Positions 1 through 64,000 of a DNA stretch of 64,000 nucleotides are shown piece by piece (the stretch's first letter is position 1; every line of letters starts with the position of its first letter). Source of the stretch: Streptomyces rubrogriseus (lineage in GTDB: Bacteria > Actinomycetota > Actinomycetes > Streptomycetales > Streptomycetaceae); assembly GCF_027947575.1 (NCBI RefSeq), contig NZ_CP116256.1, positions 1,612,001-1,676,000 of the forward strand. The letters run 5' to 3'. Position numbers and translations under genes: made by a program. The notes under the pieces were generated by a model that was not told the origin of the DNA, searched no databases, and saw nothing but the letters and a program-made list of their open reading frames with translations.

Positions 1-1
1 C

Positions 2-874
2 GGGTCCGACCTGCGCATCCTCGGGGTGCGGGTCGGCGAGGTGGAGTCGGTGGACCCCGAGGGCACCAGGGTCCGCGTCGGCCTCCGGCTGGACGACGGG
101 ATCAAGGTCCCCGAGGACGCGCGGGCCGTCGTCGTCGCGCCGAGCGTCGTCGCCGACCGCTACGTGCAGCTCACCCCCGCCTACCGCAAGGGCCCCGCCC
201 TCGCCGACGGCGCCGTGCTGCCCGCCTCCCGCAACCACGTCCCCGTCGAGATCGACCAGATCTACGACTCCATCACCGAACTCGGCGACGCCCTCGGCCC
301 GGACGGCGCCAACTCCGACGGCGCCCTGTCCGAACTGCTGAGGACCGGCGCCGACAACCTCGACGGCAACGGCGAGGCCATCGGCGACGGCGTCGAGGAG
401 TTCGGCAAGGCCGCCAAGACCCTCGACGGCAGCAGCGGGGACCTGTTCAGGACGCTCGCCGGCCTCCAGACCTTCACCACCATGCTGAAGAACAAGGACA
501 CCGACGTGCGCACCGCCCAGGAACGCCTGGACGAGGTCGTCGGCTTCTTCGCCGACAACAAGGACGACCTCACCGGTGCGCTGGAGGAACTCGGCAAGGC
601 CCTCGGCCAGGTCAAGACCTTCATCGAGGACAACCGGGGCGAGCTGAAGAAGAACGTCGACCGGCTCGTCCCCATCACCCGGACCCTGGTCGAGCAACGT
701 GCCTCGCTGGCCGAGGCGCTGGACGTGGCACCGCTGGCCGCCGACAACGTCGTGAACGCCTACAACCCCGACACCCGCACCCTCGACGGCCGCGCCAACC
801 TCAACGAGATCAGCAGTGGCGGCCCGCTGCTGCCGCTGCCCGTGGCCGGGACGGAGAAGGGGGAGGGGCGATGA
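2..874 (+). CDS. MCE family protein (MceD-like position), 5' end outside the window
   Basis: This is the 3' part of an MCE (MlaD-type) substrate-binding protein. The reading frame is open from base 2, so the true start lies upstream. The visible part begins inside the MCE domain (GSDLRILGVRVGEV), continues through the typical VVVAPSVVADRYVQL strand, and ends in a helical Mce C-terminal region of Leu- and Asp-rich heptads. Mce proteins of actinobacteria form a cell-envelope complex with two YrbE permeases and an ATPase to import lipids or sterols. The next gene starts inside its last codons (ATGA overlap), so the genes are translationally coupled. Counting back from the mce/Mas boundary it is third from the end, the usual place of MceD, but the letter is inferred from order only. 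Confidence 0.9.
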   Translation, partial: GSDLRILGVRVGEVESVDPEGTRVRVGLRLDDGIKVPEDARAVVVAPSVVADRYVQLTPAYRKGPALADGAVLPASRNHVPVEIDQIYDSITELGDALGPDGANSDGALSELLRTGADNLDGNGEAIGDGVEEFGKAAKTLDGSSGDLFRTLAGLQTFTTMLKNKDTDVRTAQERLDEVVGFFADNKDDLTGALEELGKALGQVKTFIEDNRGELKKNVDRLVPITRTLVEQRASLAEALDVAPLAADNVVNAYNPDTRTLDGRANLNEISSGGPLLPLPVAGTEKGEGR

Positions 875-2130
875 AGCGCGCGACGCTCCCCGGGGGCCGG
901 GTGGCCGGCCTCACCGCCGGGGGACTGGCCGCCCTCGGACTCGCCCTCGCCCTGACCGTCGGCGGGGTCACCGTCGTACCGAGCGGCTTCGACGGCATCG
1001 AGGACCTGCCGCTGCCCGGCGGCGCCGACCTCGGCGACCACCCCTACACCGTCACCGCGGAACTCCAGGACGTGCTCAGCCTCGTCCCGCACTCCGCGGT
1101 ACGGGTCAACGACGTCGCCGTCGGCCGGATCACCGGCATCGAACTCGGCGAGGACGACTGGTCCGCCCGCGTCACCATGGAGATCAACGGCAAGGTGCGG
1201 CTGCCCGCCGACGCCACCGCCCGCCTCGAACAGTCCAGCCTGCTGGGCGAGAAGTACGTCCAGCTCGTCGCGCCCGCCAAGGAGACCGGAGCCGGCCGGC
1301 TGACCGACGGGAGCGTCATCCCGCTGGCCCGCACCAGCCGCAACACCGAGGTCGAGGAGGTGTTCGGCGCGCTGTCGCTGCTCCTCAACGGCGGCGGTGT
1401 CAACCAGCTCAAGACCATCACCCGGGAGCTCAACGCCGCGCTCGGCGGCCGCGAACCCGAGGTCCGCTCGATGCTGAAGCGGGTCAACACCCTGGTGGGC
1501 GACCTCGACGACCACCGCGGGGACATCACCGACGCCCTCGACGCCGTCAACCGGCTCTCCTCGACCCTCGCCACCCGCAAGGAGGACGTCGGCACCGTCC
1601 TCACCGACCTCTCGCCCGGACTGAAGACGCTGGAGAGGCAGCGCGGGTCCCTGCTGACCATGCTGCGCTCCCTCGACACGCTGTCCGGCGTCGCCGTCTC
1701 CACCATCAACGCGAGCAAGGACGACATGATCGCCGACCTCAAGGCCGTCGCGCCGACGCTGCGGGCCCTGGCCGACGCGGGCACGGACCTGCCCGACTCG
1801 CTCCAGGTGCTGCTGACGTACCCGTTCACCGACGAGGTGCTGCGCGGGGTGAAGGGCGACTACCTCAACACGTACCTGAGCATGGTCGCCGTGCCCGGGA
1901 CCGAGGTGATCCCGCCGCTGGTGGACGGGGGCACGCCCGGGCCGACCGCGTCCGCGACGGCGCAGGACGGCGGATCGGACCCGGCCGCGAAGAAGCCGGC
2001 CGCCAAGGACCCGGCCGCCAAGGAGCCGACCTCGCGGAAGGGGTCCCCGGGAAAGCAGGGCTCCGCCTCGCCGCTGCCGCTGCCCTCCGTGTCCGGGACC
2101 GGGCCGGCGTCCGGGGGTGAACACGGGTGA
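871..2130 (+). CDS. MCE family protein, MceE-like position
   Basis: An MCE protein of 419 residues with an N-terminal hydrophobic segment (about residues 10-38), one MCE domain (about 55-130, with the conserved EKYVQL strand), a helical Mce domain to about 340, and a low-complexity Ala/Lys/Pro/Ser tail. After the membrane segment it has the motif EDLPLPGG, the landmark following the acylated Cys of mycobacterial MceE lipoproteins such as LprK. Here the Cys is absent (VVPSGFDG stands in that place), so it is probably anchored by an uncleaved signal rather than as a lipoprotein. It overlaps both neighbours by 4 bases, which indicates one polycistronic operon. Confidence 0.9.
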   Translation: MKRATLPGGRVAGLTAGGLAALGLALALTVGGVTVVPSGFDGIEDLPLPGGADLGDHPYTVTAELQDVLSLVPHSAVRVNDVAVGRITGIELGEDDWSARVTMEINGKVRLPADATARLEQSSLLGEKYVQLVAPAKETGAGRLTDGSVIPLARTSRNTEVEEVFGALSLLLNGGGVNQLKTITRELNAALGGREPEVRSMLKRVNTLVGDLDDHRGDITDALDAVNRLSSTLATRKEDVGTVLTDLSPGLKTLERQRGSLLTMLRSLDTLSGVAVSTINASKDDMIADLKAVAPTLRALADAGTDLPDSLQVLLTYPFTDEVLRGVKGDYLNTYLSMVAVPGTEVIPPLVDGGTPGPTASATAQDGGSDPAAKKPAAKDPAAKEPTSRKGSPGKQGSASPLPLPSVSGTGPASGGEHG

Positions 2131-3428
2131 TCACGCTCGCCGTACGGCTGAAGAACCTCGCCTTCCTCCTCATCGCCGTCCTCGCCCTCTCCTTCCTCGG
2201 CATCCGCTACGCCGACCTGGGCCGCTACGTGGGCGTCGCCGACTACTACACCGTCGACGTGCAACTCCCGCGCACCGGAGGGCTGTTCACCCACTCCGAC
2301 GTGACCTACCGGGGCGTGTCGGTGGGCCGCGTCGGTCCGATCGACCTCACCGCCGAGGGCGTCGTCGCCGAACTCCGCATCAAGAAGTCCGCGCCCCGCA
2401 TCCCCGCCGACACCAAGGCCGTGGTCGCCGGGCTCTCCGCCGTCGGCGAGCAGTACATCGACCTGCGGCCCGAGAGCGACGGCTCCCCCTACCTCGCCGA
2501 CGGCACCCGCATCGAACAGGCCGACACCGAGGTGCCGGCGCCCGTCACCGACGTCCTCACCAGCGTCGACGACCTGGTGAGCTCAGTCCCGCTGGAGGAC
2601 CTGCGCACGGTCGTCGACGAGTTCGGCAAGGCCTTCGAAGGACACGGCGACGACCTCCAGGTGCTGCTCGACAGCGGCAGCGACTTCGTCGAGGCCGCCG
2701 ACCGCGCCCTGCCGTCCACCACGCTGCTCATCAACGACGGCGAGACCGTCCTGCGCACCCAGGCCCAGGAGGCGCAGGCCATCCGGGGCTTCGCGGTCGG
2801 AGCGAAGGACCTGGCCGCCGCCCTCAAGGGCTCCGACGCCGACCTGCGCCGCCTGCTCGCGGTCACCCCCGAGGCCGCCACCCAGGTCAGCGGCCTGCTG
2901 CGGGACCTCGACCCGAGCCTCGGGGTCGTCCTCGCCAACCTGCTGACCACCTCCGAGGTAGCCGTCACCCGGCAGCGCGGCATCGAGGAACTCCTCGTGA
3001 AGTACCCGGCGGCCGTCTCCGCCGGTGCCACCGCCGTCGACGGGGGCAAGCTGGACCTCGGCCTGGCCGTCACCTTCTTCAGCCCCCTGCCCTGCACCGA
3101 CGGCTACGGCGGCACCCGCTACCGCAACGGCCTCGACCTCGGCACCGCGCCCGCCCTCAACACCGACGCCGCCTGCACCGCCCCGGCGTCGGGCGGGAAG
3201 AACGTACGCGGCTCGGCCAACGCCCCGACGAGCGGCCCGGTCCCCGACCCGGCCACCCCCGGCTCCCTGCCCTCGGGCGGCGGCCGGACCACCCCGGCCG
3301 GGGGCGGCTCCCCGGCCGAGGACGGCTCCACGGCCCTCCCCGGTGCGCTCGCCCTGCCCGGACAGAGCGGTGAGGCACCGGCCGGCCTGACCGGTCTCCT
3401 CGCCCCGGCCGCCGGGGGTGCGCGATGA
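2127..3428 (+). CDS. MCE family protein, MceF-like (last mce gene)
   Basis: A 433-residue MCE protein with an N-terminal membrane anchor (about residues 8-26), an MCE domain (about 35-115, motif VVAGLSAVGEQYIDL), the long helical Mce region, and a Gly/Pro/Ser-rich C-terminus. A short stretch before the tail (FFSPLPCTDGYGGT, with a second Cys further on) resembles the cysteine-containing ends of MceF proteins. It starts within the stop of the preceding gene and is followed, again with a 4-base overlap, by the Mce-associated proteins. It probably completes the periplasmic MCE assembly that delivers lipid substrate to the YrbE permease, whose genes must lie upstream of this window. Confidence 0.9.
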   Translation: MITLAVRLKNLAFLLIAVLALSFLGIRYADLGRYVGVADYYTVDVQLPRTGGLFTHSDVTYRGVSVGRVGPIDLTAEGVVAELRIKKSAPRIPADTKAVVAGLSAVGEQYIDLRPESDGSPYLADGTRIEQADTEVPAPVTDVLTSVDDLVSSVPLEDLRTVVDEFGKAFEGHGDDLQVLLDSGSDFVEAADRALPSTTLLINDGETVLRTQAQEAQAIRGFAVGAKDLAAALKGSDADLRRLLAVTPEAATQVSGLLRDLDPSLGVVLANLLTTSEVAVTRQRGIEELLVKYPAAVSAGATAVDGGKLDLGLAVTFFSPLPCTDGYGGTRYRNGLDLGTAPALNTDAACTAPASGGKNVRGSANAPTSGPVPDPATPGSLPSGGGRTTPAGGGSPAEDGSTALPGALALPGQSGEAPAGLTGLLAPAAGGAR

Positions 3429-3937
3429 GGCGGGCCCGGATCCTCGCCGGAGCGGGGCTCGTGCTGGCCCTCGGCGTCTGCGGCACCGGCGCGTGGACGT
3501 ACACGCAGGCCCGCACCGACGACGGGCTCGCGTACGGCCGGGAGCGGGACGAGGCGCTCGCCGACGGGCGGGACGGCATCGCCGTACTCACCACGCTCGA
3601 CGCCGCCACCCGGGAGCGGGCGGAGCGGAGCATCCGGGACTGGCGTGCCGTCTCCACCGGGCCGTTGCGCAAGGAACTCGGCGGCACCGAGGCGGCGGCC
3701 GGGACCTCGGCGCGGGGCACCGTCACCGAGGCCGCCGTCACCGCGCTCGACACCCGGTCCGGCACGGCCAAGCTCATCGCCACCGTGCGCGTCGAGGTCA
3801 CCCCCGGCGGGGCGAAGAAGCCGTCCACCGACCGCAAGCGCCTGGAGGCGGTCCTGGCCCGCACGGGCGAGGGGGAGTGGAAGGTACGGGCACTGAGCGC
3901 CGTTCCGGTGGCGGAGGAGAAGGGCGGGGAGCGATGA
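3425..3937 (+). CDS. Mce-associated membrane protein, type A (first copy)
   Basis: A 170-residue protein with one N-terminal membrane segment (about residues 5-25) followed by an extracytoplasmic domain. It carries the pattern AVLTTLD, then a helix ending in a Trp and a polar strand (DWRAVSTGPL), then a beta region (VTALDTRSGTAKLIATVRV) and a terminal Trp strand. That is the layout of the Mas/VirB8-like accessory proteins encoded after mce genes. Its closest match in the window is the third member of this set, two genes downstream. It overlaps both neighbours by 4 bases. A scaffold or stabilising role for the Mce complex is inferred from family and position. Confidence 0.8.
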   Translation: MRRARILAGAGLVLALGVCGTGAWTYTQARTDDGLAYGRERDEALADGRDGIAVLTTLDAATRERAERSIRDWRAVSTGPLRKELGGTEAAAGTSARGTVTEAAVTALDTRSGTAKLIATVRVEVTPGGAKKPSTDRKRLEAVLARTGEGEWKVRALSAVPVAEEKGGER

Positions 3938-4668
3938 CACCGACGTGGTTGCAGCGCAGGAGCGCCGCACCGGAGCCCGGCACGGTGGACGAGCCGGCCC
4001 ACGGCACGGACGGCTCTGCCGAGCCCGAGGCCGCCGAGCCGGAGGAGGCCCCCGGCACGGACGCCACGGACGCCCCTGCCGAGCCCGAGCCCGAGCCCGA
4101 GGCCGCCGAGCCGGAGGAGGCCCCCGCCGCCCGTCCGCCGAACGGACGCCTGCGGAACGCGGTCCTGGCGGGCACCGCCGTCGCCCTCGTGCTCGGCGGC
4201 TGCGGATTCTTCTACGGGGCCCACCAGTTGAGGTCGCAGGCGCCCGCCCGGAACCAGGCGCTCACCGACGCCGAGGCCACCTCCCGCGTCGCGGGCGACG
4301 TCGGCAACGCCCTCGCCCGGATCTTCTCCTACACCCCGGACGGCACCGCGGCCGCCGAACGCTCCGCGAGCACCGTCCTCGACGGCCGCGCCGCCCGCCA
4401 GTACGAGACCCTCTTCGCCCGGGTCCGCGACGACCTCACCGAGCAGCGCGTCACCCTGAGCACCCGGGCCGTACGCACCGGAGTGATCGAACTCGACGGC
4501 GACCGGGCCCGCCTGCTGGTCTTCCTCGACCAGACCTCCCACCGCGGCCCGGGCAAGGGCAAGGGCGGCAAGGGCGACGCCGGGGCGACCACCGCGGCGG
4601 CCCAGCTCACCGTCACCGCACGGCTCGACGACGACCGCTGGCGGATCGTCGACATCAAGGCCCGCTGA
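3934..4668 (+). CDS. Mce-associated membrane protein, type B (first copy)
   Basis: A 244-residue protein: an acidic Pro/Glu/Ala-rich cytoplasmic leader (about residues 10-65), one membrane segment (about 72-95), then an extracytoplasmic domain with the motif NQALTDAEATSRVAGDV, an FSYTPDG turn, and a beta strand pair (IELDGDRARLLVFLDQTS). The leader contains an exact 33-base duplication that doubles the EPEAAEPEEAP segment. The start is the ATG overlapping the upstream stop (ATGA); the frame is open further upstream but that part runs through the previous gene. It is clearly paralogous to the fourth gene of the set. It belongs to the Mas family and probably works with the Mce transporter. Confidence 0.8.
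   Translation: MTPTWLQRRSAAPEPGTVDEPAHGTDGSAEPEAAEPEEAPGTDATDAPAEPEPEPEAAEPEEAPAARPPNGRLRNAVLAGTAVALVLGGCGFFYGAHQLRSQAPARNQALTDAEATSRVAGDVGNALARIFSYTPDGTAAAERSASTVLDGRAARQYETLFARVRDDLTEQRVTLSTRAVRTGVIELDGDRARLLVFLDQTSHRGPGKGKGGKGDAGATTAAAQLTVTARLDDDRWRIVDIKAR
4021..4125 (+). repeat. Exact 33-base direct repeat inside the type B Mas gene
   Basis: Bases 4021-4053 are repeated exactly at 4093-4125, a period of 72 bases (24 codons), so the frame is kept. The unit encodes EPEAAEPEEAP. This looks like a recent slippage or duplication event in the low-complexity cytoplasmic leader and may vary between strains. Confidence 0.9.
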
Positions 4669-4694
4669 CCATGCGCGGGAGACTGGAGCAGCCC

Positions 4695-5243
4695 ATGAAA
4701 CGCGCGGTCCGCCTCCTCGGCGTCGGTCGCGGGCGGCCGCTGCCCGCCCTGGCCCTGGCCCTCGCCCTCGTCGCGGGCGGCTTCGCCGCCTGGGCCGGGC
4801 AGGACTGGTACCGGGCGGCCCACGACGAGCAGGCCGATTACGCCGCACAGCGGGACGCGGCGCTCTCCGCCGGCGAGCAGGCCGTGCAGAACCTGAACAC
4901 GCTCGACCACCGTGAGCTGAAGCGCGGCCTGGACCTGTGGGAGTCGTCCACCACCGGCGAACTGCACGACCAACTCGCTTCCGGACGCGACGAGTTCACC
5001 GCCCAGGTGAAGGAGGCGAAGACGGTCAGCACGGCCCGGGTGCTGTCCGGCGCCGTCACCGAACTCGACGACCGCGCCGGACGCGCCCGGGTGCTGGTCG
5101 CCCTGCGCGTCACCGTCGAGGCGGCCGACGGGGCGAAGAGCGACAAGGACAGCCGGATGCTCGGCGAACTCACCCGGACCGACGGCCGGTGGAAGCTGAG
5201 CGCCCTGGGCCAGGCGCCCGTCGGCGGGACGTCGACCGGCTGA
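4695..5243 (+). CDS. Mce-associated membrane protein, type A (second copy)
   Basis: A 182-residue protein with a positively charged N-terminus, one membrane segment (about residues 15-36) and an extracytoplasmic domain with AVQNLNTLD, a Trp helix (LWESSTTGEL) and a beta region (VTELDDRAGRARVLVALRV). Order and motifs match the first type A gene. The start chosen is the ATG preceded by GGAG at a 6-base spacing; an in-frame ATG 24 bases upstream lacks a ribosome-binding site. It is separated from the preceding gene by only 26 bases and is expected to be in the same operon. Confidence 0.8.
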   Translation: MKRAVRLLGVGRGRPLPALALALALVAGGFAAWAGQDWYRAAHDEQADYAAQRDAALSAGEQAVQNLNTLDHRELKRGLDLWESSTTGELHDQLASGRDEFTAQVKEAKTVSTARVLSGAVTELDDRAGRARVLVALRVTVEAADGAKSDKDSRMLGELTRTDGRWKLSALGQAPVGGTSTG

Positions 5244-5291
5244 GCCGGTCCCGTACCGCGAGAGCCGGCCGCAGCGAGGAGGACACGCACC

Positions 5292-6053
5292 ATGTCGACG
5301 ACCCGTCACCACATCAACCGCCAGCGGCGCCGCCAGGCCCGCGAGACCCGGCCCGCCGCCCCCGCCGGGCACCCGCAGGGTACGCCGGTCCGGACCGGCG
5401 GGCGCGGCGCCACGGCCGTCCTGACGCCCGTCGGCGCCGGTACCGCCGACCCGCCCACCGCCGGGGACGAGAAGGCCGCCCCGGCCCGGTCGCGCCGCCC
5501 CGTGGTCCTCGTGCTGCTGTGCGCGCTGACCGTGCTCCTCGGCGGCTTCGCGGGCTGGGCGCACGCGGAGGCCGAGGGGCTCAGGTCCGAACCCGCCCGG
5601 AGCAACACCGCACTGACCGACCTCGCCCGCACCAGCGAGATCAAGGGCCAGGTGGCCAAGGCCGTCGACCGCCTCTTCTCCTACGACCACGCCGACCCCG
5701 GCGCCCTCGACGAGGCGGCCCGGGACCTCCTGACGGGCAAGGCCGTCGGCCAGCACCGCGACCTGCTCGCCGACGTCCGCGCCCGGGCCGACGAGCAGAA
5801 GGCGGTGATCACCACGACGGTCACCGAGAGCGCCGTCGAACGCATCGACGGCGACCGGGCCCGGGTCCTCGTCTACGCCGACCAGAGCAGCGTCGCCACC
5901 ACCGGGAAGAAGGCCGCGACGGACGAGGGGAGCAAGACGGACGGGGCGGCCGCGCAGGACGAGGGCGTGTACGCGGCGGCCATGCTCGCCGTCGACGTCG
6001 TGCACCGCGACGGACGCTGGCTGGTCTCCACCCTCGACACCTTCGGCCGCTGA
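5292..6053 (+). CDS. Mce-associated membrane protein, type B (second copy)
   Basis: A 253-residue protein with a basic, Pro/Ala-rich cytoplasmic leader (to about residue 70), one membrane segment (about 72-92) and an extracytoplasmic domain. The motifs NTALTDLARTSEIKGQV, FSYDHADPGAL and ERIDGDRARVLVYADQSS align with the first type B protein two genes upstream. A 48-base gap with AGGAGG ahead of the ATG separates it from the previous gene. It is the last of four Mas-like genes, giving the order A-B-A-B, which suggests a duplicated pair. Its function is inferred to be accessory to the Mce transporter. Confidence 0.8.
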   Translation: MSTTRHHINRQRRRQARETRPAAPAGHPQGTPVRTGGRGATAVLTPVGAGTADPPTAGDEKAAPARSRRPVVLVLLCALTVLLGGFAGWAHAEAEGLRSEPARSNTALTDLARTSEIKGQVAKAVDRLFSYDHADPGALDEAARDLLTGKAVGQHRDLLADVRARADEQKAVITTTVTESAVERIDGDRARVLVYADQSSVATTGKKAATDEGSKTDGAAAQDEGVYAAAMLAVDVVHRDGRWLVSTLDTFGR

Positions 6054-6127
6054 GCCGCACGGCCGACCGCCCGCGTGGGCCACTTCCCGCCCCCGCGTCC
6101 CCGACGGATCCGACAGGAGTGACGACC

Positions 6128-7390
6128 ATGTCCGTACGCCGTGCCCGACGCCTGTACTCCGGCCGGGCCCGCAAGGGACTGCGCACGACCGCGCTCGCGG
6201 TGGCGGCCATGGCGGCCCTCACCGCCTCCCAGGCCCCCGGCCTCACCCGGGACTCCGAGGACAGCCACGCCGGGCCGGCCGCCGACGACCTGGGCCTGCC
6301 GACGGCGGACGGCCCGTTCGCCGCGCTCGCGCCACCGGGCGACGGCTCCTACCACACCGAACTCCCGCCCCTCAGGACGCGGAGCGGCGGGCCGGTCCCG
6401 CCCGCACTCGGGCCCCAGATCCGCGCCCAGTCCGGCATTCCGGCCACCGTGCTGCGCGCCTACCGCGCCGCCGAGACCGCCGTCGGCAGGACGGACCCCG
6501 GCTGCCGGCTGCCCTGGGAACTGCTCGCGGCGATCGGCAAGGTCGAGTCCGGCCAGGCACGCGGCGGCGCGGTGGACCGGAACGGCACGACCCTCGGCCG
6601 TATCACCGGACCGCCCCTGAACGGACGGGGCTTCGCCCTCATCCGGGACACCGACGGCGGCGCCCACGACGGCGACACGGTGTACGACCGGGCGGTGGGC
6701 CCGATGCAGTTCCTGCCGTCGACCTGGGCCCGCTGGGGTGCGGACGGCAACGGCGACGGCCGCGCCGACCCGAACAACGTCTTCGACGCGGCGCTGGCGG
6801 CCGGGCACTACCTGTGCGCGGGCGAGCGGGACCTGGGCCGGGCGGCGGACCTGGACCGGGCGGTCCTCAGCTACAACAACTCCCGCACCTATCTGCGACT
6901 GGTGAGGTACTGGCTGGAGTTCTACAGCCGCGGCGTCCACCCCGTCCCCGACGGCAAGGGCGTCCTCCCGAAGAGTCCCGGCGCGGGTGGTGACACCCGG
7001 GCGACCGAGCCCGTCGACGGCGAGGGCGGCGGGGGCCACGGGAACGGCGGGGGCAGCGGGGACGGCGGCATCGTCATCGGCCCGGACCCGGGCACCACGC
7101 CGGGCAGCCCCGGGCCGTCCACCCCGCCGGTGCCCTCGCCGAGCCAGGACCCCTCCCAGCCACCCACCGGATCCCCCTCCGAAACGCCCAGCGAGTCCCC
7201 CGGCGGGACCCCCACCGACACCCCGGCACCCTCGCCGGACCCGACCGGTACGAGCCCTTCGCCCACCCCCACGGACGACTGCACCGCGGAACCGGGAACC
7301 GCGTCCCCCGACCCCACGGCCTCCCCGACGGACGCGCCCTGCCCGAGCCCGTCGGACACCTCGCCGACGCCGGGCACCCCGGCCGGGTAG
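6128..7390 (+). CDS. Secreted lytic transglycosylase with Pro/Ser/Thr-rich tail
   Basis: A 420-residue exported protein. A basic N-terminus and hydrophobic segment (about residues 18-37) form a signal peptide. The central part (about 95-270) is a lytic murein transglycosylase-like domain: WELLAAIGKVESGQA contains the catalytic-type Glu, followed by AVGPMQFLPSTWARWG and, later, AVLSYNNSRTYLRLV, which matches the SLT/MltB-like family. The last 130 residues are Pro/Ser/Thr repeats, probably a wall-spanning linker. The ATG has AGGAG about 8 bases upstream. Its place behind the mce/Mas genes suggests that it opens peptidoglycan for assembly of that machine, which is an inference from context. Confidence 0.88.
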   Translation: MSVRRARRLYSGRARKGLRTTALAVAAMAALTASQAPGLTRDSEDSHAGPAADDLGLPTADGPFAALAPPGDGSYHTELPPLRTRSGGPVPPALGPQIRAQSGIPATVLRAYRAAETAVGRTDPGCRLPWELLAAIGKVESGQARGGAVDRNGTTLGRITGPPLNGRGFALIRDTDGGAHDGDTVYDRAVGPMQFLPSTWARWGADGNGDGRADPNNVFDAALAAGHYLCAGERDLGRAADLDRAVLSYNNSRTYLRLVRYWLEFYSRGVHPVPDGKGVLPKSPGAGGDTRATEPVDGEGGGGHGNGGGSGDGGIVIGPDPGTTPGSPGPSTPPVPSPSQDPSQPPTGSPSETPSESPGGTPTDTPAPSPDPTGTSPSPTPTDDCTAEPGTASPDPTASPTDAPCPSPSDTSPTPGTPAG

Positions 7391-7417
7391 GGGCGGCCGG
7401 GCGGGCCGGCCACGGGG

Positions 7418-9046
7418 TCAGCCCGCCTGACCCATCCCGGCCGCGTTCGGCCAGCCCGTCGCCGGGACCGACTCCAGGCCGTTGGTGCCCCTGACCTGGG
7501 CGGCCGTGAGACCGCCGCGGGCCGGGACGCCGGGCGGGGTGGGCCCGAACGGCGGCGGGTACGCGGCGGCCGGGGCGGGTGCCGGAGCCGGGGCCGGCAT
7601 GGGCTGCGGGGCCGGTGCCGGGTGGGGGACCGGCACCGGCCCGGGATACGGCACCGGCTGGGGGACCGGCACCGGCTGGGGCACCGGCGCGGGGCCGGGC
7701 ACGGCGGCCGTCGCCGGAGCCACCGGCACCGCGGCGGGGAGCGGCATGCCGGTGCCGGCGGCGGGGGCCGGAGCGGCGGCGAGCCCCGGGGCACCGGCAC
7801 CGGCGGTCTGGGCGGTGATCGCGCGCATGCCGGAGCCGTTGGTCTCGTACATCAGGCGGTCCACCGCCGCCGTGCCCGAGCTGTAGCCGGTCCCGGTGGC
7901 CGGCCCGGGCACGGCGGCCCCCCTCCCGGCCCCGTAGAGCACCTGTTCCAGGCCGGACACCAGGCGACGCACGTCCGTCTGGGGGCGCACCACGAGACGC
8001 AGGAAGCGGCTGGACGAACCGATCTTGTTGCCGCACTCCCGGACCAGCACCCGGTGCTCGGTGAGCATGCGGTCCCGCACGGCGGTGCCCTCCGCGCCGA
8101 CGGGAAGCCGGACGAAGAGGAAGTTGCCCTGGGAGGGGTAGACGGTCAGGCCGGGCAGCGCGGACAGCTGGGCGGCCATCTCCAGGCGGTCCCTGCGCAC
8201 CTGGTGCAGGCTCCGCGCGTACTCGGGGCCGTGGTCGCGCAGCATGAACACCACGTGCTCCGCGAAGGAGTTGAGGTTCCACTTGGGCAGCATGGCGCGC
8301 ACCCGGCCCGCGAGCGCCGGGTTGGCGACCAGGTAGCCGAAGCGGATGCCGTGCAGTCCGAAGTTCTTGCCGAGGCTGCGCAGCACGACGACGTTGGGGC
8401 GCAGCATCGCCTCCTGGACCACGCTGGGTTCGGCCTCGGCGTCGGCGAACTCCAGGAAGGACTCGTCGATCACGACGAGGTCCCGGTCGGCCATCGCGTC
8501 CATGAACTGCACCAGCGCCTGCTTGTGCAGATAGCCGCCGTCGGGGTTGTTGGGGTTGCAGACGACCACGGCCCGGGTGCCCCTGGCGCGGACGAACTCG
8601 CCGTACCGGGCGAGGTCGAGGGCGAAGCCGCCGGCCTCCTGGAGCGGGAACATGTCGACCCGCTTGCCGGTCTCCATGGGCTGGTCGGTCCAGCGGCCGA
8701 AGGTGGGGACGGGGACGGCGAGGGACTCCCGGACCAGCAGGTGGTCGATCCAGGTGATCAGCTCCGTGGAGCCGTTGCCCATCGCCACGCACTGCGGCGG
8801 GAGCTGGAGCAGACTGCACAGCTCGGCGGTGATGGTGTCGGCGCTGCTCGGGTAGTACGTGACGATGTCGCGCAGTCGGGCGGCCATCTCCTCGAACATC
8901 GCCGGGGTGGGGAAGTACGGGTTGCAGGGGATGCAGAAGTCCACCGGTCCCGCGCCCGCCGCCTCGCCGCTCTCCCGCGTCAGCGCCGCCATCGAGGGGC
9001 TGTGCGCCGCGGTGCTGCGGAACAACGAGGTGACGTTGCCGGACAA
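7418..9046 (-). CDS. Class I/II (histidinol-phosphate-type) aminotransferase with long Pro/Ala tail, TTG start
   Basis: A PLP-dependent fold-type I aminotransferase of 542 residues. The catalytic domain covers about residues 30-375: CNPYFPTP substrate loop, YYPSSADT, VVCNPNNPDGGY, VIDESFLEF, the PLP lysine in RSLGKNFGLHGIRFGY, and the Arg strand LRLVVRP near the end. It resembles histidinol-phosphate or CobD-like aminotransferases. The remaining 165 residues are Ala/Pro/Val/Gln repeats (PVPQPVPVPQPVP) ending in a non-repetitive GLTAAQVRGTNGLESV segment; such a tail is unusual for the family. The start is a TTG with GGAGG 5 bases upstream; no ATG or GTG fits the conserved N-terminus. A hairpin sits just before the ribosome-binding site. 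Substrate unknown. Confidence 0.82.
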   Translation of the reverse strand: MSGNVTSLFRSTAAHSPSMAALTRESGEAAGAGPVDFCIPCNPYFPTPAMFEEMAARLRDIVTYYPSSADTITAELCSLLQLPPQCVAMGNGSTELITWIDHLLVRESLAVPVPTFGRWTDQPMETGKRVDMFPLQEAGGFALDLARYGEFVRARGTRAVVVCNPNNPDGGYLHKQALVQFMDAMADRDLVVIDESFLEFADAEAEPSVVQEAMLRPNVVVLRSLGKNFGLHGIRFGYLVANPALAGRVRAMLPKWNLNSFAEHVVFMLRDHGPEYARSLHQVRRDRLEMAAQLSALPGLTVYPSQGNFLFVRLPVGAEGTAVRDRMLTEHRVLVRECGNKIGSSSRFLRLVVRPQTDVRRLVSGLEQVLYGAGRGAAVPGPATGTGYSSGTAAVDRLMYETNGSGMRAITAQTAGAGAPGLAAAPAPAAGTGMPLPAAVPVAPATAAVPGPAPVPQPVPVPQPVPYPGPVPVPHPAPAPQPMPAPAPAPAPAAAYPPPFGPTPPGVPARGGLTAAQVRGTNGLESVPATGWPNAAGMGQAG

Positions 9047-9062
9047 GTGGACCTCCGTAAGT

Positions 9063-9093
9063 GGGCGGCCCGCGTGGGGGACACGGGCCGCCC
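9063..9093 (-). terminator. Hairpin between galM and the aminotransferase, in the latter's leader
   Basis: A perfect 10-bp inverted repeat (GGGCGGCCCG / CGGGCCGCCC) with an 11-base loop. It lies 70 bases past the galM stop and only 6 bases before the GGAGG of the aminotransferase, so it can end galM transcription and could also act as an attenuator of the downstream gene. Confidence 0.65.
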
Positions 9094-9162
9094 TTGTATA
9101 CGGAGACGGACGGGGCACCGTTCAACGGGTGTGAAGAAAGTGTGCCCGCGCCCCGTCGTCGG

Positions 9163-10311
9163 CTAGGCGTCGAACGAGTGCACCGTCGACGTCCGGTACG
9201 TCTGGCCGGGCCGCAGCACGGTCGACGGGAACGACGGCTGGTTCGGCGAGTCCGGGAAGTGCTGCGTCTCCAGGCACAGGGCGTCGCCCTGGCGGTAGAG
9301 GGAGCCGCCGGTGCCGGTCAGGGTGCCGTCGAGGAAGTTGCCCGAGTAGAACTGCAGCCCGGGCTGGTCGGTGGCGATGCGCAGGGTGCGGCCGGAGGCG
9401 TTCTCGCGCAGGGTGGCGATGTGCTCGGGGCGGTCGGTGATGCCCTTGTCGAGCACCCAGTTGTGGTCGAAGCCCTTGGCGGTGACCAGCTGCGGGTGGG
9501 CGTCCCGGATGTCCCGGCCGATCGGCTTGGCCCGGCGGAAGTCGAAGGGCGTGCCGGACACCCGGGCCAGCTCGCCGGTGGGGATCAGGCCCGCGTCGGT
9601 GGGGGTGAATCGGGAGGCGGCGATCGACAGCTCGTGGTCCTCGATCGTGCCGCTGCCCTCGCCGGCCAGGTTCCAGTAGACGTGGCTGGTGAGGTTGACG
9701 ACGGTGGCCTTGTCGGTGGTGGCCTCGTAGTCGATGCGCCAGTCGCCGCGCCGGGTGAGGGTGTACGTCACCTTCGCCCTGAGCGTGCCCGGGTAGCCCA
9801 TCTCGCCGTCGACGCTGGTGTAGTGGAGCACCAGGCCGGTGTCCGAGCCGTGGGTGAAGGGCTCGACGTCCCAGACCCGGTAGTCGAAGCCGAGGGCGCC
9901 GCCGTGCAGCGAGTTCTCCCCGTCGTTGACGGAGAGCTGGTACTCCTTGCCGTCCAGGGTGAAGCGGCCCTTGGCGATGCGGTTGCCGTACCGTCCGATC
10001 AGGGCGCCGAAGTGCGGGCTGCGGGCGACGTAGTCCTCGAGGTTGTCGAAGCCCAGCGAGACGTTGGCGTAGCGGCCCCGGCGGTCCGGGATCTCCAGGG
10101 ACTGCACGACGCCGCCGTACGACAGCACCTTCATCCGCGTGCCGCCGTTCTCCAGCGACCAGCGGTACACCTTCGTCCCGTCGGCCAGCTTGCCGAAGAG
10201 TTCCTTCACGGGTTTCCTGCCTCCCGACGCGTGCGCCGTGCCGCCGACCGCGGTGGCGGCCACGCCGGCCGCTGCCGCCGACGCGATGACCGTTCGTCTG
10301 CTCAGTTCCAT
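9163..10311 (-). CDS. galM: Tat-exported aldose 1-epimerase (mutarotase)
   Basis: A 382-residue GalM-family protein that interconverts alpha and beta anomers of aldoses. It begins with a twin-arginine signal (SRRTVIAS followed by an Ala-rich core ending near AHASG), so the enzyme should be exported folded. The mutarotase domain shows [17 protein letters not shown] with the catalytic His, [20 protein letters not shown] and the C-terminal [10 protein letters not shown] and [14 protein letters not shown] motifs. It follows a sugar ABC transporter on the same strand but is separated from it by a strong hairpin. A second, cytoplasmic GalM homologue lies about 14 kb further on. Confidence 0.92.
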
Positions 10312-10343
10312 ACGTGCGGCTCCTGTACTTCCGTGAGAAGAAG

Positions 10344-10371
10344 CGGGCCCCGCCGTGAGTGGCGGGGCCCG
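10344..10371 (-). terminator. Terminator of the sugar ABC transporter operon
   Basis: A perfect 11-bp stem (CGGGCCCCGCC / GGCGGGGCCCG) with a 6-base loop, starting 7 bases past the permease stop. It has no strong T-tract, as is usual in Streptomyces. It separates the transporter genes from galM, though readthrough is possible. Confidence 0.75.
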
Positions 10372-10378
10372 AGATCCG

Positions 10379-11623
10379 TTACGAACCGACCCTGCGCTTG
10401 TTCCAGACGTCGAACCCGACCGCCGCCAGCAGCACCGCGCCCTTGATGACCTGCTGCCAGTCGGTGCCGATGCCGACGAGGTTCATGCCGTTGTTGAGCA
10501 CGCCCAGGACCAGGCCGCCGATGATCGCGCCGAGGACCGTGCCGACACCGCCGCTCATCGACGCGCCGCCGATGAACGAGGCGGCGATGGCCTCCAGCTC
10601 GAAGTTGAGACCCGCCTTGGGCGAGGCCGCGTTGAAGCGGGCGGCGAAGACCAGACCCGCCAGGGCCGCGAGCATGCCCATGTTCAGGAAGACCAGGAAG
10701 GTGACCTTCTTGTCCTTCACGCCCGACAGCTTGGCCGCGGGCAGGTTGCCGCCGATGGCGTAGATGTGGCGGCCGATGATCGCGTTGCGCATCAGGTAGC
10801 CGAAGCCGACCACCAGCACGCCCAGGATGAGCAGCACGATCGGCGCGCCCTTGTAGCTGGCCAGCAGCAGCGTGACCACGAGGACCGCGGCGACCAGCGC
10901 GACCAGCTTGAGCAGGAACAGCTTGAGCGGCGGGACGTCGAGGGAGAACTCCAGCTGCCGCTTGCGGTCGCGGACCTCCTGGTACACCACGAAGGCGATC
11001 AGGGCGAAGCCCAGCAGCAGGGTGAGGTTGTGGTAGTTGGTGTTCGGGCCGACCTCGGGCAGGAAGCCGTTGGCGATCTTCTGCAGGTCCTTGGGGAACG
11101 GGCCGAGGGTCTGGCCCTTGAGGAAGATCTCGGTCAGACCGCGGAAGAGCAGCATGCCCGCGAGGGTCACGATGAACGACGGTATGCCGAGATAGGCGAT
11201 GAAGAAGCCCTGCACGGCACCGGCGGCGGCGCCGATGGCCAGGCAGAGGATCACCGCCACCGGCCAGGGCAGGTCGTGGTTGACCATCAGGACGGCGGCC
11301 GTCGCGCCGACGAAGGCGGTCAGCGAACCCACCGACAGGTCGATGTGGCCCGCGATGATGACGAGCATCATGCCGATCGCGAGGATCAGGATGTAGCTGT
11401 TCTGCAGCACCAGGTTGGAGACGTTGCGCGGCAGCAGCAGGTCGCCGTCCGACCACACCGCGAACAGCACCACGATCAGGCCGAGGGCCATCAGCATGCC
11501 GTACTGGCGCATGTTGCGGCGCATGCCGTCGAGCATCAGCTGCAGCAGCCCGCCGCCGGAGGCCGAGCCCTCTCTGCCGGGCGGCGCCGGTGCCGGGGTC
11601 TTGGCGGTCACGTCCGTGCTCAT
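10379..11623 (-). CDS. Sugar ABC transporter permease (XylH/AraH type)
   Basis: A 414-residue membrane protein with about ten hydrophobic segments. It belongs to the BPD_transp_2 permease family of ribose, xylose and galactose importers: an early [15 protein letters not shown] segment, [16 protein letters not shown] (the conserved D-L-S-V-G), [17 protein letters not shown] and late [25 protein letters not shown]. At about 410 residues, with an inserted cytoplasmic stretch ([17 protein letters not shown]), it matches the longer XylH subgroup. Its ATG overlaps the stop of the ATPase gene (ATGA), so both are translated together. It imports a monosaccharide; the exact sugar cannot be read from sequence. 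Confidence 0.92.
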
Positions 11624-13197
11624 CGGCTTACCTCTTCGTCCTTCCGGGACTTCTGGTCCTGCTTGTCCTTCGTCATCTGCCGCATCAGCGCCTCCTGCGA
11701 GGCCTCGGCCCGCGAGAACTCACCGGTCAGCCGTCCCGCGGCCATCGTGTAGATGCGGTCGCACATGCCGAGCAGTTCCGGCAGCTCGGAGGAGATGAAC
11801 ACGACCGCCTTGCCCTCGGCCGCCAGGCGGTCGATGACCGTGTAGATCTCGTACTTGGCGCCCACGTCGATACCGCGGGTGGGCTCGTCCAGGATCAGCA
11901 CCTCGGGACCCGCGAAGATCCACTTGCTCAGGACGACCTTCTGCTGGTTGCCGCCGGACAGCTTGCCGACCGGCTCGAAGACGGTCGGCGCCTTGATGTT
12001 CATCGACTTGCGGTAGTCCTCGGCGACCTGCCGCTCGCCGTGCTCGTCGACCACGCCCCGTTTGGAGACCTTGCCCAGCGCGGTCAGCGAGATGTTCCGG
12101 TTGATGGTGTCGATGAGGTTGAGGCCGTAGTGCTTGCGGTCCTCGGTGACGTAGGCGATCCCGTGTCCGACCGCCTCCGGGACGGTCTTCGTGCGGATCT
12201 CCCTGCCGTCCCTGAGGACGGTGCCGCCCGCGTGCCGGCCGTAGGTGCGGCCGAAGACGCTCATCGCCAGCTCGGTGCGGCCGGCGCCCATGAGTCCCGC
12301 GATGCCGACGATCTCACCGCGCCGGACCTCGATCGAGACGTCGTCGACGACCTTGCGCTGCTGGTCGATGGGGTGGTGCACGGTCCAGTTGCGGATCTCC
12401 AGGGCCGGGGCCGTGCCCTGCTCCGGCTGGTGCGGGGTCCGGTCCGGGAAGCGGTTCTCCAGGTCACGGCCGACCATCCCGCTGATGATCCGGTCCTCGG
12501 TCGTCTCGGCCGCCTTCACGTCGAGCGTCTCGATGGAGCGCCCGTCGCGGATGATGGTGACCGAGTCGGCGACCCGGCGGATCTCGTTCAGCTTGTGCGA
12601 GATGATGATCGAGGTGATGCCCTGCTCCTTCAACTGAAGGATCAGGTCGAGGAGTTTGCCGCTGTCCTCGTCGTTGAGCGCCGCCGTGGGCTCGTCGAGG
12701 ATGAGCAGCTTCACCTTCTTCGACAGCGCCTTGGCGATCTCCACCAGCTGCTGCTTGCCCACGCCGATGTCGGCGACCCGGGTCTCCGGGTGCTCGTCGA
12801 GACCGACCCGGCGCAGCAGTTCGGCGGCGTGCCTGAGGGTGTCGTTCCAGTTGATCAGCCCGCGCTTGGCGTGCTCGTTGCCGAGGAAGATGTTCTCCGC
12901 GATCGACAGGTACGGCACCAGGGCCAGTTCCTGATGGATGATCACGATGCCGTGCTGCTCGCTCGCCCGGATGTCCTTGAACCGGCAGGTGTCGCCCTCG
13001 AAGAGGACGTCACCTTCGTAACTGCCGTGCGGGTGGACTCCGGAGAGCACCTTCATCAGGGTCGACTTGCCGGCGCCGTTCTCCCCGCAGATGGCGTGGA
13101 CCTCGCCCTGGCGAACGGTGAGCGTGACGTCCGACAGCGCTTTGACACCGGGAAAGGTCTTGACGATCGAGCGCATTTCCAGGACGGGTCCCGCCAT
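11620..13197 (-). CDS. Sugar ABC transporter ATP-binding protein with two nucleotide-binding domains
   Basis: A 525-residue protein with two ABC ATPase domains, typical of the CUT2/XylG-MglA family. The first has Walker [10 protein letters not shown] (about residues 38-46), a signature region [13 protein letters not shown] and Walker [12 protein letters not shown]. The second has a degenerate [10 protein letters not shown]-loop, [14 protein letters not shown] and [11 protein letters not shown]. It energises import by the adjacent permease. The ATG chosen has GGAAGG 7 bases upstream; an in-frame TTG five codons earlier lacks this. It follows the binding-protein gene by 32 bases and overlaps the permease gene. 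Confidence 0.93.
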
Positions 13198-13229
13198 GGT
13201 CGTGCCTTCCAATCCTTGAGGGGGCCCGG

Positions 13230-14339
13230 TCAGTTGAGCTGGTCGGCGGAGTAGTAGCCGCCGTCGACCAGGACCTTCTCGTAGTTGCTCTTGTCGACGC
13301 TGACCGGCTGCAGCAGGTAGGCGGGGACGACCTTGGAGCCGTTGTCGTACGACTTGGTGTCGTTGACCTCGGGCTTCTTGTCGTTCAGGACCGCGTCGAC
13401 CATGCTCGCGGCGACCTTGGCCAGCTCGCGCAGGTCCTTGAAGACGGTCTGGGTCTGCTGGCCCGACTTGATCGACTTCACCGAGGCGATCTCGGCGTCC
13501 TGGCCGGTGACGACCGGCATGGCCTTGCTGCCGGAGCCGTAGCCGTCCGACTTCAGGGCGGACAGGATGCCGATGGAGATGCCGTCGTACGGCGAGAGCA
13601 CCGCGTCGACCCGGGCGCTGCGGTAGCTGGAGGTGAGCAGGTCGTCCATGCGCTTCTGGGCGGTGCCGCCGTCCCAGCGCAGGGTGGTGACCTGGTTGAG
13701 GTCGGTCTGCTTGGAGCGGACGACCAGCTGGCCCTTGTCCATGTACGGCTTCAGGACCTTCATCGCGCCGTTGAAGAAGTACCGGGTGTTGTTGTCGTCG
13801 TTGGAGCCGGCGAACAGCTCGATGTTGAAGGGGCCCTTCTTGCCCGCCTTCAGGCCGAGCTTGTCGACGATGTAGCCGCCCTGCAGCTCGCCGACCTTCT
13901 CGTTGTCGAACGAGGCGTAGTAGTCGACGTTCTCCGTGCCGAGGATCAGCCGGTCGTAGGAGATGACCGGGATGTCGGCGTCCTTGGCCTGCTGCATGAC
14001 GTTGCCGAGGGACTTGTTGTCGATCGCGGCCACGATCAGGGCGTCCACGCCCTGCGTGATCATGTTCTCGATCTGCGAGACCTGCTGGTCCGGGTCGTCC
14101 TCGCCGAAGACCAGCTTGGTCTCGAACCCCTTGGCCTTCAGTTCCTTCTCGACGTTGGCGCCGTCGGTGATCCAGCGCTCGGAGGACTTGGTCGGCATCG
14201 CGATGCCGACGGTGGCGCCGTCGCTGCCCGACTTGTCCTCCTCGCTGCCGCCCTCGCTGCTCTGGCCGCAGGCGGACAGGGTGAGGGCGAGCGAGGCGGC
14301 GGAGGCTATCGCGGCGAGTGCGGCTCTGCGGTTGCGCAT
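13230..14339 (-). CDS. Sugar ABC transporter substrate-binding lipoprotein (ChvE/XylF type)
   Basis: A 369-residue periplasmic-binding-protein-like lipoprotein: basic N-terminus, hydrophobic core and lipobox LSAC (Cys near residue 23), then a Ser/Gly/Glu linker. The mature part is a type I sugar-binding fold with [14 protein letters not shown], a [21 protein letters not shown] strand-helix, [20 protein letters not shown] and [15 protein letters not shown], close to ChvE and XylF of the galactose/xylose/arabinose group. It is the first gene of the transporter operon. The start used is the third of three clustered ATGs because it stands 8 bases after AAGGA. A candidate operator lies about 90 bases upstream. 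Confidence 0.93.
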
Positions 14340-14426
14340 GGTCATCATCCTTGAGGTGAGGGCTGGGTCGGCGAGGCAGGTGTGTGGGATTGTGCGCGGT
14401 CGTGTCGTCTTTTGAGAAGGGAGTTT

Positions 14427-14453
14427 CCGGAACGTTATGACGAGATCTCGAAC
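14427..14453 (-). promoter_or_regulatory. Candidate operator C for the sugar cluster regulator
   Basis: Read on the minus strand, GTTCGAGATCTCGTCATAAC followed by GTTCC resembles two sites upstream of the neighbouring units (common core CGA-N-AT-N-TCG preceded by GTT). It overlaps the last codons and stop of the upstream gene and lies about 90 bases before the binding-protein gene. It is the weakest of the three sites because it is partly coding. Confidence 0.4.
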
Positions 14454-15406
14454 CGGTTGAGCGGGCCCGGCAACCGGGTGCCGAGCGGCGCCATGTCGCC
14501 GTCCGCCCCGTGCCGGGCGAGCAGATCGAGGGCGAGCCGACCGCGGCGCACCCGCTCCTTCGCGGTGGCCAGCGTGAGTTCCCGCAGGTGGTGGCCGTAC
14601 GGATAGATCCCGGGCGCCTTGGACAGGCCGAACTTCAGGTACAGCGGGGCGCCGCGCCGGATCAGCTCGGCGACCTCGTACATGCGCACGTAGCCGCCGA
14701 GGTCGTCGGGAGCCTCGATGTACATGTCCATCGGCGCGGCCGAAACCCGCCGTATTTCGGTCAGGTGATCGGGCGTCAGGTCACTGGGCACGTTGATGGA
14801 GTCGGCACCGAGCCGCTCGTACACCGCGTACGAGGCCGGGTTGACCGGACCGACGAGCGCGGAGAGCTTGAGCGTGGTGTCGGCGGGGAGGATGCCGGCC
14901 GCACGGGCCCGGTGCAGCGTCCACAGCACGCCCTCGTCGGCGACGAGCAGGCACTTGACGCCCAGCTCGCTCGCCCGCACGGCGTCCTCGACGCACCCGG
15001 CGACCGCGGCGTGGCCGCGCGCCCTCAGGCCGGCCCCGCCCGAGTCGGTCCGGGTGGAGCCGCCGATGTCCCAGGTACCGCGAGGGCCGGTGAACAGGCA
15101 GAGCTCGATGTCGCGTTCGGCGGTGGCCTCGACCATCTCGGTGATCTCGGCGTCGGTCAGCATCCACACGCCGCTGCCCTGGCTGATCCGGTGGATCGGC
15201 ACGTCGAGGCGCGAGGACTCCTTGAGCACCACCCCCAGCGCCTCCGGACCCTCGCAGGACGGGATCTCGGTGCGCCAGCGGCCGCCGCCCGGGAAGGCGT
15301 GCGGTGAGGCGTCGGCGGGGTCGGAGGCGGGCGCGGCCAGGCCGAGGGCGGTGAGGGCCTGCTCACCGGGCCTGCGTGCGGCGGCCGTGGCGGAAGCGTC
15401 GGTCAC
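14435..15406 (-). CDS. Uncharacterised TIM-barrel-like protein of the sugar cluster
   Basis: A 323-residue soluble protein that I do not recognise with certainty. Alternating strand and helix segments ([63 protein letters not shown]) suggest a TIM barrel, and some peptidase-U32-like or aldolase-like proteins look similar, but the U32 signature is absent. It starts with GTG 6 bases after AAGGA. A candidate operator lies 15 bases upstream of the start, and the ABC transporter genes follow on the same strand, so a catabolic role on the imported sugar or its acid is plausible but unproven. Confidence 0.7.
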
Positions 15407-15420
15407 AAGCGTTCCTTAGT

Positions 15421-15443
15421 GTTCGATATGTCGGACGAAGTTC
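15421..15443. promoter_or_regulatory. Candidate operator A for the sugar cluster regulator
   Basis: The sequence GTTCGATATGTCGGACGAA lies immediately upstream of the minus-strand gene starting at 15406. The GTTCGATAT-N-TCG core recurs at 17740 upstream of the dehydratase gene. GTTCGATAT-like palindromes are typical IclR- or GntR-type operators in Streptomyces; no regulator gene lies next to them here. Confidence 0.55.
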
Positions 15444-15492
15444 GCGGCCGTGGGCGTGGGTGGCGTGGGTGCGCGACGTCCGTTGCGGTGGT

Positions 15493-15537
15493 GTACGCCG
15501 GTGCGGAGGCCGTCAGGTCGCCCCCGCACCGGCGTAC
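15493..15537 (-). terminator. Terminator of the dehydratase-dehydrogenase unit
   Basis: A perfect 14-bp inverted repeat (GTACGCCGGTGCGG / CCGCACCGGCGTAC) with a 17-base loop, starting 3 bases past the dehydrogenase stop on the minus strand. Confidence 0.75.
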
Positions 15538-15540
15538 GGC

Positions 15541-16557
15541 TCAGGGGAGGGCGTCCGGGTGCAGCAGCACCTTGCCGACCTTCGGGTCGCCGGAGCCCAC
15601 CAGCTCGATGGCCTCAGAGAACTCGGCGAGCGGCAGCTCGTGCGTCACCAGCGGCCGCGGATCGAGCAGACCGGCCGCGAAGACCCGCACCGTGTGCGCC
15701 CAGGCGTCCGGCGGCGCCCCGAAGACGGTGTGCACCTCCAGCTGCCGTACGACCAGGTCGGTCGGGTCGAGGCCGTCGGCGCCCGGCGCCGGGATGCCGG
15801 TCAGCACCAGGCGCCCGCCCCGGCGCAGCAGCGCGGCGGCCGTGCGGGCGGCGTCCGCGGACCCGGCGGTCTCGATCACGACGTCGAAGTCGTCCGTCAG
15901 CGGCCGGTCCTTGGTCCGGAAGTCGGTCGCGCCGAACTGCCGCGACAGCGCCTCCCGGTCCCCGCGCGTACCGACGACCAGCAGCTCGGCGGGGGAGGCG
16001 GCGCGCAGGAACTGCACGGCGAACATGCCGAGCGTGCCCGTGCCGACCACGGCGACGCGCTCGCCCGGCCGGGCGTTCGCCTTCAGCGCGGCGGCGGCGA
16101 TGCAGGCCGCGGGCTCCAGAAGGGCGGCCGCGGTGAGATCGGCGTCGTCGGGCAGGGCGTGCAGCAGCCGGGCGGGCAGGGTCAGCGTCGGGGCCATGGC
16201 ACCCGGCTGGGTGAACCCGGTCTCCTCGTACCCGGCCGTGCACAGCGTCGTCTCGCCCGCGTGACAGCGGTCGCACACCTGGCAGTTGCGGAAGCCCTCG
16301 CCCACCACCTTCCGGCCGACGAGCGAGCCCGGCACCCCGGCGCCGACCCGCGCCACCGTCCCGGACCACTCGTGCCCCGGGGTGAGCGGGTAACGCACGT
16401 ACCCCTCGGGCCGGTTGCCCTGGTAGACCTCGCGGTCGCTGCCGCAGATCCCGGCGGCGTGCACCCGCACCAGCGCCTCGCCGGGGCCGGGTTCACGCGG
16501 CTCGTGCGGCACGAGCCGGTGCACCCCCGGCGCCTCGACGACGACGGCGCCGCTCAT
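15541..16557 (-). CDS. Zinc-dependent alcohol/polyol dehydrogenase (MDR family)
   Basis: A 338-residue medium-chain dehydrogenase. Catalytic-zinc ligands are visible as Cys38 in GICGSD and His62-Glu63 in PGHEWSG; the structural zinc lobe has four cysteines (NCQVCDRCHAGETTLC). The Rossmann motif is VAVVGTGTLGMFAV. It resembles sorbitol, threonine or galactonate-type dehydrogenases. Its ATG overlaps the stop of the dehydratase gene (ATGA), so the two enzymes are translated together and probably act on consecutive steps of one sugar-acid pathway. Oxidation of a sugar alcohol or sugar acid with NAD(P) is inferred; the substrate is not determinable. Confidence 0.87.
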   Translation of the reverse strand: MSGAVVVEAPGVHRLVPHEPREPGPGEALVRVHAAGICGSDREVYQGNRPEGYVRYPLTPGHEWSGTVARVGAGVPGSLVGRKVVGEGFRNCQVCDRCHAGETTLCTAGYEETGFTQPGAMAPTLTLPARLLHALPDDADLTAAALLEPAACIAAAALKANARPGERVAVVGTGTLGMFAVQFLRAASPAELLVVGTRGDREALSRQFGATDFRTKDRPLTDDFDVVIETAGSADAARTAAALLRRGGRLVLTGIPAPGADGLDPTDLVVRQLEVHTVFGAPPDAWAHTVRVFAAGLLDPRPLVTHELPLAEFSEAIELVGSGDPKVGKVLLHPDALP

Positions 16558-17720
16558 GCCCCGGTCCCCTTGGGGGCGCGCTTCTCCCAGCCCTCGGCCC
16601 ACAGGTCGAACCGGGCCTGCTGCTGCGGGAACTCGGCCGCCGCGTCGGTGTCCAGCTCGACGCCGAGACCCGGCGCGTCGGAGAGGTGGAAGCACCCGTC
16701 CTCCGGGTCCACCCGCGGCGCGCCCTTGACGACCTTCTTGATCTCCGCGTCGGCGAAGTCGTTGAAGTGCTCGAGGATCTTGAAGTTCGGGGAGGTGAAC
16801 CCGACCTGGAGGGAGGCCGCGGTGAGCACGGGGCCGCCGACGTTGTGCGGGGCGACCAGCGTGTAGTGCGTCTCGGCGGTCGCGGCCAGCTTCCGGGTCT
16901 CCCAGATGCCGCCGATGTGGCCGACGTCGGGCTGGATGACGTCCACCGACTGGTCCTCGAACAGCTCGCGGAACTCGATCCGGTCGTGGATGCGCTCACC
17001 GGTGGCGACCGGGATGTCGACCTTCTCGGCGACCTTCTTCAGCGCCTTGAGGTTCTCCGGCGGGACCGGCTCCTCCAGCCAGGCCGGCTTGAACGGCGCC
17101 AGTTCGCGGGCGAGCCGGACGGCGGTGGAGGGCGAGAACCGGCCGTGCATCTCCAGCATCAGCTCGGCGTCCGGCCCGATGGCGTCCCGCACGGCCTCGA
17201 TCAGGGAGACCGCGTAGTTCGTCTGCTGCTGGTCCAGCTCGAAGTGCCCGGTGCCGAACGGGTCGATCTTCAACGCCCGGTAGCCGCGCTCCATGACCCC
17301 CTGCGCGGCCTTGTGGTACGCCTCCGGCGTCCGCTCGGTGGTGTACCACCCGTTGGCGTAGGCCTTGACCTTGTCGGTGACCTTTCCGCCCAGCAGCTGC
17401 CACACCGGGACACCGAGGGCCTTGCCCTTGATGTCCCAGCACGCCATCTCGACGACCGCGATGCCGGACATCACGATCTCGCCCGCGCGGCCGTAGTCGC
17501 CGTACTTCATGCGGCGGACCAGATCCTCGACAGCGAACGGGTCGGAACCGAGAATGTGGTTGGCCTCGGCCTCCTTCAGGTAGCCGAGGAGCGCGTCGGT
17601 GTGCCCCAGCATCCGGGTCTCGCCGACTCCGGTGAGGCCCTCGTCGGTGTGCACCTGGACGTAGGTCAGGTTGCGCCACGGCGTCCCGACCACGTGTGTG
17701 CTGATTCCGGTGATGCGCAC
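16554..17720 (-). CDS. Enolase-superfamily dehydratase, D-galactonate dehydratase-like
   Basis: A 388-residue member of the mandelate racemase/muconate lactonising family. It has an N-terminal capping domain and a C-terminal barrel with Lys151-x-Asp153 (ALKIDPF), metal ligands Glu190 (LMLEMHGR), Glu217 (WLEEPVP) and Glu242 (ATGERI), and the general base His292 (VAPHNVGG). The His at residue 192 and this H-N-V-G pattern fit galactonate or related acid-sugar dehydratases, which remove water to give a 2-keto-3-deoxy acid. The GTG start has GAAGGG 8 bases upstream; the longer open frame runs into the promoter region and is not conserved-looking. It heads a two-gene unit with the dehydrogenase. 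Confidence 0.87.
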   Translation of the reverse strand: MRITGISTHVVGTPWRNLTYVQVHTDEGLTGVGETRMLGHTDALLGYLKEAEANHILGSDPFAVEDLVRRMKYGDYGRAGEIVMSGIAVVEMACWDIKGKALGVPVWQLLGGKVTDKVKAYANGWYTTERTPEAYHKAAQGVMERGYRALKIDPFGTGHFELDQQQTNYAVSLIEAVRDAIGPDAELMLEMHGRFSPSTAVRLARELAPFKPAWLEEPVPPENLKALKKVAEKVDIPVATGERIHDRIEFRELFEDQSVDVIQPDVGHIGGIWETRKLAATAETHYTLVAPHNVGGPVLTAASLQVGFTSPNFKILEHFNDFADAEIKKVVKGAPRVDPEDGCFHLSDAPGLGVELDTDAAAEFPQQQARFDLWAEGWEKRAPKGTGA

Positions 17721-17739
17721 GGCGGCTGCCCTTCGCTGT

Positions 17740-17766
17740 GTTCGATATTTCGTCACTCGTTCGAAA
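17740..17766. promoter_or_regulatory. Candidate operator B for the sugar cluster regulator
   Basis: The sequence GTTCGATATTTCGTCACTCG continues into TTCGAAA, giving an inverted repeat ATTTCG...CGAAAT and a second GTTCGA half. It shares GTTCGATAT-N-TCG with the site at 15421. It lies 20 bases upstream of the dehydratase start, a position suited to repression. Confidence 0.55.
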
Positions 17767-17934
17767 TGCTGGCGTGACAGTAAGGACGGGGTGCTCGGAG
17801 TGTCAATGGGTCGGACACATAACGGTTTCGGCAGTTTCGCAAACGGGGGAGAGGAGATCCCGCACGCTTCCCCACACAACTTTCACAGTGGCCTCTAGGA
17901 ACGCGCCCGTCCCGGAACTTAACCTTCCCGCGTC

Positions 17935-18711
17935 ATGGACTACTGCCACCCGTGCCGACGGCACCTCAACGGCGCCCTCGCCTGCCCGGGCTGCGGCACG
18001 CCCTGCCACGAACTCCGCGCTTCGGACGACGCTCTGACGGCAAGTGAGGTGTTCGACCGGCGATACGGGGTCGAGCCTGCGGCGGCCGACGACACCGCCC
18101 GGGAAGCCCCGGAGCAGAAGCCCGACGACGACCCGGACGAGACCCTCGACGAGGACCCCGACGACGCCACCGCGCCCGGCGCCCGGTCCAGTCGCCGCGA
18201 CCGCAAGGCCGCCGCCCACCGCAGGCGCCGCCGCCGGACCCTGCTCGTCGCCGCGGGCTTCGTCCTGGCGGCCGGGGGACTGAGCCTGGCCGAACTCGGC
18301 ATGGACGCCCCGCACTCCCCGGAGAAGCCGGCCGCTGCGGGCGGCGAGACGACGGACGGCGAGGCGACGAGGGAGGTGGGCGAGGCGTCGGCGGTCCCGG
18401 TCGGCGACGCCCCGGGAACGACCACGACCACGGCCTCGGGCACGCCGTCCCCCGGCGCGTCGGCGTCGACAACGGTGTCGGCGTCCGCGTCGGAGTCGCC
18501 GGCGGACACGGAGTCCCCGACGGCGACCGGGCCGGACTCCCCACCGGCCTCCAGCCCTCCCTCCCCCGACCCCACCGGTCCCGCGAACCCGGACCCGTCG
18601 TCCCCCGAGTCCGACGACGACCCGCCTCCCACGACGACCCCCACCCCGCCGGAGCCCCCGGACCCGACCCCCACGGAAACCTGCGACCGCTTCCTGTGGT
18701 GGTGCACGTAG
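17935..18711 (+). CDS. SCO2400-type protein: Cys-rich N-terminus, one membrane segment, Ser/Thr/Pro-rich tail
   Basis: A 258-residue protein. Residues 1-25 contain a zinc-ribbon-like cysteine pattern (YCHPCRRHLNGALACPGCG), followed by an acidic stretch, a strongly basic cluster (about residues 88-100), one membrane segment (about 101-120) and a long extracellular Ser/Thr/Pro/Asp tail ending CDRFLWWCT. The head and layout match the family named SCO2400 in Streptomyces annotation, as far as I recall. Topology would put the ribbon in the cytoplasm and the tail outside, like a wall-spanning sensor or a glycosylated surface protein. Function unknown. Transcription is divergent from the dehydratase unit. 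Confidence 0.8.
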   Translation: MDYCHPCRRHLNGALACPGCGTPCHELRASDDALTASEVFDRRYGVEPAAADDTAREAPEQKPDDDPDETLDEDPDDATAPGARSSRRDRKAAAHRRRRRRTLLVAAGFVLAAGGLSLAELGMDAPHSPEKPAAAGGETTDGEATREVGEASAVPVGDAPGTTTTTASGTPSPGASASTTVSASASESPADTESPTATGPDSPPASSPPSPDPTGPANPDPSSPESDDDPPPTTTPTPPEPPDPTPTETCDRFLWWCT

Positions 18712-18734
18712 GAACACGTAACAACTCCACCCCT

Positions 18735-19616
18735 TCACCGACGCGCAGACGGGGCGAACCGGTACCCCGCGAAGTCGGCGACGTGGACATACCCGATGCG
18801 CCGGTAGAGGGCGTTGCTGGTGGGGTTGTCCGGGTCCGTGAACAGGACCACGTCCGTCGCCCCCGCGGCCAGCGCGGCTCCGCTCACCTCGGCCGTCACG
18901 GCTCCGGCGTAGCCGCGGCCGCGGAGGTGGGCAGGGGTGTAGACGGGGTCCACCCGGACCATGCCGCCGACGACCGGGGTCGCGGCCGCCATCGCCACGG
19001 GGGTGCCCTGCGGGGTCTCCCACAACGTGAAGTGCCGGTCGCCGAAGCGCGAGTCGTCCCAGGAGCCGGCGTCGATCAGGTCGATGGAGTGCTGCTCCCC
19101 GACGTCGACGCAGAACTCACGGCACCAGCGGACGACGTGCGCACGGTCCTCGCCGCTCGTGACGCGCCCCCGGCCCTCCGGGGACGGCCGCGGCGCGGTG
19201 AGCGTGCCGAGACGGTGGAGACGCGTCCGCCAGAAGAGCTCCGGAACCGCGCCCGTGTGCCGCCGCCACGACGCGGCGAAGGCACCGGCGGTGTCGCGGT
19301 CCGCGACGACGTCGGCGGGGGAGTGGCCGAGGCCGGCCAGGCGGGCGGCGAGGGTGTCGGTCTGCTCCCCGGAGAGGGGCGTGAGGCCCAGCCGGCCCCG
19401 CGGAGTGAGATAGAAGATCGCCCGCACCTCGCCTCCTGCCTCGAGCCGGCCGAAGACACCGGCGTCGGTGTCCTGCCCGGCCGCCCCGCGGCTCCGCAGT
19501 TTCTCGATGTCCGTCAGCGGCGTGTTGTGCAGGGCGGGGCGCGAGGACAGGAACCCGCCGGCTCGGCCGAGGAAGTCGTCGACGTCGTGAGTGAGATGCC
19601 AGTCGTCCGGAAGCAT
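18735..19616 (-). CDS. GNAT-family N-acetyltransferase
   Basis: A 293-residue protein with a C-terminal GNAT fold: VRVDPVYTPAHLRGRGYAGA carries the acetyl-CoA R-G-x-G-Y-A loop, followed by VVLFTDPDNPTSNALYRRIGY. The N-terminal 150 residues form a second, divergent domain, as in other two-domain actinobacterial GNAT proteins. The ATG was chosen because the frame upstream of it overlaps the MarR gene and has no acetyltransferase features. It is convergent with the SCO2400-type gene with only 23 bases between. The acceptor substrate is unknown. Confidence 0.82.
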   Translation of the reverse strand: MLPDDWHLTHDVDDFLGRAGGFLSSRPALHNTPLTDIEKLRSRGAAGQDTDAGVFGRLEAGGEVRAIFYLTPRGRLGLTPLSGEQTDTLAARLAGLGHSPADVVADRDTAGAFAASWRRHTGAVPELFWRTRLHRLGTLTAPRPSPEGRGRVTSGEDRAHVVRWCREFCVDVGEQHSIDLIDAGSWDDSRFGDRHFTLWETPQGTPVAMAAATPVVGGMVRVDPVYTPAHLRGRGYAGAVTAEVSGAALAAGATDVVLFTDPDNPTSNALYRRIGYVHVADFAGYRFAPSARR

Positions 19617-19678
19617 GCCGCATGGTCCCAGGTCGCGCGCGGACGGCGACGCGGGAGCGGGGCGAGACGCGGTGGCGG

Positions 19679-20134
19679 TCAGTGCCCCGGCGAGCCCTCC
19701 CCGACCATCAGCCGCAGCGCGTCCCGCAGCGCCACCCGCTCCGCCTCCGACAACCCCGCCAGTGGCTCGCGCGCGAAGCGCAGTGACTCCCGCAGCCCCC
19801 GGGCGACCCGCCGTCCCTCCTCCGTCGCCGCCGCGACCTTCACCCGGCGGTCGCCGGGGTCGGGCCGTCGCTCGACCAGGCCCCGCGCCTCCAGCCGGTC
19901 CACGATCCCCGTGACGTTCGACGGCTCGCACTTCAGCTTCTGGGCCAGCTTCCGCATCGGCAGCGGCTCCAGCGACAGCAGGCTCAGCAGCTTGGCCTGC
20001 GCCCCGGTCAGGGCGCGCTCCGCCGCCGCCTCCTCGTAGTCCGCGTGGAAGCGGGCCACGACCTCGCCGATCAGTTCGACGACTTCAAGGGTGAGAGCGT
20101 CGGGTCGGCGCGTGGTGTCGCGTGGTGTGGCCAT
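19679..20134 (-). CDS. MarR-family transcriptional regulator
   Basis: A 151-residue winged-helix protein: ALTGAQAKLLSLLSLEPLPMRKLAQKLKCEPSNVTGIVDRLEARGLVERRPDPGDRRVKVAAAT is the characteristic MarR helix-turn-helix plus wing (quoted in part: residues KLKCEPSNVTGIVDRL form the recognition region). The start chosen is an ATG exactly 7 bases after a TACCCT -10 element with TTTCAG 17 bases further up, which would give a leaderless mRNA; an ATG six codons earlier is the alternative. It is divergent from an oxidoreductase gene and the shared region holds a palindromic operator, so it probably represses both in response to a small lipophilic or electrophilic ligand. Confidence 0.88.
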   Translation of the reverse strand: MATPRDTTRRPDALTLEVVELIGEVVARFHADYEEAAAERALTGAQAKLLSLLSLEPLPMRKLAQKLKCEPSNVTGIVDRLEARGLVERRPDPGDRRVKVAAATEEGRRVARGLRESLRFAREPLAGLSEAERVALRDALRLMVGEGSPGH

Positions 20135-20156
20135 GGAATCCAGGGTACCCATTTGT

Positions 20157-20205
20157 TTGACAAGCTGAAATGTTCAGTCGCATGGTTGTTTCAGAACATG
20201 AAACA
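20157..20205 (+). promoter_or_regulatory. Divergent MarR/oxidoreductase promoter with palindromic operator
   Basis: TTGACA at 20157-20162 is a good -35 for the plus-strand oxidoreductase, with a poor -10 (CATGGT) 18 bases later. At 20187-20205 is a perfect inverted repeat TGTTTCA-GAACA-TGAAACA covering the expected start of transcription, and TGAAATGTTCA at 20166-20176 is a second, smaller palindrome in the spacer. MarR proteins commonly repress from such sites between divergent genes. Confidence 0.65.
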
Positions 20206-20253
20206 TTCTCGGCGGCCCGGCCGAGTCCGAGCAAGCCCCAGGAAAGGTGCCCC

Positions 20254-21276
20254 ATGACCGACTCCCCCGCCCTCCCCGCCGTCAACCGCGCTTGGCACCT
20301 GGTCACCCGCCCGGTCGGCTGGCCGAAGCCCGAGGACTTCGCGCTCGTCGAGGCGGAGGTCCCCACCCCCGGCGACGGGCAGGTGCTGGTGCGCAACCTG
20401 TACGTCTCCGTCGACCCGTACATGCGCGGCCGCATGAGCGCCGCCAAGTCCTACGCCGCCCCCTACGAGCTGGACAAGCCCATGCTGGGCGGCGCGGTCG
20501 GCGAGGTCGTCGCCTCCAACGCCGAGGGCATCGCCGTCGGCGACCACGTCCTGCACTTCCTCGGCTGGCGCGAGTACGCCGCCGTGGACGCGAAGAGCGC
20601 CGTCAAGGTGGACCCGGACGCGGCGCCCCTGTCGACGTACCTGGGCGTGCTCGGCATGACGGGGCTCACCGCCTACGCCGGTCTGCTGCGCACCGCCTCC
20701 TTCAAGGAGGGCGACTCCGTCTTCGTCTCGGGCGCCGCGGGTGCCGTCGGCAGCCAGGTGGGGCAGATCGCCAGGCTCAAGGGCGCCTCGCGGGTCATCG
20801 GCTCGGCCGGCTCGGACGAGAAGGTCAAGCTGCTCCTCGACGAGTACGGCTTCGACGCCGCCTTCAACTACAAGAACGGCCCGGTGAGCGAGCAGCTGCG
20901 GGCCGCCGCCCCGGACGGCGTCGACGTCTACTTCGACAACGTCGGCGGCGACCACCTGGAGGCCGCCATCGGCTCCCTCAACCTGAACGGCCGCATCGCC
21001 ATCTGCGGAGCGATCTCCGTCTACAACAACACCGAGCCCGCGCCCGGCCCGAAGAACCTCGCCCGCCTCATCCAGACCCGCGGCCGCATCGAGGGCTTCC
21101 TGGTCGGCGACCACTACGACCTCCAGCCGAAGTTCGTCGAGGAGGTCGGCCCCTGGGTCCGCGACGGTGAGCTGAAGTACCGCGAGACCGTCGTCGAGGG
21201 CATCGAGAACAACCTGGAGGCGTTCCTCGGGGTCCTGCGCGGCGACAACACCGGAAAGATGATCGTCAAGCTCTGA
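20254..21276 (+). CDS. NADP-dependent MDR oxidoreductase (CurA / leukotriene B4 dehydrogenase type)
   Basis: A 340-residue zinc-free medium-chain reductase. Diagnostic motifs are VSVDPYMRGRM near residue 60, LGMTGLTAYAGL, the cofactor loop VFVSGAAGAVGSQVGQIA, VDVYFDNVGGDHLEAAI and RGRIEGFLVGDHY. The family reduces the C=C bond of enones and related electrophiles with NADPH. The ATG has AGGAAAGG upstream. It is divergent from the MarR gene and is the likely target of that repressor, a common arrangement for detoxifying reductases. Confidence 0.9.
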   Translation: MTDSPALPAVNRAWHLVTRPVGWPKPEDFALVEAEVPTPGDGQVLVRNLYVSVDPYMRGRMSAAKSYAAPYELDKPMLGGAVGEVVASNAEGIAVGDHVLHFLGWREYAAVDAKSAVKVDPDAAPLSTYLGVLGMTGLTAYAGLLRTASFKEGDSVFVSGAAGAVGSQVGQIARLKGASRVIGSAGSDEKVKLLLDEYGFDAAFNYKNGPVSEQLRAAAPDGVDVYFDNVGGDHLEAAIGSLNLNGRIAICGAISVYNNTEPAPGPKNLARLIQTRGRIEGFLVGDHYDLQPKFVEEVGPWVRDGELKYRETVVEGIENNLEAFLGVLRGDNTGKMIVKL

Positions 21277-21369
21277 CTTCCCGAAGATTCCGGCATGCGG
21301 TAGCGTCTTTCCGAAATCCGTCGTGATCGTGGGCGCGAGTCACGGCGGACCGAGGAGGAAGACACCCGT

Positions 21370-21789
21370 ATGCCCATCCAGCAGTCCGAAGTCCTCTACA
21401 CCGCCGTCGCCACCGCCGAGAACGGCCGCGACGGCCGGGTCGCCACCGACGACGGCAAGCTCGACCTCGTCGTGAACCCGCCCAAGGAGATGGGCGGCAA
21501 CGGCGCCGGCACCAACCCCGAGCAGCTGTTCGCCGCCGGGTACAGCGCCTGCTTCCAGGGCGCCCTCGCCGTCGTGGCCCGCCAGGAGGGCGCCGACGTC
21601 TCCGGTTCCACCGTCACCGCGAAGGTCGGCATCGGCAAGAACGACGACGGCTTCGGCATCATCGTCGAGATCTCCGCCGAGATCCCGACGGTCGACGCAG
21701 CCACCGCCCGGTCGCTGGTCGAGAAGGCCCACCAGGTCTGCCCGTACTCGAAGGCGACCCGCGGCAACATCACCGTGACGCTCGCCTGA
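21370..21789 (+). CDS. ohr: Organic hydroperoxide resistance protein (Ohr/OsmC family)
   Basis: A 139-residue Ohr protein, of standard family length. The peroxidatic Cys61 lies in GYSACFQGAL and the resolving Cys124 in HQVCPYSKAT; Arg20 or Arg23 in NGRDGR is in the usual catalytic-arginine region. The enzyme reduces organic and fatty-acid hydroperoxides using lipoylated proteins. GAGGAGG precedes the ATG. The 93-base upstream gap has a possible -10 TAGCGT but no clear OhrR palindrome, and no ohrR gene is adjacent; the MarR gene 1.2 kb upstream is closer to the oxidoreductase. Confidence 0.92.
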   Translation: MPIQQSEVLYTAVATAENGRDGRVATDDGKLDLVVNPPKEMGGNGAGTNPEQLFAAGYSACFQGALAVVARQEGADVSGSTVTAKVGIGKNDDGFGIIVEISAEIPTVDAATARSLVEKAHQVCPYSKATRGNITVTLA

Positions 21790-21846
21790 CCGGGGCCGTG
21801 CCGGGACCGGAAACGGTCCGGCGCGCCGACCGGTAGAGTGCCGCCC

Positions 21847-22671
21847 ATGCGTGATCTTGGGGCGGGGTTCGGCCACCTTCTGAAGGGCCAGCGCTGGGTG
21901 GCCCGGCACGGCAGGAGCTACGGCTTCGGGCTCGTCCCGGGCCTGATCACCCTGGTCCTGTACGTGGGCGTGCTGGTCGCGCTCGCGCTGTGGGGCGAGG
22001 ACTTCGTCGCGTGGGTGACCCCCTTCGCCGACGACTGGTCGAGTCCCTGGCTCGGACTCTTCCGCGGCTTCCTCACCGCCGTGCTCTTCGCCCTCGCCCT
22101 GCTCCTCGCCGTCCTCACCTTCACCGCGGTGACCCTGCTGGTCGGCCAGCCCTTCTACGAGGCCCTCTCCGAACGCGTCGACCGCGACGTCTCCCCGGAC
22201 GGCACGGCGCCCGGGTCCCACCTGCCGCTCTGGCGCGAGCTGTGGATCTCCGGCCGCGACAGCCTGCGGATCCTCGTCCGCGCCGCGCTCTGGGGCGTGC
22301 TGCTCTTCGCGCTCGGCTTCATCCCGGTCGTCGGCCAGACCGTGGTCCCGGTGGTCGGCTTCTTCGTCACCGGCTTCTTCCTCACCGAGGAACTGGCCGC
22401 CGTCGCCCTCCAGCGCCGCGGCGTCGAGCTGCGCGAACGCCTCGCCCTGCTGCGCTCCCGCCGGATGCTGGTCTGGGGTTTCGGCACCCCGCTGGGCGTG
22501 TCCTTCCTGGTGCCGTTCGTCGCCGTGTTCCTGATGCCGGGCGCCGTCGCCGGCGCCACGCTCCTCGCCCGGGAACTGCTGGGCGAGGAGACCCGCGACG
22601 GCGCCGGAGAGCTGTCCGAGGGCGGTGCCGCCGACCCGGCGGTCAGCCCCGGTCCGTCCCCGGAGCACTGA
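21847..22671 (+). CDS. EI24-domain (CysZ-like) membrane protein
   Basis: A 274-residue integral membrane protein with four strongly hydrophobic regions (about residues 28-48, 78-102, 140-185 and 215-245). The N-terminus RDLGAGFGHLLKGQRWV and the central VGQPFYEALSERVD are typical of the actinobacterial EI24 family related to the sulfate channel CysZ. Function in this organism is unknown; transport of a small anion is only a family-level guess. The start is an ATG three codons inside a slightly longer frame. Its last 29 bases overlap the convergent gene on the other strand. Confidence 0.8.
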   Translation: MRDLGAGFGHLLKGQRWVARHGRSYGFGLVPGLITLVLYVGVLVALALWGEDFVAWVTPFADDWSSPWLGLFRGFLTAVLFALALLLAVLTFTAVTLLVGQPFYEALSERVDRDVSPDGTAPGSHLPLWRELWISGRDSLRILVRAALWGVLLFALGFIPVVGQTVVPVVGFFVTGFFLTEELAAVALQRRGVELRERLALLRSRRMLVWGFGTPLGVSFLVPFVAVFLMPGAVAGATLLARELLGEETRDGAGELSEGGAADPAVSPGPSPEH

Positions 22672-23932
22672 CCGCCACGGCCACGATCGCCCGCGCCTGC
22701 GCCACGATGTCCAGCCGGTTGCGCACGAACTCCGGGTCGGTGACCGCCCCCGTCGCCGGATCGGTGTTCCCGGTCCCGAACTGAAGCACCGGCGTGTGCA
22801 CGTGCCCGCCCGGCAGCGTGCCGTGCAGTCCGAGCCGGTCCCGCAGCAGCGTCGCGCGGTAGGCGATCTCGTTGGAGAGGTAGTTGCCGCCGCCGCCCTC
22901 CCGGGCCGTCGACCCGGGCGTGGGTCCGTCAGGCCGTACGACCGGTTCGTCGCCGCCCGCCGGGATCTCGGTCACGGCCGTGTTGTCGTACACCGGGAAG
23001 CGCCCGATGTCCGCCGCCGTGATCGCCGCGTACGGCAGCGTGGTCGTCGTCCACTGCGGCTGCGAGGTCGGGTCGGCGACCGGGACCGTCTCCGTGCGGG
23101 AGACGTTGTCGTTGTCCGGGAAGCCGCCCCGCCAGGCCCCGTTGGTCCGCTCCACGTCGAACCGGCCGACCCGGCCCTGGCTCACCGTGGTGAACAGGTC
23201 CACCCGCGGCAGGTACGGCCGCAGCGCCCGCTCCACCGTCCCCTCCGCGAAGTCCGCCCAGCGCACCGGGAACACGGCCGTCTCCACCCGGGCGGGACCG
23301 TCCGGGGTGTCGATCACCGTGCCGTCCAGGGCGAGCGCGACGGCGCCCGACGGGTTGGAGATCCGCACGTCCCGGTCCAGCGTGAAGGGGTCGAAGCCGG
23401 TGAGCAGCACCCGCTTGACGCCCTTGCCGTGCCCGTCGCGGTGGCCGCGCGGCAGGCGCAGGTCGGTCTGGCCGCGCGAGGCGCGCTCCAGCTCCGTCAG
23501 CAGCGCGGCCCGCTGCCGCTCGCCCAGACCGAACCCGGGCTCCCAGGTGCGCAGCTCGCGCGTCATCCCGAGCCGCGCCCAGTACAGCGGCCGGTCGTCG
23601 TCCCGGCTGAGGTCCCCGCGGGCCGGACCGCGCCCCTGCGCCCGGTCCACCGCCCGCCGCCACAACGCCGCGCCCTCGCGCTCGACGACCCGTCGGGCCT
23701 CGCGGTAGGAGTCCGCGCGCCCGAGCCCCCGGGCGAACGCCGGCGCCACCGCGGCGAATCCGGAGCGCCGCAGGATCTCCCGGGGCACCTCCCCGTCGAG
23801 CCGCCGCTCCTCCACGGTCGGTGCGGGGGCGGCGCCGCCCGCCTCGGGAGCCGCCGTCGCCGTCGTGGGGGCCGCGAGCCCCGCCATCAGGGCCAGTCCG
23901 AGTACACCGATCCGAACACGTATGGGTCTCAA
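22643..23932 (-). CDS. Secreted pyroglutamyl-peptidase-like protein with Ser in place of the catalytic Cys
   Basis: A 429-residue exported protein. After a TTG start (LRPIRVRIGVLGLALMAGL) comes a signal peptide, then about 140 residues without a recognisable domain, then a C15 pyroglutamyl peptidase-like fold: VLLTGFDPF, VSQGRVGRFDVERTN, GNYLSNEIAYR and GGHVHTPVLQFG. Family enzymes use a Cys-His-Glu triad. Glu (about residue 261) and His (about 379) are kept but the Cys of the Y-x-C-N motif is Ser353. It may be inactive, a binding protein, or a serine variant. The TTG start is weakly supported (GGA near the start, GGAAGG further up). Its 3' end overlaps the EI24 gene by 29 bases. Confidence 0.8.
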   Translation of the reverse strand: MRPIRVRIGVLGLALMAGLAAPTTATAAPEAGGAAPAPTVEERRLDGEVPREILRRSGFAAVAPAFARGLGRADSYREARRVVEREGAALWRRAVDRAQGRGPARGDLSRDDDRPLYWARLGMTRELRTWEPGFGLGERQRAALLTELERASRGQTDLRLPRGHRDGHGKGVKRVLLTGFDPFTLDRDVRISNPSGAVALALDGTVIDTPDGPARVETAVFPVRWADFAEGTVERALRPYLPRVDLFTTVSQGRVGRFDVERTNGAWRGGFPDNDNVSRTETVPVADPTSQPQWTTTTLPYAAITAADIGRFPVYDNTAVTEIPAGGDEPVVRPDGPTPGSTAREGGGGNYLSNEIAYRATLLRDRLGLHGTLPGGHVHTPVLQFGTGNTDPATGAVTDPEFVRNRLDIVAQARAIVAVAVSAPGTDRG

Positions 23933-23998
23933 GGGAGTCCAGGTCCTTCCGTCGCCGTGGGGTGCTGCCGGAACGGCGGCAGTATCGCGTGACGGAAG

Positions 23999-24080
23999 GG
24001 CCACGCGCCATGGCGCGTGGCCGACCGACTCGTGGCTGTTTGTGAAGGGTTCGTACGAACTCCTGATCGGACGCCCGATC
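23999..24080. promoter_or_regulatory. Cluster of three palindromes upstream of the secreted peptidase-like gene
   Basis: GGCCACGCGCCA/TGGCGCGTGGCC at 23999-24022 is a perfect 24-base palindrome with no spacer. GTTCGTACGAAC at 24049-24060 is a 12-base palindrome, and GATCGG-ACGC-CCGATC at 24065-24080 is an inverted repeat. They lie 67-150 bases before the minus-strand start at 23932. The rest of the 275-base gap up to the next gene shows nothing else that I can name. Confidence 0.5.
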
Positions 24081-24207
24081 GCGGACCGCCGGATCGGCGC
24101 GGCGATTAACGTCGGACCCGGGATGCGTGCGAGCGCGCCGTCCCCGTGGACAGCCCCGGTCCGGGACCTGACGGCCGGGCCGGGGCTCGGCCACCCCCGC
24201 CCGCCTC

Positions 24208-25179
24208 CTACCGCACCGAGAAGCCGTACACCGTCTCCGAGCGGAACACCTCGCCAGGGCGCAGCACCGTGCTGGGGAAGCCGGGACGGTTCGGGGAGTC
24301 CGGGAAGTGCTGGGTCTCCAGCGCGATCCCGTCCCCGGGGGCGAAGGGCTCGCCCAGGTGGTCGGCGGTGTACAGCTGGAGGCCCGGCTCGGTCGTCGCC
24401 ACCGTGAGCACCCGCCCCGACGCCGGGTCGTACAGCTCGGCGACCTCCTCGGCCGCGTCGGTCACGCCCTTGTCCAGCACGTAGTTGTGGTCGTAGCCCG
24501 AGCCGACCTTGCGCGCCCGCCGGAAGTCGAAGCGCGTGTCCGTCACGTCGTCGAGGCCGCCCGTCGGGATCAGGCCGGCGTCGACCGGCGTGATCCGGGA
24601 GGCGGCCAGCCGCAGTTCGTGCCCGCCCGCGTGCCCGGAGCCGCTCAGGTTGAAGTAGCTGTGGTTGGTCGGGTTCAGCACGGTCGGCGCGTCCGTGACC
24701 GCCTCGTACACGATCCGCAGCGCGCCCGACCCGTCCAGCGTGTAGGTCACCGACATCTCCAGCCGCCCCGGGAAGCCCTCCTCGCCGTGCGGGGAGACCC
24801 GGCTCAGCCGGACGCCCTCCTCGACCGCAGCCACGTCCCACACACGCTTGTCGAAGCCCCGCGCGCCGCCGTGCAGCGTGTTGGGCCCCTCGTTGGGCGC
24901 CAGCGCGTACGTCCGGCCGTCCAGCGGAAAGCGCCCGCCCGCGATCCGGTTGGCGTACCGCCCGACCAGCGCGCCGAAGTAGGGCTCCGGGTGCGCCACA
25001 TAGCCGTCCAGGTCCGCGAACCCCAGTACCACGTCGGCGGTGGTCCCGTCCCGGTCCGGGACCTCGGCCGACTGCACGATCCCGCCGTACGACAGGACCC
25101 GTACCCGTACGCCGGCCCGCTCCAGGGTCCAGCGGTGTACCGGGGTGCCGTCGGAAAGTGTGCCGAAGAGTTCGCTCAT
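24208..25179 (-). CDS. Aldose 1-epimerase, cytoplasmic paralogue
   Basis: A 323-residue GalM-family mutarotase without a signal peptide. Family motifs: VGRYANRIAGGRF, NTLHGGARGFDKRVWD with the catalytic His, LNPTNHSYFNLSG, DHNYVLDKGV, and the C-terminal LQLYTADHLGEPF and [19 protein letters not shown]. It shares this layout with the Tat-exported GalM 14 kb upstream, so this strain appears to have one exported and one intracellular enzyme. The ATG is the only start in the right place; the frame runs open upstream through the neighbouring gene but without family similarity. A 38-base gap separates it from the preceding SGNH gene on the same strand. Confidence 0.92.
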   Translation of the reverse strand: MSELFGTLSDGTPVHRWTLERAGVRVRVLSYGGIVQSAEVPDRDGTTADVVLGFADLDGYVAHPEPYFGALVGRYANRIAGGRFPLDGRTYALAPNEGPNTLHGGARGFDKRVWDVAAVEEGVRLSRVSPHGEEGFPGRLEMSVTYTLDGSGALRIVYEAVTDAPTVLNPTNHSYFNLSGSGHAGGHELRLAASRITPVDAGLIPTGGLDDVTDTRFDFRRARKVGSGYDHNYVLDKGVTDAAEEVAELYDPASGRVLTVATTEPGLQLYTADHLGEPFAPGDGIALETQHFPDSPNRPGFPSTVLRPGEVFRSETVYGFSVR

Positions 25180-25217
25180 GTGCGGAACTCTAGGACACGC
25201 CCAGGTCAGCGGCCGGG

Positions 25218-26135
25218 TCAGGGACTCTTCGCGGTGACCGCGCGGTAGGCGATCTCCGCCAGCCGGGCCTGGCCGTCCACACTCGGGTGGAACCAGTCCC
25301 AGTGGCTCAACTGGTCCGTGCCGAACCGGAACTCGTGCACCGCGCCGTCGTCGGTGCGGCACCGCCGGTCCTTCGCGCAGACCTCCCGCAGCACCTCGTT
25401 GTAGTCCGCCACCCGGTCGCGCACCGTGTTGCGCCGCAGGGTCGCCGCCGAGTCCAGGGAGTCCGCGTCGCCCAGCATCGACGGACACAGGCCGAGCTTC
25501 CACACCTGCTTGCCCAGCGGGTTGGTGCGGCCCTGGGACCAGAGCCGCTTGAGGTCCGGGATGCTCGACACGTACACCTGCGCCTTGGGAAGCCTCTTGC
25601 GCAGGGTGGCCATCGCCTCCTCGAACTGCGCCCGGAAGTCCGCCACCGGCGTCATCGCCGAGGTCGTGGACCGGCACGCGTCGTTCGCCCCGGCCATCAC
25701 CGCCACCAGCTCCGGCTCGCGCTGCGCCGCCCGCGTCACCTGGGCGGTCAGATCCGCCATCCGGGCCCCGGTGACCGCGTAGTTCCAGCTGTGCTCGGCC
25801 GCGTCCGCCTTCCCCAGCAGCCGTACGGCCAGCGAGTCGACCTCGGCGCTGCTGCCGGTCGCCCACGACACCTCCGGGCAGTCGGACAGCACCGCGCAGG
25901 CGTCAAAGCCGCGCGTGATGGAGTCGCCCACGGCGGCGACGGACGCCGGGCTGGTGTCCCAGGCGGGCGCCGTCCTCGTCGGCTTCGACGGACTGCCGGA
26001 AGGAGCGGGGGAGTCGCCGCCCGCGGCGTCGCAGCCCGCCGCACCCGCGCCCAGGACGGCCGCGGTCAGGGCGGCGAGCGCGACCCGCGCCCGGCGACGG
26101 CCGTACCGCGTCCGCTGGTCCGTCCCTCGACCCAT
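25218..26135 (-). CDS. SGNH/GDSL-family hydrolase lipoprotein
   Basis: A 305-residue secreted esterase/lipase-like protein. A basic N-terminus and hydrophobic core lead to a lipobox-like AAGC (Cys35), then a Ser/Pro linker. Catalytic blocks: AVGDSITRG (block I, Ser72), the Gly and Asn blocks in MAGANDAC, and block V DWFHPS with the Asp-x-x-His pair near the end. Six further Cys residues suggest disulfides outside the cell. Substrate unknown. GAGGGGTGGG stands before the ATG. It may be co-transcribed with the downstream cytoplasmic GalM. Confidence 0.9.
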   Translation of the reverse strand: MGRGTDQRTRYGRRRARVALAALTAAVLGAGAAGCDAAGGDSPAPSGSPSKPTRTAPAWDTSPASVAAVGDSITRGFDACAVLSDCPEVSWATGSSAEVDSLAVRLLGKADAAEHSWNYAVTGARMADLTAQVTRAAQREPELVAVMAGANDACRSTTSAMTPVADFRAQFEEAMATLRKRLPKAQVYVSSIPDLKRLWSQGRTNPLGKQVWKLGLCPSMLGDADSLDSAATLRRNTVRDRVADYNEVLREVCAKDRRCRTDDGAVHEFRFGTDQLSHWDWFHPSVDGQARLAEIAYRAVTAKSP

Positions 26136-26392
26136 ACCGGTCCCACCCCTCGGCTCGTTCCTCCACCGTGCTCAACCCATGACACCGCGCGAGGGTTCCC
26201 GAGGGCGCCGATGCAACGGCTCACACCCGTACAAGCGTCCTGCCGGGTGAATGGCGCAGGTTTGTCGGCGGCGGGACCGACGGTACGTCACACTCCTTGC
26301 CCCGCCGCACGGTAGCCTCGCCATCAACGTGGCCCGCCCGGTCACGGCCGTTCCACCCGTTCCGAGATGTCCCGCTCAGCCCGGAGGTTCCG

Positions 26393-26887
26393 GTGACGAC
26401 ACGTGGAGTCCTGTACGTGCACTCCGCGCCGCGCGCGCTCTGCCCGCACGTCGAGTGGGCCGTCGCCGGGGTGCTCGGCACGCGCGTCGGCCTGGACTGG
26501 ATCCGGCAGCCCGCCGCGCCCGGCACCTGGCGCGCGGAGTTCTCCTGGCAGGGGCAGGCCGGCATCGCCTCCAAGCTCGCCTCCGCACTGCGCGGCTGGC
26601 AGCTGCTCCGCTTCGAGGTCACCGCGGAACCCTCCGCGAACGCCGAGGGCGAGCGCTACAGCTGCACCCCCGACCTCGGCATCTTCCACGCCGTCGCCGG
26701 CATCCACGGCGACATCATGATCCCGGAGGACCGGCTGCGCGCGGCCCTGGTCCGCTCCCAGCGCGGCGAGACCGACCTCGAGTCGGACATCGCCAAGCTC
26801 CTCGGCAAGCCCTGGGACGACGAGCTGGAGCCCTTCCGCCACGCCGGCGAGGGCGCCCCGGTCCGCTGGCTGCACCAGGTGGTGTGA
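26393..26887 (+). CDS. DUF3145 family protein
   Basis: A 164-residue soluble protein conserved across actinobacteria as DUF3145, of standard length. Recognisable segments are TTRGVLYVHSAPRALCPHVEWA at the start (given here only as its first residues), PGTWRAEFSWQG, LRFEVTAEPS and HGDIMIPEDRLR. No enzymatic motif is visible and the function is unknown. The GTG start has GGAGG 6 bases upstream. It is convergent with fabF and shares a bidirectional terminator with it; the 257-base gap before it, divergent from the SGNH gene, shows no motif I can name. Confidence 0.88.
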   Translation: MTTRGVLYVHSAPRALCPHVEWAVAGVLGTRVGLDWIRQPAAPGTWRAEFSWQGQAGIASKLASALRGWQLLRFEVTAEPSANAEGERYSCTPDLGIFHAVAGIHGDIMIPEDRLRAALVRSQRGETDLESDIAKLLGKPWDDELEPFRHAGEGAPVRWLHQVV

Positions 26888-26910
26888 CGCCCCCACCTCT
26901 CCTCGCACGC

Positions 26911-26946
26911 GTGAAGGGCCCCCACCGTCCGGTGGGGGCCCTTCAC
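26911..26946. terminator. Bidirectional terminator between DUF3145 and fabF
   Basis: A perfect 16-bp inverted repeat (GTGAAGGGCCCCCACC / GGTGGGGGCCCTTCAC) with a 4-base loop, between two convergent genes. It is the strongest hairpin in the window. Confidence 0.92.
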
Positions 26947-26963
26947 GTGCGTACGGCGGTCGC

Positions 26964-28253
26964 TCAGACCGACCGGAACGCGAGCACCACGTTGTGCCCG
27001 CCGAAGCCGAACGAGTCGTTCAGCGCGGCGATACGGCCCTCCACCGGGAGCTTGCGGGCCTCGCCGCGGACGATGTCCGCGTTGGCCTCGGCCTCCGGGT
27101 CGAGGTTCTCGACGTTGATGGTCGGCGGTGCCACCCGGTGGTACAGCGCGAGCACGGTCGCCACGGACTCCACGCCGCCCGCGCCACCGAGCAGGTGACC
27201 GGTCATCGACTTGGTGCCGGAGACCGCCATGTGGTCGACGTCGTCGCCGAGGACCTTGCGCAGCGCCTTCAGCTCGGCGATGTCACCGGCCGGCGTCGAG
27301 GTGGCGTGCGCGTTGACGTGCACGATCTCGGCCGGGTCCAGGTCGTTGCCGTCCAGCAGGTTCTGCAGGGCGGCGGAGATGCCGCGGCCCTCCGGCTCCG
27401 GCTGCACGATGTCGTGGCTGTCGGCGGAGATGCCCTGGCCGACCGCCTCCGCGTAGACGCGGGCACCGCGCGCGGCGGCGTGCTCGGCGGACTCCAGGAC
27501 CAGGACGCCGGCGCCCTCACCGAGGACGAAGCCGTCGCGCGCCGTGTCGAAGGGGCGGGAGGCGCCCTGCGGGTCGTCGTTGTTCTTGGACATCGCCATC
27601 ATGTTGCCGAACGCGGCGATGGGCAGCGGGTGGATCGCCGCCTCCGTGCCACCCGCGACGACGACGTCGGCGCGACCGGTGCGGATCATCTCGATGGCGT
27701 AGCCGATGGCCTCGGCGCCCGAGGCGCAGGCCGAGACCGGGGTGTGCACGCCCGCACGGGCGCCCACGGCCAGGCCGACGTTGGCGGAGGGGCCGTTCGG
27801 CATCAGCATGGGGACGGTGTGCGGGGAGACGCGGCGGACGCCCTTCTCCTTCAGCACGTCGTACTGGTCGAGCAGCGTGGTCACGCCGCCGATGCCGGAG
27901 GCGATGACCGCACCGAGCCGGTCGGGGTCGACGTGGGCCGCGCCGTCCTCGGCGGGGCTCTCGCCCGCCTTGCCGGCGTACCCGGCGTCCTTCCAGGCCT
28001 CCTGCGCCGCGATAAGCGCGAACTGCGCCGAGCGGTCGAGGCGGCGGGCCTGCGGCCGCGGGATGACCTCGGAGGGGTCGACGGCGGCCGGCGCGGCGAT
28101 GCGAACCGCCTGGTCGGCGGCCCACTCCTGCTCCAGGGGCCGGACGCCGGACCTGCCGGCGACCAGACCCTCCCAGGTCGAGGCTGCGTCGCCACCCAGC
28201 GGTGTGGTTGCGCCGATACCGGTGACGACCACGGTGCGATTGGTCGAGCTCAC
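26964..28253 (-). CDS. fabF: Beta-ketoacyl-ACP synthase II
   Basis: A 429-residue elongating ketosynthase (KASII) of type II fatty acid synthesis; it condenses acyl-ACP with malonyl-ACP. The active-site Cys176 lies in PVSACASGA, with His316 in NAHATST and His353 in TGHLLGGAGG, and FGFGGHNVVLAF closes the protein. It is the last gene of the fabD-fabH-acpP-fabF operon, the order standard in Streptomyces. GTG start with GGAGAAAG upstream. The strong hairpin downstream ends the operon. Confidence 0.96.
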   Translation of the reverse strand: MSSTNRTVVVTGIGATTPLGGDAASTWEGLVAGRSGVRPLEQEWAADQAVRIAAPAAVDPSEVIPRPQARRLDRSAQFALIAAQEAWKDAGYAGKAGESPAEDGAAHVDPDRLGAVIASGIGGVTTLLDQYDVLKEKGVRRVSPHTVPMLMPNGPSANVGLAVGARAGVHTPVSACASGAEAIGYAIEMIRTGRADVVVAGGTEAAIHPLPIAAFGNMMAMSKNNDDPQGASRPFDTARDGFVLGEGAGVLVLESAEHAAARGARVYAEAVGQGISADSHDIVQPEPEGRGISAALQNLLDGNDLDPAEIVHVNAHATSTPAGDIAELKALRKVLGDDVDHMAVSGTKSMTGHLLGGAGGVESVATVLALYHRVAPPTINVENLDPEAEANADIVRGEARKLPVEGRIAALNDSFGFGGHNVVLAFRSV

Positions 28254-28362
28254 GGGAATTCTTTCTCCAACGGGATACGGATTCGTACGGCGCCACCGCC
28301 GGGCGGCGGGGCAGTCGGCCCGGATCTGCCCGGTACCCGGGTCATGCCCGAGTATCGGCGGA

Positions 28363-28608
28363 TCAGGCCTGGTGGTCGAGGATGTACTTCGTCGCGTCGC
28401 CGACCGTCTTGAGGTTCTTGACGTCGTCGTCCGGGATCTTGACGTCGAAGCGCTCTTCGGCGGCGACGACGACCTCGACCATGGACAGCGAGTCGACGTC
28501 CAGGTCGTCGGTGAAGGACTTGTCCAGCTTGACGTCCTCGACCGGGATGCCGGCGATCTCGTTCACGATCTCCGCGAGACCGGCGACGATCTCTTCCTGA
28601 GTGGCCAT
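28363..28608 (-). CDS. acpP: Acyl carrier protein of fatty acid synthesis
   Basis: An 81-residue acidic four-helix ACP. The phosphopantetheine attachment site is Ser40 in DLDVDSLSMVEV. It carries growing acyl chains between FabD, FabH and FabF, whose genes flank it. AGGAG lies ahead of the ATG. The gaps on either side are about 105 bases, longer than elsewhere in the operon, which could allow separate control of ACP level. Confidence 0.97.
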   Translation of the reverse strand: MATQEEIVAGLAEIVNEIAGIPVEDVKLDKSFTDDLDVDSLSMVEVVVAAEERFDVKIPDDDVKNLKTVGDATKYILDHQA

Positions 28609-28712
28609 GACGGCGCTCCTTCTTTGTTGTCCAGAGGGTGTGGCGGCCCACCGCGTCGGCGGCGGGCGGTGCTGCTCTCCGTTCCGGACCGGGGTGATCC
28701 GGCACGGAGTGC

Positions 28713-29744
28713 CTAGGGGAGGGTAACGACCGTCGCGGCGTAGACGAGACCCGCCCCGAAGCCGATGACGAGCGCGGTGTCGCCGCTCCTCGCGTCGCCG
28801 GTCGCCAGGAGCCGCTCCATCGCGAGCGGAATCGAGGCGGCCGAGGTGTTGCCGGTGGTGCGGATGTCACGGGCGACCGTGACGTGCTCCGGCAGCTTCA
28901 GTGTCTTCACCATCGAGTCGATGATCCGCACATTGGCCTGGTGCGGGATGAAGACGTCCAGGTCGTCCGGGCTGATCCCGGCCGCGTCCAGCGCCTGCTG
29001 CGCGACCTTCGCCATCTCGAACACGGCCCAGCGGAACACCGCCTGGCCCTCCTGCGTGATCGCAGGAAACTTGACGTTGCCCTCGGAGTCGAGGGGCAGG
29101 TCGGAGACGTCACCGATCCGGAAGCGGTCCCAGGAGACCGTCTGCTTGATCGTTTCGGCCTTGTCGCCCTCCGAGCCCCAGACCGTCGGGCCGATCGCCG
29201 GCTCCTGGGACGGGCCGACCACGACCGCGCCGGCGCCGTCGCCGAACAGGAAGGCCGTGGCCCGGTCCTCCAGGTCGGTCAGGTCGGACAGCCGCTCCAC
29301 GCCGATGACCAGCACGTACTCCGCCGAGCCCTCGACGACCATGCCCTTGGCCAGGGTCAGTCCGTAGCCGAAGCCCGCACAGCCGGCCGAGATGTCGAAG
29401 GCCGCGGCCTTGTCCGTGCCGAGGCGGTCGGCGATCTCGGTGGCGATGGCCGGGGTCTGGCTGAAGTGCGACACGGTCGAGACGACCACGGCACCGATCC
29501 GCGAGGCGTCGATCCCGGCGTCGGCGAGTGCCTTGCCGGAGGCCTCCACCGACATCGCCGCGACGGTCTCCTCGGGGCCCGCCCAGTGCCGGGTCTCGAT
29601 GCCGGAGCGCGAGCGGATCCACTCGTCGGACGAGTCGATCGTCTCGAGGATCACCTCGTTCGGTACCACCCGGGTCGGACGGTATCCGCCGACGCCGAGG
29701 ATGCGCGCGTACGGGGCGCCCTTGCTGGGCTTGATCTTCGACAT
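28713..29744 (-). CDS. fabH: Beta-ketoacyl-ACP synthase III
   Basis: A 343-residue initiating ketosynthase that joins an acyl-CoA starter with malonyl-ACP; in Streptomyces it accepts branched starters. The triad is visible: Cys122 in ISAGCAGFGYG, His268 in IPHQANVRI and Asn299 in TTGNTSAASIP. The ATG was chosen inside a longer open frame because it matches the family N-terminus (KIKPSKGAPYARILGVGGY) and has GAG-rich sequence with AAGGAG upstream. It lies 16 bases after fabD. Confidence 0.96.
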   Translation of the reverse strand: MSKIKPSKGAPYARILGVGGYRPTRVVPNEVILETIDSSDEWIRSRSGIETRHWAGPEETVAAMSVEASGKALADAGIDASRIGAVVVSTVSHFSQTPAIATEIADRLGTDKAAAFDISAGCAGFGYGLTLAKGMVVEGSAEYVLVIGVERLSDLTDLEDRATAFLFGDGAGAVVVGPSQEPAIGPTVWGSEGDKAETIKQTVSWDRFRIGDVSDLPLDSEGNVKFPAITQEGQAVFRWAVFEMAKVAQQALDAAGISPDDLDVFIPHQANVRIIDSMVKTLKLPEHVTVARDIRTTGNTSAASIPLAMERLLATGDARSGDTALVIGFGAGLVYAATVVTLP

Positions 29745-29760
29745 GCTCTCGCGCTCCTTG

Positions 29761-30717
29761 TCAGGCCTGGGTGTGCTCGGCGACGAGCTCACGGGCCGCG
29801 TCGAGGTTGTCGGGGGTCTTCAGGGCCAGCGTCCGCACGCCGGGCAGCGCCCGCTTGGCCAGCCCGGTCAGCGTGCCGCCCGGACACACCTCGATGATCG
29901 CGGTGACGCCCAGCTCCTTGAACGTCTCCATGCACAGGTCCCAGCGCACCGGGTTGGCGACCTGGCCGACCAGCCGGTCCAGCACCTCGGTGCCGGAGGC
30001 GACGGCCCGCCCGTCCTTGTTGGAGACGTACGTCACCTTCGGGTCGGCCGGCGTCAGCGCCTTGGCGGCCTCGGCGAGCTTGTCCACGGCGGGGGCCATG
30101 TGGCGGGTGTGGAAGGCGCCGGCCACCTTCAGCGGGACGACCTTGCGGACACCCTCGGGCTTGTCCTCGTTCAGCGCGGCCAGCTGCTCCATGGTGCCCG
30201 CCGCCACGATCTGACCGGCGCCGTTCACGTTCGCCGGGGTCAGGCCGAGCCGCTCCAGGTGCGCGACGCTCACCTCGGGGTCGCCCCCGAGCAGCGCCGA
30301 CATGCCGGTCTCGGTGACGGCGGCGGCCTCGGCCATGGCCAGACCGCGGCGGCGTACGAGGGACAGCGCGGCGGTGTCGTCGAGGACGCCCGCGAAGACG
30401 GCGGCGGTGATCTCGCCGACGCTGTGGCCGGCGACCGCGCCGGGCACGAACCCGGGGCCCGTCGCGTCAGCGACAGATGTCTGCGTACCGAGTGCCGCGG
30501 CGGACAGGATTCCGGCGGCGACCAGCAGCGGCTGGGCCACGGACGTGTCTCGGATCTCGTCCGCGTCGGCCTTGGTGCCGAAGTGGGCGAGATCGAGTCC
30601 GAGGGCGTCCGACCACGCGGCGACGCGGTCAGCGGCACCGGGGAGGGCGAGCCAGTCAGTCAGGAAGCCGGGCGTCTGGGCGCCCTGGCCGGGAGCGACG
30701 AGTACGAGCACTCTCAC
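29761..30717 (-). CDS. fabD: Malonyl-CoA:ACP malonyltransferase
   Basis: A 318-residue acyltransferase that loads malonate on ACP. The nucleophile Ser99 lies in AGHSVGE, preceded by the family opening APGQGAQTPG, with His203 in AGAFHTRHM as the catalytic partner. First gene of the fab operon; GTG start. In Streptomyces MCAT also serves polyketide synthases. The region between it and the upstream regulator holds a palindrome that fits the FasR operator position, so expression is probably activated by FasR. Confidence 0.96.
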   Translation of the reverse strand: MRVLVLVAPGQGAQTPGFLTDWLALPGAADRVAAWSDALGLDLAHFGTKADADEIRDTSVAQPLLVAAGILSAAALGTQTSVADATGPGFVPGAVAGHSVGEITAAVFAGVLDDTAALSLVRRRGLAMAEAAAVTETGMSALLGGDPEVSVAHLERLGLTPANVNGAGQIVAAGTMEQLAALNEDKPEGVRKVVPLKVAGAFHTRHMAPAVDKLAEAAKALTPADPKVTYVSNKDGRAVASGTEVLDRLVGQVANPVRWDLCMETFKELGVTAIIEVCPGGTLTGLAKRALPGVRTLALKTPDNLDAARELVAEHTQA

Positions 30718-30774
30718 ACTCTCTCTTGAGGACGGCCACGACCGCCCGTGGGGACAGGGACGAAGAACAGGAGC

Positions 30775-30800
30775 GGGTTTTGTGGACCCTGTACAAAATC
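30775..30800. promoter_or_regulatory. Probable FasR operator upstream of fabD
   Basis: GGGTTTTGT, an 8-base spacer region, then ACAAAATCC form an inverted repeat (one mismatch in 9). It lies directly after the fasR stop and 58 bases before fabD. FasR is known to bind upstream of fabD and activate the operon in S. coelicolor; that this repeat is the site is my inference. Confidence 0.7.
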
Positions 30801-32006
30801 CTAGAGCTGCGGATCTCCGTCGGCCAGACGCCCCAGGATGAGCGCGATCCGCAGTGTGAACGCAGACCGTACATCAGAGGGCGACCATCCGGTGACGTCA
30901 GTCACACGTCGGAGCCGGTAGCGCACGGTGTTCGGGTGAACGAAGAGCATCCGGGCGGCGCCCTCCAGACTGCTCGCCTGTTCGAGGTAGACGCTGAGCG
31001 TCTCGAGGAGCGCCGCTCCCGCTTCCTCCAACGGTCTGTAGATCTCCTCCACCAGTTGGTCACGGGCCGAGGGGTCGGAGGCGATCGCGCGCTCCGGCAG
31101 GAGATCGTCGGCGAGCACCGGACGCGGCGCGTCCTGCCAGGCGGTGCACGCCTTCAGCCCGGCCGCGGCGGCCTGCGCGGACCGGGTCGCGGCCAGCAGG
31201 TCGGGCACCACGGGCCCGGCGACGACCGGACCCTGCGCGAACGGCCCGATCAGCGACTTCGCCACCGCCAGCGGGTCGTTGCGGCCCCCGGCGATCACCA
31301 CGAGCCGGTCCCCGAGCACCCCGGTCAGCACCTGGAGCTTGGCGTGCCGGGCCGCGCGCCGGATGGCCTCCACGGTCAGCTCGGAGTCCCCGTCGGGCGC
31401 GGTGCCCAGTACGACGCAGACGTGTTCGGGCGAATTCCACCCGAGGGCGGCGGCCCGGGACACGGCCCCTTCGTCGGCCTCGCCGCTGAGCACGGCGTTC
31501 ACCACCAGCGACTCCAGGCGTGCGTCCCAGGCACCGCGTGCCTCGGCGGCCTGCGCGTACACCTGGGCGGTCGCGAACGCGATCTCCCGGGCGTACACGA
31601 GCAGCGCCTCGCGCAGCACCGACTCGTCACCGGGAGCCGCCACCTCGTCGATGGCGGACTCCATCACCTCGATGGTGGTGCGCACCATCTCCACGGTCTG
31701 CCGCAGCGTGATCGCCCGGGTCAGCTCGCGCGGCGCGGTCCCGAAGACGTCGGTGGAGATGGCCTGGGGCGCGTCCGGCTGCCGGAACCACTCGGTGAAC
31801 GCGGCGATGCCGGCCTGGGCGACCAGCCCGATCCAGGAACGGTTCTCCGGTGGCATGGCCCGGTACCACGGCAGCGTCTCGTCCATGCGCGCGATGGCCT
31901 GCGCGGCGAGCGAACCGGAGGACTGCTCCAGCCGCTTCAGGGTCGCGGTATGCGGGTGGGCGGGCTGGGCGGGGGCGTCGGGCTTACCGGTTTCGGGTTC
32001 GGGCAC
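30801..32006 (-). CDS. fasR: PucR/CdaR-type transcriptional activator of fatty acid synthesis
   Basis: A 401-residue regulator with a C-terminal PucR-type helix-turn-helix (SSLEGAARMLFVHPNTVRYR, then LRRVTDVTG) and a central GGDEF-derived CdaR-like domain (QVLTGVLGDRLVVIAGG). Position immediately upstream of fabD on the same strand, length and DNA-binding domain match FasR, which activates fabDHPF in Streptomyces coelicolor and responds to long-chain acyl-CoA. The GTG start is near the divergent pirin gene. The next gene starts 84 bases after its stop, with the operator in between. Confidence 0.92.
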   Translation of the reverse strand: MPEPETGKPDAPAQPAHPHTATLKRLEQSSGSLAAQAIARMDETLPWYRAMPPENRSWIGLVAQAGIAAFTEWFRQPDAPQAISTDVFGTAPRELTRAITLRQTVEMVRTTIEVMESAIDEVAAPGDESVLREALLVYAREIAFATAQVYAQAAEARGAWDARLESLVVNAVLSGEADEGAVSRAAALGWNSPEHVCVVLGTAPDGDSELTVEAIRRAARHAKLQVLTGVLGDRLVVIAGGRNDPLAVAKSLIGPFAQGPVVAGPVVPDLLAATRSAQAAAAGLKACTAWQDAPRPVLADDLLPERAIASDPSARDQLVEEIYRPLEEAGAALLETLSVYLEQASSLEGAARMLFVHPNTVRYRLRRVTDVTGWSPSDVRSAFTLRIALILGRLADGDPQL

Positions 32007-32068
32007 GGGGACAAGACTGCCTTATCGGGCCGGGCGGGTGTGCCGCCGGGGCTACCGTGAACGACGTG

Positions 32069-32725
32069 ATGGACGTACGCCGCGCCGACGAGCGCTACCC
32101 GGGCGGTGATCCGGCAGCCGGGATCACCTCCCGCCACGCCTTCTCCTTCGGCCCCCACTACGACCCCGACAACCTCCGTTTCGGCGCCCTGCTCGCCTGC
32201 AACGAGGAGCGCCTCGCCCCCGGCGCGGGCTTCGACGAGCACCCGCACAGCCACACCGAGATCGTCACCTGGGTCGTGGAGGGCGAGCTGACCCACCGCG
32301 ACAGCACCGGCCACGAGACGGTGGTCCGCGCCGGGGACGTGCAACGCCTCAGTTCGGCGGCAGGCGTCCGCCACGTCGAGCGCAACGACGCCGCCGTCCC
32401 CCTCACCTTCGTCCAGATGTGGCTGGCCCCGCTGGACCCCGGCGGCGACCCCGCCTACGAGATCGTCCGGGGCATCGCGGACTCCACCCCGTACGCCGTC
32501 CCCGAGGCCGGCGCGATGCTCCACGTACGCCGCCTGACCGCGGGGGAGCGGACCGCGGTGCCGGACGGGGCGTACGTGTACGTGCACGTGGTGCGGGGTG
32601 AGTTGACGCTGGGCGGCGAGACCCTGGGCCCGGGCGACGCGGCCCGCGTCACGGACGCCGAGGCGCTGGACGCGGTGGCGGTGACGCGGGCCGAGGTGCT
32701 GGTGTGGGAGATGGCGGCGCCCTGA
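32069..32725 (+). CDS. Pirin-like bicupin protein
   Basis: A 218-residue pirin family protein. The N-terminal cupin has the metal-binding cluster FDEHPHSHTEIVTWVVEGEL, read in part as HPHSHTE plus a later His in VRHVERN. The C-terminal cupin (VYVHVVRGELTLGG) lacks those histidines. Some pirins act as quercetinases or redox-sensing iron proteins; the role here is unknown. The ATG was chosen because it starts the family-typical MDVRRADERYPGGD; two GTGs lie 3 and 12 bases upstream and none has a good ribosome-binding site. Divergent from fasR. Confidence 0.85.
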   Translation: MDVRRADERYPGGDPAAGITSRHAFSFGPHYDPDNLRFGALLACNEERLAPGAGFDEHPHSHTEIVTWVVEGELTHRDSTGHETVVRAGDVQRLSSAAGVRHVERNDAAVPLTFVQMWLAPLDPGGDPAYEIVRGIADSTPYAVPEAGAMLHVRRLTAGERTAVPDGAYVYVHVVRGELTLGGETLGPGDAARVTDAEALDAVAVTRAEVLVWEMAAP

Positions 32726-32742
32726 CGGGGCCGGAGCGCGGG

Positions 32743-33150
32743 TCAGGTCAGCGGGTCCATGAACGGACCCGCAGCGCGCTCGAAGGCGGCGAGAGTGACT
32801 GCCGGTACGAAGACGGAACTGCTCTCCATCCCCTCGGGAAGGTGCGCGCGCATGTCCTCCGGGCACAGGAACGTACCGTCGGGGATGAGGATCCCCGCGC
32901 GGAGTCGGTCCACCAGCTCGATGATGATCTTCCATACGTCGCCGACCTGGGGACGTACCACGCTGATGAATTCCGCGAAGACGCCGATCTCGACCTCGCT
33001 GCCGTCAGCGGCACGGATCCAGTACTCCGTGGCGTCGTCGTCCTTCTCCTGCCCGGCCCGGACGGGCGAGAGCACCGCACGGACCACATCCAGGTCGGGC
33101 TCGGCCGGTTCGCCGTCGGTGAAGCGGTAGAGGCCCAGGTGGTAGCCCAT
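32743..33150 (-). CDS. Hypothetical protein, 135 residues
   Basis: A small acidic soluble protein with no motif I recognise. It contains mixed strand/helix segments (EYWIRAADGSEVEIGVFAEF, given in part, and WKIIIELVDRLRAG) and ends PFMDPLT, with the pattern of small actinobacterial immunity-like or DUF proteins. It is convergent with the pirin gene (17-base gap) and 10 bases downstream of the serine-hydrolase gene on the same strand, so it is probably co-transcribed with that gene. Codon use and GC-rich third positions look like a real gene. Confidence 0.7.
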   Translation of the reverse strand: MGYHLGLYRFTDGEPAEPDLDVVRAVLSPVRAGQEKDDDATEYWIRAADGSEVEIGVFAEFISVVRPQVGDVWKIIIELVDRLRAGILIPDGTFLCPEDMRAHLPEGMESSSVFVPAVTLAAFERAAGPFMDPLT

Positions 33151-33160
33151 CGCGGCCGGG

Positions 33161-33982
33161 TCAGCCCCGTGCCTCCGCCAGTACCGCGTCCGTGAAGGGT
33201 GGCCACGCCTCGACCGCCCAGGGGCCGAAGGCGCGGTCGGTGAGGGCCACGCAGGCCAGGGCGGAGTCCGGGTCGATCCACAGGAACGTGCCGGACTGGC
33301 CGAAGTGGCCGAAGGTGCGCGGGGAGGAGGCGGAGCCCGTCCAGTGCGGGGACTTGCCGTCGCGGATCTCGAAGCCGAGGCCCCAGTCGTTGGGGTTCTG
33401 GTGGCCGTAGCCCGGCAGCACGCCCTTCGTGCCCGGGTACTGGACCGTCATCGCCTCGGCGACCGTGCGCGGGTCCAGCAGGCGCGGCGCCTGGACCTCG
33501 GCGGCGAAGCGGAGCAGGTCCCCGACCGTCGACACGCCGTCCTTCGCCGGGGAGCCCTCGAGGGAGGTGTGCGCCATGCCCAGCGGCTCCAGCACCGCCT
33601 GCCGCGCGTACTCGGCGAACGGCATGTCCGCCGCCTTCGCGATGTGGTCGCCGAGCTGCTCGAAACCGGCGTTGGAGTACAGCCGGCGGTCCCCGGGCGG
33701 GGCCGTCACCCGGTGCTCGTCGAAGGCCAGGCCCGAGGTGTGCGCGAGCAGGTGGCGGACCGTCGCCCCGGGCGGACCGGCGGGCTCGTCCAGCTCGATC
33801 GCGCCCTCCTCGTACGCCACCAGCGCCGCGTAGGCCGCCAGCGGCTTGGTGACCGAGGCGAGCGGGAAGCGGTGCGCGGCCGGGCCGTGGGTGCCGAGGA
33901 CGGTGCCGTCGGCCCGTACGACGCCCGCCGCGGCGGTGGGGACCGGCCAGTTCTCGATCGACGCGAGGCTCTTCAAGGACAT
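33161..33982 (-). CDS. Serine hydrolase of the beta-lactamase/esterase family
   Basis: A 273-residue class C beta-lactamase-fold protein. The nucleophile motif S-x-x-K is Ser43-Val-Thr-Lys46 (PLASVTKPLA), and Tyr-Ser-Asn in RRLYSNAGFEQLG matches the Y-x-N motif. The third motif is less clear (HFGQSGTFLWID carries an H-x-G-like element). There is no signal peptide, so it is probably a cytoplasmic esterase or amidase rather than a secreted beta-lactamase. Substrate unknown. Same strand and close spacing with the hypothetical gene downstream. Confidence 0.87.
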   Translation of the reverse strand: MSLKSLASIENWPVPTAAAGVVRADGTVLGTHGPAAHRFPLASVTKPLAAYAALVAYEEGAIELDEPAGPPGATVRHLLAHTSGLAFDEHRVTAPPGDRRLYSNAGFEQLGDHIAKAADMPFAEYARQAVLEPLGMAHTSLEGSPAKDGVSTVGDLLRFAAEVQAPRLLDPRTVAEAMTVQYPGTKGVLPGYGHQNPNDWGLGFEIRDGKSPHWTGSASSPRTFGHFGQSGTFLWIDPDSALACVALTDRAFGPWAVEAWPPFTDAVLAEARG

Positions 33983-34001
33983 GGCACCGAGCCTAAGCGG
34001 C

Positions 34002-34469
34002 TCAGAGATACAGCCGCATCGAGGGGGTCGCGTCGCGGGTGAAGCCCATCGACGCGTAGAGGGGCTCGGCGTCGGGGGAGGCCGTCAGCATGACGTGCCC
34101 CGCGCCGCGCTCGCGGAACCACGCCAGCAACTCGTCCATGCACGCCCGCGCGTACCCGCGGCGCCGGGCGTCCGGGTCGGTGGCGACGCTGAAGACGTAC
34201 CCGAGCAGCCCGCCCGGCCTGTTAGGACCGCCGATCCGGTACTCCAGCGTCCCCACCACCAGCGCCGCCAGCGCGTCCGGCCGGTCCGGGTGGTCGACCA
34301 CGAACGCCGCGAAGCCCCCGCCCGGATCGGCCAGTCTCAACCGCAGGCCGGGCAGTGATCCCGCCTGCCAGTCGGTGGGAGCGTCGGGGCTCACGGAAGC
34401 GATCATCACCTGTCGGAGGCGGAGCACTTCCTCCGCGTCCTCGGCCACGGCACGGCGTACGAGACTCAT
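34002..34469 (-). CDS. GNAT-family N-acetyltransferase
   Basis: A 155-residue single-domain GNAT protein. The acetyl-CoA loop is visible in FSVATDPDARRRGYARAC (R-R-G-Y-A), and the C-terminal strand-helix PDAEPLYASMGF is typical. The acceptor is unknown. It ends 19 bases before the serine-hydrolase gene and is divergent from the MerR gene. Confidence 0.86.
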   Translation of the reverse strand: MSLVRRAVAEDAEEVLRLRQVMIASVSPDAPTDWQAGSLPGLRLRLADPGGGFAAFVVDHPDRPDALAALVVGTLEYRIGGPNRPGGLLGYVFSVATDPDARRRGYARACMDELLAWFRERGAGHVMLTASPDAEPLYASMGFTRDATPSMRLYL

Positions 34470-34541
34470 GCCCGCACGCTAGTGACCCGCCGGCTCGTGT
34501 GTCCCGCGGATTTCCCGACGGCGGGTTCCGGCCGGAGGCGC

Positions 34542-34572
34542 TTGCCTGGAGTGCACTCCAAGGTCATAGCGT
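34542..34572 (+). promoter_or_regulatory. MerR-type promoter with 19-base spacer and central palindrome
   Basis: TTGCCT (-35) and TAGCGT (-10) are separated by 19 bases, and the spacer region carries the perfect 14-base palindrome TGGAGTGCACTCCA at 34547-34560. An over-long spacer with a palindrome between the elements is the hallmark of promoters that MerR regulators untwist. The ATG of the MerR gene is 8 bases after the -10, so the mRNA should be leaderless. Confidence 0.85.
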
Positions 34573-34579
34573 TACGGTC

Positions 34580-35089
34580 ATGACGGTGATGCAGACCACG
34601 GCCGGGACCCTCGTGCCGAACGCCACCAGTGACGCCACCAGTGACGCCACCGGAACGGACGTCTGTTCCGCCCCGCCCCCGCGCCACCCGCGCCCCGACG
34701 GGCAGGACAGCTACACCATCAGCGAGGTCGTCGCGTTCACCGGCCTGACGGCCCACACGCTGCGCTGGTACGAGCGGATCGGCCTGATGTCCCACATCGA
34801 CCGCTCGCACACCGGGCAGCGCCGCTACAGCAACCGCGACCTGGACTGGCTCGGCTTCGTCGGCAAGCTGCGGATGACCGGCATGCCGGTCGCCGACATG
34901 GTGCGGTACGCCGAGATGGTGCGTGAGGGCGAGAGCACCTACCTCGACCGGCGGGAGCTGCTGGAGTCCACCCGGCGCGACGTGCTGACGCGGATCGCCG
35001 AGCTGCAGGACACCGTCGCCGTACTCGACCGCAAGATCAGTTTCTACGGGGACGCCGGACGTGCCCGTGAAGGGGAGAGGGACCGATGA
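34580..35089 (+). CDS. MerR-family transcriptional regulator
   Basis: A 169-residue regulator. A 45-residue disordered leader with a short repeat (NATSDATSDAT) precedes the MerR winged helix: YTISEVVAFTGLTAHTLRWY, RIGLM, then GQRRYSNRDLDWLGFVGKL. The C-terminal helix (DTVAVLDRKISFY) is the dimer coiled coil; no Cys pair for metal is seen, so the signal is probably an organic compound. Autoregulation is implied by the promoter, and the aldo/keto reductase gene overlaps its stop by 4 bases, so both are one operon. Start position rests on the promoter spacing. Confidence 0.9.
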   Translation: MTVMQTTAGTLVPNATSDATSDATGTDVCSAPPPRHPRPDGQDSYTISEVVAFTGLTAHTLRWYERIGLMSHIDRSHTGQRRYSNRDLDWLGFVGKLRMTGMPVADMVRYAEMVREGESTYLDRRELLESTRRDVLTRIAELQDTVAVLDRKISFYGDAGRAREGERDR

Positions 35090-36102
35090 CCGACAGCAGG
35101 ATCCCGACGGCACGGCTCGGCGCGGGCGGCCCGGAGGTCGGCGCCCAGGGCCTGGGCTGCATGGGCATGAGCTTCGCCTACGGCCCCACGGACACCGAGG
35201 CCTCCCGCGCCACCCTGGAGCGGGCGCTGGAGCTGGGCGTGACGCTCTACGACACCGCGGACGCGTACGGCGCCGGCGAGAACGAGCGGTTCCTCGCGCC
35301 GTTCTTCAAGGCCCACCGCGACGAGGTCGTCGTCGCGACCAAGTTCGCCCTGTCCATCCCGCCGGACGACCCGACCAAGCGGATCATCCGCAACGACGCG
35401 CCGTACATCCGGGAGGCCGTCGAGGCGAGCCTGCGCCGTCTGGACCTCGACGTGATCGACCTCTACTACATGCACCGGCGGGACGTGAACGTGCCGATCG
35501 AGGAGACCGTCGCCGTCATGGCCGACCTGGTCCGCGAGGGCAAGGTCAAGCAGCTCGGGCTGAGCGAGGTGACGGGGGACGAGCTGCGGGCCGCGCAGAC
35601 GGTGCACCCCATCGCCGCGGTGCAGTCGGAGTGGTCGCTGTTCAGCCGGGACATCGAGGCGGGCGTGGTACCGGCCGCCCGCGAACTGGGCGTGACCCTC
35701 GTCCCGTACTCCCCGCTCGGCCGGGGCTTCCTCACCGGTTCCTTCGCCAACGCCGAACAGGACCTCACCGACGGTGACTTCCGCCGTCAGCAGCCCCGGT
35801 TCACCGGCGACAACGCGGCGGTTAACGCGGCCCTTCTCACCCCGGTCCGGGCGGTCGCCGAGGCCCACGACGCCACCCTCGGCCAGATCGCCCTGGCCTG
35901 GGTCCAGCAGCGGGCCCAGGTCCACGGCCTGCCGGTGATCCCGATCCCGGGCACCCGCAAGCCGGCCCGGGTGGAGGAGAACACGGCGGCGACCCGGCTC
36001 GTCCTGACGGAGGCCGAGCTGTCCCTGCTGGAGCCGATCGCGGAGAAGGTCGCGGGGGACCGCTACGCGGACATGACGTTCGCTTCCGCCGGACGGGAGT
36101 AG
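35086..36102 (+). CDS. Aldo/keto reductase
   Basis: A 338-residue NADPH-dependent AKR barrel. The catalytic tetrad is visible: Asp56 and Tyr61 in LYDTADAYGAGENE, a Lys near 86 (VVATKFAL) and His near 130 (LYYMHRRD). The cofactor loop IPIPGTRKPARVEEN near residue 285 is typical. It resembles the YhdN/AKR13-type general stress reductases. Co-transcribed with the MerR gene, so it is expected to be induced by the signal of that regulator, probably a reactive carbonyl or other electrophile. Confidence 0.92.
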   Translation: MTDSRIPTARLGAGGPEVGAQGLGCMGMSFAYGPTDTEASRATLERALELGVTLYDTADAYGAGENERFLAPFFKAHRDEVVVATKFALSIPPDDPTKRIIRNDAPYIREAVEASLRRLDLDVIDLYYMHRRDVNVPIEETVAVMADLVREGKVKQLGLSEVTGDELRAAQTVHPIAAVQSEWSLFSRDIEAGVVPAARELGVTLVPYSPLGRGFLTGSFANAEQDLTDGDFRRQQPRFTGDNAAVNAALLTPVRAVAEAHDATLGQIALAWVQQRAQVHGLPVIPIPGTRKPARVEENTAATRLVLTEAELSLLEPIAEKVAGDRYADMTFASAGRE

Positions 36103-36112
36103 AAACAGACGC

Positions 36113-36991
36113 TCAAAGCTCCGCCAGCAACTCCGCCTTCTTCGAGGAGAACTCCTCGTCCGTCACCAGCCCCTGCTGATGCAGCTCCCCAAGGTGCCGG
36201 ATCCGCTCGGCGATGTCGGCCGGGTCCCGCCGGGGCGCCGGCACGGTAATCGGCACCGGGGCGCTCGCGCCCCGTTCCCGCACCGCCGCCAGCACCGCCG
36301 CCGCGAACGGCAGCGACTCGTGCACCGGCCCGTACCCCAGCCCGAACACGACCGCCGCCGGGTCCTGGTCGGCCTGGGGGACGGCCTGCGCGGCCCCCGC
36401 GGCCGCCGACGCGTCGGCGTCGCGCGGCAGCAGCCGCAGGTACCCCTCGAACATCTCGGGGGAGCGCCACTCCACCCCGCCCAGGTCGGCGATCGGGAAG
36501 CTCTGGTCGCCGGCCTTCCACTTCGCCGACGACGCGCCCGTCCAGGACCACCGGAAGGAGACGGCCTTCCCGTCGAAGGACGCCTTCCCGTCGTAGGCCT
36601 TGAAGTGCAGCGGCGCCTCGGGCGGGGCCACCAGGTAGCGCTCGGTCCTGCCGGACTCGGTCAGCAGCGCCCGCAGCTCGTCGGCGTAGTACTCCGCGAG
36701 TGTCTCCCGTTCGGCGGGCAGCACCAGCCGGTAGGGGTCGCCGCCCTCCTTCAGCTGTCCGGCCGCCGCCTCGATCAGGGGATCGGCGCCCGCGCGCGGT
36801 TCGACGCGCAGTACGACGGTGCCGCGCCTGCCGGGCGTGAGCGTCACGCCCTCGATCGCCTCCAGGGGCACCCGGCGTTCTCCCAGGGCCTGGAACAGCT
36901 TGGGTGTTCGAATCCCCCGTTCGTAGCGGATGAGCACGGAGTCGGACTCGAACTCCCAGGCGGCATGAAATCCGGCCAGTACGTCACCCAT
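36113..36991 (-). CDS. DUF4429 and SHOCT domain protein
   Basis: A 292-residue soluble protein with two DUF4429 (PH-like) repeats, roughly residues 5-125 and 135-225 (WEFESDSVLIRYERGI and the second HFKAYDGKASFDGKAV), followed by a linker and a C-terminal SHOCT helix pair (HLGELHQQGLVTDEEFSSKK). The SHOCT motif is a short oligomerisation domain. Function unknown. The start was placed at GDVLAGFHAAWEFE because this is the usual family N-terminus; an ATG three codons earlier is possible. It is convergent with the aldo/keto reductase with a 10-base gap. Confidence 0.85.
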   Translation of the reverse strand: MGDVLAGFHAAWEFESDSVLIRYERGIRTPKLFQALGERRVPLEAIEGVTLTPGRRGTVVLRVEPRAGADPLIEAAAGQLKEGGDPYRLVLPAERETLAEYYADELRALLTESGRTERYLVAPPEAPLHFKAYDGKASFDGKAVSFRWSWTGASSAKWKAGDQSFPIADLGGVEWRSPEMFEGYLRLLPRDADASAAAGAAQAVPQADQDPAAVVFGLGYGPVHESLPFAAAVLAAVRERGASAPVPITVPAPRRDPADIAERIRHLGELHQQGLVTDEEFSSKKAELLAEL

Positions 36992-37057
36992 GCGGCTCAT
37001 CGTATGCGGCACGAGCCTTCCCGTCCCCTCCCCGTGCAAACCGGAGTTTCTGCGCCT

Positions 37058-38278
37058 CTACGCGCGTCCGGCCGCCGTAGCCACGGACAAACCCGCCCGG
37101 CATGTGTCGTCCTCGCCGGCGCAGGCGACCGTGCGGTATGCGCCAACCCCGATCCCCGCGAAGTTCCGCAGGCTGTCCGTGCCCGGCACGAAGTAGCCGC
37201 TGTGGCCCTGGGCGTCCCGCGCGGACAGCACCCGCGCCCCGAAACCGGCGGACACCGGATCGGCGCCGTGCCCGAGGCCGCCGACCTCCAGGTACGGCAC
37301 GTCCTGGATCCAGTCGTCGGCGTCCCGCATCGCCCATACGCGGGCGGAGGTGTCCAGGCGGGAGGCGTTCTCGGCGCGCATGCCGGGACTGCCGGCCACC
37401 GCTATGTCGGTCACCCGCGAGGGGAGCGTGCCGGCGGCGAGGCCGCACACCACCGAGCCGTAGCTGTGGCAGAAGAGGGAGACCGGGGCCTTGCCGGGCA
37501 GCGCCCGCAGCAGCGCGTTCAGCCGTACGGCCCCGTGCGCGGCGCGGTTCGCGGTGGCCGCCTCCATGCCGAGGCCGCTGGGCGAGGTGTAGTCGGCCCA
37601 GGCGATCACGGCCGTGCCGGTGCCGGGGCTCGCCGCACGCTCGGCCGCGTACAGCGACTTCGCCATGCCGACGGGCGCCGCGTACCGCTTGCGGTCGGTG
37701 CGCTGGAAGGTGAGCAGTTCGGTGTCCACGCCGGGCACGACGACGGACACGCGCTCGGCGCGGTCCAGGTTCCCGAAGACCTCGGCGACCCGGCCCGAGC
37801 CCGCCGGGTCGAAGGCGAGGATGTGCCGGCCGGGGTCGAGCAGCGCCTCGTAGTTGTGCATCCGTCTGCCGGCCTCGCGCTGCCCGGCCGGGGACAGCCG
37901 CTTGTCGTGCGTGCGCTCCCGCTCCACCGACCGCGCCTTCTCCAGCGCGGAGCGGTTGGCGAGGTAGCGCAGTTGGACGGGTGCGCCGTTCATGTTGCCG
38001 ACGGCCAGGGGATACCGGTGGGCCAGGCTGGTGCGCTGCCATGCGGTGAGCGAGGCGAAGAAGCGGGCCAGCCGGGCGGGCGCGGCCTGGGCGTCGGGCA
38101 GCCGCCGTCCGTCGATCCGGCCGTGCTCCCAGGCCGCGACGGACGCTTCGAGTGCGGTGGGGCCCCGCTGGTCGCGCAGGGCGGTCCAGCCGGTGGTCGC
38201 CAGCATCACGAACACCACGGCCAGGGCGAGCAGTACGCGCCAGACGTTCAGCTGCGGGGAGGTGTCGAAGGAAGTCAC
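37058..38278 (-). CDS. Membrane-anchored alpha/beta hydrolase (DUF1023 type)
   Basis: A 406-residue protein with one N-terminal membrane segment (about residues 13-30) and an extracytoplasmic alpha/beta-hydrolase domain of the DUF1023 family. The nucleophile elbow is FCHSYGSVVCGL; upstream VSVVVPGVDTEL and AVIAWADYTSPSG give the oxyanion region, VWAMRDADDWIQD carries the acid Asp, and the late QGHSGYF supplies the His. Substrate unknown; lipid or ester hydrolysis at the cell surface is likely. GTG start. Adjacent to, and on the same strand as, the TetR gene (54-base gap). Confidence 0.85.
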   Translation of the reverse strand: MTSFDTSPQLNVWRVLLALAVVFVMLATTGWTALRDQRGPTALEASVAAWEHGRIDGRRLPDAQAAPARLARFFASLTAWQRTSLAHRYPLAVGNMNGAPVQLRYLANRSALEKARSVERERTHDKRLSPAGQREAGRRMHNYEALLDPGRHILAFDPAGSGRVAEVFGNLDRAERVSVVVPGVDTELLTFQRTDRKRYAAPVGMAKSLYAAERAASPGTGTAVIAWADYTSPSGLGMEAATANRAAHGAVRLNALLRALPGKAPVSLFCHSYGSVVCGLAAGTLPSRVTDIAVAGSPGMRAENASRLDTSARVWAMRDADDWIQDVPYLEVGGLGHGADPVSAGFGARVLSARDAQGHSGYFVPGTDSLRNFAGIGVGAYRTVACAGEDDTCRAGLSVATAAGRA

Positions 38279-38332
38279 TGGGAGGACACACTAGGAGAAC
38301 GGGCCGGTCTCGCGTGAATCCAGTGACACGGA

Positions 38333-39016
38333 TCACGTTTCGGCGCGGCGCCAGTTCCCGGTGAGCGCGGGCGCCACCTGGTCGAGGTAATCGGCCGTCA
38401 GGTCCCGCAGGGCCGCCGGGCTCGCGTCGTCGCGCGCCGACCAGATCCGCTCGGTGACCCGCATCACCGCTCCGAAGACGGCCACGACCACCCGGGGCCG
38501 CGGGTCGCCGTCCACGTCGAGGCCCTCGCGGACGGCGACGACCCGGGCGATCTCCTCCTCCAGCTCCGTCGCGCGTCGCAGGTGCGCGGCGAGCAGCGCG
38601 GGTGTCGACTCGATCACCCGGTAGAAGCGCATGTGCAGCTCGAGCGGGACCAGCTGCTCGACCGCCTCGCCGATGGTGCTCCAGCTCTCCGCGAGCGCCC
38701 GGCGCAGCGCGTCCAGGGGCGCCTCCTCGGGCGGGCGGGCGAGCACGGCCTGGACGAAGTGCGACTCCGCGAGCCGGGCCACGAAGAACGCCGCGTCCTC
38801 CTTGGAGGCGAAGTACCGGAAGAAGGTGCGCTGCGAGACGTCGGCGGCCTCGGCGATGTCGTCGACGGTCGTCTCCTCGTAACCGCGCTCGGTGAACAGT
38901 TCGAGGGCGGAGCGCAGCAGCAGGTCCCGGGTGCGCTGTTTCTTGAGTTCGCGCAGGCCGGGACGGGAGGCCGCCGGTGCGGTCTCCGAGGGCGCCGACG
39001 TGCCGGCCACCTTCAA
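38333..39016 (-). CDS. TetR-family regulator, TTG start
   Basis: A 227-residue TetR protein. The N-terminal helix-turn-helix reads LLLRSALELFTERGYEETTVDDIAEAADVSQRTFFRYF (quoted fragments: YEETTVDDIAEAADVSQRTF). The C-terminal ligand-binding half is divergent, as usual. The start is a TTG with GGAG 7 bases upstream; a GTG two codons later has no proper spacing. It is divergent from an MFS exporter, and the shared region is rich in CTGTCA repeats, so it is the probable repressor of the exporter gene. Confidence 0.88.
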   Translation of the reverse strand: MKVAGTSAPSETAPAASRPGLRELKKQRTRDLLLRSALELFTERGYEETTVDDIAEAADVSQRTFFRYFASKEDAAFFVARLAESHFVQAVLARPPEEAPLDALRRALAESWSTIGEAVEQLVPLELHMRFYRVIESTPALLAAHLRRATELEEEIARVVAVREGLDVDGDPRPRVVVAVFGAVMRVTERIWSARDDASPAALRDLTADYLDQVAPALTGNWRRAET

Positions 39017-39067
39017 AAGTCGTCTCCTTCGTACGGTTTCCCCAGTTCAGGCTATATGGGGGATGTC

Positions 39068-39124
39068 CTGTCAGTTACTGACTCGTGAATTGGTTTGTCA
39101 ACTGTCAGAGGCTGTCATTAGCCT
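39068..39124 (+). promoter_or_regulatory. TetR-controlled promoter of the MFS exporter (leaderless)
   Basis: TTGTCA at 39095-39100 and TAGCCT at 39119-39124 are spaced by 18 bases; the ATG follows 7 bases after the -10, so the mRNA should be leaderless. The region holds an inverted repeat GTCAG-TTA-CTGAC at 39070-39082 and three CTGTCA copies (39068, 39102, 39112), two of them inside the spacer. These are the best candidates for the TetR operator. Confidence 0.7.
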
Positions 39125-39131
39125 CGGCGGT

Positions 39132-40742
39132 ATGACTAGTCAGACCACCATCGACAAGCCGGGACCGGGTGACGGCACCCCGGCGGGTTCTGCGCCCGCC
39201 AAGGGATGGCGCGGCCATCCGTGGGTCACCCTCGTCACCGTCGCGGTCGGGGTCATGATGGTGGCCCTGGACGGCACCATCGTGGCGATCGCCAACCCGG
39301 CCATCCAGGACGACCTGGATGCCAGCCTCGCGGACGTCCAGTGGATCACCAACGCCTACTTCCTCGCGCTCGCGGTCGCCCTGATCACCGCGGGCAAGCT
39401 CGGTGACCGCTTCGGCCACCGGCAGACCTTCCTCATCGGCGTGGCGGGCTTCGCGGCCTCCTCCGGCGCCATCGGACTGTCCGGCAGCATCGCCGCGGTC
39501 ATCGTCTTCCGCGTCTTCCAGGGCCTGTTCGGCGCGCTGCTGATGCCGGCCGCGCTCGGTCTGCTGCGGGCCACCTTCCCGGCCGAGAAGCTCAACATGG
39601 CCATCGGCATCTGGGGCATGGTCATCGGCGCCTCCACCGCGGGCGGCCCGATCCTCGGCGGCGTGCTGGTCGAGCACGTCAACTGGCAGTCCGTGTTCTT
39701 CATCAACGTGCCGGTGGGCGTCGTCGCCGTCGTGCTCGGCGTGATGATCCTGCTGGACCACCGGGCCGAGAACGCGCCGCGCTCCTTCGACGTCGTCGGC
39801 ATCGTGCTGCTGTCGGCCTCGATGTTCGCCCTCGTCTGGGCGCTGATCAAGGCCCCCGAGTGGGGCTGGGGCTCCGGCCAGACCTGGGTGTACATAGCCG
39901 GCTCGGTGGTGGGCTTCGTCCTGTTCTCCGTGTGGGAGACCAAGGTGAAGGAGCCGCTGATCCCGCTGGCGATGTTCCGCTCGGTGCCGCTGTCGGCCGG
40001 TGTGGTCCTGATGGTCCTGATGGCCATCGCCTTCATGGGCGGCCTGTTCTTCGTCACCTTCTACCTGCAGAACGTCCACGGCATGAGCCCCGTCGACGCC
40101 GGTCTGCACCTGCTGCCGCTCACCGGCATGATGATCGTCGCCTCGCCGCTGGCCGGCGCGATGATCACCAAGGTCGGCCCTCGTATCCCGCTGGCCGGCG
40201 GCATGGTGTGCACCGCCGTCGCCATGTTCGGCATCTCCACGCTGGAGACGGACACCGGCAGCGGTCTGATGTCGCTCTGGTTCGCCCTCCTCGGCCTCGG
40301 CCTCGCGCCCGTCATGGTCGGCGCCACCGAGGTCATCGTCGGCAACGCGCCGATGGAGCTGTCCGGCGTGGCCGGCGGCCTCCAGCAGGCGGCGATGCAG
40401 ATCGGCGGCAGCCTCGGCACGGCCGTGCTGGGCGCCGTGATGGCCTCCAAGGTCGACAGCGACCTGGCCGGCAACTGGAAGGACGCGGGGCTGCCCGAGC
40501 TGACGCCGGAACAGGCGGACCAGGCTTCCGAGGCGGTCCGGGTCGGTGTCCCGCCGGTCGCGCCGGGCACCCCCGCCGAGGTCGCCGGGAAGATCGCGGA
40601 CGTCGCCCACGACACCTTCATCTCCGGCATGAGCCTGGCCTCGCTGGTCGCCGCCGGGGTCGCGGTCGTGGCGGTGTTCGTCGCCTTCCTGACCAAGCGC
40701 GGCGAGAACGCGGAGGCGGGCGCGGGCGTGGGCCACATCTGA
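39132..40742 (+). CDS. MFS drug exporter, 14-TM DHA2 (EmrB/QacA) family
   Basis: A 536-residue membrane protein of the 14-helix DHA2 drug:H+ antiporter group. Motif D1 is seen in MMVALDGTIVAIANPAI, motif A in GKLGDRFGHRQTF, motif B in FRVFQGLFGALLMPAALG and motif C in GMVIGASTAGGPILGG. A 60-residue extracellular loop rich in acidic and Val/Pro residues precedes the last helix. It should export cationic or amphipathic drugs, with the divergent TetR as local regulator. The ATG lacks a ribosome-binding site but fits a leaderless promoter. Confidence 0.93.
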   Translation: MTSQTTIDKPGPGDGTPAGSAPAKGWRGHPWVTLVTVAVGVMMVALDGTIVAIANPAIQDDLDASLADVQWITNAYFLALAVALITAGKLGDRFGHRQTFLIGVAGFAASSGAIGLSGSIAAVIVFRVFQGLFGALLMPAALGLLRATFPAEKLNMAIGIWGMVIGASTAGGPILGGVLVEHVNWQSVFFINVPVGVVAVVLGVMILLDHRAENAPRSFDVVGIVLLSASMFALVWALIKAPEWGWGSGQTWVYIAGSVVGFVLFSVWETKVKEPLIPLAMFRSVPLSAGVVLMVLMAIAFMGGLFFVTFYLQNVHGMSPVDAGLHLLPLTGMMIVASPLAGAMITKVGPRIPLAGGMVCTAVAMFGISTLETDTGSGLMSLWFALLGLGLAPVMVGATEVIVGNAPMELSGVAGGLQQAAMQIGGSLGTAVLGAVMASKVDSDLAGNWKDAGLPELTPEQADQASEAVRVGVPPVAPGTPAEVAGKIADVAHDTFISGMSLASLVAAGVAVVAVFVAFLTKRGENAEAGAGVGHI

Positions 40743-40983
40743 TCCGGCCCGCGGAGTTGGCCGGCCCCGTCCCCGTTTCGTCCATCAGGGTGACAGGGGC
40801 CGCGAACCCTCCCCGCGACCAGACCGCGCAGGTCACAGTGGGTCACGTCCTCCGCAGGGCACGGAGGGCGTGCGGCTGCGGCGCGCTGCCGGAGGGGGGC
40901 GGCGCGCAGGCAGCACGTTCGAAGCAGGCATGACACGCCATACGCGGGTACCCGAACTTCACGGAGAGTTCAGGGAGTTGATG

Positions 40984-41289
40984 ATGGCGAGCTTCGGACA
41001 GGGATCGCGCAGGCACCCCCGCTCACGTGGCCGGACGTGGTCACGGACCGGGCCGGATCGCGCGACACTCGCGATCGTCGGAGTCGTCTGCGCGGTCGCC
41101 GGGTTCTTCGCGCTGGGGATCGTCCTCGGCCCCGTGGCGATCGTCTGCGGCTGGCTCGCGATGGGCCGCACCTGGGCGGGTTCCCGCTCGGTGCCGGCCG
41201 TGGTCGCCGTGGTCCTCGGAGCCATCGACACGCTCCTGGCACTCATCGGGCTCATCGGAGCGACGACTCCGGGCCACGGCATGTTCTAG
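40984..41289 (+). CDS. Small membrane protein (DUF4190-like)
   Basis: A protein of about 101 residues with a basic N-terminus (SRRHPRSRGRTWSR) and two hydrophobic segments (ATLAIVGVVCAVAGFFALGI and SVPAVVAVVLGAIDTLLALI) joined by a short GPVAIVCGWLAMGRTW loop. The layout is like DUF4190 proteins of Streptomyces. Function unknown. AGGGAG lies 6 bases before this ATG; the ATG one codon earlier or one at 40930 are alternatives. The 240-base stretch upstream, after the MFS gene, contains GC hairpins (GGCCCC...GGGGCC around 40762-40803) that may end the MFS transcript. Confidence 0.72.
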   Translation: MASFGQGSRRHPRSRGRTWSRTGPDRATLAIVGVVCAVAGFFALGIVLGPVAIVCGWLAMGRTWAGSRSVPAVVAVVLGAIDTLLALIGLIGATTPGHGMF

Positions 41290-41325
41290 CCGTACCCGCG
41301 GCATCACCTGTCGCCCGGATGTTCC

Positions 41326-41352
41326 CACCCCCGCCCGCTACGGACGGGGGTG
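41326..41352. terminator. Bidirectional terminator between the small membrane protein and aceE
   Basis: A stem of 8 bp (CACCCCCG / CGGGGGTG), one mismatch, then 3 bp (CCG / CGG) around a CTA loop, between convergent genes. A further palindrome CCCCGTACGGGG lies at 41378-41389, closer to aceE. Confidence 0.75.
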
Positions 41353-41416
41353 AGCCCTGTGCCACCCCGGCCAGGTACCCCGTACGGGGCACGAGGGCGG
41401 GGTACGGAGGTACGTC

Positions 41417-44173
<2,757 letters not shown>

Positions 44174-44594
44174 GCTGTTCCTTCGCTGTCAGAGGGCCGT
44201 TTTTCCGGGTTTCACTCCGGGTTCTTCCCCGGTTCTTCCCGGGTTTCTGCGCCGATTCCCCCGCCGGTTCCCCATCGTGTACCTCGCGGGGGCAATCGTC
44301 ATCTGTACCGTGGGGTAACCGGTTCTCCCGTGAGGATCGGGGGCACGTTCATTCGAGTCTCGTACCCACACATGGTTCCCAAATACGCAAACGGGGCAGA
44401 TAGGTGTGGTGTACGTCACCTTCGGGCTGGACGGCATGGTTGGAGTTGCGGCGACACAGCCGGGATCGTCACCGTTTCGGCGGTCCCAGACGCCGGGTAC
44501 TTGCGCGATCCGTCCCGCCCGTGTGGACTACGGCCAAGCCTCGCGCACGCGCGTGGCTGAAGACATCTACCGAAACATGATCAGGAGGCAACCC
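44174..44594. other. Divergent aceE / DUF3052 intergenic region with short direct repeats
   Basis: A 421-base gene-free region that must hold both divergent promoters. Next to aceE, at 44205-44247, four imperfect copies of CCGGGTTTC / CCGGGTTCTTC follow each other at 10-12 base spacing; this is about one helical turn and suggests a protein-binding array or a structured leader on the aceE mRNA. I see no convincing -35/-10 pair for either gene. The stretch 44340-44594 holds nothing else I can name apart from the AGGAGG before the DUF3052 start. Confidence 0.5.
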
Positions 44595-45032
44595 GTGAGC
44601 GCGACCGCGGACCACGCGGAGGAGCGGACGAACCCTGCCGCCAGGCTGGGTTTCCAGCCCGGGCAGGTGGTCCAGGAGATCGGCTACGACGACGACGTCG
44701 ACCAGGAGCTCCGCGAGGCCATTGAGGGCGCCGTCGAGGGCGAGCTGGTGGACGAGGACTACGAGGACGTGGCCGATGCCGTCGTGCTGTGGTTCCGTGA
44801 CGACGACGGCGACCTGACGGATGCGCTGGTGGATGCCACCACGTACATCGAAGAGGGCGGGTCGATCCTCCTTCTCACGCCGAAGACCGGCCGTGACGGG
44901 TACGTCGAGGCCAGTGACATCTCGGAGGCCTCGACGACCGCCGGACTGACGGCGTCCAAGAGCGTCAGCGTCGGCAAGGACTGGAGCGGCAGCCGGCTGG
45001 CGACGCCCAAGGCCGCCAAGTCCAAGCGGTAG
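44595..45032 (+). CDS. DUF3052 family protein
   Basis: A 145-residue soluble acidic protein of the actinobacterial DUF3052 family, full length for the family. Key segments: NPAARLGFQPGQVVQEIGYD, AVVLWFRDDDGDLTDALVDA and GSILLLTPKTGRDGYVEASD. The C-terminus is basic (ATPKAAKSKR). The GTG start has a perfect AGGAGG 8 bases upstream. In Mycobacterium tuberculosis the homologue Rv2239c likewise sits between aceE and ahpE, so the association is old, but the function is unknown. Confidence 0.88.
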   Translation: MSATADHAEERTNPAARLGFQPGQVVQEIGYDDDVDQELREAIEGAVEGELVDEDYEDVADAVVLWFRDDDGDLTDALVDATTYIEEGGSILLLTPKTGRDGYVEASDISEASTTAGLTASKSVSVGKDWSGSRLATPKAAKSKR

Positions 45033-45075
45033 CCCGACCGGGCTCCGTGACGTTCCGGACTCCGGGCGGGTCGAC

Positions 45076-45093
45076 GGCCGACGGCTGTCGGCC
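45076..45093 (+). terminator. Small hairpin after the DUF3052 gene
   Basis: A perfect 7-bp stem (GGCCGAC / GTCGGCC) with a 4-base loop, 44 bases past the stop and about 100 bases before the AhpE gene. It could be a weak terminator or processing site; no T-tract. Confidence 0.4.
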
Positions 45094-45193
45094 CGTCCGC
45101 GGGTCCGCGACCGTCCCTGCGTAGGGTGTTTCCAGCGAATCACCCACGGAGATCTTCCCGCGGAGATCTTCCTACGGAAGGGACGAACGGGAC

Positions 45194-45652
45194 ATGGCGA
45201 TCCAGGTCGGCGACAAGGCCCCCGACTTCGAACTCAAGGACAACCACGGTGCGACCGTCCGGCTGTCCGAGTTCCGCGGCCGGAAGAACGTCGTGCTGCT
45301 CTTCTACCCCTTCGCCTTCACCGGTGTGTGCACCGGCGAACTGTGCGAGGTGCGCGACAACCTGCCGCAGTTCTCCGACCGCGACACCGAGGTGCTCGCC
45401 GTCTCCAACGACTCCATCCACACCCTGCGCGTCTTCGCCGAGCAGGAGGGCCTGGAGTACCCGCTGCTGTCCGACTTCTGGCCGCACGGCAACGTCTCGC
45501 GCGCCTACGGCGTCTTCGACGAGGACAAGGGTTGCGCCGTCCGCGGCACCTTCGTGATCGACCAGGAGGGTGTCGTCCGCTGGACCGTGGTCAACGCTCT
45601 GCCGGACGCCCGTGACCTGGCCGAGTACGTGAAGGCGCTCGACGCCCTGTGA
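45194..45652 (+). CDS. ahpE: Peroxiredoxin, AhpE type
   Basis: A 152-residue thiol peroxidase that reduces hydrogen peroxide, organic peroxides and peroxynitrite. The peroxidatic Cys46 is in [15 protein letters not shown], with a second Cys51 five residues on, as in Bcp/AhpE proteins. Other family features are [10 protein letters not shown] near the start and [19 protein letters not shown] lies before the ATG. The order aceE, DUF3052, AhpE is shared with mycobacteria, where AhpE is a one-cysteine peroxiredoxin; the symbol is assigned on that basis and a generic Bcp name would also fit. Confidence 0.9.
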
Positions 45653-45748
45653 CCGGCGCCCCGCCGGCCGGCACCGCGTGGCGACCCCGCGTGGCGACGC
45701 CGGGTGCCGACACCACGTGATTGGTCGGCTCCGGGGACTGCGGGGCGC

Positions 45749-45781
45749 GGGAACCCGTCACTAGGATCAACTCGTTGATCC
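45749..45781 (+). promoter_or_regulatory. Candidate stress promoter and 18-base palindrome upstream of the first terD
   Basis: GGGAAC (45749-45754) and CGTT (45773-45776) are separated by 18 bases, a spacing and sequence like ECF sigma factor promoters. Overlapping it, GGATCAAC-TC-GTTGATCC (45764-45781) is a perfect inverted repeat that could be an operator. TAGGAT at 45763 also resembles a housekeeping -10 but has no matching -35. Confidence 0.4.
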
Positions 45782-45832
45782 GATATCCACGCACTACGGG
45801 GCACCCCGCCCCTGGACACCAATGGAGGACTC

Positions 45833-46408
45833 GTGGGAGTCAGCCTCAGCAAGGGCGGCAACGTTTCGCTGACCAAGGAGGCCCCCGGCCTGACCGCGGT
45901 CATCGTCGGTCTGGGGTGGGACATCCGCACCACGACCGGCACCGACTTCGACCTCGACGCCAGCGCTCTGCTGCTGAACAGCGGCGGCAAGGTCGCCAGC
46001 GACGCGCACTTCATCTTCTTCAACAACCTGAAGAGCCCGGACGGATCGGTCGAGCACACCGGCGACAACATCACCGGTGAGGGCGAGGGCGACGACGAGC
46101 AGATCAAGATCAACCTCGCCACGGTCCCCGCCGACATCGAGAAGATCGTCTTCCCGGTCTCGATCTACGACGCCGAGAACCGCCAGCAGTCCTTCGGCCA
46201 GGTGCGCAACGCGTTCATCCGCGTCGTCAACCAGGCCGGCGAGGCCGAGATCGCCCGCTACGACCTGAGCGAGGACGCCTCCACCGAGACCGCCATGGTC
46301 TTCGGCGAGCTGTACCGCCACGGCGCGGAGTGGAAGTTCCGGGCCATCGGCCAGGGCTACGCCTCCGGCCTGCGCGGCATCGCCCAGGACTTCGGCGTGA
46401 ACGTCTGA
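45833..46408 (+). CDS. terD: TerD family protein, first copy
   Basis: A 191-residue TerD domain protein, the standard length. Calcium-binding features are intact: [11 protein letters not shown] in the first half and the acidic loop [17 protein letters not shown], with the partner segment [13 protein letters not shown] and the C-terminal [21 protein letters not shown] (quoted in part). TerD proteins bind calcium and are linked to resistance to tellurite and phages, and in Streptomyces to stress and development. GTG start with GGAGG 5 bases upstream. First gene of the Ter cluster. Confidence 0.95.
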
Positions 46409-46559
46409 GCGACCGATCGACCGATCGGCCGGACGGCCGGGGCGACGCCCCCGGCCGTCCGGTGAGGCCACGGTCTCGACACGTCCGGCGCCGCACGGTT
46501 TACGTGCGGCGCCGGACGCGCAGGAAACAGGAACCATCACCCGGGGAGGGACCATCACC

Positions 46560-47135
46560 ATGGGCGTCACGCTTGCCAAGGGCGGCAACGTCTCCCTGTC
46601 CAAGGCCGCACCGAACCTCACGCAGGTACTGGTCGGGCTCGGCTGGGACGCGCGTTCCACCACCGGAGCACCCTTCGACCTCGACGCCAGCGCACTCGTG
46701 TGCAGCAGCGGCCGGGTGCTCGGCGACGAGTGGTTCGTCTTCTACAACCAGCTCAAGAGCCCGGACGGCTCGATCGAGCACACCGGCGACAACCTCACCG
46801 GCGAGGGCGACGGTGACGACGAGTCGCTGCTGGTCGACCTCTCCAAGGTGCCGGCCCACTGCGACAAGATCGTCTTCCCGGTCTCGATCCATATGGCCGA
46901 CGAGCGCGGCCAGACCTTCGGCCAGGTCAGCAACGCCTTCATCCGGGTCGTCAACCAGGCCGACGGCCAGGAACTGGCCCGCTACGACCTCAGTGAGGAC
47001 GCCTCCACGGAGACCGCGATGATCTTCGGCGAGCTCTACCGCTACCAGGGCGAGTGGAAGTTCCGTGCAGTGGGGCAGGGGTACGCGTCTGGGCTTCGCG
47101 GCATCGCTCTAGACTTCGGAGTCAACGTTTCGTAA
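46560..47135 (+). CDS. terD: TerD family protein, second copy
   Basis: A second 191-residue TerD protein, very similar to the preceding one through its whole length (same [17 protein letters not shown] start, [27 protein letters not shown] and the same C-terminus), so the two are a tandem duplication. Calcium-binding acidic residues are all kept. A 151-base gap with GAGG before the ATG separates them, and the TerC-like gene follows after 49 bases. The paralogues may form mixed assemblies on the membrane with the TerC-like protein; this is inferred from published models of Ter systems. Confidence 0.95.
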
Positions 47136-47184
47136 AGCCGAGTACGGCGCGGGGGAGCCCCGTACACACACGATTGGGTAGCCA

Positions 47185-48327
47185 GTGCTTCTGAAAACCT
47201 TCGGCTGGTCGTTCGCGGTCACCGCGCTCGGCCTGGTCGCGGCGGTCTTCTACGGGGGGTGGACCGCCTTCGGCATCGTCGCGATCCTCTCGATCATGGA
47301 GATCTCGCTGTCCTTCGACAACGCGGTGGTCAACGCCGGGATCCTGAAGAAGATGAATGCCTTCTGGCAGAAGATCTTCCTCACCATCGGCATCCTCATC
47401 GCCGTGTTCGGCATGCGCCTGGTCTTCCCGGTCGTGATCGTGGCGATCAGCGCCCAGCTCGGACCGATCGAGGCCGTCGACCTCGCGCTCACCGACAAGG
47501 ACCGCTATCAGGAGCTGGTGACGGACGCCCATCCGTCGATCGCCGCCTTCGGTGGCATGTTCCTTCTGATGATCTTCCTCGACTTCATCTTCGAGGACCG
47601 GGACATCAAGTGGCTGGCCTGGCTGGAGCGTCCGCTGGCCAAGCTCGGCAAGGTCGACATGCTGTCGGTCTGCATCGCCCTGATCGTGCTGCTCGTCTCC
47701 GCGATCACCTTCGGCGCCCACGCCCACCAGCACGGCGGCGCCCATGCCGACAAGGCGGAGACGGTCCTGCTCGCGGGCATCGCGGGCCTGATCACCTACA
47801 TGATCGTGGGCGGTCTCTCCGGCTACTTCGAGGACAAACTCGAAGAGGAGGAGGAACGGGAGCACGAGGAGGAAGAGGAAGCCGCGCGCACCGGCAAGCC
47901 CAAGTCGGCCGTCAGGCTGGCGGGCAAGGCCGCGTTCTTCATGTTCCTCTACCTGGAGGTCCTGGACGCGTCCTTCTCCTTCGACGGCGTCATCGGCGCC
48001 TTCGCCATCACCAACGACATCGTCCTGATGGCCCTCGGCCTCGGCATCGGCGCCATGTACGTCCGTTCGCTCACGGTCTACCTGGTCCGCCAGGGCACCC
48101 TCGACGACTACGTGTACCTGGAGCACGGCGCCCACTACGCCATCGGCGCCCTCGCCGTGATCCTGCTGGTCACCATCCAGTACGAGATCCACGAGATCAT
48201 CACCGGCCTCGTCGGCGTCGCCCTGATCGGCTGGTCCTTCTTCTCCTCGGTCCGCCGCAACCGCGCACTGGCGGCGGCCGGGGGAGACGGCGACCAGGAG
48301 AAGGCGGAGGTCTCCTCCGGGGTGTGA
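47185..48327 (+). CDS. TerC-type integral membrane protein (DUF475)
   Basis: A 380-residue polytopic membrane protein with about nine hydrophobic segments. Two inverted repeats each carry an acidic intramembrane motif, SLSFDNAVVNAGIL near residue 44 and SFSFDGVIGAFAI near residue 269, characteristic of the TerC/DUF475 superfamily of putative metal-ion transporters. Between them is a His-rich loop (HAHQHGGAHADK) and a very acidic cytoplasmic patch (EEEEEREHEEEEE), both likely metal-contact sites. GTG start. Its place after two TerD genes supports a membrane anchor or metal exporter role within the Ter complex. Confidence 0.9.
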   Translation: MLLKTFGWSFAVTALGLVAAVFYGGWTAFGIVAILSIMEISLSFDNAVVNAGILKKMNAFWQKIFLTIGILIAVFGMRLVFPVVIVAISAQLGPIEAVDLALTDKDRYQELVTDAHPSIAAFGGMFLLMIFLDFIFEDRDIKWLAWLERPLAKLGKVDMLSVCIALIVLLVSAITFGAHAHQHGGAHADKAETVLLAGIAGLITYMIVGGLSGYFEDKLEEEEEREHEEEEEAARTGKPKSAVRLAGKAAFFMFLYLEVLDASFSFDGVIGAFAITNDIVLMALGLGIGAMYVRSLTVYLVRQGTLDDYVYLEHGAHYAIGALAVILLVTIQYEIHEIITGLVGVALIGWSFFSSVRRNRALAAAGGDGDQEKAEVSSGV

Positions 48328-48411
48328 AACCCTTGATCCCCGGGCCGGGGCGCGCCCCCGGTGCGCCCGCACCCCTGGTGTGAACCCGGCCCGGACGAGG
48401 AACGCTCTGAG

Positions 48412-48450
48412 CGGGGCGGCCGACGAGGACGACTCCTCGGGGCCGCCCCG
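48412..48450. terminator. Long hairpin between the TerC-type and TerA-like genes
   Basis: A nested stem: CGGGGCGGCC pairs with GGCCGCCCCG, and inside it CGAGGA pairs with TCCTCG around a CGAC loop. It begins about 85 bases after the TerC-type stop and ends 29 bases before the next start, so it may both end the upstream transcript and influence the leader of the next gene. Confidence 0.7.
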
Positions 48451-48478
48451 TCGGCGGTGACGCGAAGGTGGGGCGGGA

Positions 48479-49216
48479 ATGGGCTTCCTGGACGGGCTGT
48501 GGCGCGGCCGTGAGTCCGAGTTCGACTCGGGCAGCGCGGCGACCAACTCCATACAGCTGACCAAACGGCACAGTCAGGTCTCCCTGACCAAGCAGGGCGC
48601 GGCGACCGGCAATCTCCGCGTCAACCTCTCCTGGCGGATGCGGACCTCCGACATCTCGGGCGTGCAGCGGGAGAGCCTGCTGCGGCACCCCTTCAAGGCG
48701 CTCAAGCCCCCCGAGGTCGTCGGCCACAGCCAGAGCATGGTCAACGTCGACCTCGACCTCGGCTGCCTCTACGAACTCAAGGACGGCACCCGCGGGGTGG
48801 TCCAGCCGCTCGGCGGCTTCCTGGGCGACGTCAACGCCCCGCCGTACGTCAAGCTCAGCGGCGACGACCGCTTCGGCTCGGCCTCCGGCGAGACGCTCTA
48901 CGTCAACCTCGACCACAAGGACGAGATCAAGCGCCTGCTGCTCTTCGCCTACATCTACGACCAGACACCGGCCTTCGACCGGACGCACGCCGTCGTCACG
49001 CTCTACCCGAGCAACGGGCCGCGCATCGAGATCGGCCTCGACGAGCGGCATCCGCAGGCCCGGTCCTGTGCCGTGGTGATGATCGAGAACGTCAAGGACG
49101 AGATCCTCGTCCGCCGCGAGGTGAAGTTCGTCTACGGCTTCCAGGGCGAGCTGGACCGGCTGTACGGCTGGGGCCTGCAATGGGGCCGGGGGCACAAGAG
49201 CAAGGCGGAGCGCTGA
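48479..49216 (+). CDS. TerA/TerD-like tellurium resistance protein
   Basis: A 245-residue divergent TerD-superfamily protein. A 30-residue polar N-terminus is followed by QVSLTKQG, then VNVDLDLGCLYELKDGTRG (the counterpart of the D-x-D-A-S strand), SASGETLYVNL and a C-terminal FQGELDRLYGWGLQWG in place of the usual G-Y-A-S-G-L ending. Such TerA-like proteins accompany TerD in Ter operons. The acidic calcium loop of TerD is shortened to GDDRFGSASGE. Function within the complex unknown. ATG with GGCGGGA upstream, preceded by the long hairpin. Confidence 0.85.
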   Translation: MGFLDGLWRGRESEFDSGSAATNSIQLTKRHSQVSLTKQGAATGNLRVNLSWRMRTSDISGVQRESLLRHPFKALKPPEVVGHSQSMVNVDLDLGCLYELKDGTRGVVQPLGGFLGDVNAPPYVKLSGDDRFGSASGETLYVNLDHKDEIKRLLLFAYIYDQTPAFDRTHAVVTLYPSNGPRIEIGLDERHPQARSCAVVMIENVKDEILVRREVKFVYGFQGELDRLYGWGLQWGRGHKSKAER

Positions 49217-49246
49217 GCCCCGGCCACCGGCCGCCGTCCGCGGGGG

Positions 49247-50272
49247 CTACCGGCCCACGAACTGCGGGCCCTGCGGGGGCAGCCGGAAGTCCGGATCGGG
49301 CGCCCCGGTGACCGGCTGTGGATAGCCGTAGCCGGACTGCGCTCCCGCGACCCCGGCCGCCGCAGGCGCCTGCGGATACCCGTACCCGGGCCGGCCGGCG
49401 TCCGGCTGGGGGTAGCCGTAGGCGGGCTGGGCCGTCGCCGGCTGCTGCGGATAGCCGTACGCGGGCTGCGCCGGCACGCCGGTGGGCTGCTCGGGCGGCA
49501 GGGGGCGCGAAGGCACCGGAAGCGGCTGCACGGCCGTCGGGTGGTCGGGGCCGACCACCGGCGGAGCGGGGGTGGACTGGGCGGGCGTCGGCTGGTCGGG
49601 CGTGGCCTGCGAGGGGGCGGACGAGGACGCGGCGGAGGGGGCGGCGGCGGAAGAGGAGGCGGCGGAAGGGGCTGCGGGGGACGTCGACGCGGCGTCGGGG
49701 CGGGGGGCCGACATCGGGTCGTCCGCCCCCTCCGACTCGTCCACCGAGATGCCGAAGTCGGTCGCCAGGCCCTTGAGCCCGTTGGAGTAGCCCTCGCCCA
49801 GCGCCCGGAACTTCCAGCCGTCCCCGCGCCGATACAGCTCGCCGCAGATCAGCGCCGTCTCCTGGCCGGTCTCCGGGGTGACGTCGAAGTACGCCAGCGG
49901 TTCCGCGTCGGCCGCCGCGTCGTGCAGCAGGATGCGCAGCGACCGGACGCGGTCGAAGGTCACGCCGTCCGCCGACGCGACCAGCAGGATCCGGCCCACC
50001 GAGGGCTCGACGCCGGAGAGGTCCGTCTGGATCGTGTCGGTCAGGCCCTCGGCGACCCGCTTCTTGCCGAGCCGCCAGACCTGGCCGGAGGGATGCCGTG
50101 GCTGGTTGTAGAAGACGAAGTCCTCGTCGGAACGCACGCGGTCGTCCGGCCCCAGCAGCAGCGCGGAGGCGTCGACGTCGGGAACCCCCTGCCCGGGGGT
50201 CCAGCGCAGCACGGCGCGTACCGTGGTGGCTTGCAGCGGGACGTTCGACCCCTTCAGCATCGCGTGCGTCAT
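49247..50272 (-). CDS. TerD-domain protein with Gly-Tyr-Pro-Gln repeat tail
   Basis: A 341-residue protein on the opposite strand to the rest of the cluster. Residues 1-175 form a TerD domain ([56 protein letters not shown]). The acidic calcium loop of canonical TerD is missing ([13 protein letters not shown] stands there), so calcium binding is probably lost or reduced. Residues 180-341 are Ala/Ser/Pro linker and four YGYPQ-type repeats, a likely disordered, self-associating tail. AGGA lies 7 bases before the ATG. It is divergent from the enzyme module and shares its intergenic region. Confidence 0.88.
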
Positions 50273-50479
50273 GTCGTCATCCTGCCCTCTCGGTCCTGGT
50301 CACGACAACGCGGGGGCGGGTACTCGGCCCGTGTCCGCCCGCCCCGGGTCGCCGTCGCCGACACGGCCGGGTTACCTGGAATTCATGCCCGGTGGGAACC
50401 TCCGACATCACTACCTACGTACTATTACCGGCCACCTTTCGGCGATTCCAGGTCGCCCAGACACCACGGGGGAGTTTAA

Positions 50480-51646
50480 ATGCGTCATTTCGGACAGATA
50501 GCCCCTGATGTGCGGAAGCGTCTCTTTCATCAGGAGCCCTGCTCCTTCACGGCGGACTCCCCGGCCAGGCTGCTCTCCGCGGCCCTGGGCGCCACGCTCT
50601 ACAGTCCGGCCACCCGACCCAGCCTCGCCGACGACATCCTGAAGCAGAGCGCGCGCGGAGTGGTGTCGATGGTGCTGTGCCTGGAGGACTCGATCGACGA
50701 CGCCGACGTCCCCGTCGGCGAGGCGAACCTCGTGCGTCAGCTCACGGACCTGGCGGAACGTTCCGGCGGCGACGTCCCCCTGCTGTTCGTCCGGGTCCGT
50801 ACCCCCGAGCAGATACCCGACCTCGTACGGCGCCTCGGCCCCGCCGTGCGGCTGCTGTCCGGGTTCGTACTGCCGAAGTTCACCGAGGAACGCGGCATGC
50901 CCTTCCTGGAGGCGCTCGCCGCCGCCGAGGCCACCAGCGGCCGCAGGCTCTTCGCCATGCCCGTGCTCGAGTCCCCGGACCTGCTGTACCGGGAGTCCCG
51001 GGTCCAGACGCTGGAGGGCATCTTCCGGGCGGTCGACAAGTACCGCGACCGCGTGCTGGCCCTGCGGCTCGGCGTGACCGACTTCTGCTCCTCCTACGGG
51101 CTGCGCCGGGGCCCCGACATGACGGCCTACGACGTCCAGATCGTCGCCTCCGTGATCGCCGACGTGGTCAACATGCTCGCCCGCGCCGACGGCACCGGAT
51201 TCACGGTGACCGGACCGGTGTGGGAGTACTTCCGCGTCCAGGAGAGGATGTTCAAACCGCAGCTGCGGCAGAGCCCCTTCCTGGAAGGGCAGGCCGTCGA
51301 ACTGCGCCAGAAGCTCATCGAGCACTCCATGGACGGCCTGCTGCGCGAGATCTCCCTGGACCGGGCCAACGGCCTGCTGGGCAAGACCTGCATCCACCCC
51401 TCGCACGTGCTCCCCGTGCACGCACTGTCCGTGGTCAGCCACGAGGAGTTCAGCGACGCCCAGGACATCCTGCGGCCCGAACGCTGCGGCGGAGGCGTGA
51501 TGAGGTCGGCCTACACGAACAAGATGAACGAGGTGAAGCCGCACCGCGCCTGGGCCGAGCGGACCCTGCTGCGCGCCGAGGTCTTCGGGGTGGCGAACGA
51601 GGACGTCGGCTTCGTGGAGCTGCTCGCCGCCGGACTCTCCGACTGA
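50480..51646 (+). CDS. HpcH/HpaI aldolase - citrate lyase type C-C lyase of the Ter module
   Basis: A 388-residue TIM-barrel enzyme of the HpcH/citryl-lyase superfamily. Motifs: MVLCLEDSIDDADV near the start (acidic metal/CoA region), GFVLPKFTEERGMPF, AMPVLESPDLLYRE, LALRLGVTDFCSSYGLRRG and GKTCIHPSHVLPVHAL. In published comparative genomics of Ter systems this family forms a biosynthetic module with phosphoribosyltransferases and a HAD phosphatase, predicted to make a nucleoside-like metabolite. The two genes that follow are exactly those partners. GGGGGAG lies before the ATG. The reaction, probably a C-C bond formation or cleavage, is unknown. Confidence 0.88.
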   Translation: MRHFGQIAPDVRKRLFHQEPCSFTADSPARLLSAALGATLYSPATRPSLADDILKQSARGVVSMVLCLEDSIDDADVPVGEANLVRQLTDLAERSGGDVPLLFVRVRTPEQIPDLVRRLGPAVRLLSGFVLPKFTEERGMPFLEALAAAEATSGRRLFAMPVLESPDLLYRESRVQTLEGIFRAVDKYRDRVLALRLGVTDFCSSYGLRRGPDMTAYDVQIVASVIADVVNMLARADGTGFTVTGPVWEYFRVQERMFKPQLRQSPFLEGQAVELRQKLIEHSMDGLLREISLDRANGLLGKTCIHPSHVLPVHALSVVSHEEFSDAQDILRPERCGGGVMRSAYTNKMNEVKPHRAWAERTLLRAEVFGVANEDVGFVELLAAGLSD

Positions 51647-51724
51647 ACGCCGGGCGACCGGACGCAAGCGATCCACAACCGACGCCGGGCCCACGCCGCG
51701 GCGGACAACGGGAGGCACGAGCAG

Positions 51725-54244
51725 ATGACCGAGCGGGCGCACGCCGAGGGGCACGCCGACAAGGACGCCGCAGAGCACGCCGACAGGCACGCCGGAGTCT
51801 GGTCCGGCAGCTGGGTCGCCGAGCGGCTCGGCGTCGGACTCACCGGCGACGAGGCGCTGACCGGCCTGCTGGGGCTCGCCCTGCGCCGCAACCCCAAGCG
51901 GGCGCACCTGCTCGTCTCCAACGTGCTCGGCAAGCACGTCCCGCAGTCGCCCGGCGTCGTCTACGGCCACGGCGTCGCCCTCGGCCGACGCGTCCGCGAC
52001 CTGCTCGGCGCCGAGGAGGCCGCACGCGCGGTCGTCCTCGGCTACGCGGAGACCGCCACCGGACTCGGTCACTCCGTCGCCGACGGCCTGGGCCCCGCGC
52101 CCTACCTGCACTCCACCCGCCGTCCGGTCGCCGGAGTCGCCCGGGCGGGCGGCTTCGAGGAGTCCCACTCGCACGCGACCTCCCACCTCCTGCTGCCCGA
52201 GGACCCGGCGCTGCTCGCCGGAGACGGGCCGCTGGTCCTCGTCGACGACGAGTTCTCCACCGGCAACACGGTGCTCAACACCGTCCGCGCCCTGCACGAG
52301 CGCTATCCCCGCAAGCGGTACGTCGTGGTCGCCCTGGTCGACATGCGCTCGCCCGCGGACGCCGGCCGGCTGGACGACTTCGCCCGGGAGATCGGCGCCC
52401 GCGTGGACCTGGTGACCACCGCCTCCGGCACGGTCCGGCTGCCGCCCGGCGTACTGGAGAAGGGGCAGGAGCTGGTCGCCCGGCACGAGGCGACGGCCAC
52501 CGAGCCGACCGGCCCCGCTCCGGCCGCGCCACCGGCCGGATCCGTCGAGCGCGTCCGGCTGCGCTGGCCGCACCACGTGCCCGACGGCGGACGGCACGGA
52601 TTCACCGCCGCCCACCGGGCCGGGCTGGAGGCCGCCCTGCCCGCCATGGCGGCACAGATCGCCGAGGCGCTCCCCGCCGGCGCCCGACGCGTGCTCGTCC
52701 TCGGCTTCGAGGAGCTCATGTACGCCCCCCTCCGCCTGGCCCACGCGCTGGAGCAGACGGTCGGCGCCGAGGTCGACGTGCGCTACTCCACCACCACCCG
52801 CTCTCCCGTCCTCGCCGTCGACGACCCCGGCTACGCCATCCGCACCCGTCTGGTCTTCCCCGCGCACGACGACCCGGCCGACGGCCCCGGCGAGCGCTAC
52901 GCCTACAACGTCGCGGGCGGCGGCTTCGACGCCGTCGTCGCCGTCGTCGACTCGACCGCCGACACCCCCGCTCTGCACGCCCCGGACGGACTGCCGGCCC
53001 GGCTCGCCGCCCATGTCCCGCACGTCCTGCTCGCGGTCGTCCCGTCGTACGTCCCGCGCCCCCCGCACGACACCGAAAGGCCCTCCATGCTGCCCGAGCC
53101 CCTGCGCGGCCCCGACTTCTCCTCGTACGCGCCCGACGAGGTCGGCTGGCTGCTCCAGGACCTCTCGGACGTGACGCTGGAGGCGCCGACCGAGGAGCGC
53201 GAGGAGGCGATCCAGAGCGGCGGCGCGCACTACGCCGAGTCGCTGCCCGTGGAGTACCAGCCCAGCGAGCAGTACCAGGACCTGTTCCACGCGGCGCTCG
53301 AGACGTCCGCGGCCCGGCTGGCGCGCGCCGTCGGCGCCGTCACCGAGATCGTCCTCGCCGAACGGTCGCCCCGCCCCGTCCTGGTCTCCCTCGCCCGCGC
53401 GGGCACCCCGGTCGGCGTTCTGATGCGCCGCTGGGCGCAGTTCCGCCATGGTCTCGACCTCCCCCACTACGCCGTGTCGATCGTCCGGGGCCGCGGCATC
53501 GACGCCAACGCGCTGCGCTGGCTGGCCGACCACCACGACCCCGCCGACGTCGTCTTCGTCGACGGCTGGACCGGCAAGGGCGCCATCACCCGCGAACTCG
53601 CCGCCGCCCTGCGCGCGTTCGAGGCCACCGACGGCATCACCGGCTTCGACCCGGAGATCGCCGTACTGGCCGATCCCGGCTCCTGCGTACGCACCTACGG
53701 CACCCGTGACGACTTCCTCATCCCCTCCGCCTGCCTCAACTCCACCGTCTCCGGCCTGATATCCCGCACCGTGCTCCGCGCCGACCTGGTCGGCCCGCAC
53801 GACTTCCACGGCGCGAAGTTCTACCGCGAACTCGCCGCCGCCGACCTGTCACCGGACTTCCTCGACGCCGTCTCCGCCCGCTTCCCCGACGTCACGGACA
53901 CGGTCGACGCCCAGGCGAAGGACCTCCTCTCCGCCGACCGCACCCCCACCTGGGAGGGCTGGGCGGCCGTCGAGCGCATCAGCGAGGAGTACGGCATCCA
54001 CGACGTGAACCTCGTCAAGCCCGGCGTCGGCGAGACCACGCGGGTGATGCTGCGCCGCGTCCCGTGGAAGGTGCTGGCCCGCACCGGAGCCGGCGCCGAC
54101 CTGGACCACGTCCGCCTGCTGGCCGAACAGCGGGGCGTGCCCGTGGAGGAGGTCGCCGACCTCCCGTACACCTGTGTCGGGCTGATCCACCCCCAGTACA
54201 CGCGGGGCGCCACCGGCGCCGACGGCAAGGCGGTGACGCTCTGA
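51725..54244 (+). CDS. PRTase-TRSP-StiP-PELOTA fusion protein of the Ter module
   Basis: An 839-residue multidomain protein. Residues about 60-245 are a phosphoribosyltransferase with the PRPP motif VLVDDEFSTGNT (residues 171-182). About 280-440 is a TRSP domain, whose name-giving Thr-Arg-Ser-Pro is at 358-361. From residue 455 a second module of the StiP/PRTase_1 family begins (LPVEYQPSEQYQDLF, VSLARAGTPVGVL, YAVSIVRGRGIDANAL, FVDGWTGKGAI, GTRDDFLIPSACLNSTVSG). The last 90 residues resemble the PELOTA-type RNA-binding domain. In many bacteria these are separate genes. An in-frame ATG at 53087 with GAAAGG 6 bases upstream begins the StiP part and may allow a second product. Confidence 0.88.
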   Translation: MTERAHAEGHADKDAAEHADRHAGVWSGSWVAERLGVGLTGDEALTGLLGLALRRNPKRAHLLVSNVLGKHVPQSPGVVYGHGVALGRRVRDLLGAEEAARAVVLGYAETATGLGHSVADGLGPAPYLHSTRRPVAGVARAGGFEESHSHATSHLLLPEDPALLAGDGPLVLVDDEFSTGNTVLNTVRALHERYPRKRYVVVALVDMRSPADAGRLDDFAREIGARVDLVTTASGTVRLPPGVLEKGQELVARHEATATEPTGPAPAAPPAGSVERVRLRWPHHVPDGGRHGFTAAHRAGLEAALPAMAAQIAEALPAGARRVLVLGFEELMYAPLRLAHALEQTVGAEVDVRYSTTTRSPVLAVDDPGYAIRTRLVFPAHDDPADGPGERYAYNVAGGGFDAVVAVVDSTADTPALHAPDGLPARLAAHVPHVLLAVVPSYVPRPPHDTERPSMLPEPLRGPDFSSYAPDEVGWLLQDLSDVTLEAPTEEREEAIQSGGAHYAESLPVEYQPSEQYQDLFHAALETSAARLARAVGAVTEIVLAERSPRPVLVSLARAGTPVGVLMRRWAQFRHGLDLPHYAVSIVRGRGIDANALRWLADHHDPADVVFVDGWTGKGAITRELAAALRAFEATDGITGFDPEIAVLADPGSCVRTYGTRDDFLIPSACLNSTVSGLISRTVLRADLVGPHDFHGAKFYRELAAADLSPDFLDAVSARFPDVTDTVDAQAKDLLSADRTPTWEGWAAVERISEEYGIHDVNLVKPGVGETTRVMLRRVPWKVLARTGAGADLDHVRLLAEQRGVPVEEVADLPYTCVGLIHPQYTRGATGADGKAVTL

Positions 54245-55056
54245 TGCCCGTACTCGTCGCCAGCGACCTCGACCGCACGCTCATCTACTCCGCGGCCGCC
54301 CTCGGACTGACCATGCCCGACCTGCGGGCACCCCGCCTGCTGTGCGTGGAGGTCTACGAGGGCAGACCCCTCTCCTACCTGACCGAGACGGCCGCCCAAC
54401 TGCTGACCGACCTCGGCGACTCGGCCCTCTTCGTGCCGACCACCACCCGGACCCGCAAGCAGTACCAGCGGATCAACCTCCCGGGCCCCGCGCCGAAGTA
54501 CGCGATCTGCGCCAACGGCGGCCACCTGCTGGTGGACGGCGTCTCCGACCCCGGCTGGCACGCCCGGGTGACCGCACGGCTGGCCGACGAATGCGCCTCG
54601 CTCGCCGAGGTCCGCGACCACCTGACGAACACCGCCGACCCGCTGTGGGTGCGCAAGCACCGGGTCGCCGAGGACCTCTTCGCCTACCTGGTCGTCGAAC
54701 GCGACCTGCTGCCCCAGGACTGGGTGAAGGAACTCGCCGTGTGGGCCGAGAACCGCGGCTGGACCGTGTCCCTCCAGGGCCGCAAGATCTACGCCGTGCC
54801 CAAGCCGCTCACCAAGAGCGCCGCCGTGCGCGAGGTGGCCCGCCGCACCGGCGCCGAACTCACCCTCGCCGCCGGAGACTCGCTCCTCGACGCCGACCTG
54901 CTCCTCGCCGCCGACCGCGGCTGGCGCCCGGGCCACGGCGAACTGGCCGACTCCGGCTGGACGGCTCCGACGATCAGCGCCTTGCCCGAGCGCGGCGTCC
55001 TGGCCGGTGAGCGGATCCTCCGGGAGTTCCTGCGCGCGGTGCGCCCGACCCGCTGA
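54244..55056 (+). CDS. HAD-superfamily phosphatase of the Ter module
   Basis: A 270-residue HAD hydrolase. Motif I is ASDLDRTLIYS (Asp8, Asp10), motif II is the Thr in FVPTTTRT, the Lys of motif III is in PKPLTKSAAV, and motif IV is LAAGDSLLDADLLLAAD. The capping insert of about 100 residues puts it among Cof/phosphomannomutase-like sugar phosphatases. Its ATG overlaps the last base of the upstream stop (TGATG), so it is translationally coupled. In published Ter module reconstructions a HAD enzyme dephosphorylates the phosphoribosylated intermediate. Its 3' end overlaps the convergent DedA gene by 83 bases. Confidence 0.87.
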   Translation: MPVLVASDLDRTLIYSAAALGLTMPDLRAPRLLCVEVYEGRPLSYLTETAAQLLTDLGDSALFVPTTTRTRKQYQRINLPGPAPKYAICANGGHLLVDGVSDPGWHARVTARLADECASLAEVRDHLTNTADPLWVRKHRVAEDLFAYLVVERDLLPQDWVKELAVWAENRGWTVSLQGRKIYAVPKPLTKSAAVREVARRTGAELTLAAGDSLLDADLLLAADRGWRPGHGELADSGWTAPTISALPERGVLAGERILREFLRAVRPTR

Positions 55057-55804
55057 ACCCGTCGTCCCCGTCCCCGGCACCGCTCCCGGTGCCGGGGTGA
55101 CCGTCGTCGTCGGCCGGCGGCCGTATGTCCTGCCGCCCGTCGTCGCCACGGCCCCGCCGACGGTGACCGGCCCCCGGCCGCAGCAGCCGCATGACGACGA
55201 AGACCACCAGCGCCAGGGCGGCCGCCGCGAGGATCACCTTCGAATAGGTGGAGGCGATGCCCGAGACCTCCGACCAGTTGTCCCCCAGCGCGTAGCCCGC
55301 GAGCACGAACACGGTGTTCCAGATCGCGCTGCCCAGCGTGGTCAGGGCGAGGAAGACGGGCAGCCGCATCCGCTCCACACCCGCCGGCACGGAGATCAGA
55401 CTGCGGAAGATGGGGATCATCCGGCCGAAGAACACCGCCTTGGTCCCGTGCCTGAGGAACCACGCCTCCGTCTTCTCTATGTCGGACACCTTCACCAACG
55501 GCAGCTTCCCCGCTATCGCCACCGTGCGGTCCCGGCCGAGCAGGGCACCGATCCCGTACAGGGCGAGCGCGCCGATCACCGAACCCGCCGTCGTCCACAG
55601 CAGGACGGCGATCAGGTTCATACGGCCGGAACTCGCCGCGAACCCGGCCAGCGGCAGGATCACCTCGCTCGGCAGGGGAGGAAAGAGATTCTCCAGAGCG
55701 ATGGCGAGACCGGCGCCGGGGGCGCCGAGGGCGTCCATGAGGTCGTTGATCCACTGCGGTGCCGCGCCGCTGTCCACGGCCGGCTGCGCTGCGATGGCTG
55801 TCAT
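54974..55804 (-). CDS. DedA family membrane protein with charged C-terminal tail
   Basis: A 276-residue DedA (SNARE-associated/VTT) protein. Hallmarks are ENLFPPLPSEVILPLAGF near residue 42, and FFGRMIPIFRSLISVPAGVERM near residue 125, with four to five membrane segments. DedA proteins act in lipid or polyprenyl-phosphate flipping and membrane homeostasis. After the last helix (about residue 215) there is a 60-residue Gly/Asp/Arg-rich tail, unusual for the family, and its final 27 codons lie on top of the 3' end of the HAD gene. It is divergent from the two-component system and may share its operator. Confidence 0.87.
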   Translation of the reverse strand: MTAIAAQPAVDSGAAPQWINDLMDALGAPGAGLAIALENLFPPLPSEVILPLAGFAASSGRMNLIAVLLWTTAGSVIGALALYGIGALLGRDRTVAIAGKLPLVKVSDIEKTEAWFLRHGTKAVFFGRMIPIFRSLISVPAGVERMRLPVFLALTTLGSAIWNTVFVLAGYALGDNWSEVSGIASTYSKVILAAAALALVVFVVMRLLRPGAGHRRRGRGDDGRQDIRPPADDDGHPGTGSGAGDGDDGFSGSGAPRAGTPGGSAHRPGRRARARR

Positions 55805-55862
55805 GACGACCACGCTAGAAAATCGCGGCTGAAGGGACCCTGAGGAAGACCGCATGATCGAT

Positions 55863-55929
55863 TGCGGTGTACCGCAGGCGGGAATTGCGGTTTTCCGCAG
55901 TGTGCCCGCCCACCGCGCCCGACTAGCCT
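55863..55929 (+). promoter_or_regulatory. Tandem operator and promoter of the two-component system
   Basis: Two identical-arm inverted repeats TGCGG-N4-CCGCA stand at 55863-55876 and 55886-55899, centres 23 bases apart. A -10 TAGCCT follows at 55924-55929 and the ATG is 7 bases further, implying a leaderless mRNA whose start places the repeats at about -67 and -44. The -35 region is poor, as expected for an activated promoter. The adjacent LuxR-type response regulator is the natural ligand. Confidence 0.7.
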
Positions 55930-55936
55930 CGCGATC

Positions 55937-57079
55937 ATGCGAGTCATGGCGCGACGTGTAGTGCGGTGCGGGGCTGGCCTCATCCTGGGGACCGCCGCGG
56001 CCGCCGTCGAGCTGCTCTTCGCCCTGCTGGCCGGCGTGGCCCTGCTGCCGGTGGCCGCCTGGCCGAGGGGGCGCCGTGCCGTACTGCGCCCGGTCCTCGC
56101 GGGCGCGCGGATCCTGGCGGAGCTGGAGCGGGGCCGACTGCGGATGTGGCTCGACCTCCGCGTCACGCCCGCGTACGAGGACGTGCGGGCGCTGCGGTAC
56201 GTCGCCTGCCACTGGGCCCTGGGCGTCCTGGGCGGGGTCGTGATGCTGACTGCCGCCATCGGTCTGGCGTACGGCACCTTCGGGGTGTACGGCTGGCTCC
56301 TGCTGGACGGCATACGCAACCCCGGTTCGCTGGTCCTGGGCAGTCTGGGCGGCTTCTTCCTCGTGTTCCTCACCGTGCAGGGAATATTCGGTGTGGTGGG
56401 ACTGGAGGGGCAGCTGGCCCGGCACTTCCTCGGCCCGCGCCACCAGGAGGAGCTGGAGCGGCGGATCGCCGAGCTGTCCGCCAGCCGCGCCGCGGTCGTC
56501 GACGCGGTGAACGACGAACGGCGCCGCATCGAGCGCGACCTGCACGACGGTGTGCAGCAGCGGCTCGTCGCCCTCGGCATGCTGCTCGGCCGGGCCCGCC
56601 GCAGCCAGGACGCCGACCGCCGGGACCGCCTGCTGGGCCAGGCCCACGACGAGAGCCGCCGGGCCCTGGACGAGCTGCGCGAGGTGGCCTGGCGGATCTA
56701 CCCGACCACGCTGGACGAGGCGGGGCTGCGCGCGGCCCTGGAAACGGTCGCCGAGCGGGCGTCCGTACCGGTGGGAGTGGAGTACGAGCTGGCCGAGGAG
56801 CCCGAACAGGCCGTGGCGACCGTCGCGTACTTCGTCGTCTGCGAGGCGGTCACCAACGCGGTCAAGCACGCGGCGCCGACCCGTATAAGCGTCGCGGTCA
56901 GAGCGGAGGAGAAACGGATGTACGTGAGCGTGCGGGACGACGGCTGCGGCGGGGCCAACGCCTCGGGCAGCGGACTGTTCGGGCTCGCCCGGCGCGTCGC
57001 CGCCCTCGACGGCAGCCTCAGCGTGGACAGCCCCCCGGGAGGGCCGACCCTCGTGGCCGCGGAGCTGCCATGCGGGTGA
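55937..57079 (+). CDS. Sensor histidine kinase (NarL/DesK type)
   Basis: A 380-residue kinase with two N-terminal hydrophobic regions and a pair of helices near 95-155 (probably four membrane segments), then a DHp domain with phospho-acceptor His203 in RRRIERDLHDGVQQRL and a HATPase_c domain (VVCEAVTNAVKHA as the N-box, VSVRDDGCGG as the G1 box, GSGLFGLARRVAALDG as the G2 box). This is the HisKA_3 family that partners LuxR-type regulators. There is no large extracellular sensor loop, so it may sense the membrane itself. It overlaps the regulator gene by 10 bases. Confidence 0.93.
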   Translation: MRVMARRVVRCGAGLILGTAAAAVELLFALLAGVALLPVAAWPRGRRAVLRPVLAGARILAELERGRLRMWLDLRVTPAYEDVRALRYVACHWALGVLGGVVMLTAAIGLAYGTFGVYGWLLLDGIRNPGSLVLGSLGGFFLVFLTVQGIFGVVGLEGQLARHFLGPRHQEELERRIAELSASRAAVVDAVNDERRRIERDLHDGVQQRLVALGMLLGRARRSQDADRRDRLLGQAHDESRRALDELREVAWRIYPTTLDEAGLRAALETVAERASVPVGVEYELAEEPEQAVATVAYFVVCEAVTNAVKHAAPTRISVAVRAEEKRMYVSVRDDGCGGANASGSGLFGLARRVAALDGSLSVDSPPGGPTLVAAELPCG

Positions 57080-57714
57080 TCCTCGCCGAGGACTCGACCC
57101 TGCTGAGGGAGGGTCTGGTGCGGCTGCTGGCCGAGGAGGGCCACGAGGTTCTCGCAGCCGTCGGCAACGCCGAGCTGCTCCTGAAGGCGGTCGCCGAGGA
57201 TCCGCCGGACGTGGTCGTCGCCGACGTCCGGATGCCGCCCACCCACACGGACGAGGGCCTGCGCGCGGCCCTGGAGATACGCGGGCGGTGGCCAGGGGTC
57301 GGAGTGCTGGTGCTCTCGCAGTACGTCGAGAAGCGGTACGCGACCGAGCTGCTCACCGGCGAGACGGAAGGAGTCGGATACCTGCTCAAGGACCGGGTGG
57401 TCCAGGTCGACGAGTTCCTCGACGCGCTGGAGCGGGTGGCCGCCGGACGCGCCGCGTTCGACCCGGAGGTCGTCCGTCAGCTGCTCGGCCGGACGACGCA
57501 CACCGACCTGCTCGCCCGGCTGACCGTGCGGGAGCGGGACGTGCTGGCCGAGATGGCGCAGGGCCACACCAACGCGGCGATCGCCCGTCGGCTGCACATC
57601 TCGCAGAGCGCGGTGGAGAAGCACACCAACGCGATCTTCGACAAACTCGAGCTGACCGGAGGGGAGGGCTATTCACGCCGGGTGCTGGCGGTGCTGCGCT
57701 ACCTGGGGAGCTGA
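57070..57714 (+). CDS. LuxR/NarL-type response regulator
   Basis: A 214-residue response regulator. The receiver has the acidic pair in ILAEDSTLLREG, phospho-acceptor Asp52 in VVVADVRMPP and the Lys in YLLKDRV. The C-terminal LuxR helix-turn-helix reads LTVRERDVLAEMAQGHTNAA followed by IARRLHISQSAVEKHTNAIF. Start ATG with GGAG 5 bases upstream, inside the kinase gene. The tandem palindromes before the kinase gene are its likely target, so the pair would be autoregulated and might also control the divergent DedA gene. Confidence 0.94.
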   Translation: MRVILAEDSTLLREGLVRLLAEEGHEVLAAVGNAELLLKAVAEDPPDVVVADVRMPPTHTDEGLRAALEIRGRWPGVGVLVLSQYVEKRYATELLTGETEGVGYLLKDRVVQVDEFLDALERVAAGRAAFDPEVVRQLLGRTTHTDLLARLTVRERDVLAEMAQGHTNAAIARRLHISQSAVEKHTNAIFDKLELTGGEGYSRRVLAVLRYLGS

Positions 57715-57757
57715 CGGGAACCGAGGGGGACCCGGCAGGAGCGGAAGGGCGCCGGGC

Positions 57758-57970
57758 TCAGCCGCAGCAGCCGCCACCGCAGCAACCCCCGCCGCTGCCC
57801 GACGACGGCGCCGGTGCGGAGGCCGAGCCGCCGACCGCGACCGTCGACAGCAGCTTCACCGTGTCGTCGTGACCCGCCGGGCAGGCGGCGGGAGCGGAGG
57901 ACTCGGCCATGGGACGGCTCAGTTCGAAGGTGTCGCCGCAGCTGCGGCAGCGGTACTCGTAGCGAGGCAT
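57758..57970 (-). CDS. FmdB-type zinc ribbon protein with Cys-rich tail
   Basis: A 70-residue protein starting PRYEYRCRSCGDTFELSRPM, the FmdB/CxxC_CXXC_SSSS zinc ribbon. The second knuckle is degenerate: one Cys and then a His (AACPAGHDD) replace the usual CxxC. The C-terminus is GGGCCGGGCCG, two vicinal Cys pairs that could bind metal or form disulfides. The start fits the family N-terminus; a GTG two codons earlier is possible. Function unknown. Convergent with the response regulator gene. Confidence 0.8.
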   Translation of the reverse strand: MPRYEYRCRSCGDTFELSRPMAESSAPAACPAGHDDTVKLLSTVAVGGSASAPAPSSGSGGGCCGGGCCG

Positions 57971-58026
57971 GGGCACAGATTAACCGGCACGGCCTGCCCC
58001 GGGTCCCGGTCGGCCGATCCCGGTGC

Positions 58027-59430
58027 TCAGTGACCGGCCCCGCGCTCCTCGCGGATCTGGGTGACCACATGGGCCACCGTCTGCCGGACCGCTTCCGTCT
58101 CCGTCAGGAAGTGCCAGTAGTCGGGGTGCCGCCCCTCCAGCGTGGTGATCGCCCGTTCCAGCCGGGCCACGGCCTCGTCCAGGGGACGCGCGTGACGGGG
58201 CTCGGGGGTGTTGCGACCGGCCATGGCCAGGCGCTGGGCGTCGCGGATGGCGAAGCGGGTGCGCTCGATCTCCTGCTGCGGGTCCTTCTGCACGGCGTTG
58301 AGCTGCCGCAGCCGGTCGCCGGCCGCCGATACGGCCTCGTCGGTCGAGTTCAGCAGCGCTCGTACCGTCGACAGCAGGGCGGTGGCGTCGGGCCAGCGCT
58401 GTTCGTCGCGGGCGGTCTGGGCCTCGGCCAGCTTCCGCTCGGCCTGCCGGACCGATTCGGTGGCCTGGTCCGGCACGTGCTGGAGGTCCTGCCAGCAGGC
58501 GGCGGCGAACCGGCGCCGCAGCTCGCTCAGCACCGGCTCGACCTGTTCGGTGCGGGTGGTCAGCGCCTGGGCGCGGGTGCGCAGGGAGACCAGGCGGTGG
58601 CCGGTCTCGGCGGCGCGCTCGGGCAGTCGTTCCGCCTCGGCGCGGACCGCCTCGGCCTCGCGGGTGACCCGTTCGGCCCGCTCGAGGGTCTGGGGCACGC
58701 CGTGCTGTCCCGCGCCCTGGTTCAGCCGGGTCAGTTCCGGACCGAGGGCGGCGAGACGGGCGGCGAGGTCGTCCGCCCGCAGACCGGAGCCGCGTGCGGC
58801 GTCCAGGGCGTTGGAGGCGGCGAGCAGGGCCTGCCGGGCGCGTTCGACGGCGGGCGCCAGCCGGGCCAACTGGGTCTCCGCCTTGCCGAGCAGCGGGCCG
58901 AGGCCCTCGGCGAAGCGGTCGAGTTCCTGTTTGACCCGGCCCAGCTCGGTCCTGGCGGCGGTCAGTTCCGTGCGGGCGCGGGCGGCGGCGGACGCTTCCA
59001 GGTCGTCCCGGTCCAGGTCGTGGGCGTCGACGGCGCTGATGTACTGGTGGCTGACCTCGTCGATGCGCCGGCCCAGGGCGTCGAAGTCGGTGACCGCGCG
59101 CCGGGCGGCGGGGGAGGAGTCGACGGCCGCGATCGTCTCTATCGAGATCCGCAGGTCCCGCTGGGCGGTGTCCAGTTCGTAGAACGCGGCGGCCGCGTCG
59201 TCCTTGGCGGTCTGGGCCTCCGCCCGCTGGCTCTCGGCCCGCCCGCCGAACCAGCGCCGGGTACCGCCCCCGGCGAACGCCGCGGGGAGCGCGAGCACGG
59301 CGAGCAGGGGCAGACCCATCAGGGTGAGCGTGCCGGTCACCGCGCCGGCCCGGCGCCGGCGCGAGCGGTGCGGCAGGCGCTGGGCGCGCGCCACCATCGG
59401 CGAGTACGGCTGCGATGGCGTCGCCGTCAC
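58027..59430 (-). CDS. Membrane-anchored coiled-coil protein, unknown function
   Basis: A 467-residue protein. A basic N-terminus (RLPHRSRRRRAG) and one membrane segment (about residues 30-52) precede 400 residues of mostly helical, Ala/Glu/Arg/Leu-rich heptad sequence with few breaks, so a long coiled coil outside the membrane is expected. Parts such as AARARTELTAARTELGRVKQ are typical. I recognise no enzymatic domain. A structural, septal or wall-associated role is conceivable but not shown. GTG start with GGGAGAG upstream. It follows the DUF4097 lipoprotein on the same strand after 71 bases. Confidence 0.8.
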   Translation of the reverse strand: MTATPSQPYSPMVARAQRLPHRSRRRRAGAVTGTLTLMGLPLLAVLALPAAFAGGGTRRWFGGRAESQRAEAQTAKDDAAAAFYELDTAQRDLRISIETIAAVDSSPAARRAVTDFDALGRRIDEVSHQYISAVDAHDLDRDDLEASAAARARTELTAARTELGRVKQELDRFAEGLGPLLGKAETQLARLAPAVERARQALLAASNALDAARGSGLRADDLAARLAALGPELTRLNQGAGQHGVPQTLERAERVTREAEAVRAEAERLPERAAETGHRLVSLRTRAQALTTRTEQVEPVLSELRRRFAAACWQDLQHVPDQATESVRQAERKLAEAQTARDEQRWPDATALLSTVRALLNSTDEAVSAAGDRLRQLNAVQKDPQQEIERTRFAIRDAQRLAMAGRNTPEPRHARPLDEAVARLERAITTLEGRHPDYWHFLTETEAVRQTVAHVVTQIREERGAGH

Positions 59431-59501
59431 ATCACTCTCCCGTGTCGTCCGTCCTGCCCGGGTTCATTCTCCCACCCGTTAGGGACGAACACACGGGCCG
59501 G

Positions 59502-60263
59502 TCAGTTCGCGGTTCGCACGGTGATTCTGCCGTCACCGGACCGGGCGTCGACGACGTGCGCGCTGGTGTCGTCGGTGGGCACGGACACGTCGACCGCGCC
59601 GTCACCGGTGTCGGTGGACACCTTGTACGTGGCCCGGGGCAGCGAGATCGTCACGGAGCCGTCGCCGGTGCGGGACTCCACCTGGTCCGGGACGGTGCCG
59701 AGCTCCAGCCGGACCGAGCCGTCGCCGGTCTGCGCCCGGACCTGGCGGGAGGAGACCGCGGCACGTACGGAACCGTCGTCGGTACGCAGTTCCAGCGGCC
59801 CGGAGGAGTCGGTGACGTGCACGGAGCCGTCGCCGGTGCGGATGTTCAGCGCGTCCTCGAACCCGCTGGCCCGCACACTGCCGTCCCCGTCCCGCACCTT
59901 GACGGCGACGCCGCGCGGCACCTCGATGCGGTGCTTGGCCGCGCAGTCGGCGACCACGCCGGAGCAGTGCATCCGCAGCACCAGCCGGTCGCCGTCCATC
60001 TTCCAGGTCACCTCGGGGTCCGAGCCGAGGGCGACCGACCCGGAGAACCACCGCGTGACCTGGACCTTCCCGGACGCGTGGTCGTCCGAGGCGGCGATCT
60101 CCAGGGCGGAGTCGTCGGAGTCGACGGTGAGCGTACGGCCCTGGAGGGGGAACGACCGGTGCTCGGGGTCGTTGTCGTCCGAGGCGGAGGCGCAGGCGCT
60201 GAGGCCCGCGACGAGGACGGCGACGGCGGCGAACGCGCGGACGGGAACGGTACGGGCGGGCAT
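59502..60263 (-). CDS. DUF4097 beta-repeat lipoprotein
   Basis: A 253-residue secreted protein. The signal ends in a lipobox-like LSAC (Cys near residue 24). The rest is a DUF4097 right-handed beta solenoid built from strands ending in T-G-D-G-S-V or R-T-G-D-G, present about seven times (for example IRTGDGSVHV, AQTGDGSVRLEL, ESRTGDGSVTISL, VDARSGDGRITV). A single disulfide may form between the two Cys near residues 104 and 111. Function unknown; related proteins lie beside stress or cell-envelope genes. GGGGGAG stands 6 bases before the ATG. Confidence 0.86.
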   Translation of the reverse strand: MPARTVPVRAFAAVAVLVAGLSACASASDDNDPEHRSFPLQGRTLTVDSDDSALEIAASDDHASGKVQVTRWFSGSVALGSDPEVTWKMDGDRLVLRMHCSGVVADCAAKHRIEVPRGVAVKVRDGDGSVRASGFEDALNIRTGDGSVHVTDSSGPLELRTDDGSVRAAVSSRQVRAQTGDGSVRLELGTVPDQVESRTGDGSVTISLPRATYKVSTDTGDGAVDVSVPTDDTSAHVVDARSGDGRITVRTAN

Positions 60264-60488
60264 GACGGTCTCCCCCTGGAACGGACGACGAGGTGCCGCA
60301 CCCGGGGCCTTCCGCGCCGGCGGAGACCTTCTCGGTGAGGCTCTTCGACCGTACGGAGCGGGTGCTCCCGCCGGGATCCGGGCCGCTACCGGATCGAGGG
60401 TGGGGTTAACCCCCGATCCCCGCGTGAGCACGGCGGGAACGCGTTTGCCGGGCAGCGCCCCGGGCCATGTAGGCTGTCGACTCGTCCT

Positions 60489-60563
<75 letters not shown>

Positions 60564-60586
60564 GGACCGGCGTCGTCGTCGGAGCC

Positions 60587-60615
60587 AAGGCCCTCGGAGA
60601 TCTTCCGGGGGCCTT
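60587..60615. terminator. Terminator after tRNA-Val
   Basis: AAGGCCCTCGG pairs with CCGGGGGCCTT (one T-G pair) around a 7-base loop, 24 bases after the tRNA. The stop codon of the convergent gene lies in its right arm, so it serves both directions. Confidence 0.8.
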
Positions 60616-60949
60616 ACGCGTGCGGGCCCTCATGAGCGTGTTTCAGCTCCGACCGGGCGCTCACCTGGTCGGGGCCGGTCATCTCCGACCAGTAGCGATG
60701 GGTGCTGACGAACACGGCCAGCTCGCGCTCGCGCTGCCGTAGCTTCTCGACCTCGGCCTGTTCGTCCGCCGACCAGCCGGGGGAGGCCGGGCGTTCGATC
60801 TTGCGCCAGCCGTTGTCGTCGCTGAAGCCGTCGAGCGGTTCGACGGACCAGGGAAGTCTCTTGAGCAGGGCCGACAGCTCGGCCCGGACCTGATGCAGTT
60901 CCTCCTGACCGGCGAGGAGGTCACTGGGGAAATCATAGGTCGTAGCCAC
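60614..60949 (-). CDS. Hypothetical protein, 111 residues
   Basis: A small, helix-rich soluble protein (GQEELHQVRAELSALLKRLPW, then ADEQAEVEKLRQRERELAVF), probably a coiled coil. I do not recognise the family. The GTG start has no ribosome-binding site, but TATCAT stands 6 bases before it as a possible -10, so a leaderless mRNA is possible. It is convergent with tRNA-Val and divergent from the GNAT gene downstream. Confidence 0.7.
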   Translation of the reverse strand: MATTYDFPSDLLAGQEELHQVRAELSALLKRLPWSVEPLDGFSDDNGWRKIERPASPGWSADEQAEVEKLRQRERELAVFVSTHRYWSEMTGPDQVSARSELKHAHEGPHA

Positions 60950-61064
60950 GTTCCAATGATACGCCTGTTCGATTTTGAGGCGCGCGTTCCCTTCGGTGGT
61001 TCACGCGAAAGGGTGGCCCCGCGGCCCGGCCCGACTGTCAGACCCCTGCCCTACCGTGAAAGAC

Positions 61065-61598
61065 ATGGACGGCATGGACGAGCGCATCGCGCCGGGTGGG
61101 GAGCGGGTGTGCCTGGTCCCCTGGGCGGAGGGGGACCTGTGGCTGCTGCGCAGGACCAACAGCCCGGAGATGACCGCGCACCTCGGCGGCCCGGAGAGCG
61201 AGAAGCGGCTCCTGGCCCGGCACCGTCGGTACGCGGAGCCGGGACCCGGGCAGATGTACCGGGTGACGCTGGCGGACGGCGGTGAGACCGTCGGCTCCGT
61301 CGGGTACTGGCAGCGGACCTGGCGGGACACCGAGGTGTGGGAGACCGGGTGGGGCGTGCTGCCGGAGTTCCAGGGGCGGGGGCTGGCCGTGCGGGCGGCC
61401 CGTGCGGTCCGGGAGGCTGCCCGCACCACCGGGACCCACCGGTATCTGCACGCCTTCCCGGGCGTCGGCCACGCCGCCTCCAACGCGGTCTGCCGAGGAG
61501 CCGGGTTCACGCTCCTCGGGCAGGTCGACTTCGAGTATCCGAAGGGCCACTGGATCAGGTCGAACGACTGGCGGGTGGACCTCGAGAGGGGAGACTGA
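61065..61598 (+). CDS. GNAT-family N-acetyltransferase (RimJ/RimL-like)
   Basis: A 177-residue GNAT protein of the Acetyltransf_3 type: VCLVPWAEGDLWLLRRTNSP at the start, VGSVGYWQRTW, ETGWGVLPEFQGRGLAVRAA with the acetyl-CoA loop, and HAASNAVCRGAGFTLLG. The acceptor is unknown. Two ATGs three codons apart (and a GTG just upstream) could serve as start; the first ATG was used. It is followed after 4 bases by the DUF2277 gene, so the two are probably one unit. Confidence 0.87.
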   Translation: MDGMDERIAPGGERVCLVPWAEGDLWLLRRTNSPEMTAHLGGPESEKRLLARHRRYAEPGPGQMYRVTLADGGETVGSVGYWQRTWRDTEVWETGWGVLPEFQGRGLAVRAARAVREAARTTGTHRYLHAFPGVGHAASNAVCRGAGFTLLGQVDFEYPKGHWIRSNDWRVDLERGD

Positions 61599-61602
61599 CG
61601 TC

Positions 61603-61836
61603 ATGTGCCGCAGCATCAAGACCCTGCGTCCGCCCGTGCTGGCCGAGGAGGCCACCGAGGACGAGATCAGGGCCGCCGCCCTTCAGTACGTACGCAAGGT
61701 CTCCGGATTCCGTGCGCCCGCCGCGCACAACCAGGAGGTCTTCGACCGCGCCGTCGAGGCCGTCACCGCGGCCACGACCGAGTTGCTGGCCGACCTGGAG
61801 ATACGGGGAGGCGGCGGAGCGCGAAAGGCCTCCTGA
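61603..61836 (+). CDS. DUF2277 family protein
   Basis: A 77-residue protein that starts MCRSIKTLRPP and contains EIRAAALQYVRKVSGFRAP and FDRAVEAVTAAT, the fingerprint of DUF2277, a small conserved family with an invariant early Cys. Full length for the family. Function unknown. GAGGGGAG precedes the ATG and the gene directly follows the GNAT gene. Confidence 0.88.
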   Translation: MCRSIKTLRPPVLAEEATEDEIRAAALQYVRKVSGFRAPAAHNQEVFDRAVEAVTAATTELLADLEIRGGGGARKAS

Positions 61837-61888
61837 AGCCTCGCTGCCGAGGTCTGCGCGGCTCTACGAGTCCGCCGCTGCGAGCCTC

Positions 61889-61946
61889 GCTACGAGCCTC
61901 CGTCGCTACGAACCGGCTGCGCTACGAGCCGCCTGAGCTACGAGGC
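61889..61946. repeat. 16-base tandem repeat, four units
   Basis: GCTACGAGCC-like decamers start at 61889, 61905, 61921 and 61937, exactly 16 bases apart, with variable 6-base spacers. The last copy runs into the 3' end of the DedA-like gene. The array fills the gap between that gene and the convergent DUF2277 gene. Confidence 0.85.
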
Positions 61947-62576
61947 CTCCGTCGTCCGTGGCTGGCGGCGCATCAGGTATGCCGCTGCCGCGCCCGCGCC
62001 GAACAGCGCCACCAGCGACACTCCCGTCGCCAGCCAGGTGGCGCCCAGCCACTGGCCGCCGAAGTAGCCGAGGGCCACGCTGTACGCGGCCCACGCCAGG
62101 CCGGCCAGGGCCGACCAGGGGAGGAACTCGCGGACCCGGCGATGGGCCGCGCCGGCGACGAGTGAGACGACCGAGCGGCCGGCCGGGGCGAAACGGGCCA
62201 GGACGACGAGGGCGCCGCCGCCGCGGGCCAGGGCACCGCCGAGACGTTCCTGCGCGGTGGTCAGCCGCCGGGAACGGGCGATCGCGCGGTCCAGCCGTGC
62301 CCCGCCGCGCCAGGCGAGGCGGTAGACGGCCAGGTCGCCGATGACGGACGCGGTCGCCGCGCAGAGAGTGAGGACGAGGATGTCGGGGACGTCCTGCGGG
62401 ACCCGTCCGGCGGCCGCCGCTCCCGAACCCGCGGCCGCCGCCGTCGCCGCCGTGATGACCAGGACCCCGCTCGGCAGCACCGGCAGGAAGATGTCGAGCA
62501 GCACCGAGGCGCCCACCAGCACATAAATCCATGGGCTGCTGACCAGCGACCCGATACTTCCCAGACCTTCGACCAC
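61938..62576 (-). CDS. DedA-like (VTT) membrane protein, divergent
   Basis: A 212-residue membrane protein of the DedA/VTT superfamily. The second hallmark is present (VLARFAPAGRSVVSLVAGAA, like the F-x-R-x-x-P-x-x-R loop), and there are about five membrane segments. The first hallmark is altered: FLPVLPSGVLVITAA has Gly where most DedA proteins have the functional Glu of P-S-E. It therefore differs from the canonical DedA encoded 7 kb upstream. The GTG start has GGGGAG 5 bases upstream. Role unknown, probably membrane lipid-related. Confidence 0.82.
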   Translation of the reverse strand: MVEGLGSIGSLVSSPWIYVLVGASVLLDIFLPVLPSGVLVITAATAAAAGSGAAAAGRVPQDVPDILVLTLCAATASVIGDLAVYRLAWRGGARLDRAIARSRRLTTAQERLGGALARGGGALVVLARFAPAGRSVVSLVAGAAHRRVREFLPWSALAGLAWAAYSVALGYFGGQWLGATWLATGVSLVALFGAGAAAAYLMRRQPRTTEAS

Positions 62577-62750
62577 GACAACTCCCCGGTACTCCCCCGT
62601 GGGCCGGGCCATGCCGCGAGACGCGGGGACGGCAGGAGCGGCCAATGACAGCCATACAGCGTACGCCCGGGGTGTGACAGAGGGTTCACAGGGGGCTTGT
62701 GTGATCGACGCAGGGCGTTCACACGGGGGAGGGGGTCCGCGGCGGTCCGC

Positions 62751-63212
62751 TCAGGCGGCGACCGGCGTCTGCCGCTCGGGGGCGGACTCTTCCGGCTCGG
62801 ACGCGCGCCGGGCGAGGAGACGATCCAGGCCGAAGGCGCCGGAACCGGTGAAGGCGAGCAGCAGGAAGGCCCAGCAGAACATGGCGGGGGCCTCGCCGCC
62901 GTTCTCCATCGGCCACAGGGCCTCCGGCTGGTGCACCTTGAAGTAGGCGTAGGCCATGGAGCCGGAGCAGATGACCGCTGCCGGGCGGGTGCCGAGGCCC
63001 AGCAGGACGAGGCCGCCGCCGACCAGTTGGATCACGGCCGCGTACCAGCCCGGCCAGGTGCCCGCGTCGATCGTGCCGCCCGTCATCGCGGCGCCGCCCA
63101 GGACGCCGAAGAGGGAGGCGGCGCCGTGGCAGGCGAAGAGCAGGCTGACGACTATGCGGAACAGGCCGAGAACGTACGGCTGGGCGCTGTTGCTGTTGAG
63201 GCGTGCGGGCAT
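62751..63212 (-). CDS. DoxX family membrane protein
   Basis: A 153-residue DoxX-family protein with four membrane segments: VLGLFRIVVSLLFACHGAASLFG, AAVIQLVGGGLVLLGLG (quoted in part), PAAVICSGSMAYAYF and AMFCWAFLLLAF. DoxX proteins are small integral proteins linked in mycobacteria to a membrane oxidoreductase complex with superoxide dismutase. AAGGAG lies ahead of the ATG. A near-consensus iron box overlaps its promoter, so the gene should be repressed by DmdR/IdeR when iron is plentiful. Confidence 0.87.
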   Translation of the reverse strand: MPARLNSNSAQPYVLGLFRIVVSLLFACHGAASLFGVLGGAAMTGGTIDAGTWPGWYAAVIQLVGGGLVLLGLGTRPAAVICSGSMAYAYFKVHQPEALWPMENGGEAPAMFCWAFLLLAFTGSGAFGLDRLLARRASEPEESAPERQTPVAA

Positions 63213-63279
63213 GCGGGGGTGCTCCTTCGGTCGGCCGGCCGGGACGGGCCGGTGGGGGACGGAACCGAGTGGGCTGCCC

Positions 63280-63311
63280 ACGTTAGGTGAGCCTAATGAG
63301 TACTTGCAAGT
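63280..63311 (-). promoter_or_regulatory. Iron-box promoter of doxX
   Basis: On the minus strand TTGCAA (-35) and TAACGT (-10) are 18 bases apart. TTAGGTGAGCCTAA at 63283-63296 overlaps the -10 and matches 14 contiguous bases of the 19-base iron box bound by DmdR1/IdeR in actinobacteria. The palindrome ACTTGCAAGT at 63302-63311 covers the -35 and may bind a second regulator. Confidence 0.75.
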
Positions 63312-63369
63312 TCAACATTCCGCCATAACCTGACGTGCAGTCACCTGCCCGGCGCTGTCGCCACTCCAG

Positions 63370-63385
63370 GTGGGAGCGCTCCCAC
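63370..63385. promoter_or_regulatory. CebR-type palindrome (orphan)
   Basis: GTGGGAGCGCTCCCAC is a perfect palindrome containing TGGGAGCGCTCCCA, the operator of the cellobiose-responsive LacI regulator CebR in Streptomyces. It lies 158 bases upstream of doxX and downstream of the phosphatase gene; no cellulase or sugar-uptake gene is near. Confidence 0.7.
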
Positions 63386-63459
63386 GCCCGCGGTGCGGTC
63401 CGCCGATGTGACTCGATTCATACCCCGCCCCGCCCTCGCCGACTCATACCGGAACAACG

Positions 63460-63497
63460 CCGTACGGCTCCGTGCGGCCTCGCACGACTCCGTACGG
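63460..63497 (-). terminator. Terminator of the PhoD-like gene
   Basis: Nested hairpin directly after the stop: CCGTACGG at 63460-63467 and 63490-63497 enclose CGTGCG / CGCACG with a 4-base loop. The outer arms are self-complementary, so each could also form a small hairpin. Confidence 0.6.
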
Positions 63498-63999
63498 CTA
63501 GGTCAACTCCCGGTCCGTGACGGTCCGCAGGGCGTTCGTGCCGTCACGGTTCGCGTGGGCCTGTTCCAGGCGCAGCCGGGCCGACCGCCCCCGCAGGGTC
63601 AGCGTCATGATCTGGTTCCCGAACCAGGGTCCGCCGGTCCTGCGCCAGCTCACCGCCGGGGGCGCACAGCGTCCGTGCCGGGCGATGCGCCGCCCGAGGG
63701 CCCGCGCCGGAGCACTCCAGCCGAAGCGGAACCCGAGGCGGATCGAGAGCGGCACCGAGTTGTGGACGGGGGAGCAGGTCAGCTGGGCCACCCGCGCGTC
63801 GGGCGTGCGCCCCGGCCACGACGGCTCGGCCACGTAGGCGTGGTGGACGTCGCCGGACAGCACGCTCACCGTCGCGGGCGCCCCCGGCCCGGTACCCGCG
63901 TCGGCGATCAGGTCGCCGAGGGCGTCGAAGGAGGTGGGGAACGCGGACCAGTGCTCCAGGTCGGCGCCGCGCCGTATCCGTTCCCCGATCCGTGCCCAG
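63498..63999 (-). CDS. PhoD-like alkaline phosphatase, 3' part
   Basis: The C-terminal 166 codons of a metallophosphatase; the frame is open to the window edge, so the start lies outside. LEHWSAFPTSFDALGDLI is followed by VSVLSGDVHHAYVAEPSW, the metal-binding G-D-V-H-H motif of PhoD-type phosphatases. The end is a beta-rich domain (FGNQIMTLTLRGRSARLRLE). Such proteins hydrolyse phosphomonoesters or phosphodiesters outside the cell; secretion cannot be judged without the N-terminus. The hairpin at the stop ends its transcript. Confidence 0.87.
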   Translation of the reverse strand, partial: WARIGERIRRGADLEHWSAFPTSFDALGDLIADAGTGPGAPATVSVLSGDVHHAYVAEPSWPGRTPDARVAQLTCSPVHNSVPLSIRLGFRFGWSAPARALGRRIARHGRCAPPAVSWRRTGGPWFGNQIMTLTLRGRSARLRLEQAHANRDGTNALRTVTDRELT

Positions 64000-64000
64000 C

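Follow-up and report, generated by a model that had tools for sequence, protein, structure and literature searches.

The Ter locus of Streptomyces rubrogriseus analysed here places Ter stress genes directly beside a small set of enzyme genes, and it raises the question of whether the two halves belong together and what the enzymes would make. The module and its nucleoside-metabolite prediction are already known; Anantharaman et al. (2012) reportedly predicted a Ter-linked module making a nucleoside-like metabolite. The present analysis, made on a window of 64,000 nucleotides (contig NZ_CP116256.1, positions 1,612,001 to 1,676,000), adds that the ATP-grasp partner looks optional, that both halves carry ECF-type promoter signatures, that the StiP domain has a PRTase-like model and that the HAD protein is tied to a solved phosphatase family. 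In a genetically tractable laboratory genus, a chromosomal version that is near-universal and single-copy, lacks a linked ATP-grasp and carries stress-type promoter signatures makes the question of the product answerable.

Gene content and distribution of the island

The segment 45749..55056 is the standard Ter stress island of Streptomyces and is not special to the S. rubrogriseus genome. Its features are summarized in Table 1. The initial annotation had described two TerD proteins, a TerC-type protein, a TerA-like protein and an odd TerD beside lyase, PRTase and HAD genes, and all of them were found between 45833 and 55056; they constitute the known Ter-linked set, namely a PF15617 lyase, PRTase_2-TRSP, StiP-PELOTA and HAD with adjacent TerD and TerC genes. 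The enzyme genes are indeed overlapping or close: the stop of the PRTase gene and the start of the HAD gene have one base in common (TGATG, 54242-54246), and 78 bp separate the lyase from the PRTase gene. Position 45749, with which that annotation opened the region, is the first base of a predicted -35 element and no gene start.

Table 1. Genes and predicted promoters of the Ter island (window coordinates)
Feature	Position	Strand	Evidence
Exact copy of the sigma-E promoter predicted for sco2368 in the literature	45488..45516	+	29/29 bases identical
Predicted ECF-sigma-type promoter signature GGGAAC-N18-CGTTGA	45749..45778	+	upstream of TerD1
TerD1 (SCO2368 orthologue)	45833..46408	+	Pfam PF02342, 293.7 bits; promoter-distance match
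TerD2	46560..47135	+	PF02342, 276.3 bits; PDB 3ibz, E 8e-90
TerC-type integral membrane protein (DUF475)	47185..48327	+	PF04332, 477.1 bits; PF03741 TerC, 74.3 bits
TerA-like protein	48479..49216	+	similarity to Citrobacter TerA-type and L106 proteins
Divergent long TerD, low-complexity Pro/Ala/Gln/Tyr-rich tail	49247..50272	-	PF02342, 151.1 bits; translation
Predicted ECF-sigma-type promoter signature GGGAAC-N18-CGTACT	50394..50423	+	upstream of lyase operon
HpcH/CitE-type C-C bond lyase	50480..51646	+	PF15617, 411.2 bits
PRTase_2-TRSP-StiP-PELOTA fusion protein	51725..54244	+	Pfam, 229/137/354/120 bits; AF2 models, fold comparison
HAD phosphatase, 6d3v/6cj0 'Trehalose phosphatase' family	54244..55056	+	PDB match, E 2.5e-9; family profile, E 8e-59

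The TerA-like ORF retrieved nothing from Pfam at the cut-off (TerD, E 0.048). Over 219 aligned positions it shares 36% identity with a Citrobacter TerA-type protein, in the C-terminal half of the latter (E 8e-38), and it is 37% identical to a protein of contig L106 (E 6e-46). In a profile search the lyase hits structures of the citrate-lyase type (3qll, E 2.5e-10). Known Rfam RNAs were rejected for 44000-56000, where the three matches (E up to 0.1) all fell below gathering scores. Membership in a catalogued phage-defence system was rejected as well: none of eight proteins, comprising seven of the eight cluster proteins (TerD2 excepted) and the ATP-grasp, matches a PADLOC model (PADLOC-DB 2023).

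All 61 Streptomyces loci that span 20 kb or more, among the best 80 of 569 confirmed loci, have the same gene order; the named loci compared here are these 80, all Streptomyces by title. StiP is present in 190 of 200 Streptomycetaceae, and the locus is near-universal in this family rather than unusual. The conserved order rules out chance or artefact, and the breadth of StiP rules out a novel or recently acquired cluster. Because synteny is fixed and the promoter signatures of the two halves match, the coupling of the Ter genes to the biosynthetic half, which had been proposed from the window alone, is now firmer. Soil bacteria, 2567 plasmid records and one phage-collection contig carry Ter-linked StiP modules. 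A scan of viral contigs with the PRTase alignment confirmed no relative, though contig L106 contains one, and the scan is therefore not sensitive.

A Citrobacter stretch (L025, enterobacterial IncHI plasmid) has, like the window, TerD, TerC, TerA-type, PRTase_2, StiP, HAD and lyase genes together. The Streptomyces cluster differs from it in having no in-cluster ATP-grasp or TerB, in joining PRTase and StiP in one protein and in a predicted promoter of its own for the lyase operon. A Tsukamurella plasmid (L024) resembles the window in gene order (TerD, TerD, DUF475, hypothetical, lyase, PRTase, StiP, HAD) and in that an ATP-grasp was neither annotated nor matched. Unlike the window, it has PRTase and StiP as separate genes and the TerA-like domain in another gene, and a CGTT-type promoter was not found upstream of its ter genes (GGAAC-N15-19-CGTT, the form searched, occurs at two sites elsewhere). 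An in-cluster ATP-grasp was taken as a frequent partner of the Ter-linked module and not as a defining one; it went unmatched in L151-L153 as well as in L024. The S. coelicolor counterpart is SCO2361-SCO2368, in which TerD1 was equated with sco2368 through the exact 29-base promoter and the 317-bp distance given in the sigma-E publication; the other SCO numbers were assigned from gene order only.

Promoter signatures of the two gene groups

Both predicted intergenic promoters combine a GGAAC-type -35 element, a CGT-type -10 element, a 17-18 bp spacer and conservation, the features of ECF-sigma promoters. The footprints rest on 68 (TerD1) and 75 (lyase) upstream sequences of related species, taken from the best 80 of 569 loci plus the window and counting the window. 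To be kept, a region needed enough flank and a protein match starting close to the beginning of the protein, and for TerD1 also at least 85% protein identity. Upstream of TerD1, GGGAAC-N18-CGTT is found in 68/68 Streptomyces regions (CGTTGA in 67, CGTTTG in 1), with the flank downstream of the -10 element well conserved too (0.90). Upstream of the lyase, 71 of 75 regions have GGGAAC-N17/18-CGTA (CGTACT in 70, CGTAGT in 1), with a spacer of 18 in 68 of the 71 and of 17 in 3.

In the sigma-E publication, sco2368 is among the listed targets, with a predicted promoter that differs from the intergenic one described here. The exact copy of that published promoter ends at the published distance from the TerD1 start (45516 + 317 = 45833); it sits within coding sequence, inside a peroxiredoxin gene (45194-45652), and is for this reason doubtful as a promoter. 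The same text demands TC in the -10 element, and TC is absent from both intergenic -10 elements (CGTTGA, CGTACT). The mismatch with the published promoter and the missing TC are points against the reading proposed below, as are the relatedness of the species behind the footprints, the conserved flank at TerD1 and the CGTT-type site not found upstream of the Tsukamurella ter genes. The main text of the RIViT-seq and 2024 sigma-E papers contains none of the SCO236x genes. SCO2362 has an entry in a GlnR paper.

Protein families of the enzyme genes

The PRTase reading proposed in the initial annotation is supported for the PRTase_2 part of the fusion protein. It has a complete PRPP motif of the form hhhhDDxxxTGxT (LVLVDDEFSTGNT), in which D, D, T, G and T are invariant in 4/4 sequences, and its AF2 model has the PRTase fold and aligns with type I PRTases. 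The StiP domain likewise models as a phosphoribosyltransferase-like fold and the PELOTA tail as L7Ae-like. The AF2 models were built from 26 and 30 chosen sequences. The PRPP loop of StiP lacks the second acidic residue, D613 being followed by G or S in 125/125 sequences, mostly from Streptomyces; StiP is therefore called a PRTase-like fold and not filed as a PRTase. Comparison of the StiP and PRTase_2 profiles gave no informative match (probability 0.3). Cys654 of StiP is conserved in 124/125 sequences of this mostly Streptomyces set, the L106 protein having Arg. No protease is among the 50 StiP fold matches listed, which by the tool's own note is no exclusion.

The HAD protein has no match in Pfam at the cut-off; it shows homology to the 6d3v family together with HAD catalytic motifs. 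The 'Trehalose phosphatase' structures 6d3v, 6d3w and 6cj0 are a HAD of the same cluster type and fall under the same family profile as the window HAD. They are probably the P. aeruginosa extrachromosomal enzyme, a link made from the names; a search of papers for their PDB codes found none. PMC6838324 describes the purification of the P. aeruginosa extrachromosomal trehalose-6-phosphate phosphatase and its activity in a phosphatase assay, and names T6P as substrate for the nematode enzymes. This link to a solved phosphatase is a first handle on the chemistry of the module. The initial annotation had held that neither product nor reactions were established; for the reactions this was slightly overstated, given a solved HAD relative and an active purified enzyme that is probably the same protein.

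A proposed pathway and its alternatives

We favour, at about an even chance, a reading in which the Ter island consists of two co-regulated operons, the second of which makes a small metabolite, with an ECF sigma factor switching both on. The first operon (TerD, TerD, TerC-type, TerA-like) would supply TerD-fold proteins of the cytoplasm together with a membrane protein of the metal-transport type; the second (lyase, PRTase_2-TRSP-StiP-PELOTA, HAD) would make the metabolite. The lyase would make or break a C-C bond and so provide a carbon skeleton, PRTase_2 would couple this skeleton to the ribose-5-phosphate of PRPP, and the HAD would take off a phosphate. StiP-PELOTA would add another PRTase-fold domain, a non-canonical one, whose tail is of the RNA-binding type. 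A sigma factor of the sigma-E/sigma-R type may turn on both operons under envelope or thiol stress, and the TerD and TerC proteins would use the product. Against the metabolite model, no report of the metabolite was found in the literature searched, a Rhizobium plasmid stretch (L023) has no detected lyase, and in L154, where StiP adjoins TerD genes, searches for PRTase_2, HAD and lyase matched none.

The absence of ATP-grasp and TerB from the window was confirmed, neither ATPgrasp_Ter nor TerB having a match there, and a genome-wide search placed both families elsewhere in the genome. The initial annotation had seen the pathway as either reduced or completed elsewhere. The second option gains from a single strong ATPgrasp_Ter gene at 5.48 Mb (122.7 bits), 3.8 Mb from the cluster, which shares 28% identity with the ATP-grasp inside the Citrobacter cluster across 288 positions (E 6e-22), and strong orthologues occur in 7/12 strong StiP carriers as opposed to 0/234 other genomes. 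A pathway split over two genome sites that requires this gene nevertheless seems unlikely. All seven ATP-grasp-bearing carriers belong to one genus, so the co-occurrence is explained by shared ancestry; the cluster occurs without it in G104 and G162 of the same genus and in G049, G214 and G243 of another family; G108 has a weaker homologue (E 1.2e-14) and no StiP match; and GGAAC-N16-19-CGT was not found just upstream of the ATP-grasp gene on its own strand. No cluster-linked ATP-grasp was seen within the available flanks of the 80 Streptomyces loci, the best 80 of 569 confirmed. Because a strong orthologue is missing genome-wide in 5/12 strong StiP carriers, where the cluster persists, the ATP-grasp looks optional and the core module seems self-standing. 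That the two operons are neighbours through history only, with separate stress functions, is very unlikely: in L151-L153 the lyase operon and the TerD-TerC genes point in divergent directions, and L023 shows no Ter genes beside its PRTase, StiP and HAD, but the same neighbours recur in Streptomyces, Tsukamurella, Citrobacter, Pseudomonas and contig L106, and the two operons have matching promoter signatures.

Other alternatives concern the chemistry. The HAD could be a sugar-phosphate phosphatase of the trehalose-6-phosphate type, in a module handling a phosphosugar or glycosyl compound with no ordinary nucleoside as product. A profile of four Ter-module HADs matches the 6d3v/6cj0 chains at nearly full length, and the HAD of a Pseudomonas plasmid ter cluster, encoded between PRTase and StiP, matches them over 251/252 residues (E 2.6e-160); the activity of the purified P. 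aeruginosa enzyme points the same way. We find this reading doubtful, as the window HAD is just 28% identical to the Pseudomonas protein over 230 aligned positions, no trehalose-phosphate synthase is annotated in stretches L025 or L157, PRTase_2 implies PRPP chemistry and HAD phosphatases are often promiscuous. Against a nucleotidase step, the one in-vitro activity encountered for the HAD family bears the name trehalose-6-phosphate phosphatase. It is also unlikely that StiP-PELOTA is no pathway enzyme but an RNA-binding, nucleotide-sensing PyrR-like regulator, which would make its 'cysteine protease' name wrong. Among the fold matches listed, PyrR, which also binds RNA, provides the closest solved folds for the StiP domain, at low identity; StiP differs from it in its separate L7Ae-like tail and incomplete PRPP loop. 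Still less likely is a combined version, in which an ATP-grasp-free core makes an ECF-sigma-controlled stress metabolite and StiP, as a PyrR-like RNA-binding PRTase-fold sensor, signals its level to RNA through StiP-PELOTA. The core would here be the lyase, PRTase_2 and HAD of actinobacteria, and the metabolite ribosylated or sugar-phosphate-derived. Doubt over the protease name touches a family whose significant StiP homologues number at least 7907, 120 of them listed.

Gene content and distribution of the locus

All eight genes that the initial annotation had described as a Ter stress cluster beside a small enzyme module were found by Pfam and sequence comparison. Neither the TerA-like nor the HAD gene had a Pfam match at the cut-offs; the former was named via a Citrobacter TerA-type protein (E = 8e-38) and the latter via PDB 6cj0/6d3v (E = 2.5e-9). 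The divergent TerD carries a low-complexity tail, and the whole genome (8.41 Mb, one contig) contains 19 TerD matches. With 98% identity between its PRTase fusion and proteins named S. violaceoruber, the genome probably belongs to the S. coelicolor group. Because the published sco2368 promoter sequence is present with no mismatches and the published distance of 317 bp, counted from 45516, ends precisely on the TerD1 start, TerD1 is identified as the SCO2368 orthologue. By gene order, the remaining genes should be SCO2367 to SCO2361. The divergent TerD would by this order be sco2364, the gene for which an antisense RNA conserved in three Streptomyces species is reported (PMC3765725).

Coordinates of the features (window positions unless a locus or the genome is named)
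Feature	Location	Content
Ter locus	45833-55056	TerD1, TerD2, TerC-type DUF475 membrane protein, TerA-like, divergent TerD, lyase (PF15617), PRTase_2-TRSP-StiP-PELOTA fusion, HAD
Divergent TerD	49247-50272
Published sco2368 promoter	45488-45516
Inverted repeat	45764-45781	GGATCAAC-TC-GTTGATCC
ATPgrasp_Ter gene	genome 5,482,383-5,483,534
Second Ter island	L015:7089-13581 (genome 127-134 kb)
Distant StiP relative	L154:9422-14609
Rhizobium plasmid module	L023:11896-15152
IMG/VR contig cluster	L106:5855-17388	ATP-grasp, TerD-peptidase, PRTase, HAD, StiP, lyase, second HAD, TerD, TerA-type, TerB, TerC
TerD-peptidase fusion	L106:6940-8079
Pseudomonas peptidase ORF	L157:4678-5817
TerD1 upstream site, another family	L153:5870 (-)	GGGAAC-N17-CGTTGG

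The ten-gene order from DUF3052 to HAD is identical in all 61 Streptomyces loci of at least 20 kb among the best 80 of 569, nine of which also matched one extra gene further downstream, and is present in parts in the 19 shorter loci. StiP occurs in 190 of 200 Streptomycetaceae, including 66/66 genomes of the window's own genus; a phylum-wide sample of 246 actinobacteria has it in 14 (12 of them strong matches). The locus is a core locus of the Streptomycetaceae and no curiosity; it is an already known, near-universal Streptomyces Ter island. The gene observations of the initial annotation were correct and its interpretation partly right. The database label of StiP as a protease is doubtful. 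With a minimal enzyme set, probable promoters, the doubt over this label and a link to a solved phosphatase now defined, the locus is more testable than was implied.

ATP-grasp, TerB and variant modules

A genome-wide search for ATP-grasp and TerB, both said at first annotation to be missing from the window, agrees with that statement. All three TerB matches in the genome fall outside the window, and one of them, at 127 kb, has a long TerD gene about 4 kb away. The second Ter island at this position holds TerB, an ORF of 698 residues that includes a TerD domain and, named by eye, a Spo0M-type-looking protein and two CNNM/CorC metal exporter-looking proteins. The single strong ATPgrasp_Ter gene is a homologue of the ATP-grasp that lies inside the Citrobacter cluster (28% identity across 288 positions, E = 6e-22), and ATP-grasp is linked to the cluster in none of the best 80 of 569 Streptomyces loci, as far as their flanks extend. 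Of the 12 strong StiP carriers among the 246 actinobacteria, 7 have a strong orthologue (E < 1e-190), against none of the 234 other genomes; G108, where StiP has no match, has a weaker relative (E = 1.2e-14). Since all seven carriers with the strong gene belong to one genus, and five genomes, two from that genus (G104, G162) and three from another family (G049, G214, G243), keep the cluster without it, we conclude that ATP-grasp is probably optional in actinobacteria. The pathway had been proposed to be either reduced or completed elsewhere; a reduced pathway appears to fit the data better than one completed elsewhere.

Eleven StiP-holding loci were compared, namely the window, L023 (Rhizobium), L024 (Tsukamurella), L025 (Citrobacter), the phage-collection contig L106 and L151-L156, the HADs of L025 and L106 being taken from separate comparisons. 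PRTase_2 and HAD accompany StiP in 10 of the 11; two of the loci, L023 and L154, gave no lyase match. The StiP relative in the actinobacterial locus L154 is distant (29% identity across 309 positions); next to it lie five matches of the TerD/TerA type, and the locus has none to PRTase_2, HAD or lyase. The Rhizobium plasmid stretch has PRTase, StiP and HAD with no lyase, ATP-grasp or Ter gene match, and it appears to be a reduced form of the module. In the IMG/VR contig, a complete ter cluster (some names by eye) lies a few kb from a phage lysozyme-looking ORF. There, a TerD domain fused to an apparent trypsin-like peptidase lies between ATP-grasp and PRTase; an ORF annotated as trypsin-like peptidase takes the equivalent position in a Pseudomonas plasmid cluster.

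Lyase and phosphatase

The lyase family profile matched citrate-lyase-type structures (3qll, E = 2.5e-10). E164 (PVLESPD) and D201 (GVTDF), which we take to be putative metal ligands, are identical in all three lyase sequences.

A profile of four Ter-module HADs matched the 6d3v/6d3w/6cj0 chains, named 'Trehalose phosphatase', with an E value of 8e-59. A ter cluster on a P. aeruginosa plasmid has, between its PRTase and StiP genes, a HAD annotated as trehalose phosphatase, which matches these chains across 251 of 252 residues (E = 2.6e-160). An extrachromosomal trehalose-6-phosphate phosphatase of P. aeruginosa has been expressed and purified; it was active in a phosphatase assay, and its inhibition had an apparent Ki of 2.1 uM, while T6P is named there as substrate for the nematode enzymes (PMC6838324). 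From the names, we infer that the purified protein is the 6d3v/6cj0 chain. Because the Pseudomonas cluster HAD matches that chain and the purified phosphatase is active, in-vitro data probably exist for the phosphatase step of Ter modules. The window HAD shares this family with the Pseudomonas HAD but only 28% identity over 230 positions, and its substrate may differ.

Promoters and regulation

In filtered alignments of the window and the best 80 of 569 Streptomyces loci, GGGAAC-N18-CGT lies upstream of TerD1 in 68/68 regions (-10 form CGTTGA in 67, CGTTTG in one) and GGGAAC-N17/18-CGT upstream of the lyase in 71 of 75 (CGTACT in 70, CGTAGT in one). Mean column identity is 1.00 and 1.00 for the TerD1 hexamers, 0.94 for the spacer and 0.90 for the downstream flank; the lyase values are 0.99 and 1.00, 0.76 and 0.61, so that the contrast between hexamers and surroundings is clear at the lyase and weak at TerD1. 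The 64 kb window contains no GGGAAC-N18-CGT site besides these two, but 23 of 100 shuffles of it also contain at least two; across the whole genome there are 4 and 3 copies of their full hexamer forms. The predicted promoter type resembles sigma-E sites, 59/100 of which have an 18-bp spacer (PMC10771440), and the SigR-like motif gggaan18,20cgtt (PMC2375139). Envelope-stress evidence from S. coelicolor and Klebsiella points the same way as these predicted stress-type promoters. The two intact clusters without ATP-grasp, L155 and L156, both carry the TerD1 signature; that of the lyase is complete in L155 and has the form CGTACG in L156.

The sigma-E promoter that was predicted and published for sco2368 falls inside the coding sequence of the peroxiredoxin, a possible mis-assignment; for this reason the intergenic site is in our view the stronger candidate for TerD1, with the reservation that it lacks the TC in the -10 that the authors of the sigma-E promoter demanded. 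Another element may overlap the intergenic promoter, since a perfect 8-bp inverted repeat, broken by one base in most relatives, reaches into its spacer. In a genome of another family, a similar site lies about 120 bp upstream of TerD1, a possible sign of an older promoter origin.
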